30,664 nucleotides of DNA, from positions 1-30,664 of IMG/VR virus record IMGVR_UViG_3300034101_000658. One strand, 5' to 3'. The translations under genes were made by a program, and so were the position numbers. Of this stretch, positions 1 through 30,664 are shown piece after piece (the stretch's first letter is position 1; each line of letters begins with the position of its first letter). The notes under the pieces are model-generated. The model was not told the DNA's origin and did no database searches. It saw only the letters and a program-made list of their open reading frames with translations. Source of the stretch: a virus.

Positions 1-43
1 GGTCTAGTTTGTAATTTTTCATAATAGTTGTAGTTTGTTTTTG

Positions 44-94
44 GTCGCTATATCGGATTCGAACCGATCGCTTGCGCACCTATGCGATAGCGAC
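44..94 (-). ncRNA. tRNA-like three-way junction (mini-tRNA or tRNA remnant)
   Basis: On the minus strand an 8-bp closing stem (GTCGCTAT with ATAGCGAC) encloses a small CGCA/TGCG hairpin and a perfect T-arm (ATCGG, loop TTCGAAT, CCGAT). The T-arm and acceptor-like stem are joined exactly as in a tRNA, but only 18 bases lie between them, so there is no room for both D and anticodon arms. It could be a degenerate tRNA, an attachment-site remnant, or an RNA element in the leader of the primase-helicase gene if the genome is circular. The pairing is seen directly; any function is unknown. Confidence 0.45.
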
Positions 95-110
95 TAACCT
101 ATGAACCAAC

Positions 111-698
111 CTAAAAAGGTGTATCGTCCTCGTTGACATCTGAGAGAACTGGCTTAATGAGAGGTAAGATAGAATCTTTGATGTAATTTTCCAAATAAAG
201 CATACGGTCGCTATCGTCCCAAATATTTACCCCCTTTACTTTAATTTGCTTTAATTGCGGCAACTCACCAGGATTTGCTTTATTCCAAAAATGCTTAAGT
301 CCTACTCCATTTTGGTTAATAAATACTACCGAGCTTTTCTTATCGCCGTCAATAGTGAGCTTAGGAGTAAGAGTAACTAACTCGCTGAAACTCACGTTTG
401 GCAACGCTTTCAGAAAACTTACTGCGTAACCACTGCTATACTTCATCTCCAAAAAGTAAGTAGTCTCTTTGTCTTTTAGTGCAATAACCCAAAATTTGCC
501 ATACTCGCTTTCTTTGGTTTTGATGTCGGAGATGTAGCCCGTAAGAGAGTCATAAAACTCTTCGTGTACTTCTCGACCCATTTTGTTTGTGCGCTTTACC
601 GATTTGTCAGTAGGCTGCTTGAATTGTCTTACAAGTTTGCCGTTTGTGATGGATAGGAAAACTCCGTTCCCTCCACCTTGATTAGACTGAAGTCCCAT
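111..698 (-). CDS. SSB-like protein with acidic C-terminal tail
   Basis: This 195-residue protein ends in an acidic tail (DVNEDDTPF) that closely mimics the DDDIPF-type tip through which bacterial single-stranded DNA-binding proteins recruit replication partners. The body is beta-rich and I do not recognise a classical OB-fold signature by eye. The start overlaps the preceding gene by 17 bases, so it is translated from the same messenger as the regulator upstream. A role in coating single-stranded DNA during replication is inferred from the tail and from the primase-helicase that would follow it on a circular map. Confidence 0.6.
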   Translation of the reverse strand: MGLQSNQGGGNGVFLSITNGKLVRQFKQPTDKSVKRTNKMGREVHEEFYDSLTGYISDIKTKESEYGKFWVIALKDKETTYFLEMKYSSGYAVSFLKALPNVSFSELVTLTPKLTIDGDKKSSVVFINQNGVGLKHFWNKANPGELPQLKQIKVKGVNIWDDSDRMLYLENYIKDSILPLIKPVLSDVNEDDTPF

Positions 699-1026
699 TT
701 GCTAAGTGTTTATTGTTAAGTAATAATTGAACCCGATACTGATAAGATGATAGCAAATTTGCTACCTTTTCGTTATATACTTTATACTCTACTAACTGCT
801 CGTACTTATACATAAATTGGTTGATGTGATGCTGAACATTCTCGTAATCACTCGCACTCATGCGGTGAATTTTAAGTGTCAACCAATTGTACTCTTCCCA
901 AAATACTGCGGGAACCTTGTAATGATCGTTGCGATTAACTCTGTTCTTTTTCTTTGGTCTTTTTAACGGAACGATGAAAAAAGCAATGGTAAGGCTACAA
1001 GCTAGGAGAATTAGTAGTAGTTGCAT
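682..1026 (-). CDS. Small protein with N-terminal membrane anchor, function unknown
   Basis: I do not recognise this 114-residue protein. Residues 2-20 form one hydrophobic helix, followed by a strongly basic stretch (KRPKKKNR). This predicts a single membrane anchor with the basic side in the cytoplasm. The remaining part is polar, rich in Tyr, His and Asn, and probably helical. The gene overlaps the HTH regulator by 32 bases and the SSB-like gene by 17, so it belongs to the early operon. A role near membrane-associated replication or host takeover would be speculation. Confidence 0.65.
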   Translation of the reverse strand: MQLLLILLACSLTIAFFIVPLKRPKKKNRVNRNDHYKVPAVFWEEYNWLTLKIHRMSASDYENVQHHINQFMYKYEQLVEYKVYNEKVANLLSSYQYRVQLLLNNKHLANGTSV

Positions 1027-1189
1027 TTTTTAAAGTATTAGTAATTTTCAAATAGTTGGATAGTGTAATCTTGCCCGTTTTCTCTGCTCTGTAAATGGTC
1101 TGTGAAGTTAAGCCGCAAAGCTGCGCCAACTTTTCTTGCGAAAGGCCTCGTGCTATTCGTAGTGTTCTAATTTCTTGTTGTGTAGTCAT
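995..1189 (-). CDS. Cro/C1-type helix-turn-helix regulator
   Basis: This 64-residue protein is almost entirely one XRE-family DNA-binding domain. The helix-turn-helix spans about residues 15-38 and contains GLSQEKLAQLCGLTSQTIYR, a textbook match to HTH_3. No dimerisation or peptidase domain is attached, so it resembles Cro more than a full CI repressor. It is the first gene of its operon, starting about 12 bases below a Bacteroidota-type -7 element and close to a 16-bp palindrome and direct repeats. Autoregulation is therefore likely. Without an integrase in view it need not mean lysogeny. Confidence 0.85.
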   Translation of the reverse strand: MTTQQEIRTLRIARGLSQEKLAQLCGLTSQTIYRAEKTGKITLSNYLKITNTLKNATTTNSPSL

Positions 1190-1204
1190 GTCATTTAATT
1201 TTAG

Positions 1205-1237
1205 ACAAAGCTAAGTAAACAAAATTTAGTAAACAAA
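1205..1237 (-). promoter_or_regulatory. Bacteroidota-type promoter of the regulator operon
   Basis: On the minus strand TTTG (1234-1237) is followed after 20 bases by TAGCTTTGT (1205-1213), a full match to the Bacteroidota -7 consensus TAnnTTTG. Transcription would start a few bases above the ATG at 1189, giving a very short leader. AGTAAACAAA occurs twice on the plus strand (1214-1223 and 1229-1238) between and over these elements and may be operator half-sites. Confidence 0.6.
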
Positions 1238-1244
1238 CTTAATT

Positions 1245-1260
1245 ACGAAAACGTTTTCGT
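1245..1260. promoter_or_regulatory. 16-bp perfect palindrome, candidate operator
   Basis: ACGAAAACGTTTTCGT is a perfect palindrome directly upstream of the -33 element of the regulator promoter. Its size and place suit a dimeric HTH repressor such as the protein encoded just downstream. Binding is inferred, not shown. Confidence 0.5.
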
Positions 1261-1262
1261 TG

Positions 1263-1302
1263 TGAGCCGTTTATCGCTCATTATTGGCTCATTTATCGCT
1301 CA
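1263..1302. repeat. Direct repeats TTTATCGCTCA with flanking inverted TGAGCC/GGCTCA
   Basis: TTTATCGCTCA occurs at 1270-1280 and again at 1292-1302, exactly 22 bases apart, about two helical turns. The first copy lies between TGAGCC (1263-1268) and its inverted partner GGCTCA (1286-1291). This places both repeats on the same DNA face, as expected for cooperative protein binding upstream of the regulator promoter. Confidence 0.45.
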
Positions 1303-1336
1303 ATAAAAAGCCCCTCGTTCACATAAGACCTTTTAT

Positions 1337-1369
1337 AAAATAAAAGGCCTCGGTGGAAACCAAGGCCGG
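1337..1369 (-). terminator. Intrinsic terminator at the end of the late operon
   Basis: On the minus strand a stem of GGCCT with AGGCC, extended inward by further pairs around a small loop, is followed directly by TTTTATTTTAT. It lies about 30 bases after the last late gene and separates that unit from the regulator promoter. A second possible hairpin (plus strand 1329-1347, CCTTTTAT/ATAAAAGG) overlaps the U-tract. Confidence 0.75.
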
Positions 1370-1396
1370 ACAAACCAACTGTTATGAAAAAATGTG

Positions 1397-1702
1397 CTAC
1401 TTGCTACCGTCTTGAAGCGGTATATCTTCGTGAGGATCAATCCTCCTATAATTTTCTTTCCAAAGTATCTTTGTCAAAGTTATGGCTTTTTTCTCAATCT
1501 CCTCCTCACTAGCCTCTGGCCATAGTAAATGCAGTGTTTCGTGAACGATAATTTCAAGATGCTTTTTCCCTTTTAATCTCTCATCTATTTCGATGAGTCC
1601 ATCGGAATGAGCCACACCATAGGCATTTTCCTTACCAAGTTTGCGATATTTAATTCTTATTTTCAAGTCCTTTGGGTGTGTTATCCTAAAATAATTTTTC
1701 AT
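1397..1702 (-). CDS. Small HExxH putative zinc metallopeptidase
   Basis: This 101-residue protein contains HETLH at residues 54-58, a match to the HExxH zinc-binding and catalytic motif, inside a helix (EIIVHETLHLLWP). Beta strands precede it, as in minimal metallopeptidase folds such as SprT-like or ImmA-like domains. A third metal ligand is probably one of the downstream acidic residues (EASEEEIE). There is no signal peptide, so it should act in the cytoplasm. It overlaps the exonuclease gene by four bases (ATGA) and is the last gene before the terminator. Substrate unknown. Confidence 0.65.
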   Translation of the reverse strand: MKNYFRITHPKDLKIRIKYRKLGKENAYGVAHSDGLIEIDERLKGKKHLEIIVHETLHLLWPEASEEEIEKKAITLTKILWKENYRRIDPHEDIPLQDGSK

Positions 1703-2421
1703 TTATGTGTTTGGCTATGGTATTTACCGCAAGTTTTACAACGAAACATTATTCTGACAAGTCCAGTTGCCGTAACTCTTTTTAAATTCTGTACAAGATC
1801 GTCAGATCCACATTCTGGGCATGATCCTCTATCGGCCTTATGAATGACTCCATAATGTGTTTTTGGGGCTATATGCGTGTTTAAATGGCTAAAAACTTTC
1901 TCTAGCAATACCACATCATTTTTACAATACTTAACCATTTTCTCCATAGCCACTTTATCCTTTTCAAGCATTATCTTTTTCCATAAATCGTAATCGGTAT
2001 GTATCTTTTGACCGATGCCTAAAAACTTAGCAATGTAGTTGAGCTTATTGCTATTAAACCTAAACTTACTACGTGCCACTTTAAGCGTATCTATTGTAGT
2101 ATAGCTAGGGAACATATCTATGCCATGAAATAGGCACCTTGTCCTAATCCAAGCCAGATCAAATTTGTCCCCATTATGCCCTACAAGCTCATCAGCCTGG
2201 TTGGCAACTTTTATAAATGCCTCAAGCATTTTCTTATCGCATTGCTTAGAGTCCCATGTCAAAGCGTGAACTTCTTTCACACCTTCCCATTTATAGCAAA
2301 TGCAAATAATCGCCCTTTCCTTTATGATAGACTCTGGTCCTATTGATAATTTATATCCACTAGCCCAAAACAAACCCAAATTTGCACTTACCTCTATATC
2401 AAAAAAGAGCCTTTTCCTCAT
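1699..2421 (-). CDS. DnaQ/PolB-like 3'-5' exonuclease with C-terminal zinc ribbon
   Basis: The N-terminal 180 residues carry the three exonuclease motifs of the DEDDy class: FFDIE (D8, E10), HNGDKFD (D88) and YCKNDVVLL (Y165, D169). This predicts a metal-dependent 3'-5' exonuclease of the RNase H fold, related to the exonuclease domain of family B polymerases but without a polymerase domain. Residues 200-232 form a zinc ribbon with two CxxC pairs (C201/C204, C228/C231), probably for nucleic acid binding. It sits after the lysis genes with four-base overlaps on both sides, so it is expressed late. A role in end processing or host DNA breakdown is inferred. Confidence 0.8.
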   Translation of the reverse strand: MRKRLFFDIEVSANLGLFWASGYKLSIGPESIIKERAIICICYKWEGVKEVHALTWDSKQCDKKMLEAFIKVANQADELVGHNGDKFDLAWIRTRCLFHGIDMFPSYTTIDTLKVARSKFRFNSNKLNYIAKFLGIGQKIHTDYDLWKKIMLEKDKVAMEKMVKYCKNDVVLLEKVFSHLNTHIAPKTHYGVIHKADRGSCPECGSDDLVQNLKRVTATGLVRIMFRCKTCGKYHSQTHK

Positions 2422-2870
2422 AGGTATTTTTTATAGGCAAACGCTCCCACTCCTATAATCGCTATCCATAGCCATGTGTAAAATAATGCTTTGCTTTTGC
2501 GGTCAAATCGATCCTCAAGGATCATATACTCTTTATCCTTGGCCTCAAAAAGCACTTTATATTTATCATCCCATTTTGTCTCGGTAATGACAATTGTGTC
2601 CTTTAGCTCTTTAATTACAGTGCGAATCTTTGTCTTTATCTCTGGATTTGTGTAATGCTCCTCAACAAGCCAAGTGTAGATGCTATCTACTTTTTGCTCA
2701 ATTATCAAGGAATCCTTGACAATTCGAATGGTGTCTATTTTGCTTTCTTGAGGAAACTGCTCTAAGCATAGCTTCGCCGCTTGAACGGGATGTTCATACA
2801 AGTATTTCTTGACTTTATTAGTCGTTATACATGATGTGAACAAAAAAATAATGATTAGATACTTCAGCAT
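2418..2870 (-). CDS. Candidate unimolecular spanin (lipoprotein with C-terminal membrane helix)
   Basis: The 150-residue product begins with a short lipoprotein signal (hydrophobic residues 2-11, lipobox-like FTSC with Cys14) and ends with one transmembrane helix (about 129-147) followed by a basic tail. The middle is charged and predicted helical or extended. This is the layout of a unimolecular spanin: an outer-membrane lipid anchor plus an inner-membrane helix, joining the two membranes for fusion at lysis. It directly follows the endolysin with a 7-base overlap, the usual spanin position. Topology and place support the call; no sequence homology is claimed. Confidence 0.65.
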   Translation of the reverse strand: MLKYLIIIFLFTSCITTNKVKKYLYEHPVQAAKLCLEQFPQESKIDTIRIVKDSLIIEQKVDSIYTWLVEEHYTNPEIKTKIRTVIKELKDTIVITETKWDDKYKVLFEAKDKEYMILEDRFDRKSKALFYTWLWIAIIGVGAFAYKKYL

Positions 2871-3460
2871 AAAATTGATGTAAAAAGTTTAGTTTTTGAT
2901 ATGCGGTCGGCTAGGCCATTAAACCCGCCATTAATTCTTCTTGTAAGGTGTTTAATTGTCTCATCGCTTGCATCTCTAGCCGCTAAATTCCATAGCACTT
3001 TCACTTCAAAGAACCATGCGGCACTAAGCAAAGGATATTTAGTTGCAACCAGGTCTGGTGATGTTAGCAAATCCTGGTTGATATACTGTCCAAATTCTTT
3101 GTAATTATATTTGCCAGTAAGCTGAATATAGCCTCTGCCTCTGTATTTAAAGCCGTCTCCGCTTTGCTTATCTCCATTGCCCATGCGGTTAGAGTACACA
3201 ATATTTGCAATTAATTCTGGCTTTCTAGCCGCTATTTCTGCGGTGTCCTTACTAAAATATCTTGGGAATGTTTTGAGGAGGCCTTGTGCGCTATAATTAA
3301 GGTTCTCACGCACGTATTTAAAGTTACCGCTCTCATGTGCTACTTGTCCTAGAAAATGAGATAAAACAAGCGGGTTATTTATTTTAAAGGTATCGATAAC
3401 ACTTGGAAGCTCATCAAGAACCTGCTTCGGAAGAGTTGTTATCAGCTTTTTGGTCAACAT
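2864..3460 (-). CDS. GH19 chitinase-like endolysin
   Basis: This is a glycoside hydrolase family 19 domain that should cut the peptidoglycan glycan chain at the end of infection. Visible landmarks are VAHESGNF (catalytic acid Glu about 43), ENLNYSA (catalytic base Glu about 52), and the substrate-cleft stretch YRGRGYIQLTGKYNY near residue 105. At about 198 residues it is one catalytic domain with no wall-binding domain and no export signal, so it needs a holin. I chose the ATG at 3460; the frame stays open to a TTG at 3490 that would add ten residues. It overlaps the holin gene by 47 bases. Confidence 0.85.
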   Translation of the reverse strand: MLTKKLITTLPKQVLDELPSVIDTFKINNPLVLSHFLGQVAHESGNFKYVRENLNYSAQGLLKTFPRYFSKDTAEIAARKPELIANIVYSNRMGNGDKQSGDGFKYRGRGYIQLTGKYNYKEFGQYINQDLLTSPDLVATKYPLLSAAWFFEVKVLWNLAARDASDETIKHLTRRINGGFNGLADRISKTKLFTSILC

Positions 3461-3656
3461 CGGCGAACATATTAGAGATGAATTTGCCAACCCAACCGCT
3501 AATAAATACGGCTATGGCTATCTCTTTATGTCCCTCTAGTATTGTCATAGTAGATACAAAAACACTAGCAGCAGCAAGAGAGTCTCCAAATAGCCTAATT
3601 TTCTTAGGTGTTGGATGAAAATAATATTTAAGTCCAAACTTCATTGTTAAATTCAT
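3414..3656 (-). CDS. Putative holin
   Basis: This 80-residue protein has two predicted membrane helices (about residues 22-40 and 45-63) separated by a short charged turn (EGHKE), with a polar acidic C-terminus. Small size, two helices and a position directly before the endolysin are typical of class II holins, which form the membrane lesion that frees the endolysin. A second ATG four codons in (3644) is possible and would leave a basic FHPTPKK segment before helix one. The call rests on topology and context. Confidence 0.65.
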   Translation of the reverse strand: MNLTMKFGLKYYFHPTPKKIRLFGDSLAAASVFVSTMTILEGHKEIAIAVFISGWVGKFISNMFADVDQKADNNSSEAGS

Positions 3657-3999
3657 TTGTTACGACCCAATTCGTACCGTTGCTCACTATCTCCACGTAA
3701 TTATATTGATCGTTTAGTACATAAGTAGTCCCTCCGTCAATAGTCTCGGTGGAGTAGGCATCAATCGTTACTTTATTTACGCTTGAGTCGGTCTTTTTTA
3801 TAATAAAGGATGCCGCATTTGATACGGCCGTTGGAAGAGTAACTGTAACGGCACCAGATGTAGCGTTGATTAGCTTTACATTGATGCCGTCTGTTTCGAT
3901 TAAAGTAGTGTTTGAAGTAGCACTACTAGATGAGAATGCCAAATTACTTGCGTCAAGAATTTGGTCAAAGTTCGTTATATATGATCTATTTATTCTCAA
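3628..3999 (-). CDS. Beta-rich putative virion protein
   Basis: This 123-residue protein is rich in Ser, Thr, Asn and Val and alternates like a beta-structural protein. A central segment (VTVTLPTAVSNAASFIIKKT) resembles motifs in phage tail fibre and appendage proteins that form beta-prisms or small jelly-roll domains. It lies between the fibre genes and the holin and overlaps the preceding gene by four bases, so a role as a small fibre accessory or tip protein is plausible. Unassigned otherwise. Confidence 0.55.
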   Translation of the reverse strand: MRINRSYITNFDQILDASNLAFSSSSATSNTTLIETDGINVKLINATSGAVTVTLPTAVSNAASFIIKKTDSSVNKVTIDAYSTETIDGGTTYVLNDQYNYVEIVSNGTNWVVTNEFNNEVWT

Positions 4000-4391
4000 A
4001 GCTCTTCTTCGTCTTGTTTAGGGGCTTCTTGTAGTTCAACACCGTTCACCCAACCATTTAAGAAGAAATAAGGCTCAAGTCCGCCTGGATTTGCAACCTC
4101 AATCTTCTTAAACTCAAACTCACTTTCCTCAATCTTTTTGATGTCGGCTTTTAGCTTTTTTAGCCCTTCTTTATTAAAATTATATTCTCCTTTCTCATTT
4201 AGGATCAAATTGCCTTTGTCATCTACGGCAGCGTTGTCAAGCCTTGCATCATCTATCTTGGCTTGAAACTCATCAATAGATGGCTTGAGCTTTTCGTAGA
4301 TTTTAAATAGCTTCTTTTGTCCTTTTGTCTCTTGATTGCCAATGTTTAGTTTAATGTTCTCGATTAATACGAATAAATCTCTGTAAGTCAT
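3996..4391 (-). CDS. Helical, charged protein of unknown function in the fibre region
   Basis: This 131-residue protein is rich in Lys and Glu, largely helical in the first 55 residues and again around 75-95. Between the helices is a turn-rich part (AAVDDKGNLILNEKGEYNF). The C-terminus ends in a run of acidic residues. The pattern resembles DUF1617-type phage proteins encoded near tail genes, but I cannot confirm this. It sits between the fibre-associated gene and the small beta-rich protein. It may be a chaperone or accessory factor; this is a guess from size and place. Confidence 0.5.
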   Translation of the reverse strand: MTYRDLFVLIENIKLNIGNQETKGQKKLFKIYEKLKPSIDEFQAKIDDARLDNAAVDDKGNLILNEKGEYNFNKEGLKKLKADIKKIEESEFEFKKIEVANPGGLEPYFFLNGWVNGVELQEAPKQDEEEL

Positions 4392-4410
4392 AGTTTAAAT
4401 TTTTACGAAT

Positions 4411-4737
4411 TTAGATATTATTTTGATTCCAAGGCAAAGGCAAAGTAACAATTGGAGGATTTTTTTGCATCTCTATTTGAGCATCTAAAGAAGCATCAAG
4501 CGAGTCCATGTCCAAATTTGCCTCAAGCCATCCACATACTTCCTCAAAAGTAAGCTCATTATAAGGCTTAAATGCCATTGGGTCTGGTGCTGCGCATCCC
4601 ATTGAGCTATATATATCTGCTATATATTCTCCATCTTGTGCTTGTCTACGCCAATGTACTGTTTTTACTACGTCTGTTAATCCGTCCTCACTAGGAGCGG
4701 TGTCCATTGCTGATATTATCCAAAATTTTGTATTCAT
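4411..4737 (-). CDS. DUF7936-like tail-fibre-associated protein
   Basis: This 108-residue protein opens with two beta strands (KFWIISAMDT, VVKTVHWRRQAQDGEY). It continues with a conserved-looking block (PDPMAFKPYNELTFEEVCGWLE) and ends in an LDAQIEMQKNPP...PLPW motif. That order matches a small family often coded next to tail fibre genes in marine and freshwater phages, which I recall as DUF7936. I chose ATG 4737, which lies just after the stop of the fibre gene; the frame is open to a TTG at 4755. Function is unknown; a fibre-assembly role is inferred from position. Confidence 0.55.
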   Translation of the reverse strand: MNTKFWIISAMDTAPSEDGLTDVVKTVHWRRQAQDGEYIADIYSSMGCAAPDPMAFKPYNELTFEEVCGWLEANLDMDSLDASLDAQIEMQKNPPIVTLPLPWNQNNI

Positions 4738-4738
4738 A

Positions 4739-7700
4739 TTACGAAGGATTTGCAAATGCTAAATAATAAAGTGTTCCATCAACATCAACCTCAAGGTATG
4801 CAGTTGTAGATGTTGTGCAAGTACCAACTATCCTTGACCCCAGTTTCCAAGGCTTTGCAGTACCACTTGTAGGTGCGCCAGTTTTTATTGATCCAGTTGC
4901 TTCTATATTTCCTCCATTGGTTATTGTCATTCTTTTTGTTGCATTAGTCCAAAATTGCAATTCACTTCCAGATATTCCAACTGCAATTTCACCACCAATA
5001 CTGCTTATACCTAATATATCTATGCTATTACTATAAAAAGCAGCAGTACCTACATATAATCTTTTATCAGTTGTAGCACCTTGTATTTCTAATTTACCAT
5101 AATTTGGTGTACATCCAATCCCCACATTGCCACCACTCGTTATGCGCATTCTTTCTGTTGGGCTTCCTCCATTTGCTCTTGTTCCAAATGATAAATATGA
5201 TGCATAATCTCCATTTGTTGCGTTTTCTTTTGCACCTTTTATGTATCCAAATGTATATGCTTCGTTTGATGATGAATCATAATAACCACCAAGTGATATA
5301 CCACCTCCAACTCCAGTAGCATAAGATGTAGTATCAAAAACCAATAAGTTAGTTTTTGTATCTCCTTGTGTTGTAGTTGGCCTAAATATAGAAACTCCTA
5401 TAGGTACGCTGCTCGTCCCAATTCCCAATCTCCCACTCGCATCTAATGTCATTGCTTGGGTGAAAGTGATAGCGTTACCTGCGGTGCCACTATCAGCACT
5501 ATACCACTCATGTGCTGCACCTATCATTCTATATCTTGCAGCAGCAGAACTATTTTTAAAAATAAAGTTTGTTCCGTTGTTATATGAGTTATTTAATATT
5601 TGAGTTTGATTACCACTTCCGGGATTGTAAATTGCAGAACCCGAACCAATATCAAAACCAAATGTTCCACTTCCCCACGCACTCGGTGTAACTCCTAATC
5701 CTAAATTGCCTGAAGTGTTTAAGTATAATTGTTTAGTCGTACCATTAGTAGATAACGACAAATCCATTCCTGTATCTGTAGCTATTTCTGCATAAAGATT
5801 TAAAATACTATAATTAGGGTTTACTATTAAATTTTTACCGCCTCTTCTTAAAAGAGCATAACCCGCCACTTCAATATAAGTTGACGCATCTTGAATAATA
5901 CTATTTCCTATCGTACTTGCACCTGTAAACTTAGGTAGGTAGTTTGTAGTAGCAGTAGCACCGCCATTACCTATTAATAAACCATTGGTGGCATTCACAC
6001 TCGAACTAAACGTAGCACTTGTACCAGATAATGCGCCAGATAGTGTAGTTGCGCCACTTAATAAAACTGGGCCAATTACTCTTAAAGCATAATTAGTAAC
6101 ACCAGTAAATGCACCGTTTGTGAAAGATGGAAAAACATCTAATCCGACCAATAAATCGTTATTTGCAGTTGCCGTTAAACTTGATGTAATATTCATTCCT
6201 TTTGCACTTGGACTTGCACTAGGACTTACACTATTGTTTAAATTTAAAGTTGATGTAGGCGTATAAGTAAGTGTTGAGCTACCAGTTACAGTAGTTGTGC
6301 CATTGAAATAAGTTAATTGACCGGTTGTACCAGTTCCAGTTACAGGGTTTGTTAATACTGCTTGAAAATCAGTACCAGCAACCGCAGCACTTACTGTACC
6401 ACTTCCGTTTGCTTTTAAAATTCCACTAACTGTTCCAGCACCTCCATAAGTAGCACCAATTACAGTACCATTCCATGTACCGCTTGTGATTGTACCATTT
6501 ATATATACATTACCAAATACACCCAATGCTCTTTGAGTAACACCAGTGAATACACCATTGGAAAATGTTGGCGATATTCTTACACCATATAAAATATCAT
6601 CATTTGCAGCAGCATTGACATTTGGGATAATGTTCATTGCAACGGCTTGGCCAGATCCAGCAGTTGCAGTATTGCTAATACTAAAAGTAGATGTTGGACT
6701 AAATGTAAAAGTAGAAGATCCAGTTATTTGTGAAGTATTACTAAAATATGCTATTTGTGCAGCAGTACCCGTTCCCGTAACTGGGTTAGTTAATGTAGCT
6801 TGTGCGCCTATATCAGCAAGTGTCCATGATACATTTGCACTACCATCAAATGTTTTTCCAGTTGCACCTATTGTTAATGTTCTTGCAGTTGCTAATTTAG
6901 TTGCAGTAGCAGCATTACCACTTGTATCGGCAGCATTGTTTGGAATATCTCCACTAACCAATGCACTCCAAACTGGAGCAGCACTAACTGTTCCATCACC
7001 AGTTTGATTTAAAAATTTTTTAGTTGTTGTAGTATTACCTGCAAGTTTAGAAAGTACATTTGCAGCACTTGAATATAAAATATCACCTAATGTATATGTT
7101 GTAATTCCAGTACCACCTCTACCTACCGCAAGATTTCCAGACCAACCTAATGTATGTACAGTTCCAGCACTTGTTATGGTTACGTTTGTGTCATCTGCGA
7201 AAGTTTGGGTAGCAACAGTTAAGCCATTAAGGCTTGTTATAGCCGCACTAATATATGTTGGAGTCCAATTCTCCCATTTGCTACTTGTACCATTAAATCT
7301 TAATAATTGTGCATTTGTTGGGCTAGCAGCATCAACATCACTAATATTATCCAAAGCTAAATTCACCGCACCAGTAAATCCGTTCACACTACTTACTGCA
7401 TCCGTATTATCAACTTTATCCCAAGTAGTGCCGTTGAATATTGCCCAGTCTCCTATTTTCCAATCAGTAATGCCGTCAAGGTTTGTGCTACCCGCAACAC
7501 TTACCACATAATAATATCCTTTAGTTCCCGTACCACTTGCAAGTGTAGGTGTGTTTGTTGATGCGTTCCAAACACCTTGATAAGTTGCGCCTCCAACTAA
7601 AGCGGAGATTTGATTTTGTACTTTACCAAATGCTTGTAGCACACTATCAGTTGCAGCAATGGTACCGCCACCAGTTAAATTTAACCCAGTAAGAACAGTT

Positions 7701-8152
7701 GCAAGAACCCTAGGCTCTGTAAAATATACCGCACCACTTTCTGGAACCGCAGCCGTATTTAAAGTTTGGAAAGTCTTATCCCCTCTATAATATTGAGTGC
7801 TAGTACCCGCCGTAATTGCTGGCTCTTTGCTATTAAATGTCGTCCAATCCGTACTTGACAAATATCCATCCACACTACCAGTCGCTACGGGAATGCTCAC
7901 CGTTCCGCTAGTATTGACAAGAGGTGAGCTAAATGTCAAAGCCGTTTGGTAAGTAGTACTATCAAGCGACCCATCTCCTTTTAAGAATTGTGAGCTAGTA
8001 CCACTCGCAATGTACTTTTGAAAGCGTTGATTGCCTCCGCTGCCTTTACCGATATAAAGATCGTACGTGTCAGTAGTGAATAGAGGCTCGGCAAGTTGTC
8101 CTTGTGGAATCCCTGCCGCTAAACCTCTTTTTATCTTTAATGTATTTGCCAT
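4739..8152 (-). CDS. Long tail fibre protein
   Basis: This 1137-residue protein starts with a virion-attachment type segment (NTLKIKRGLAAGIPQGQLAEPLFTTDTYDLYIG), common at the N-terminus of phage fibres. The shaft is Gly, Thr, Ser and Asn rich. A module of about 100 residues beginning LTNPVTGTGT occurs at 454-553 and again at 600-700. The distal part has repeated fibre motifs such as MTLDASGRLGIG (901-912) and ERMRITSGGNVGIG (1000-1013). No C-terminal S74 self-cleaving chaperone is seen; the chain ends in a short beta segment (TLYYLAFANPS). It should form the trimeric host-recognition fibre. It shares short motifs with the fibre gene upstream. Confidence 0.85.
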   Translation of the reverse strand: MANTLKIKRGLAAGIPQGQLAEPLFTTDTYDLYIGKGSGGNQRFQKYIASGTSSQFLKGDGSLDSTTYQTALTFSSPLVNTSGTVSIPVATGSVDGYLSSTDWTTFNSKEPAITAGTSTQYYRGDKTFQTLNTAAVPESGAVYFTEPRVLATVLTGLNLTGGGTIAATDSVLQAFGKVQNQISALVGGATYQGVWNASTNTPTLASGTGTKGYYYVVSVAGSTNLDGITDWKIGDWAIFNGTTWDKVDNTDAVSSVNGFTGAVNLALDNISDVDAASPTNAQLLRFNGTSSKWENWTPTYISAAITSLNGLTVATQTFADDTNVTITSAGTVHTLGWSGNLAVGRGGTGITTYTLGDILYSSAANVLSKLAGNTTTTKKFLNQTGDGTVSAAPVWSALVSGDIPNNAADTSGNAATATKLATARTLTIGATGKTFDGSANVSWTLADIGAQATLTNPVTGTGTAAQIAYFSNTSQITGSSTFTFSPTSTFSISNTATAGSGQAVAMNIIPNVNAAANDDILYGVRISPTFSNGVFTGVTQRALGVFGNVYINGTITSGTWNGTVIGATYGGAGTVSGILKANGSGTVSAAVAGTDFQAVLTNPVTGTGTTGQLTYFNGTTTVTGSSTLTYTPTSTLNLNNSVSPSASPSAKGMNITSSLTATANNDLLVGLDVFPSFTNGAFTGVTNYALRVIGPVLLSGATTLSGALSGTSATFSSSVNATNGLLIGNGGATATTNYLPKFTGASTIGNSIIQDASTYIEVAGYALLRRGGKNLIVNPNYSILNLYAEIATDTGMDLSLSTNGTTKQLYLNTSGNLGLGVTPSAWGSGTFGFDIGSGSAIYNPGSGNQTQILNNSYNNGTNFIFKNSSAAARYRMIGAAHEWYSADSGTAGNAITFTQAMTLDASGRLGIGTSSVPIGVSIFRPTTTQGDTKTNLLVFDTTSYATGVGGGISLGGYYDSSSNEAYTFGYIKGAKENATNGDYASYLSFGTRANGGSPTERMRITSGGNVGIGCTPNYGKLEIQGATTDKRLYVGTAAFYSNSIDILGISSIGGEIAVGISGSELQFWTNATKRMTITNGGNIEATGSIKTGAPTSGTAKPWKLGSRIVGTCTTSTTAYLEVDVDGTLYYLAFANPS

Positions 8153-8162
8153 TTATATATTT

Positions 8163-9590
8163 TTACCAAGTTCCGCAATCAATTGTGTCGTTGACACCGA
8201 TTTTGTTATTAAATGTAGTCCAATCACTTGTACTCAAAGCACCTCTCACACTCGAACTCGCCGTAGGTAGGTTAAATGTATGTGTATCATTTAAGCTATT
8301 TATATTAAAATCACTACCCGTTGTCCCCGTAGCTAAGTATTGCACTTGAGCGGTTAGACCGTTTAGTGCATTGATACCCGTAGAGAAAGTAGTAATGATT
8401 TGACAAAGGTTGTTGTCCTCCGTATGCAAAGTTATCGTTCTTCCAGCATGAGTAACATATATCCTTATGGCAAGTCTCTCTGTTGCCGTTAATATTGTCT
8501 CTGGGACTGGCAACGTAGAGAAATAAGCCTCAACCGCAGTACCTCCAGTTATTGCGTCTGGATTTGTTGACCCACTTGCAATTAATGTGAATGTAGTTCC
8601 ATCATATTTATAAAGCTCTACATAATAGGTAGGATTACCGCCTCCACTTGACGCTTGGAAGAATGTCTCAAAATTCCAGTTACCCGCAGGTATCTTTAGC
8701 AAATTTGGATCATTTGCATCGGTTAAAAATGATGCTATATATCCGTTTGCATTTATTGTAAAATTAGTACCAGCACCGAAAACGGGAGTCTTATTCATCT
8801 CATAATAAGTAACCCCACCAATTGTACCTTGGTTAACTGATCCGTTTAAATAATATGATACGGATGCGCCTCCGCCTCCGCCTCCACTTGGAAAATCTCC
8901 AAGGCTGCCATCACCCCTTACGTATTGTGATGCCAACCCAGACCCAGTAACCGCAATTGTACCATTGCTTGTCAAAGGCGAGTTACTAACCGTAAAAGCG
9001 GCTGGCATTGTAAGCCCTACGCTTGTAAGCCCCGTATCGGTATCCGTACCATTCACCCATGCCGTACCATTGTATTTAAGCACTTGATTAGTGCTTGGTG
9101 AAGTGATCGTAACATCTCCAAGTTGGCCTAAATTATAATCCCCTTCCGTTGCCACAACATCGCCCGTTCTGCCAAATACACTTGTTACGGGAGCCGTATC
9201 AATATCGCTCCATGAGGCTTGTAAAGTCGAGCCGTCTTGCTTTGTAAGAGTAAGTGTCTTGGTTGTCGTACCGCTTACATTTGCCGCAGTTAGGCTCCTA
9301 TCGTATGCAGTGTCCCATTCCGCTTGCTCCGCATCACTAGGGAGGCTATAACCAGCCGCATAAGTAACCGCCAAAGTACCACTTTGAGTAAGTGGGCTAT
9401 TTGCAACACTAAAACCCGTAGGCATTGTAAGCCCTACGGATGTAATATTGGTAGCCGCCCCACTCGCACTATAATCCAAATTCACGTAAACGGGACTCGG
9501 CTGCCCTCCACTTATCGTAATATCGGTTACATCATAAGTAACCTTTATGACGGGTTGTGTTGATGTATATGTAACTTTAATTAATATCAT
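8163..9590 (-). CDS. Second tail fibre / appendage protein
   Basis: This 475-residue protein is a second fibre. SVGLTMP-SPLT modules occur twice (about residues 51-75 and 195-220). A glycine run (about residues 240-246, coded by GGA/GGC triplets) acts as a hinge before a globular beta domain at about 250-400. The C-terminus (SDWTTFNNK) and the VRGDGSLGDF motif match segments near residues 100 and 55 of the larger fibre, so the two share modules. Its start overlaps the stop of the baseplate-like gene, and it probably links baseplate and distal fibre. Which fibre binds the receptor cannot be told from sequence. Confidence 0.75.
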   Translation of the reverse strand: MILIKVTYTSTQPVIKVTYDVTDITISGGQPSPVYVNLDYSASGAATNITSVGLTMPTGFSVANSPLTQSGTLAVTYAAGYSLPSDAEQAEWDTAYDRSLTAANVSGTTTKTLTLTKQDGSTLQASWSDIDTAPVTSVFGRTGDVVATEGDYNLGQLGDVTITSPSTNQVLKYNGTAWVNGTDTDTGLTSVGLTMPAAFTVSNSPLTSNGTIAVTGSGLASQYVRGDGSLGDFPSGGGGGGASVSYYLNGSVNQGTIGGVTYYEMNKTPVFGAGTNFTINANGYIASFLTDANDPNLLKIPAGNWNFETFFQASSGGGNPTYYVELYKYDGTTFTLIASGSTNPDAITGGTAVEAYFSTLPVPETILTATERLAIRIYVTHAGRTITLHTEDNNLCQIITTFSTGINALNGLTAQVQYLATGTTGSDFNINSLNDTHTFNLPTASSSVRGALSTSDWTTFNNKIGVNDTIDCGTW

Positions 9591-9928
9591 TATGAGGTAA
9601 CTTGGTTTTGAACTTCAACGTAGCCTTGCATCCAAGTATATTTATTAGTAGAGATGGTAACTTCAAGCTCGTAAGTATATTCACCAGCCGTATAAGCCGC
9701 AGTCTGAACGGGAGTTAACGTTACTTTTCTTGTATTGTTATCGATCTGAACAAAAGTAGCATTAAGCCACTCGATCATAACCGTTCCGCTAGTATTCTTG
9801 GCTTGTAGCTTAAAGCTATAAGTAGATACATCAAGAGGCGTATCCTCGCATTGATCTTCGTAGAAAGAATAGCTGATAACATAGGTATCTCCCTTTTTTA
9901 TCGGCTTCATGTTTAATTCACCTATCAT
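9590..9928 (-). CDS. Baseplate-upper-protein-like N-terminal domain protein
   Basis: This 112-residue protein is all-beta, with KPIKKGDTYVISYSFY near the start followed by TLTPVQTAAYTAGEYTYELEV. That rhythm resembles the N-terminal domain of phage baseplate upper proteins (BppU-like), which docks appendages on the baseplate. It precedes two fibre genes, which fits. The start at 9928 overlaps the previous stop (ATGA); an ATG at 9910 is preceded by an AGGTGA sequence and could be used instead, making 106 residues. Confidence 0.55.
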   Translation of the reverse strand: MIGELNMKPIKKGDTYVISYSFYEDQCEDTPLDVSTYSFKLQAKNTSGTVMIEWLNATFVQIDNNTRKVTLTPVQTAAYTAGEYTYELEVTISTNKYTWMQGYVEVQNQVTS

Positions 9929-10146
9929 GGCTTATCGGCTTTATCTTTTAATTCTAATTTAATTTCATTAAGAGCTTGCATAATTTCTTTGAACTGAATC
10001 GCAGTCTCGTCCTCTTTCTTTTCAAGAGTCTTTAGCCTAAGATCATGCTCTCTTAGCTTTATTTTCATATCGGTATAAATCCGAATAGCACCGAGTCCAA
10101 ATGCTATTGTTTGTATCCCTAAAACTAACCAGAAATTTGCTTCCAT
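9925..10146 (-). CDS. Small membrane-anchored coiled-coil protein (XhlA-like topology)
   Basis: This 73-residue protein has one N-terminal hydrophobic helix (about residues 4-22), then a charged coiled coil rich in Lys, Glu and Leu (LREHDLRLKTLEKKEDE). The layout resembles hemolysin XhlA-type proteins that assist holins, but the gene lies among tail genes rather than in the lysis cassette. A tail-tip membrane-interacting role is an alternative. Assignment is by topology only. Confidence 0.55.
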   Translation of the reverse strand: MEANFWLVLGIQTIAFGLGAIRIYTDMKIKLREHDLRLKTLEKKEDETAIQFKEIMQALNEIKLELKDKADKP

Positions 10147-10170
10147 TTGCTATTAAAATTACATAATTTT

Positions 10171-10791
10171 TTACAATGCGATATATACCGCTTTTACTAC
10201 TTTCCCGTTAAATGAGCTGCCAATACTTATAACAAAATTTGGCGATGTTCCAGTTACAGTGTAGTTGTAATACCATGTGCCATCTATCCCAACTGCCACG
10301 AGTTTAAAGGTTGCTGGGTTTCTACCAGTTATGTTACCGCTTGCTACGGTGTAGCTATCTACGGTTGTAATCTCAGTCAGAGGACCAGTCCCTTGGAGAG
10401 TAAAATTATAGCTAGAGTTTTGGCCGATGCTAGAGCTTAGTGATAAGTCTTGTATAATGCAGTCAAATTCGTACACTTTGTAGTTGCCACTTGCATCAAT
10501 CATGTCTAAATACCCTACAAAAGCCGCATCAGTGCCTTCAATAAAATTATCGAAAAAAGTTATAGGCTGCAAATTTGATTGTACCATCTTTACTAGACCG
10601 CTTCCGCTAATAGAGAAGCTAGTTCTATTGGGTAGGTATTCTCTAAATACTCCATTTGTTCTCGGAGCCAACTCTAAAAAATCCCTAGTAATACTTATTG
10701 TAGCATCTTTAGTACACGCAAAAGGATAGACATTACCACCTGCGTTCGTAAATGCTAAAACTAAACCTTGCGCCGTTACTACTTCTGCCAT
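10171..10791 (-). CDS. Tail-tube-like virion protein
   Basis: This 206-residue protein contains a segment typical of siphovirus tail tube proteins: an early strand, then DATISITRDFLELAPRTNG, a central SFSISGSGLV strand and a C-terminal beta pair. After about residue 140 a separate small beta domain follows (TVASGNITGRNPATFKLVAVG). The main tail tube candidate lies elsewhere (16005-16436), so this could be a tube paralogue at the distal end, or a decoration of the tail tip. It follows the tail tip gene by one base. Confidence 0.55.
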   Translation of the reverse strand: MAEVVTAQGLVLAFTNAGGNVYPFACTKDATISITRDFLELAPRTNGVFREYLPNRTSFSISGSGLVKMVQSNLQPITFFDNFIEGTDAAFVGYLDMIDASGNYKVYEFDCIIQDLSLSSSIGQNSSYNFTLQGTGPLTEITTVDSYTVASGNITGRNPATFKLVAVGIDGTWYYNYTVTGTSPNFVISIGSSFNGKVVKAVYIAL

Positions 10792-10792
10792 A

Positions 10793-13225
10793 TTAATTTG
10801 TTAAATATCTTTCTACATAAGTATCAAATGTTTGTGCATTTGACGCCGTATAACTAAATGTCATTTCTCCTCCGTTCAAGTCTAGTGAATATATGTTGGT
10901 ATCTATCCAAACAGTTAAAATATCATTTGTTGCAAGTGTTACACTATTTGTACTCAAATCGACGTTAAAAGGCTCTGGCAAGTTATTTATATTAACACTT
11001 TGTGTGTTAATAGCCGTACCATTCTTTCTAAGCTCAAAATTTACTGGTGTAGTACCATTGGATGTAACATAACCAGATACATTGCAAGCAATATTTACGG
11101 TAATATTATTTGTACCAATATAAGTAATGTTTGATGTGCCTCCAAGCGTAAAGTCAGCAGCACTTACTATTGTAAAAGGTACAAAGTTTGTAGATGAATA
11201 AGAGCCAGTTGTAACATCTGCTTCAAATGTTTTAGTTACGTTTGCGCCTGGGTCTTTTACGCTATCATAAACCTCAATTAGCGTTGCACTCCAAGTAGCC
11301 GAAGAGAAATCAATCTCTTTCATGTTCAAAACATAATAAATCTTATTTGGGTCATCATCAACAAATATAAATGTGTTAATTAATCCAATTGGGTCTGCCC
11401 CTGCATTAAATTTAAGGCCATAACAATTAACATCTATCTTATTTCTATTAAATCTATTATGCTCCCAGTAAGGTATCAATGCTTGTTGCAAGAATGGATA
11501 TCTTTCATCTGCATATCTATACCTAAACCATTCTGCGTTTGTAAAGGTTATTTGATCTGACTCAAATAAACTACCCTTAAAATTATATGATACGTTGTCC
11601 TCTAAATACGTATAATTTTCTGATGTGTTTCTTAGCGTTCCACTCTTTTCGTACTTAACCTCATGTCCAGTAATATTTGATCTTCTTTCATCTGTGTTAA
11701 ATATTGGAATTGTCTCAAGAGAAAAGTTCTTTATTTCTACTTGATTATCAACATATCCTTGTCTTAAATCACCAAAAAATGAAACCTTAAATTTTCCAGC
11801 ATAAGGAGTTGCGTCAGATTTTACACTGATGCTATTAAAATAATCTATATTTATATTTTTAGCTGGGTCTACAAAAAACTTTAAACCACCAGGTGGTAAT
11901 ATGCTAGTTGCTGGATTAAATGAAATCCATTTACCTTCTTGATCTAAACTAAATGTACCAAAATTTGTTTCTAAAACTACAAATGCAACAGTAACGTTTC
12001 CATTGCTGATACTAAAATTATTAATATCAAAATATTTATATTTAAAATCAAAAGATAAATTGACTGAATCTAAAGTTCTTAAATAACAATATTCTGATTG
12101 TATCCAACAAAAGTTAGTATCATCAGCTTTTAATCTATAAAATGCTTTTCTTTCTGAAAGTATTGTATCAACATACAATTCACTTATTCCATATGAATCT
12201 GTATTTGCATTTGGACTAGACCAAATACCCCAATAAAATGTCCAGTTTGATAAAGTAAATTGTTTTAAAGAAGCATTTGAACTTACAAGTGTGCCTCTAG
12301 TAAAAGATGAATTTTGAACACATTCAGGAAACATTTCATATTGCTTGATAACACTATCAAACTTTGTGCGTCTGTTAATGTATCTAAGCATCTCTGGAGC
12401 AATAGGCTGCATATTTTCGCCTACTCCAATATTTGCATCGTATCTTCTATTTACCGTTGCTCTGCCACCTCCTACTTGGTTCCTAAAGCCTCTTAGATTT
12501 ACATTTGTAGGTATATATAAATCTTCTAATCTAAGGAAATACCATTGGCCTTTGTATTGAAACATTGTCTGGCCAAATGATGTATTAATTTTATTTAATG
12601 CTTCAAGTTTGCTATCATATTGCTTAGGCTCTTGCATAAAAGTCCTAGCATCAAAATAACACTGATCTAAACACATATCTGTGTTTGTGCTATTCATTGA
12701 AGTATGATACAAAGAGTTATAAACCCTAGATTGTACTAAGCTCTGTGGAGATTCTTCTAGGCAATAACCAATAGCAGTCCAAGGTGTTAATTTTCCTACA
12801 ACCTCAGCTCCATTATTGCTAAATTGCTTTTCTGATAATTGTCCTATTCCTTCCGTTGCAGTAAGTGTCAAAACATGCTCACCTGCTATCCATGTCTCTT
12901 GAAAATTATCTTGTAAAATAAATCCATACCAATAAGGAGTGAAACTACCAAAGGAGAATATTACCTCAATGTCGTTGTCATTATTTGTAACAAAGTTATC
13001 CATCGTTACAGATGAATCACTTGCTATTATATTTATTGTAGCTTGTTGCGGTCTATAAGGCTTAAATAAATTCTCATCTGTATTATATTCTGATAATACA
13101 AATGGCCTTGCGGCTGGAGTCAGATATGTAACACCACCAGTCCAACCTTCAAATAATAATTGAACTGTGCAAGTATCACCTTCTCTGCTTTTAAATTCAA
13201 TCCTATATTTTTCGCTTCTAGCCAA
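10793..13225 (-). CDS. Tail tip / baseplate hub protein
   Basis: This 810-residue protein follows the tape measure gene, the usual place for distal tail and tail-associated proteins. The first 200 residues are beta-rich (YRIEFKSREGDTCTVQLLFEG) and are followed by aromatic-rich domains, as in hub proteins that cap the tail tube and carry fibres. The C-terminal 130 residues look like an immunoglobulin-like or fibronectin-like domain. I see no peptidase or lysozyme motif. The start codon appears to be TTG at 13225, overlapping the tape measure stop; the next in-frame ATG lies too far inside. Confidence 0.7.
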   Translation of the reverse strand: MARSEKYRIEFKSREGDTCTVQLLFEGWTGGVTYLTPAARPFVLSEYNTDENLFKPYRPQQATINIIASDSSVTMDNFVTNNDNDIEVIFSFGSFTPYWYGFILQDNFQETWIAGEHVLTLTATEGIGQLSEKQFSNNGAEVVGKLTPWTAIGYCLEESPQSLVQSRVYNSLYHTSMNSTNTDMCLDQCYFDARTFMQEPKQYDSKLEALNKINTSFGQTMFQYKGQWYFLRLEDLYIPTNVNLRGFRNQVGGGRATVNRRYDANIGVGENMQPIAPEMLRYINRRTKFDSVIKQYEMFPECVQNSSFTRGTLVSSNASLKQFTLSNWTFYWGIWSSPNANTDSYGISELYVDTILSERKAFYRLKADDTNFCWIQSEYCYLRTLDSVNLSFDFKYKYFDINNFSISNGNVTVAFVVLETNFGTFSLDQEGKWISFNPATSILPPGGLKFFVDPAKNINIDYFNSISVKSDATPYAGKFKVSFFGDLRQGYVDNQVEIKNFSLETIPIFNTDERRSNITGHEVKYEKSGTLRNTSENYTYLEDNVSYNFKGSLFESDQITFTNAEWFRYRYADERYPFLQQALIPYWEHNRFNRNKIDVNCYGLKFNAGADPIGLINTFIFVDDDPNKIYYVLNMKEIDFSSATWSATLIEVYDSVKDPGANVTKTFEADVTTGSYSSTNFVPFTIVSAADFTLGGTSNITYIGTNNITVNIACNVSGYVTSNGTTPVNFELRKNGTAINTQSVNINNLPEPFNVDLSTNSVTLATNDILTVWIDTNIYSLDLNGGEMTFSYTASNAQTFDTYVERYLTN

Positions 13226-15371
13226 TTCTATTAATATTAGTGTTTGTTCTATTTATCGCACCCACCAAATCTGAACCTCTGAGACTTAGGCTTACTGCGC
13301 CACTCATTGCGAGACCTCCAGCTCCTACTGCACTAAAATTAGGTCCAGCAGCGCTTCTACCAAATCCTAAAGCTCCAGCAAATGCTTTACCAAATACTTG
13401 GAATCCAGTTAATCCAGTTTTAGCTTGTGATGCTGCAGAAAATCCTCCAGTTAAAATTGTTGCAAGTAATGTAACAATACCAGTTGCTAATATTTTTGCA
13501 GCTAATTGTTTTAAATTATCTAAAACTGCTTTACCAAATTCTTTAAATGTGAATTTACCAGTGGTTAATAAATTAGTAAACTGTTCTTGTAATGGACTAA
13601 AAAATACATCATTTAATAAATTAGCAGTATCTCTAGTGTTATTTACAAGATTAGATGCTTGTTTTTTCATCTCATCTTGCATTTTAATTAAAGGAGCAAA
13701 TACTTTTTCATAAGCACCTGGTCCTTTACCCAATACATTTGATGTATCTAATGGCTGAAATTGACTTATACTTTTCTTTGTTTCTTCTCTTAATCTTTTT
13801 GCAGCAGCTCTAATTTGTTCTGTATTACCAAAAAACGCATCTACAACTGCACCACCAGCTTTATTTATATTAGAAGTTTTTGTATCTTCTACTATTTGTA
13901 AAGCTAATCTATCAAGAGCTTCTTTTAATTTAATTCTTACTTCTCCAAATGCTTTAGGCAATTCTTTAGCGGATGAAACACTTATACCATCAAATACATT
14001 TGGAAAATCATCTTGTAATTGTTGTAATATTTCATTAAACTTAGTTACAGAATTTGTTCCTTTCGTTAAATCTAATGAACCTAAATCATCAAATAATTCT
14101 GTGCCTCTTTTTAATTTAGTTTCATCATCAAAAAACTTAAAAAAGTCTAAATATTCTTTAGGTAATTTATATGCTTCAAAATATTGTTTAACTGACTTTG
14201 CACCATCATCAAAATATTTAGAATTATTAATTATTGATGTATTTTCTTTATCAATAGTATCAATTAATTCTTGTTTTCTATTATTTAAATCAAATACTTT
14301 ATTTGCAAATTCAGATTGAACTTTTATATTTTCCTCTTGTACATTAATTTCATTAACAATAGCTGCACTTATATCTGAAGATGTACCAATTAATCTTTTT
14401 TTATTATTATTTGTTTTTCTTTCAGATTCAATTAAACTTGTTTGTGATTTTAAAAGTCTGTCATTTTCTAATACAAGTTTATCAATGGTATTTATTTCAT
14501 CAATATATGCTTGTATTTTAGCTCTTGAAATTAAAACTTGTGTATATTCTTTAGTAGCATTTTTAATAGCTTCTATATTTTGTACACCAATTTTTAAATC
14601 ACCATAATAATCTTTAGAAATTTTTTGTAATTCTTTTAAAGCATTATTTTGTTCTTCATTACTTGATGTTAAATCAGTTGCTTTTTTAGTTAAATTTTGT
14701 ATAAGCGCTATTTGTCCTGATTGACTTGCACTAGCATCATTTGTTATTTGTACAAGAGACTGTTGATTTTTGATATATTCATCAAATACTTTATTTGATT
14801 TTTCAATATCAATTCTAAGTTTATTTTGTTTCCCAGTAATAGCATCTATAATACCACCTAAACTACCATATTTTTGTACTAAAAATGTGATTATAGTTGT
14901 TACAGCACTAAAAGCTAAAAATAAACCAGCTGGTCCTTTAAGTTGCCCTATTAATGCTTGAGTTGCACCTTTCAATCCTTCACTTTGTGATGACAAATTA
15001 CCAAAACCTTGAATTATACCTGGTAGGTTATTTTGTATGCCAATAAATCCAAAAGGTAAATCTTGTAATGTAAGTGATAAACTACTTAATGCAGTTCTTG
15101 CGGTTTTACTCGCATCACTTGTTTTTTGTAATTTAGGTGCAGTCGTTTCTGATTCTGTTCCTAATCTATCAAATGATTTTATTAAATTTTGTTGAGTTAT
15201 ACTTGTTCTAGCAAACTCTCTTGATAATTTATTTAATTGTTTATCTCCTGTTGGAAGAGAATTGATTTTTGCAGATAATTGATCAAGTCTGCCAGTTACT
15301 TGTTTTATTGTGGCTAATAATTGATCGGCATTGGCCTTTAAGGCTACTTGTAATTCTGCATTTTGACTCAT
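13218..15371 (-). CDS. Tail tape measure protein
   Basis: This 717-residue protein sets tail length and is ejected with DNA. It is mostly helical, with long charged coiled coils (about residues 180-400), a hydrophobic segment at 148-167 (GLFLAFSAVTTIITFLVQ) and a hydrophobic, Ala/Gly-rich C-terminal part (about 620-690). The LQDLPFGFIGIQNNLPGI stretch (102-119) is a pattern I associate with Bacteroidota phage tape measures. By the family rule of about 0.15 nm per residue the tail would be near 100 nm. The DNA is notably AT-rich. The start overlaps the chaperone stop (ATGA). Confidence 0.85.
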   Translation of the reverse strand: MSQNAELQVALKANADQLLATIKQVTGRLDQLSAKINSLPTGDKQLNKLSREFARTSITQQNLIKSFDRLGTESETTAPKLQKTSDASKTARTALSSLSLTLQDLPFGFIGIQNNLPGIIQGFGNLSSQSEGLKGATQALIGQLKGPAGLFLAFSAVTTIITFLVQKYGSLGGIIDAITGKQNKLRIDIEKSNKVFDEYIKNQQSLVQITNDASASQSGQIALIQNLTKKATDLTSSNEEQNNALKELQKISKDYYGDLKIGVQNIEAIKNATKEYTQVLISRAKIQAYIDEINTIDKLVLENDRLLKSQTSLIESERKTNNNKKRLIGTSSDISAAIVNEINVQEENIKVQSEFANKVFDLNNRKQELIDTIDKENTSIINNSKYFDDGAKSVKQYFEAYKLPKEYLDFFKFFDDETKLKRGTELFDDLGSLDLTKGTNSVTKFNEILQQLQDDFPNVFDGISVSSAKELPKAFGEVRIKLKEALDRLALQIVEDTKTSNINKAGGAVVDAFFGNTEQIRAAAKRLREETKKSISQFQPLDTSNVLGKGPGAYEKVFAPLIKMQDEMKKQASNLVNNTRDTANLLNDVFFSPLQEQFTNLLTTGKFTFKEFGKAVLDNLKQLAAKILATGIVTLLATILTGGFSAASQAKTGLTGFQVFGKAFAGALGFGRSAAGPNFSAVGAGGLAMSGAVSLSLRGSDLVGAINRTNTNINRIG

Positions 15372-16002
15372 TTTGCCAATCTTTTAAATATTTCCTTATA
15401 TTCTTCTTCGTCTATTTTACCTACTTCCTCATCACCTGGTAACTCCCATAATTGCTCTGGTGTTTTTGGTGCAGTTTTTGGATCACCCATTAACCGCACC
15501 ATTGTAAACATCAGCATTCTGACAAGTCTATACTGATCTACTTTAGTATCATTATGTCCATTTAACATTAATGAAAAATGTCTAGGACTAATAGCATAGA
15601 ACTTATCAGGCAATAATTTTAGTTCACCAAAAGCAAACTGCTCTATTTCTTGCCACGAGTATTCTTTTTTTTTGTTTGCGTATCTTTTTGAGTTTCTTTT
15701 ATAAATTCATTCTCACTCCATAATTTAATAATCTCTTGTATTTGATTAAGAAAACTCTCGTTTTTAAGATTTTTCTCAATTGTATCTACAAAAAACTCTA
15801 AATTATATTCTGGTACAATCTCTTTAATTAAACAATTATTGTAATATCCACTATAAATAATGTGAGCTATGCCAATTTCGTTTAATTCATTATTCTCAAA
15901 ACCAACGCCAGTAGAAAATTTTTCAGAAAGGTAGCGGAAGCTAGCCATTCCGAATTTGATGCCAATTTTTTTGTCATCAATAGTAATAGTAGTATAATTC
16001 AT
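15368..16002 (-). CDS. Tail assembly chaperone, frameshifted long form (gpGT-like)
   Basis: The frame that starts at 16002 slips by -1 at A AAA AAG (15664-15670) and continues to 15368, giving a fusion of 113 + 98 = 211 residues. After the slip the new frame reads EYSWQEIEQFAFGELKLLPD without a stop and joins the 81-residue downstream frame, which otherwise has only a TTG start. Two proteins sharing an N-terminus, made by -1 slippage just before the tape measure gene, is the hallmark of siphovirus tail chaperones that coat the tape measure during tail assembly. The long form joins tube subunits to that complex. Confidence 0.8.
15643..16002 (-). CDS. Tail assembly chaperone, short form (gpG-like)
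   Basis: Unshifted translation ends at 15643 and yields 119 residues with a lysine-rich tail (QTKKKNTRGKK). The first 100 residues are an alpha/beta start (YTTITIDDKKIGIKFGMASFRYL) followed by helices, as expected for the gpG-type chaperone. It follows the tail tube gene by two bases. The abundant short form and the rarer long form would be made from one messenger in a ratio set by the slippery site. Confidence 0.8.
   Translation of the reverse strand: MNYTTITIDDKKIGIKFGMASFRYLSEKFSTGVGFENNELNEIGIAHIIYSGYYNNCLIKEIVPEYNLEFFVDTIEKNLKNESFLNQIQEIIKLWSENEFIKETQKDTQTKKKNTRGKK
15664..15670 (-). promoter_or_regulatory. -1 ribosomal frameshift site A AAA AAG
   Basis: In the chaperone reading frame codons 110-113 read ACA AAA AAA AAG. 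The heptamer A AAA AAG lies in the correct phase for tandem slippage, the same heptamer used by E. coli dnaX. It is part of a run of nine A. I see no strong stimulatory hairpin directly downstream. Confidence 0.8.
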
Positions 16003-16004
16003 AA

Positions 16005-16436
16005 TTATGCAGTTACGTCAATTGTTCCAGTAGAAGCAATTGTTCCAGAGAAGTTTACAAATTCAGTTGTTGCTTGATTCATTGTCAAAGATGTGATATA
16101 ACCAGCAAATTGATGGTAATATGCAGCACCAGCACTTGAACCAGAAACAACTGGATTCTGAACTCTAACTGTAACAAGAGTTTTGTTAGCAAATGCTGAA
16201 AGCAATGAGTTGTAAGAAACTTGAGCAATTGTTGGAGCGGTTTCGCAAATTGCATCAAAATCCAAACTCATTTGTGGCTCACCTACCGCAGTAAGAACTC
16301 CACAGTTTGTTTGATCGGTGGTTGAATCTACCGTAGAATTTACGCTAGATGTACGCAAACACACGAGGTTTTTATATGACGAACCACCAGCTACGTCAAT
16401 CTCGATGTTTTGTAAAGAACCTTGTACTTGTGCCAT
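16005..16436 (-). CDS. Major tail tube protein
   Basis: This 143-residue protein is beta-rich and lies between the tail terminator and the tail chaperone genes, the standard position of the major tail protein. Features include an early strand (SLQNIEIDVAGG), a loop with alternating Thr and Ser, a central EPQMSLDFDAICE strand-helix, and C-terminal strands (YHQFAGYITSLTMNQATTEFVNFSGTIAST) that would close the tube ring. It should stack as hexamers around the tape measure. Confidence 0.75.
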   Translation of the reverse strand: MAQVQGSLQNIEIDVAGGSSYKNLVCLRTSSVNSTVDSTTDQTNCGVLTAVGEPQMSLDFDAICETAPTIAQVSYNSLLSAFANKTLVTVRVQNPVVSGSSAGAAYYHQFAGYITSLTMNQATTEFVNFSGTIASTGTIDVTA

Positions 16437-16443
16437 TGTTGTT

Positions 16444-16875
16444 TTATTTTTGGTTTACTAAATTGTTTATTGTTATAATTTTACGGGCTACATAATTGTC
16501 CCCATTACGCAAAGGTAAATATAAAGAATTTATCCTAGACATAGGGTAAACTGTAAAGTCAGAATCTTGAAATCCATCTATCTGACTATCTGGAATTAAT
16601 ATATTTAAAATCTGCCCAGCAATATTATCAACTACTGATAAATCATTAACCCTATATTGTTCACTAAATATGTCTAAATCTACTTGTACTATATTTTGAA
16701 AAGTATTGTTTGTGTTATTTGCTTGCTCTGTTATAGAAGAAATAATTACATAATTCTTAGGCAGCGTTTTAAATGGGTTTTGACCATATACTGGCACATC
16801 TTTCCCATTATATGTAATATTGCCATTTAAGGCATTTACATATATCGTTCTAACACTATTTGAGCAATCTTTCAT
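16444..16875 (-). CDS. Tail terminator / completion protein (DUF3168-like)
   Basis: This 143-residue protein has the layout of tail terminator proteins: an early helix, a short hairpin (GNITYNGKDVPVYGQNPF), strands with PKNYVIISSIT and a central VQVDLDIFSE strand, then a helix and a last strand (NYVARKIITINN). Such proteins form a hexamer at the head-proximal end of the tail and stop tube growth. It overlaps the gp10-like gene by one base and precedes the tube gene, which fits. Confidence 0.65.
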   Translation of the reverse strand: MKDCSNSVRTIYVNALNGNITYNGKDVPVYGQNPFKTLPKNYVIISSITEQANNTNNTFQNIVQVDLDIFSEQYRVNDLSVVDNIAGQILNILIPDSQIDGFQDSDFTVYPMSRINSLYLPLRNGDNYVARKIITINNLVNQK

Positions 16876-17321
16876 TATCCTTTAATTATATTTTCTATTC
16901 TTTTAACCATTTGAGGGAAAATTTCCCTTACAGATGGATAAAAAAATGGTTGTGCTGGTGTATGTCCTTTTACACTTGTTTTAAATGAAAAAGCATATTC
17001 TTTCCACTCTTCATCAATACCAGCAGTATATTCTTCTGCAAAATCTCCAGTTCCAAACTCTACATAAGCAGCATATCTAACTCTAGCAACTAAATCATAA
17101 GCTAATTTAGAATTTGAGTCTTTTTCCACTTTAATACTTGATCTTAATCTACCACTTGGTGTTGCTGGAGCTCTTTGTTTGGCTTTTGTTGCCATTTCTT
17201 CAGCAGAAGCAAATATTTCAGCATCTATTTGGTTTACCAAATCGTCCGAATATTTTGCTAAGTCTTTTTTCAACTTATCAAATATTGCATTCTGCTTTTC
17301 AAAAAATATACCGTCAGCCAT
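16875..17321 (-). CDS. HK97-gp10-like head-tail joining protein
   Basis: This 148-residue protein matches the HK97 gp10 family pattern. A helical N-terminus is followed by AKQRAPATPSGRLRSSIKVE, RYAAYVEFGTGDF, and a C-terminal PAQPFFYPSVREIFPQMVKRIEN helix. The family acts at the head-tail junction or tail completion step of long-tailed phages. It lies between the connector and terminator genes with one-base overlaps. Confidence 0.8.
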   Translation of the reverse strand: MADGIFFEKQNAIFDKLKKDLAKYSDDLVNQIDAEIFASAEEMATKAKQRAPATPSGRLRSSIKVEKDSNSKLAYDLVARVRYAAYVEFGTGDFAEEYTAGIDEEWKEYAFSFKTSVKGHTPAQPFFYPSVREIFPQMVKRIENIIKG

Positions 17322-17881
17322 TAAATAACTACCTTTTTATATTGATGATAATTTAAGCCATCCCAATTAGGATATTGGCTTATAACTGCTTGAGGATCAG
17401 CGTTCATCTTCTTGCCTCTGTTCTCGTACTGCCATGCCACCAAAGCCAAAATATCACTAGCAATGTCCTCTGGAACCGAGCTATAACCGCTTTGATATTG
17501 CACCTCATAGTTGCCTTGGGTATAAAGCCACAATTTGCCCGCAATCACCTCATAGTCATCATTTTTAGTAAGTGATTCCCAGCTATTTATGCCAGTTTTT
17601 ATTTTAACACTGTCAATGCAAATAACTGGTCCATAGGGCAAATCTACCATCCAAACGCTTGGCTCATAGCCAGTTGTCTGAATATAGCTTTTAAGCAACT
17701 TATTTACAAACGCTACCCCAGTTAGTTTCTCAATATGTATTCTTGAAGCATTGATTAGTGATTGTATTAAAGTATCATCTGATGTATAATCAATTCGCAT
17801 CCAATTCTTTGCGTCAGTTAAGCTCACTGGTTCAACGACCCCATCAGCTAAGATCGCCGTTCCGTTTATATATATCGCCAT
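17321..17881 (-). CDS. Head-tail connector (gp6-like)
   Basis: This 186-residue protein carries the typical connector opening: SLTDAKNWMRIDYTSDDTLI followed by helix residues for LINASRIHIEKLTG. Later comes a beta part with a VDLPYGPVICIDSV strand, and then a C-terminal helix (DIASDILALVAWQYENRG). Such proteins form a ring below the portal. It sits directly after the glycosyltransferase gene (two bases) and overlaps the next gene by one base. Confidence 0.75.
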   Translation of the reverse strand: MAIYINGTAILADGVVEPVSLTDAKNWMRIDYTSDDTLIQSLINASRIHIEKLTGVAFVNKLLKSYIQTTGYEPSVWMVDLPYGPVICIDSVKIKTGINSWESLTKNDDYEVIAGKLWLYTQGNYEVQYQSGYSSVPEDIASDILALVAWQYENRGKKMNADPQAVISQYPNWDGLNYHQYKKVVI

Positions 17882-17883
17882 AC

Positions 17884-18855
17884 TTACTTATATTTATTAA
17901 CCATTTCTCTGAACCAGGCCTCAAACTCATCAAGCGTTTTTCGCGGGTCATGCTCTCTTGATCTCTCTTTTGCTTTTTTGGATGCCTCACTATATTTTTT
18001 GGCGTCATCCAGTTCAGTAATTGCCTTAACCCAGCTTTTAATATCATTCCGATCCTTTATAAATATGCCCGCTTTCCCACAGTTCTCCACCAACCCTTCG
18101 GCCATTGTGCTTATAACTGGAATCCCAGAGCAATAAGCCTCGGTTGCCGTTCTGCCCCAACTCTCATAATCACTCGGCATTAATAGTATCCTTGTTTGCT
18201 TGTAGTATTGCGCAATATCGGGCGTATTAGGCACTAATTTTAGATTTGGAAGGCTAGATGTCATTTGCTGATCATAGCTGCCCAAAACGCCTAAAAACCG
18301 CTTATTTGGCAATGCACGAGCAATCTGTTCAAATATCTTACCGCCTTTGTTTTCGTTGGTGTTAATCAGAGTAATGTATTCGTTCTTCGCTGGGTCAATC
18401 TTAAGATCATAAATCCGATAGTCAACGGGAGGCGTTAGTATAAAGTTATCCCATTTGTAATTTAATTTCTCTTTTAGCCATAAAGAGTTATACACAACGT
18501 GTTGATTGCGTTCTGCGTTAATGATTTCGGGATAAGGATGGCTATTATGGATCAGATGAAATACTGGTTTTTTATAAAGTTTAGCAGCACCTATTGTCCA
18601 TCTTGTATAGTCCAAATGGGTTATAACTGCATCGCTCCAACGCATTAAATTGTCAACTACGTTCTCACTTGGCGGGAAAACATCCACACCATCAAAAACA
18701 TAATTATTTTTAATCTTATAATGATTTGCTTGATGCAAAAGCACTCTTACATTGTGTCCTTTGCTTATCAAGTCTTTATTGATGTGATGTAGCATCCATT
18801 CAGCACCACAATTATGCTGAGGAGGATAAAGATGAATTGAGCAAACTATATTCAT
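17884..18855 (-). CDS. GT4-type glycosyltransferase
   Basis: This 323-residue protein has a GT-B layout. The N-terminal half begins MNIVCSIHLYPPQHNCGAEW, matching the start of GT4 enzymes (a GAE acceptor-side motif). The C-terminal half has the nucleotide-sugar site: NENKGGKIFEQIA (167-179) and the EX7E motif with E231 and E239 in ESWGRTATEAYCSGIPVIST. It should transfer a sugar from a nucleotide donor with retention. There is no signal or membrane segment. It overlaps the methyltransferase gene by four bases and lies inside the head gene cluster, so glycosylation of a virion protein is a reasonable inference; sugar and target are unknown. Confidence 0.85.
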   Translation of the reverse strand: MNIVCSIHLYPPQHNCGAEWMLHHINKDLISKGHNVRVLLHQANHYKIKNNYVFDGVDVFPPSENVVDNLMRWSDAVITHLDYTRWTIGAAKLYKKPVFHLIHNSHPYPEIINAERNQHVVYNSLWLKEKLNYKWDNFILTPPVDYRIYDLKIDPAKNEYITLINTNENKGGKIFEQIARALPNKRFLGVLGSYDQQMTSSLPNLKLVPNTPDIAQYYKQTRILLMPSDYESWGRTATEAYCSGIPVISTMAEGLVENCGKAGIFIKDRNDIKSWVKAITELDDAKKYSEASKKAKERSREHDPRKTLDEFEAWFREMVNKYK

Positions 18856-19361
18856 AAAAAGTTATAATTAAAGTATAAACCGTACTTTTCGTTTAATTTA
18901 AAAGTTTCCATTATAGGAAACCTATCACTAAATACTGATGGCGTTAAATCAGCTTGTTGATGCACCTCAAACACATTACCTCCAACTGCTTCTTGCTCCA
19001 TTAAGTAAGGTACTGCCGCCATGCAATATATACCTTTCATAGTAATATTAGCAAGTAAATTTTGAGCATCTCTTATACTTAAATGCTCTAATACATCACC
19101 TAATATGATGTATCTATAATCGTTATAATTAAATTCTAAAATGTCTTGGTTGTAAACATTGACATATTTATCTCTCAAATTGAACTGCTGAATATAAGGA
19201 GCATAAATCTCAACCGCATCAATACTTGTAAAATCTTTGCAAAGCAAATCGTAATAACTTCCCGAACCTGGTCCTACATCTAATATCTTAATGTTAGATG
19301 AGAAGTTATGAATAAGATGATCTCTAAAATCATCTTTAAAATAGTTGTATGAATAAGGCAT
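18852..19361 (-). CDS. Class I SAM-dependent methyltransferase
   Basis: This 169-residue protein shows the class I Rossmann fold landmarks: motif I ILDVGPGSG (26-34), an acidic end of strand 2 (E51 in AVEIYAP), NQDILEF with D73, and the post-motif ILGDVLEHL (86-94). At 169 residues it is compact, with no extra target-recognition domain typical of DNA methyltransferases. The partner gene is a glycosyltransferase, translationally coupled by a four-base overlap. Methylation of a sugar or of a modified virion protein is more likely than DNA methylation. The start follows the capsid terminator. Confidence 0.8.
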   Translation of the reverse strand: MPYSYNYFKDDFRDHLIHNFSSNIKILDVGPGSGSYYDLLCKDFTSIDAVEIYAPYIQQFNLRDKYVNVYNQDILEFNYNDYRYIILGDVLEHLSIRDAQNLLANITMKGIYCMAAVPYLMEQEAVGGNVFEVHQQADLTPSVFSDRFPIMETFKLNEKYGLYFNYNFL

Positions 19362-19364
19362 AGT

Positions 19365-19392
19365 AAAAAAAAGGGAGACTTACGGGTCTCCC
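19365..19392 (-). terminator. Intrinsic terminator after the capsid gene
   Basis: On the minus strand GGGAGACCCGTAAGTCTCCC forms a 7-bp stem with a 6-base loop and is followed by eight T. It lies 22 bases after the capsid stop, before the methyltransferase start. It would raise capsid output relative to downstream genes, which then depend on read-through or another promoter. Confidence 0.85.
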
Positions 19393-19413
19393 AATGTTTA
19401 TGATTAACTAACC

Positions 19414-20595
19414 TTAGATTGCACCATAGATACAAGCTGAAGGCTGGAATTGCATCAAATCGCAACGAGCTTCGCAACGGAAAGTGATCAAGTTTTTGAT
19501 GAAATCATCTTGATCGAATTCAGTTGAACGAACTGCAAGTCCACTCTGTTGAGCAATAGAGAACTTAGTTGTGTCAAGAACATAAGCCTTAGACGCTGTA
19601 ACCAAGCTATGAGGAACAACGGGAATACCCATCATTCTGATGTTACCTTGAGCATCAATAGTGATACCACCAGGAACAGAGTAAGAACCACCAGAAGGAA
19701 CGGTTTTCAAAACGTTAGCCCAACCAGCGTGTGTGGTCAAGATAAGGTTTGCGTTCCAGTTAGCAGAACCCAACTGAGCAACATAATCTACGAACTTCTC
19801 GGCAGTGTTAGCACCACTAGATACACCAGCAGTTGCGCTAGAAGCGAGGTCGTTCAAGTAATATGTATCTTCTGCTCTTTGGAAATCTTCGATCAAAGAT
19901 TGCTGCAAATACGCGTTCAAGAAAGGAAGATCGTCAACCATTTGGCGAGATACCTTTACATAACCAGCGATGAATTGCAACACTTTGTTTACAACTGTTA
20001 CATCGTAGTCCAATTGTGCTTTAGAAGAACCTTCAGTTTGCTTACCGAAAGAACCTTCACCAACTGGGGTATTTCCACGAGGGAAAGATACTGAACCAGT
20101 TGAAACTGGGATGATATTGAATACGCTTCTGAGGTGTGGGTTTACAAAAGCGCGGAGAGCTGGAGAATTGATGTAAGAAACGTAAGGGTTACCAGTAAGG
20201 TTACCGCCAGCACCTTCAGTCATTGTTCCAACAACTTTAAGGTCCAATTCGAAATTGAAACCTTTACCGTTTGATCTAACTGCTTCTTTGATTGAATCGT
20301 AACCTTTTACGATTGCTTCACCGATTGCAGATTTGATCTCAGCAATATGCTCGTTGTAAGATTGTGCAACTTTTTTAGTCTCAGCAGCACCAATTTTACC
20401 AAATGCAGCTTTAGCAGCGAGAACTTCTTCTCTTGCTTCAGCAATTGTCTTGTTGTTTTTTGCGAGTTGCTCGTTGATAGCCTCAACTTTGCTTTCGAAA
20501 GCCTTAGCAGCTTTCTCAGTAGCAGCAGCAACTTCAGCTTTCTGCTCGGCCATTTTGGCTTCGAGAGCAGCTTCAAATGTTTTAATGTCGCTCAT
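19414..20595 (-). CDS. HK97-fold major capsid protein
   Basis: This 393-residue protein has the classic two-part plan. Residues 1 to about 110 form an Ala, Glu and Lys-rich coiled coil, the scaffolding delta domain. From about residue 115 the capsid shell follows, with an N-arm (GTMTEGAGGNLTGNPYVSYI), RSVFNIIPVSTGSVSFPRG (E-loop/spine start), FIAGYVKVSRQMVDDLPFL and a C-terminal beta segment. The delta domain is probably removed by the protease coded just upstream. It is followed by a strong terminator. The DNA is less AT-rich than neighbouring tail genes, as expected for a highly translated gene. Confidence 0.9.
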   Translation of the reverse strand: MSDIKTFEAALEAKMAEQKAEVAAATEKAAKAFESKVEAINEQLAKNNKTIAEAREEVLAAKAAFGKIGAAETKKVAQSYNEHIAEIKSAIGEAIVKGYDSIKEAVRSNGKGFNFELDLKVVGTMTEGAGGNLTGNPYVSYINSPALRAFVNPHLRSVFNIIPVSTGSVSFPRGNTPVGEGSFGKQTEGSSKAQLDYDVTVVNKVLQFIAGYVKVSRQMVDDLPFLNAYLQQSLIEDFQRAEDTYYLNDLASSATAGVSSGANTAEKFVDYVAQLGSANWNANLILTTHAGWANVLKTVPSGGSYSVPGGITIDAQGNIRMMGIPVVPHSLVTASKAYVLDTTKFSIAQQSGLAVRSTEFDQDDFIKNLITFRCEARCDLMQFQPSACIYGAI

Positions 20596-20604
20596 TTTGT
20601 TAAT

Positions 20605-21744
20605 TTAAAATTTGTTTATAATATTTATTAAAGACTCAACTGGAACCTCTTCTTCTTTTTGCTGCAAAGGTGTTTCATCAACTGCCTTTGTGCTACTCAT
20701 ACGTTCAATCAGTTCTGCGAGTTGTTTCACTTTTAACATACACAAATCGATTGTCTCATCCGTTACATCACTGTTGCGGATGAATTTCTCAAAAGATTTG
20801 ATTTGATCTTGTATTTGTTCAATGTTATTCATATTCTTCATGCCTAGTAATGGAGTTGCTTCGTTTGCTCCCCATGCAGTAAGGCTTGATCCTTCAAAAA
20901 GCATTACTTCATGGATTTGGTTTGCATCTCCACTTTTTTGCTCTCTTAGTGTTTTAAAGCCGATCGAGTGTTCAGCAATAAGCCCACTATCAATCATCTT
21001 AATATAATCTTGACCAAGATTGTGTTTACCAACCTTGCTCTCGTAATAAAGTCCGTACTCGTCCTCTTTAAGCACTTGTATTTTACCAAGTGGCTTAGAT
21101 GGATCATGATTTAATAGATGCTTAATTCTACCTTTTCCTTCTGGACCCCAATCTTGGATTGATCTTTTAAATGCGCCTGGCATCATTATATCGCCATCGC
21201 TATCTACGTTGCCAAATGCGGAGAAATAACCAGTTACAACTCCTTGCTTTGTATCAACATCTTTAACCTCTAGGTTAAATGATTTGTAATTGTATATCAT
21301 GCTTTTTCTATTGTCTATTTGCTCTAATTTACGAATTGCCCAATTAATGCCCGCATCACCGCCCCAAGCGTCCCACATTAACCCACCGCAACCCTCTGAA
21401 TAAGGCACATCTTTGTTTTGTTGATGTCTTTTAAAAGATGCCATTCTAGCAATGGTATCACGAGATATTTTCTCACGACTTGCTAGTTGATTAGCTCTGG
21501 TCCAACCTACTGGTGTACCACAATCACTGCCATTCTCCTCTTTCCACTTTAATGCTCTTTTTGCATTATTTGTAGCTGCTTCTGGATAGTCGTTATAAGT
21601 TTCTTCTTTCAACTCCAAACTTTTCTCGCCTTCTTGAGCAAGATAAGCTGCATAAGCACGCTCCGCGGTATCGCGTGATTCATATACACACTCGCCCGAT
21701 CCTATTCTATACTTACCATTATTTTCGCAGTAGTATATTGGCAT
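20605..21744 (-). CDS. HK97-type (S78) prohead protease with extra N-terminal domain
   Basis: Residues about 150-300 form the S78 protease: GYFSAFGNVDSDGDIMMPGAF, KHLLNHDP with catalytic His213, and AEHSIGF with catalytic Ser260. It cuts the capsid delta domain during maturation. Before it lie a short YYCENNGKYRIGSGEC module and a domain of about 90 residues (52-143) with NNAKRALKWKEENGSDCGTP, a region I have seen attached to phage head proteases but with no known function. The C-terminal 75 residues are helical and acidic, perhaps scaffold-like. At 379 residues it is about twice the length of a lone S78 protease. Confidence 0.85.
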   Translation of the reverse strand: MPIYYCENNGKYRIGSGECVYESRDTAERAYAAYLAQEGEKSLELKEETYNDYPEAATNNAKRALKWKEENGSDCGTPVGWTRANQLASREKISRDTIARMASFKRHQQNKDVPYSEGCGGLMWDAWGGDAGINWAIRKLEQIDNRKSMIYNYKSFNLEVKDVDTKQGVVTGYFSAFGNVDSDGDIMMPGAFKRSIQDWGPEGKGRIKHLLNHDPSKPLGKIQVLKEDEYGLYYESKVGKHNLGQDYIKMIDSGLIAEHSIGFKTLREQKSGDANQIHEVMLFEGSSLTAWGANEATPLLGMKNMNNIEQIQDQIKSFEKFIRNSDVTDETIDLCMLKVKQLAELIERMSSTKAVDETPLQQKEEEVPVESLINIINKF

Positions 21745-21746
21745 AA

Positions 21747-22577
21747 TTATCTTTTCATTATTAATCTTCCGTTCTCATCCCTTTTTGGTACAAAACCAAC
21801 TGTGCATCGACAATTGATCGTGAACCCTGCTGGGGCAGTTGGATCACCAGGTTGTGCAGCTAGCACCGTATCTCCTTTTTTACCAGTGGATGTGAACGGC
21901 TCATTAAAAGGAACTGTTGCACCATCCATGTTAAAATGATCGTAAGAGTTTCTTGGAATCCTACGAGTTCTTATATCTCTACTAGCTATCCAAACCTTAT
22001 CTACTTCAAAGTTATGCAATTTTGCGCCTTCCATTGCGGCATAGTTACTTGCACGCATCACTTCAGTCCTTGCTATCCTTCTTGCCCTCATCATTGCATA
22101 TCCTAGCTCATCACTTTGTACGATTTGCCGACTGATCTCATCTATACCAAGTCCCTCTGCAACGCCCTTGTTAATGATGGCTAGTAATTGCTTTTTTGTT
22201 GTCTGCGTAATATCCGCTACCAACATAAAGCCATACTGCGCCAAAAATTGCATGATGGTAGTAATAAAATCATCATTCAAGCCAAATGGATTGGCTGCTT
22301 TCTGACTCATGTTTCTCACTGCTCTAAATGATGCGTTTCCGAACATAATTGCTGCTTCTCTATAAAGCTGCATCATTATTTTCATCATTTCATCATTCCA
22401 AGCGTAAGCACCCATCAGCGTTTGCGCAGCACCCGTACCATAAAGCCTCACATCACTTGCTACCTTCTCTAGGTCTTTGCTAATTGCCTTCTTAAATAAA
22501 GAACTATATTTTGCATCGAGCTGCCTACGCATCCTTTCAAACTTCACCCAATATTCGCTTCTTTGCTTCGCGTTCAT
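21747..22577 (-). CDS. Mu gpF / SPP1 gp7-like minor head protein
   Basis: This 276-residue protein has the conserved C-terminal domain of the Mu gpF family. Visible are RARRIARTEVMRASNYAAM, a WIASRDIRTRRIPRNSYDHFNMDG segment with the conserved His, and the closing PAGFTINCRCTVGFVPKR with the Cys-x-Cys pair. The N-terminal half is helical. Family members bind the portal inside the head and affect DNA ejection or packaging. It starts 14 bases after the portal stop and ends two bases before the protease start. Confidence 0.85.
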   Translation of the reverse strand: MNAKQRSEYWVKFERMRRQLDAKYSSLFKKAISKDLEKVASDVRLYGTGAAQTLMGAYAWNDEMMKIMMQLYREAAIMFGNASFRAVRNMSQKAANPFGLNDDFITTIMQFLAQYGFMLVADITQTTKKQLLAIINKGVAEGLGIDEISRQIVQSDELGYAMMRARRIARTEVMRASNYAAMEGAKLHNFEVDKVWIASRDIRTRRIPRNSYDHFNMDGATVPFNEPFTSTGKKGDTVLAAQPGDPTAPAGFTINCRCTVGFVPKRDENGRLIMKR

Positions 22578-22591
22578 CGATGCACTTTTGT

Positions 22592-24097
22592 TTATATGCT
22601 ATCCTCAATGACATCATCATCCTCTTCTCTACTGCGCATTGCTGCTCGCTCTTCTGCTTGGGATATTTCGTCATCACTATCCTCATTATCTCCTCGTCTG
22701 TTGTTTGCGATGTTATCTGATCCGTTGTCCATGCCATCTTCTTCGCTTGGTGGTACTGTTAGGTCCATCACTGCTTGCTCAATAGGAATTAAGCCGCTAT
22801 TGATGTAAGCATACTCAAATGCACCTTCTCTTTCTTGGTAATTCATTGCAACACGCTTTTCATCCATTGTTAACCAATTGGCATCACGAAGTGAACGAAC
22901 CATGCGCTCCATGTCTTGCTGCATCTCTGGTAGTGCCGTAATGTCGAAGTCGATAAAATAATCCTCTCCGTATCTAGGCACCAAAAATTTATTTAACTCA
23001 TCACGCAGTTGGCAACACATTGGAATAATAGTGTTGGTGATCAGATCACGCATTGCGTTTTGATAGTTGTTGTAACTTGATGTATCAACATCGAAAAGAA
23101 CTGCTGGAAGTCCAAACACTCTGCACCACTGGTGCATACTCATTCTGAGTGTGTTTACCAGCTCCATGTCAACACTAGAGAGTCCAAAGTTTAAATAGTC
23201 CCAAGGAGTTTGCAGCACTGCTACTCTTCCCTTGTTATCTATTCCGTTTAGATTCTCATTGACTGCACGTTTAATATCATTTGCTTGATCGATTGTAAAT
23301 GACGGCACGATGTTACCAAGCGGCTTTGGAGTTATCGCTCCTTTCGCTCCACCGTTGCCTGTCATTGTTGCACTTGCATCTGCCGCATTGTTACTCATGC
23401 GAAGCGTCTTATATGCTGCACGAAGTGGAGAGAGTCCACGTAAATGTGTTCTGCGAGTTGCATCGAAGTCTGGATTCCAGCTTCTCCACATCATCACTTG
23501 CTCTTTCGGTAGATCAACACCAGCACCAATTTGCAGCTTATATCCAGCAATTGCATATACATCTTTCGGATCGGGATAAATCTCTAGGAACTGAGTAGGC
23601 AAAATATTAAGCTCACTAAATGTGCCACCTATTCTACCATCATTGCCATAAATATTTCCTTCACCACTTAGGTATCTATAACCAAATAAATTCTCGAAGA
23701 ACTGATCTTGAGATTGATAAGAGTTAGGTTGCTCAAGAAGTCTTGCAAGTGGCGTACCAAGGACAATGTTCTCACTGTATGCGTTTTTACGTGCAATGAT
23801 TGCTTGCTCAAACGCACCACGATTGGAAACTCCTTTTACAAGTTGCTTGTAACGCATTAAGTTTGTACGAGCTTTCTCTCCTGGGTTTAGTTTATAAACG
23901 TACCAAGGAATAGACGCGCTTTTGCGCGCAAGAAAACTTACAATGGAATAAACATCCGCATTACCAAGATAACCTTGGTTTACGTACTCTATTCCAGTAT
24001 AATCTTGTATTACCGAACTATTGATGCCGACCATTTGCACTGCACTTGTCGGATAAGGATTGATGCCCTTCTTTTTGAATAAATCAAATAATCCCAT
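22592..24097 (-). CDS. Portal protein (HK97 family)
   Basis: This protein of about 501 residues begins MGLFDLFKKK, a typical portal start. It includes SIVSFLARKSASIPWYVYKL near residue 50, the MSMHQWCRVFGLPAVLFDV block near 330, and a highly acidic, disordered C-terminus (SEEDGMDNGSDN onwards). It would form the 12-subunit ring through which DNA enters and leaves. I chose ATG 24097, five bases inside the end of the terminase gene; a GTG at 24124 would add nine residues but overlaps it more deeply. Confidence 0.9.
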   Translation of the reverse strand: MGLFDLFKKKGINPYPTSAVQMVGINSSVIQDYTGIEYVNQGYLGNADVYSIVSFLARKSASIPWYVYKLNPGEKARTNLMRYKQLVKGVSNRGAFEQAIIARKNAYSENIVLGTPLARLLEQPNSYQSQDQFFENLFGYRYLSGEGNIYGNDGRIGGTFSELNILPTQFLEIYPDPKDVYAIAGYKLQIGAGVDLPKEQVMMWRSWNPDFDATRRTHLRGLSPLRAAYKTLRMSNNAADASATMTGNGGAKGAITPKPLGNIVPSFTIDQANDIKRAVNENLNGIDNKGRVAVLQTPWDYLNFGLSSVDMELVNTLRMSMHQWCRVFGLPAVLFDVDTSSYNNYQNAMRDLITNTIIPMCCQLRDELNKFLVPRYGEDYFIDFDITALPEMQQDMERMVRSLRDANWLTMDEKRVAMNYQEREGAFEYAYINSGLIPIEQAVMDLTVPPSEEDGMDNGSDNIANNRRGDNEDSDDEISQAEERAAMRSREEDDDVIEDSI

Positions 24098-24101
24098 GTT
24101 G

Positions 24102-25244
24102 TTATATTGCTCCCCAAGTAACACTTGGGATTGTTAATTTAGAAAATATTGCATATCTCATAGCATCACTGATGTGGTCATTGAACTTAACTGGTTGATC
24201 AAGTTTATTACCATTCCTATCCGTTTTCCAACGGTAATTTTTTACCTCTTTGAGTAAATTTACGGAATCTTGATGAATGTATAGTGGAGTAGCCTTAACG
24301 GAACGTATTCCCTCAAGAACATCCTTATTAGCTGGCTTCGCATTTAGTCCTTGTCTTACCAACTCTTCAATAGTTTTTGGCTCTGCGGCATCGCAATAAA
24401 TTTCATCAAACTTATCTATGCCCAAAGCTACAATTTTTTCCACTAAGTCATTTGTAGTAAGTTTTGTTTCGTAGATCAACTCTTGTACATACGCCGCATT
24501 TTCATAAAACACTACTTTGACCATTGCACTAGGCACGTTGAATCCAAAGTCTAAGCCATACACCGTTTCGCCTTCTGGCATTTGCTCTGTTGTGCGATAG
24601 TGCGTATAGATGAGGTCTTGGCTAAGTCCACGTTCACCAAGGCCATAGATTTGCCAATAGTTGGGGTCTGCATCTTTTAATCGCTCTAATTCGTCAACCA
24701 GTTCTTTTGGAAGGAAAGGATTGTCTTTGAAAGTAGTAATATAAAAATCAGCATCGTCTCTTGGAATCACATCATCGTAAATCCATGAGGAGATGTCCGA
24801 TGGGTTATAGTCAATAACAATTCTACCTTCCGTACGCATGATAAGCTGCATCCATGCTTCGTAACTAAGTTCATTGGCCTCATTGCAAAATAAATAGGTT
24901 CTAGCCCTACCTCGAATCTTTTGTGGTTGATCAGCACTAACGAACTCGACCACGTTACCGTTAAGCTGGTATATTTGCTCTGTCTTGTTATGATTATCCT
25001 CAGAATAAATTCCTAATCTCGAAAGTATATCCACAAAGTCGCGTAGGACTGAACCTTTTATGCTTGGGAGAGATTGCCTTACTATCGTTAATGTCTTACC
25101 ATTCTCTTGAAGTAGCTTTACAATAAACCAAATAAGAATATTGTAAGTTTTCCCGCTTCTACTGCCTCCCTGCATGACCGTAATGCGCTTTTTTGAGTCC
25201 TGCAATATTTCAAAGATCTTGTTAGTCTGAAGTTTAGCGTCCAT
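24102..25244 (-). CDS. Terminase large subunit
   Basis: This 380-residue protein has both terminase domains. The ATPase shows Walker A GGSRSGKT (26-33) and Walker B YLFCNEANEL (about 117-126). The nuclease shows YGLDFGFN, YCDAAEP and DHISDAMRYA, the three acidic clusters of the RNase H-like cutting site. It cuts concatemers and pumps DNA into the prohead through the portal coded next. It is shorter than many large terminases but all motifs are present. It is separated from the small subunit gene by a 282-base non-coding spacer. Confidence 0.92.
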   Translation of the reverse strand: MDAKLQTNKIFEILQDSKKRITVMQGGSRSGKTYNILIWFIVKLLQENGKTLTIVRQSLPSIKGSVLRDFVDILSRLGIYSEDNHNKTEQIYQLNGNVVEFVSADQPQKIRGRARTYLFCNEANELSYEAWMQLIMRTEGRIVIDYNPSDISSWIYDDVIPRDDADFYITTFKDNPFLPKELVDELERLKDADPNYWQIYGLGERGLSQDLIYTHYRTTEQMPEGETVYGLDFGFNVPSAMVKVVFYENAAYVQELIYETKLTTNDLVEKIVALGIDKFDEIYCDAAEPKTIEELVRQGLNAKPANKDVLEGIRSVKATPLYIHQDSVNLLKEVKNYRWKTDRNGNKLDQPVKFNDHISDAMRYAIFSKLTIPSVTWGAI

Positions 25245-25526
25245 AGTCCGAGTTTTATAGTTTTTCTAAAAATTTAGAAGGTGTTTACCAAGTCAAAAGT
25301 AGTGTATAAAAAGGGGGTCATTAGTGTATGTGGTTTTTATCTAGACAAGTGTTTTAGTGTTGTCATTTTTCTGTTTTGCCCCCGCCCCCGTCAAAAAGTA
25401 AAAACTTTAAGTTCCCCCCATTAGTGGCCGCCCCTTTTGCCTCTTTGTCATGCCCTTCACGTTAAACAAAATACACAATTGCAAATAACTAGTATTATGT
25501 TAAATAGAAAAGGCTAAACAAAACTG
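25245..25526. other. Non-coding spacer between small and large terminase genes
   Basis: The 282 bases have no convincing frame. The minus strand carries four G-tracts (GGGG, GGGGGG and GGGGGCGGGGG) within about 60 bases (25382-25434), and a perfect 16-base inverted repeat TTCTAAAAATTTAGAA lies at 25265-25280. I find no clean TTTG / TAnnTTTG pair. A packaging initiation site is a fair guess because such sites often lie in or next to the small terminase gene. Confidence 0.4.
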
Positions 25527-25880
25527 CTAGTTTGTCGCACTTTCTAGTATCTCAACATTCGGTTTAATCACCTCAATTTGTACTTGGTTCAGTTGGCCCT
25601 CGATCTTGCTCTCAATTTTCTGTGTTGGTAGGCCGATGAAGTACTGCATGTAAAGCTGAATGGCACGGGAGTCACCCTGTGCGATCTTCTCATGCAGAAC
25701 CCTAAATGCAGTTTCGGCCATTGGCTCGAGCCTTTCAATGATCTCATGTTCTGTCATCCTTGACTTACGTCCTGCCCCTTCCCTCTTGCCGCCCCAGTTT
25801 TCTATTGGCTTCCCAGTCTTTTTGTTGATCCTCTTTGCTGCTTCCGTCTTGAATTCGATTTGTTTATTCAGGTCGATCAT
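25527..25880 (-). CDS. Probable terminase small subunit
   Basis: This 117-residue protein has a basic GGKREGAGRKS motif near residue 30, then helices MAETAFRVLHEKIAQGDSRAIQLYMQYFIGLPTQKIE. That combination (Gly-Arg rich arm followed by QGD-RA-LYM-Y-GLP) is characteristic of small terminases and related DNA-binding phage proteins. The C-terminal VQIEVIKP segment may contact the large subunit. It would bind the packaging site as an oligomer. The gene lies upstream of the large subunit. Confidence 0.65.
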   Translation of the reverse strand: MIDLNKQIEFKTEAAKRINKKTGKPIENWGGKREGAGRKSRMTEHEIIERLEPMAETAFRVLHEKIAQGDSRAIQLYMQYFIGLPTQKIESKIEGQLNQVQIEVIKPNVEILESATN

Positions 25881-26082
25881 TTGTGCTTTTGTTTTGTTTT
25901 ATAGCCTCTAAATTGTGAGTGTGTCCCTTATCGTCAGGACTTTCCCTTTCAAATAAGCGGAGAGTGATCCAGCCATCATCACCCTTTAAATCATTTATAT
26001 ATTGTTGGAAATCAACGACAAAAAGGTGCAAATAGATGCTACCTTCTTTCCCCTTTTTTATATAGAAACCTTTTCGCCTCAT
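25864..26082 (-). CDS. Small protein of unknown function upstream of small terminase
   Basis: I do not recognise this 72-residue protein. It starts MRRKGFYIKKGKEGSIYLHLFVVDF, giving two likely beta strands with a basic N-terminus, and ends in a polar, charged tail. It overlaps the small terminase start by 17 bases and is the first gene of the late unit. I chose ATG 26082; the frame extends to a TTG at 26094. Confidence 0.6.
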   Translation of the reverse strand: MRRKGFYIKKGKEGSIYLHLFVVDFQQYINDLKGDDGWITLRLFERESPDDKGHTHNLEAIKQNKSTNDRPE

Positions 26083-26148
26083 TATACCTAACAATTTACC
26101 ATGCTTTTTGGCTATATTCTAGGCATGAAAACACATGATGTTGATAAC

Positions 26149-26183
26149 TTTGTGAATAAAAATAATTGACTAAATATTTTTGT
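26149..26183 (+). promoter_or_regulatory. Bacteroidota-type promoter of the plus-strand unit
   Basis: TTTG at 26149-26152 is followed after 22 bases by TATTTTTGT at 26175-26183, which matches TAnnTTTGY. The spacing is at the long end of the range I recall for Bacteroidota. It lies about 45 bases before the first small gene and faces away from the late operon. Confidence 0.55.
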
Positions 26184-26228
26184 ATGAATAAAATAGTTAG
26201 TAATATTGCTATACAAAAACAAACCAAC

Positions 26229-26321
26229 ATGAAACATTTAACCGCCTCAAACATTACGCCGATCATTATCGCGGCCGCCTTTTATGCAGCTATTTTTATT
26301 ATTAACTTTTTAAACTATTAA
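26229..26321 (+). CDS. 30-residue membrane peptide
   Basis: A short frame starting MKHLTASNITP is followed by one hydrophobic helix (IIIAAAFYAAIFIINFL) that makes up most of the protein. It follows the promoter at 26149, has ACCAAC just before the ATG, and stops two bases before the next start (26324), so it looks like the first gene of this unit. A role in membrane modification or superinfection control would be speculation. Confidence 0.55.
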   Translation: MKHLTASNITPIIIAAAFYAAIFIINFLNY

Positions 26322-26323
26322 TT

Positions 26324-26590
26324 ATGCAAGTTCAAAACATGACATCCAACAAAGGAAACAAGATCGCAAATCAATTTGTAATTAGAACAGATGAAGCAAC
26401 TTATTTTCAGTCCTACAATGCTGTTATTTGTAAGTGGACAAAAGATAATTTTATTTATCTAGATGAAACATATTGGAACTGGTCGCGTACTACCTCAAAA
26501 TATAGGTGCTTATTTCTTGGTGAATCAACTGATGAAACTAAACGTAAGATCGCTGCTGGAAATTATATGTTAACCAACTTAAATAACTAA
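26324..26590 (+). CDS. Small conserved-looking phage protein (DUF8033-like)
   Basis: This 88-residue protein reads NQFVIRTDEATYFQSYNAVI, then LDETYWNWSRTTSKYRCLFLGES, then a short helix and YMLTNLNN. The pattern resembles a small family of phage and Bacteroidota proteins I remember as DUF8033; the match is from memory and needs a search. It is probably a compact alpha/beta cytoplasmic protein. It lies in the plus-strand unit between two membrane peptides. Confidence 0.6.
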   Translation: MQVQNMTSNKGNKIANQFVIRTDEATYFQSYNAVICKWTKDNFIYLDETYWNWSRTTSKYRCLFLGESTDETKRKIAAGNYMLTNLNN

Positions 26591-26592
26591 AA

Positions 26593-26685
26593 ATGAAAAA
26601 TAATAAGCAATTGCTTTATTTAATCATTGCTCTTATTTGCGCGGGCATTATTTTAGGCCAACTTCAAGATCCTTTTTGTAAATAA
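26593..26685 (+). CDS. Second 30-residue membrane peptide
   Basis: A short frame starting MKNNKQ continues into a single hydrophobic helix (LLYLIIALICAGIILG) and a polar tail ending in Cys-Lys. It begins three bases after the previous stop and has the ACCAACTTAAA leader motif ten bases upstream. Size and topology match the other membrane peptide in this unit although the sequences differ. Confidence 0.5.
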   Translation: MKNNKQLLYLIIALICAGIILGQLQDPFCK

Positions 26686-26713
26686 TAAATAAACCAACTT
26701 AAAACTTAAAAAC

Positions 26714-27235
26714 ATGAAAAAGTTACATTTACTCACTTCAACAGATTCATTAAGACAAAAGTACTCATTCATTCAAGTAAAAGACAATTTTGTTATTGCT
26801 ACCGATTGTTTCAAATGTGCAAAGTTTCCATTCAATGAAGTTTTTGGAAACATGGAAACGGAAATAACTGAATTTTACATTTCAGGTGAAAATTGGAAAA
26901 AATGCAAATTTTATAATGCATTAAGGTTAGAAATTGAAAACGGTTATTTAATTGGGTATGACAAAAAAGGTAAAATGGGTATTTGTGAAATTATAACAAA
27001 AAAGGATTTTATAAATAAGCATGGAGAATTCCCAAGTACTGATTTTTTATTTGATTCAACAGACCAACCAAGTGAAATACCTTCTATTTCATTCAACCCT
27101 GAAAAATTGCTTGAATTGTGTGATGCTATTGGGGGTTATGCATTTAATTATTTATTTTTTGGTAATCATAAAAAAATAATGATTGAAACAAAAAATAGTG
27201 AAATAAAAGGCGTGTTAATGCCAACAGTTTATTAA
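26714..27235 (+). CDS. Beta-clamp-like (DnaN-like) protein, reduced size
   Basis: This 173-residue protein shows several features of sliding clamps in the right order: DNFVIATDCFKCAKFPF (compare the clamp motif ending in ATDGHRLA), a GEFPSTDFLFD segment (compare the third-domain G-FPDY-LIP), SFNPEKLLELCDAIGG, and a C-terminal IKGVLMP (compare YLIMPM). Bacterial clamps are about 370 residues, so this would be two domains rather than three. It may be a phage clamp, a clamp mimic or a decoy. The call is a pattern judgement. It follows an ACCAACTTAAA leader motif. Confidence 0.45.
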   Translation: MKKLHLLTSTDSLRQKYSFIQVKDNFVIATDCFKCAKFPFNEVFGNMETEITEFYISGENWKKCKFYNALRLEIENGYLIGYDKKGKMGICEIITKKDFINKHGEFPSTDFLFDSTDQPSEIPSISFNPEKLLELCDAIGGYAFNYLFFGNHKKIMIETKNSEIKGVLMPTVY

Positions 27236-27254
27236 ACAATTAAAACCAACTAAA

Positions 27255-27500
27255 ATGAATATTACAATTAACGCAATTGAATTAGCTTCTGAATTAGCGG
27301 CTCTTGAATTACATGAAAATTGGCAAGATTCCATACAAATTTTTGATGTTGAGGATGATGAAGAAACAAAGTACACCGAAGAAGCTCAAGAAATATTTGA
27401 CGGTTTATATGATAAATATTTATCATTAATTGAATCTTTTGAGGTAAAAAGTAAGGTAACATTGCCAATTATGTCAATTTACGATCATTTTAAAGGTTAA
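27255..27500 (+). CDS. Small acidic protein of unknown function
   Basis: This 81-residue protein is strongly acidic, with a run of Asp and Glu at residues 32-47 (VEDDEETKYTEEAQE) and helical predicted structure throughout. No family is recognised. It is the last clear gene before the plus-strand terminator and starts right after an ACCAACTAAA leader motif. High acidity is compatible with DNA mimicry, but nothing in the sequence proves that. Confidence 0.6.
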   Translation: MNITINAIELASELAALELHENWQDSIQIFDVEDDEETKYTEEAQEIFDGLYDKYLSLIESFEVKSKVTLPIMSIYDHFKG

Positions 27501-27530
27501 CTGACGAAGGCTAGATGCCAGAAACGATTT

Positions 27531-27553
27531 AGAGCCTTTTTAAGGCTCTTTTT
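27531..27553 (+). terminator. Intrinsic terminator of the plus-strand unit
   Basis: AGAGCCTT pairs with AAGGCTCT around a TT(T) loop and is followed by a run of T on the plus strand. It lies 31 bases after the acidic-protein gene. On the minus strand the hairpin is not followed by T, so it works in one direction. Confidence 0.8.
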
Positions 27554-27575
27554 CGTATTAACCAATACTTACCTA

Positions 27576-27722
27576 GTGGAACAGATAGAAAGTCTCTACA
27601 ATTGGCTAGAAATGAACTACAAGGCACTTGCTAAAAGCTATGCAGATTGGGAGAATCCAAATAATCTACCATTTGCCCTTTATTGCATTGCTATGTATGT
27701 TAAGCACCAAACTATAAAATAA
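27576..27722 (+). CDS. Possible 48-residue protein with GTG start
   Basis: A frame opening with GTG reads a protein-like sequence with Trp and Tyr (YNWLEMNYKALAKSYADWE) and ends HQTIK. It lies after the plus-strand terminator, has no clear promoter, and its last 11 bases overlap the end of the convergent DnaA-like gene. A conserved homologue search would decide. An internal ATG at codon 13 is the only other start. Confidence 0.35.
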   Translation: MEQIESLYNWLEMNYKALAKSYADWENPNNLPFALYCIAMYVKHQTIK

Positions 27723-28101
27723 CCCTACAACGATAGGTATTTTGTAGCATTTCGGCCAGTTCTGATAGATTAACGTCATACGGGACAAATACTGAAATTC
27801 TTTTATCGATCATGTAACGGGTTGAAATATACTCTTGAATAGATCGCAAAGCGTTTATAATATTTTCGTCCTTGATGCTTAATAAGTCATTTATGACAGA
27901 TATGCCATGAATGACGCTAGTGTGGTCAGTATTTGTTAACTGGCCAATTTGCTTAAGCGTTGCGCCGTAATAATATTTTGATAAATAGTAAAACAGATGA
28001 CGACATACAACAAGCTCCCGAAAACGCCCCTTTGTTTTCACCCGATTAATATCTTGACCCATAACAAAACAAACCCCTTCCAATACGTTGACCAATTCCA
28101 T
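27712..28101 (-). CDS. DnaA domain IV-like DNA-binding protein
   Basis: The 129-residue product contains the C-terminal DNA-binding domain of DnaA: a basic RFRELVVCRHLFYYLSKYYY helix, ATLKQIGQLTNTDHTSVIHG with the DnaA signature DHTxV-H (residues 59-65), and following helices. The ATPase domain of DnaA is absent. The frame continues upstream to 28299, but those 66 residues come from the G-rich tandem repeat and are Gly, Phe and Trp rich junk, so I chose ATG 28101. It lies beside an iteron-like repeat cluster and is likely the phage origin-binding protein. Confidence 0.75.
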   Translation of the reverse strand: MELVNVLEGVCFVMGQDINRVKTKGRFRELVVCRHLFYYLSKYYYGATLKQIGQLTNTDHTSVIHGISVINDLLSIKDENIINALRSIQEYISTRYMIDKRISVFVPYDVNLSELAEMLQNTYRCRVIL

Positions 28102-28128
28102 AATAAAATATTTAAAGTTATAAATGAC

Positions 28129-28278
28129 AAAAACCCCCAAAAACTCCCAAGCGCCAAAAACCCCAAAAACCCCAAAAACTCCCAACCGCCAAAAACCCTT
28201 AACCCATCCAAAAACTTTCCGCACGCAAAACAAAAATCCATAACCACCAAAAATCCCTAAGCCCACCAAAAACTTTCC
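28129..28278. repeat. C-rich/G-rich tandem repeat (CCCCAAAAA units)
   Basis: The plus strand has back-to-back units CCCCAAAAA with variants CCCAAAAAC, giving on the minus strand a series of GGGG/GGG tracts separated by T runs, similar to telomere-type repeats and able to form a G-quadruplex. A 13-base direct repeat CCAAAAACTTTCC occurs at 28208-28220 and 28266-28278. The block lies directly upstream of the DnaA-like gene. Confidence 0.75.
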
Positions 28279-28325
28279 AAGACCATTTTCCCAATTCACC
28301 GCAATTCTCTATATACCCCACCCTA

Positions 28326-28372
28326 TTAAAAAATATAAAAATAAATACCCCCTGGCTAAAATATTAAAAAAA
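28326..28372. other. AT-rich stretch, candidate DNA unwinding element
   Basis: The sequence between the G-rich repeat and the iteron-like repeats is nearly all A and T except for one CCCCCTGGC interruption. Position beside repeated protein-binding sites matches the unwinding element of iteron-type origins. Function is inferred. Confidence 0.4.
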
Positions 28373-28462
28373 TGGACTACATGGACTACAAGAGTGATTA
28401 TCAACGACTTCTGCGCTACAAATGCGCTACATTTGCGCTACATTTTGCCAAAATGGACTACA
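28373..28462. repeat. Six iteron-like repeats (TGTAGnnCA on the minus strand), origin candidate
   Basis: On the plus strand TGGACTACA occurs at 28373-28381, 28382-28390 and 28454-28462, and TGCGCTACA at 28412-28420, 28423-28431 and 28434-28442. Read on the minus strand all six share TGTAGnnCA. Spacings of 9, 30, 11, 11 and 20 bases suit helical phasing for three pairs. An extra inverted copy, TGTAGTCCA, lies at 28571-28579 inside the neighbouring primase-helicase gene. Confidence 0.7.
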
Positions 28463-28487
28463 TTAACTAGACAAAAACTTCACGACA

Positions 28488-30664
28488 CTAAAAGAAATCA
28501 TCAGACAATTCCTTCTTAAAGTTAATAACGTAACATTTTTTGTTGTTTTGACCCCGATCTCGCACAACTTTGTAGTCCATTTTCAAAATCCCACACGTCT
28601 CTTCTATCGCCTTATTGAACCTCTTTAACGAGTAATCTTTCTTATCATAACCCGTAAAAGTCAGATAGTCATTATATAATCTTTCTAGCGTAATGGTCAA
28701 CCCACTCTCGCCCTCCAGGCTCATGAAATAATCCAAGAACTCCTCCCCGAATTGCACCCTTATTTGCTTCCTGCTTAAACTCTCACTCATAGGCATCTCA
28801 GTAACCCCATTTTCCATATAATCTGATACGCAGTGAAACATCAGATTAAAGAACCTATTCCATTCATCCTTGTCCCAATCATCAAATAGCTTATGCCCGA
28901 ACTCATCCTCTGGGGTATGCTTAGGTGAAAAGTAAGGCGCAAATTCAAATATTTTCTGCCTACGCTTAGCATGGTTCCCAGAGTTAGGTATAGTATAATT
29001 AGTAGTAAATATCACCTTTGGTGAGTCCTTATAAGGGATTCTAAGCTCATCCTTGTTCTTTTTCTCTACCGTTATACCTTCTGTTATGATCGAGTAAAAA
29101 CCCTCAAAATCAACGTTCTTACGGGTGTCCTCAATTGCTATTAGCCTGGTGTCCAAATCCACTCTTTGAAAGGCAAAGTTCTTATCTATCTTAAAATTCT
29201 TGCCATCTACTACTACTAGGTTATTGATATACCCCAATGCCTTTACAAAAATTCCCTTACCCGTTCCCCCACCTTTGGCCTCGTTCTCGGTCTCTTCAGC
29301 AAGTATTACTGCAAACGGCCTAGCTGGGTCTTTATATTTATGTAATAAATATCCTATTAGAGATAGGCAATACACCAGCTTCGCGTTATCCCCTCCACTT
29401 ATCTTATCTAAAAACTTAAAGTACTCGCAGTTCTCAATCTTAAAGTCATCCTCTATATATATCTTATGATCTAGCACTTGCGACTTCCATATTACTTTCC
29501 CAACCTCTCCATAATTCATGAGCTTCATGCCATCCTTTGTTACCCTAACAACCCCATTGGTAAAGGGGAAATAGCACACCTCTTTTGTATCTTCTAGGAA
29601 CTCAATCTTTGCCCTATCAAAGAACTCAAAGAAGTTATCGCTAAAGTAAGTGTTCGATCCCTTATAAATCGTCTCCATGAGCATCTGTGGATCAAGCCCC
29701 ATGTCAAACGAACTAGGCAACCTATTGATAAACCCTTTGATAAATTTCTTGATTTGCTCGGTCGAGCTTTCTTCGACCATACCATCTTGAATCCTTATGA
29801 GTCTATATATTACAGAATTAGGATCATAAAAGTATAACGAGAACCCACCTTTCTCGTGGAGAAACCTTTCTAACTTATCCAGTTGTATAACGGGTGTAAC
29901 AATGCCGTTCTTTTCTTTGGTCTCCCAAAACTCTTTTATTTCGGGACCATACTCCTTATCTAGCGTTTCGATTATTTCGTTTGCTTCCGATACACTCTTA
30001 TCATGCCTTTTTACAAGAAAACTTACCAACTCATCCCCACTAACCCCATTGCGCTTTTTCTCGTATATCTCTTTTTCTAGCTTTGATCCGAAGTTTTGCT
30101 TCCTTTCTCCGTAGCCTTCATCGAGGAGCTTTTTGGCCGCCATCTTGAAATCCGAGTTGCATTTGAGGATGGCATACACTGCTGCTGGCTTATAACCCCT
30201 ACCAACTTGAAACGGCGTGTTCGTTGAGAATACGGAAAAGAGTCCCATCTCGGTATTATATGACCCACTATGCTCACTTGCCGACCCTGGTCTGAGGTAG
30301 TAAATTCGAGAGCCTCCATTTTTAACCTTTTGCCAACCGCATTCTTCCATGAGCGCAGTGAAGTCACACCTGTTATTATAGTCATCAAATGGCGAAAGTC
30401 CATACTCTTTAGCAGAAGGCTTGTGATGAGCTTCAATGATATGTTCTTCGACAACTTCATTGAAGGATCGCATAAGCGTGAGTAGCTCTTGCCGCTCCTC
30501 GATTGTAATAACATTGATGCCTTCTTGCAAAACCTCATAGCCACTCGAAGGCGGTGCCGCAACATAACCAGCCTCACCGCGTGTCTCAATGACACAGTAG
30601 GATTTGATGTGAGGGTTGCTTTTAAATTCATCATTTGTTGGTAGCCTACTTGCCAACTTTTGAT
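28488..30664 (-). CDS. Primase-helicase (AEP primase C-terminal region plus SF3/D5-type helicase), 5' end at window edge
   Basis: The N-terminal part reads KSYCVIETRGEAGYVAAPPS, then SPFDDYNNRCDF and later RPGSASEHSGSYNTEMGLFSVFS. This is the distal part of an archaeo-eukaryotic primase (prim-pol) region and its linker. The C-terminal half is a superfamily 3 helicase: Walker A GGGTGKG (about 462-468, Lys467), Walker B LIAIED (505-510), motif C KVIFTTN (547-553), then a likely winged helix (about 655-715). The frame is open to base 30664 and the first possible start inside is TTG 30656, so the N-terminus is missing here. Joined to base 1 the frame meets ATG at 22. Confidence 0.85.
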   Translation of the reverse strand, partial: QKLASRLPTNDEFKSNPHIKSYCVIETRGEAGYVAAPPSSGYEVLQEGINVITIEERQELLTLMRSFNEVVEEHIIEAHHKPSAKEYGLSPFDDYNNRCDFTALMEECGWQKVKNGGSRIYYLRPGSASEHSGSYNTEMGLFSVFSTNTPFQVGRGYKPAAVYAILKCNSDFKMAAKKLLDEGYGERKQNFGSKLEKEIYEKKRNGVSGDELVSFLVKRHDKSVSEANEIIETLDKEYGPEIKEFWETKEKNGIVTPVIQLDKLERFLHEKGGFSLYFYDPNSVIYRLIRIQDGMVEESSTEQIKKFIKGFINRLPSSFDMGLDPQMLMETIYKGSNTYFSDNFFEFFDRAKIEFLEDTKEVCYFPFTNGVVRVTKDGMKLMNYGEVGKVIWKSQVLDHKIYIEDDFKIENCEYFKFLDKISGGDNAKLVYCLSLIGYLLHKYKDPARPFAVILAEETENEAKGGGTGKGIFVKALGYINNLVVVDGKNFKIDKNFAFQRVDLDTRLIAIEDTRKNVDFEGFYSIITEGITVEKKNKDELRIPYKDSPKVIFTTNYTIPNSGNHAKRRQKIFEFAPYFSPKHTPEDEFGHKLFDDWDKDEWNRFFNLMFHCVSDYMENGVTEMPMSESLSRKQIRVQFGEEFLDYFMSLEGESGLTITLERLYNDYLTFTGYDKKDYSLKRFNKAIEETCGILKMDYKVVRDRGQNNKKCYVINFKKELSDDFF

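Follow-up and report, generated by a model that had tools for sequence, protein, structure and literature searches.

A probable virion-glycosylation module with an exchangeable finishing enzyme in the head operon of an uncultured phage lineage

We describe a pair of genes that probably forms a virion-glycosylation module within the head operon of a phage, in which a GT4-type glycosyltransferase (GT) would add a conserved sugar and the enzyme encoded in an adjoining slot would cap or extend it. The window, by which we mean the whole stretch of DNA analysed, is a 30,664-base IMG/VR virus record, and its slot holds a compact class I methyltransferase (MT). Across the relatives of this phage the GT gene keeps one position between the genes for the major capsid protein (MCP) and the head-tail connector, and the gene beside it has been exchanged many times.

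Results

Gene order and junctions of the locus

The genes run on the minus strand in the order terminase large subunit, portal, Mu-F-like head protein, S78 protease, HK97-fold capsid, MT and GT, followed 3′ of GT, on the same strand, by a gp6-like connector, an HK97-gp10-like protein, a tail terminator and the major tail protein.

16005..16436, minus strand: major tail (tube) protein (phrog_1407 major tail protein, 47.3 bits), second candidate acceptor
17321..17881, minus strand: gp6-like head-tail connector (Phage_connect_1, 40.1 bits), downstream anchor of the putative module
17884..18855, minus strand: GT4-type glycosyltransferase, 323 aa (Pfam over cut-off, phrog_26352, E-x7-E), conserved partner in the putative module
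18852..18855, minus strand: ATGA overlap of MT stop and GT start, 4 bases, read from the sequence
18852..19361, minus strand: compact class I SAM-dependent methyltransferase, 169 aa, slot occupant in this phage
19373..19392, minus strand: intrinsic terminator between the capsid gene and the slot gene, a hairpin then 8 T
19414..20595, minus strand: HK97-fold major capsid protein (Phage_capsid, 65.2 bits; phrog_10), upstream anchor of the putative module and candidate acceptor

An earlier note on this DNA had read the two enzymes as a GT4-type glycosyltransferase and a compact class I methyltransferase which overlap by four bases and sit between a capsid gene with its own terminator and the head-tail connector. 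Both classes are borne out, GT by Pfam (Glycos_transf_1, 50.6 bits against a cut-off of 26.4) and MT by its AlphaFold fold; the overlap is the ATGA at 18852-18855, and the coordinates and the hairpin confirm the position. The terminator, GGGAGACCCGTAAGTCTCCC followed by TTTTTTTT at 19392-19373, is a perfect hairpin and then 8 T, 3′ of the capsid gene, in a capsid-slot junction that is common to the relatives described below. Of these, 128 of 131 (best 80 matches per scan) likewise have a terminator-like hairpin after MCP, and its stem pairs co-vary, with A-T, T-A and G-C all found at one position. Whichever gene fills the slot, ATGA forms the start of GT in 125 scored relatives, and the overlap is likely to reflect translational coupling. 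On its other side, GT is separated from the connector by a 2-base gap.

Several other genes of the window deserve mention. A second protein matches phrog_1407 (major tail protein; 10171-10791, minus strand, 51 bits), in addition to that at 16005-16436 (47 bits), and the two flank the tape measure gene, one on each side; the phage thus seems to have two tail-tube-like paralogues. A 1137-aa tail protein (4739-8152, minus strand) resembles Mtd_N, of the major tropism determinant, at its N-terminus with 24.2 bits, under the cut-off of 26.3. A phage protein at 27712-28299 (minus strand) carries a DnaA C-terminal DNA-binding domain (PF08299, 44 bits, over cut-off) and has relatives in some related contigs.

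Fixed position of the glycosyltransferase gene

Viral contigs were scanned with GT (146 contigs encoding a relative, the best 80 of 146 kept) and with a GT alignment (284 contigs, the best 80 of 284 kept). Because picks based on GT would choose only loci that contain it, searches with capsid sequences were added. The resulting set, from the best 80 matches per scan, comprises 131 loci with exact duplicates removed, the capsid C-terminus present and at least 1.7 kb beyond the capsid end; it includes capsids down to about 60% identity, and near-identical contigs from different samples are counted separately. In the loci inspected gene by gene, the order is capsid, one gene, GT, connector. GT lies between MCP and connector in all 131 distinct MCP-bearing relatives (best 80 matches per scan) and is present in each of the 60 loci whose identifiers were first assigned by the two capsid scans (best 80 per scan). 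A connector follows GT in 127 of the 131, the other four contigs being without a connector match. We never found GT elsewhere in phages of this lineage.

These results bear on three statements of the earlier note. From the position of the pair it had inferred a modification system that puts sugar and methyl on virion proteins, with a host glycan or a DNA base as alternative targets; the constancy of GT between capsid and connector (131 of 131) supports the virion-protein reading. It had suggested a check of whether related phages, too, carry the two genes next to the capsid gene: GT is indeed found there in every case (best 80 per scan) and MT in 59. No case was seen of the pair lying away from the head genes in association with DNA modification, since GT occurs nowhere else in these phages and MT relatives outside the group are accompanied by protein O-heptosyltransferases and other enzymes that act on glycans. 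Finally, it had called the pair inserted. That description stands against distant cultured relatives only: Flavobacterium phage 11b and Cellulophaga phi10:1, whose MCPs are 31-32% identical, have no GT annotated between capsid and connector. Within its own lineage GT is universal and a core gene, and a recent insertion was therefore rejected for GT and retained only for the slot gene.

The host is probably a member of the Bacteroidota, as judged from the capsid, which is closest to those of Flavobacterium phage 11b and Cellulophaga phi10:1, and from the terminase, whose top matches are mostly Bacteroides phages. A scan of 84,980 cellular genomes with the GT and MCP alignments gave no relatives.

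An exchangeable slot between capsid and glycosyltransferase

The slot is filled in 131 of 131 loci (best 80 matches per scan): 59 hold a window-type MT, 44 a GT25-type protein, 26 an FkbM methyltransferase and 2 a combination (again among the best 80 per scan). The window-type MT is one of three occupants that are unrelated to each other. The FkbM gene scores over cut-off in both Pfam and NCBIfam. The GT25-type protein (185-187 aa, unrelated to MT) gave nothing useful in direct Pfam, NCBIfam and PDB searches, and its AlphaFold model was too poor to use (pLDDT 47). It is labelled GT25-type because its profile aligns with two huge-phage proteins (hhalign probability 96 and 98%) which themselves match Glyco_transf_25 (PF01755) at 30.7 and 37.3 bits, over the cut-off of 24; hhalign gave no match to another GT25 protein (L210). 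PF01755 is absent from the window record, and in this phage the slot is not filled by a GT25-type enzyme.

Trees of MCP, GT and connector require at least 24-25 switches of slot type, against a mean of 51-58 for shuffled labels. Slot type is thus inherited but often replaced. The exchange is repeated and precise, with sharply defined edges. When the window (MT) is compared with locus L006 (GT25-type), identity is 98.3% at the end of MCP, 91% across the junction and 92.8% in GT, but 49% in the slot gene, which is the level of the shuffled expectation (50.7%, computed for the pair L003/L006).

Two loci, L078 (1909-3051) and L250, hold two or three slot genes in tandem, GT25-type then FkbM; these could be intermediates of cassette exchange or could specify longer glycans. 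In L036, an HNH-like ORF (26-577), recognised by sequence only, directly precedes GT, and it is possible that it encodes a homing endonuclease which could drive slot exchange.

Enzyme classes and the target of methylation

In addition to Glycos_transf_1, GT matches Pfam Glyco_trans_1_4 (49.2 bits, cut-off 27) and phrog_26352 (232 bits). The GT-B C-terminal domain and the E-x7-E motif (ESWGRTATE, both glutamates invariant in the alignment) place it in family GT4. It has no match to TIGR04414, the BAHT protein O-heptosyltransferase family, in an NCBIfam search, and no enzyme recognisably starting protein glycosylation was found in the window. Judged from their sequences, GT and MT are probably both soluble, and both are under purifying selection (median dN/dS 0.09 and 0.155, respectively).

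MT falls just under cut-off with five Pfam class I methyltransferase models (Methyltransf_23, 24.4 against 27). Its AlphaFold model (pLDDT 86, pTM 0.83) matched many class I methyltransferases in the PDB by Foldseek, with E about 1e-7, and the predicted Rossmann-like fold, together with a SAM-binding G-x-G-x-G motif (DVGPGSGSY), identifies it as a class I SAM methyltransferase. The top 50 fold matches include the sugar N-methyltransferases CalS10, TylM1, KedS8 and DesVI, the glycopeptide methyltransferase MtfA and the protein N-terminal methyltransferases NRMT1/NTMT1 and ScNTM1, and contain no DNA methyltransferase. The modelled fold alone cannot decide the substrate.

The protein N-terminal methyltransferases found here beside sugar N-methyltransferases lend some weight to the idea that MT methylates a virion protein directly while GT acts independently, the two sharing a locus but no glycan. 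We give this very little credence: a second glycosyltransferase occupies the same slot in a third of the relatives, an indication that a glycan is what the slot enzymes modify, and relatives of MT are fused to glycosyltransferase domains.

The same list argues against a role for the pair in modifying phage DNA, whereby a glycosylated and/or methylated base would block restriction. Some phage glycosyltransferases do glycosylate DNA bases, and true DNA methyltransferases are encoded in 3 of 11 records. However, motif IV of MT reads ILGDVLEH and not DPPY or NPPY, the window record has no N6_N4_Mtase match, and the true N6/N4 DNA methyltransferases are separate, sporadic and located elsewhere in the genome, whereas every relative in the set has GT, and always within the head operon. 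As exchangeable partners, moreover, FkbM and GT25 enzymes would be ill-suited to base modification. A thymidylate-synthase/hydroxymethylase homologue (PF00303) is absent from 11 of 11 records and matched in 9 of 14 control genomes, in a search confined to the thymidylate-synthase-like route of base modification. On the strength of motif IV, the fold neighbours and the lack of thymidylate-synthase-like enzymes, DNA modification was rejected as the main explanation, and we consider it very improbable.

Relatives of the methyltransferase in other phages

Outside this group, relatives of MT are found in larger phages, many of them as the N-terminal part of long proteins that also bear domains of the GT4, GT9 and pyruvyl-transferase families. 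NCBIfam was applied to six loci (L172, L193, L198, L204, L210 and L211), and in each of the six the TIGR04414 autotransporter O-heptosyltransferase domain is fused or adjacent to the MT relative, with scores of 248-323 bits against a cut-off of 200. The founding member of that family, TibC, glycosylates protein (PMC4358343). Further neighbours of MT relatives or of GT25-type relatives include sulfotransferases and GT2, GT10 and GT11 enzymes. These partners tie MT to the finishing of glycans, in a protein-linked context in the cases tested. Several of the TIGR04414 enzymes in the six loci lie within multi-domain proteins of 1150-1470 aa (MT, GT4, pyruvyl-transferase), and we found no published description of TibC-like enzymes in phages. 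In the 595-kb huge phage LR756511 (L401, 3219-6520), an MT relative with 42% identity has a sulfotransferase gene nearby.

A different glycan target has to be weighed here, namely that the pair remodels a host surface glycan (LPS, capsule or exopolysaccharide) to bring about superinfection exclusion or easier release of progeny. Loci for LPS and capsule commonly encode GT4, GT25 and FkbM enzymes, and the closest named NCBIfam models of GT include small-molecule and polysaccharide glycosyltransferases. Nevertheless, in every relative (131 loci, best 80 per scan) the genes keep a fixed place with a head gene on either side, the partners of the MT family elsewhere are protein O-heptosyltransferases, and no GtrA/GtrB-like membrane partners were seen on inspection of the head cluster. 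We regard action on host glycans as unlikely. Lysogeny is the usual setting of serotype conversion, and there is no sign of it here: a tyrosine integrase (PF00589, the integrase type searched for) is absent from 10 of 10 near-full-length relatives of 32-36 kb, whose records, like the 11 considered above, are classed as linear and may be incomplete. Lysogenic serotype conversion of the gtr kind was rejected, given the lack of a tyrosine integrase and the fixed position in the head operon. The data do not speak in the same way against host-glycan action during lytic growth.

Discussion

From the gene content, the fold classes, the fixed position, the universality of GT and the repeated exchange of the slot gene, we infer a donor sugar, an acceptor, an order of reactions and a benefit for the probable virion-glycosylation module as follows. 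Late in infection, the GT4 enzyme would draw on a host nucleotide sugar to attach a conserved sugar either to a virion protein that has just been synthesised or to a glycan which this protein already bears. MCP is the first candidate acceptor and the tail tube protein, by analogy with mycobacteriophages, the second. The enzyme of the adjacent slot would then finish the glycan: in the window phage it would put a methyl group on the sugar, and in relatives a GT25-type enzyme would add another sugar or an FkbM-type enzyme would methylate. The terminator after the capsid gene may keep enzyme levels below those of the capsid, with the ATGA overlap coupling the slot enzyme to GT. It counts against the virion reading that the window encodes no recognisable initiator of protein glycosylation, that its MCP lacks a Ser/Thr-rich C-terminal tail, that GT shows no homology to the Che8 glycosyltransferases in profile comparison, and that GT4 enzymes and class I methyltransferases also serve host polysaccharides and small molecules.

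A further reading, which we put forward tentatively, is that this is a viral glycotype-switching locus, in which the committed glycosyltransferase is kept and the finishing enzyme is swapped as a precise cassette, from the terminator to the GT start codon, such that nearly the same capsids come to carry different surface sugars under diversifying pressure. To finish the glycan, one or other of two unrelated methyltransferases would O-methylate it, or a second sugar would be added. Such pressure might be exerted, for example, by grazers, by glycan-binding proteins, through adsorption to particles or by a capsid-sensing host defence, wherever the glycans of the capsid are recognised.

Within the literature that we found, virion glycosylation in tailed phages is proven for a few actinobacteriophages only, and its stated benefit there is shielding from antibodies. 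Such shielding can hardly apply to phages of free-living bacteria. If our interpretation is correct, and such a module is a core component of a large lineage of uncultured phages that probably infect Bacteroidota, then sugar-coated virions would be more widespread and serve a purpose outside animals. The natural series of swaps, with near-identical capsids and different finishing enzymes, makes the purpose of a sugar coat testable, and the locus is in addition a source of matched pairs of small, uncharacterised enzymes that modify sugars.

Comparison with known systems

The closest parallel in arrangement is found in the cluster O mycobacteriophages such as Corndog, in which an O-methyltransferase, two glycosyltransferases and a putative N-acetylglucosaminyltransferase are encoded between portal and protease (PMC4351075). 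The gene order is portal-OMT-GT-GT-GT25-protease-MCP (Corndog gp35-gp38), and we confirmed it in Wildflower (gp33-gp36), where TylF and Glyco_transf_25 domains are found. These enzymes are reported, in PMC11600133 with reference to Freeman 2023, to modify both the capsid and the tail tube. As in the window, where adjoining glycosyltransferase and methyltransferase genes likewise lie in the head cluster, a methyltransferase gene is followed by glycosyltransferase genes among the head genes, and one of the enzymes is a GT25, the family of the alternative slot gene in the window lineage. The differences are that cluster O uses the portal-protease rather than the capsid-connector position, a TylF-type methyltransferase, and GT2-like and GT25 main glycosyltransferases instead of GT4. 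In addition, its phages have actinobacterial hosts and a fixed gene set, slot exchange not being described in the literature found.

In Che8, gp110 is reported to be essential for capsid glycosylation (PMC12363180). We find that gp110 is a GT25 and that gp108 combines GT2 with a TylF methyltransferase, so that glycosyltransferase and methyltransferase again occur together, and GT25 is again the alternative slot type of the window lineage. Unlike the pair in the window, gp108-gp110 are encoded a long way from the head genes, towards the right end of the genome, and profile comparison detected no homology between GT and the Che8 glycosyltransferases. Glycan attachment in mycobacteriophages is reported to be C-terminal (PMC12619734). 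By contrast, the window MCP has no Ser/Thr-rich C-terminal tail, and Ser/Thr enrichment at the capsid and tail-tube C-termini gave no clear signal (0.35 in the last 15 residues of the tail protein against 0.26 overall).

Streptomyces phage TurkishDelight encodes a homologous GT4 enzyme, gp20 (31% identity, 87% coverage), after MCP and before the major tail protein. It differs in its tandem double GT4 domain (678 aa), in two intervening genes and in having no methyltransferase neighbour that we could see, and its function is putative only. The TibC/Aah heptosyltransferases (BAHT, TIGR04414) are partners of MT relatives in other phages, whereas the window has no BAHT and its glycosyltransferase is a GT4. 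In the chlorovirus PBCV-1, which is a eukaryotic virus, the glycan of the major capsid protein receives rhamnoses and methyl groups from two viral enzymes, A064R and A061L (PMC9614988). Here a glycosyltransferase and a class I sugar O-methyltransferase finish and cap an N-glycan, and the parallel with the window is one of function only. The system of the window thus appears to resemble known virion-glycosylation systems in its logic and partly in its enzyme families, and is set apart by a GT4 core enzyme, a capsid-connector position and an exchangeable finishing enzyme.
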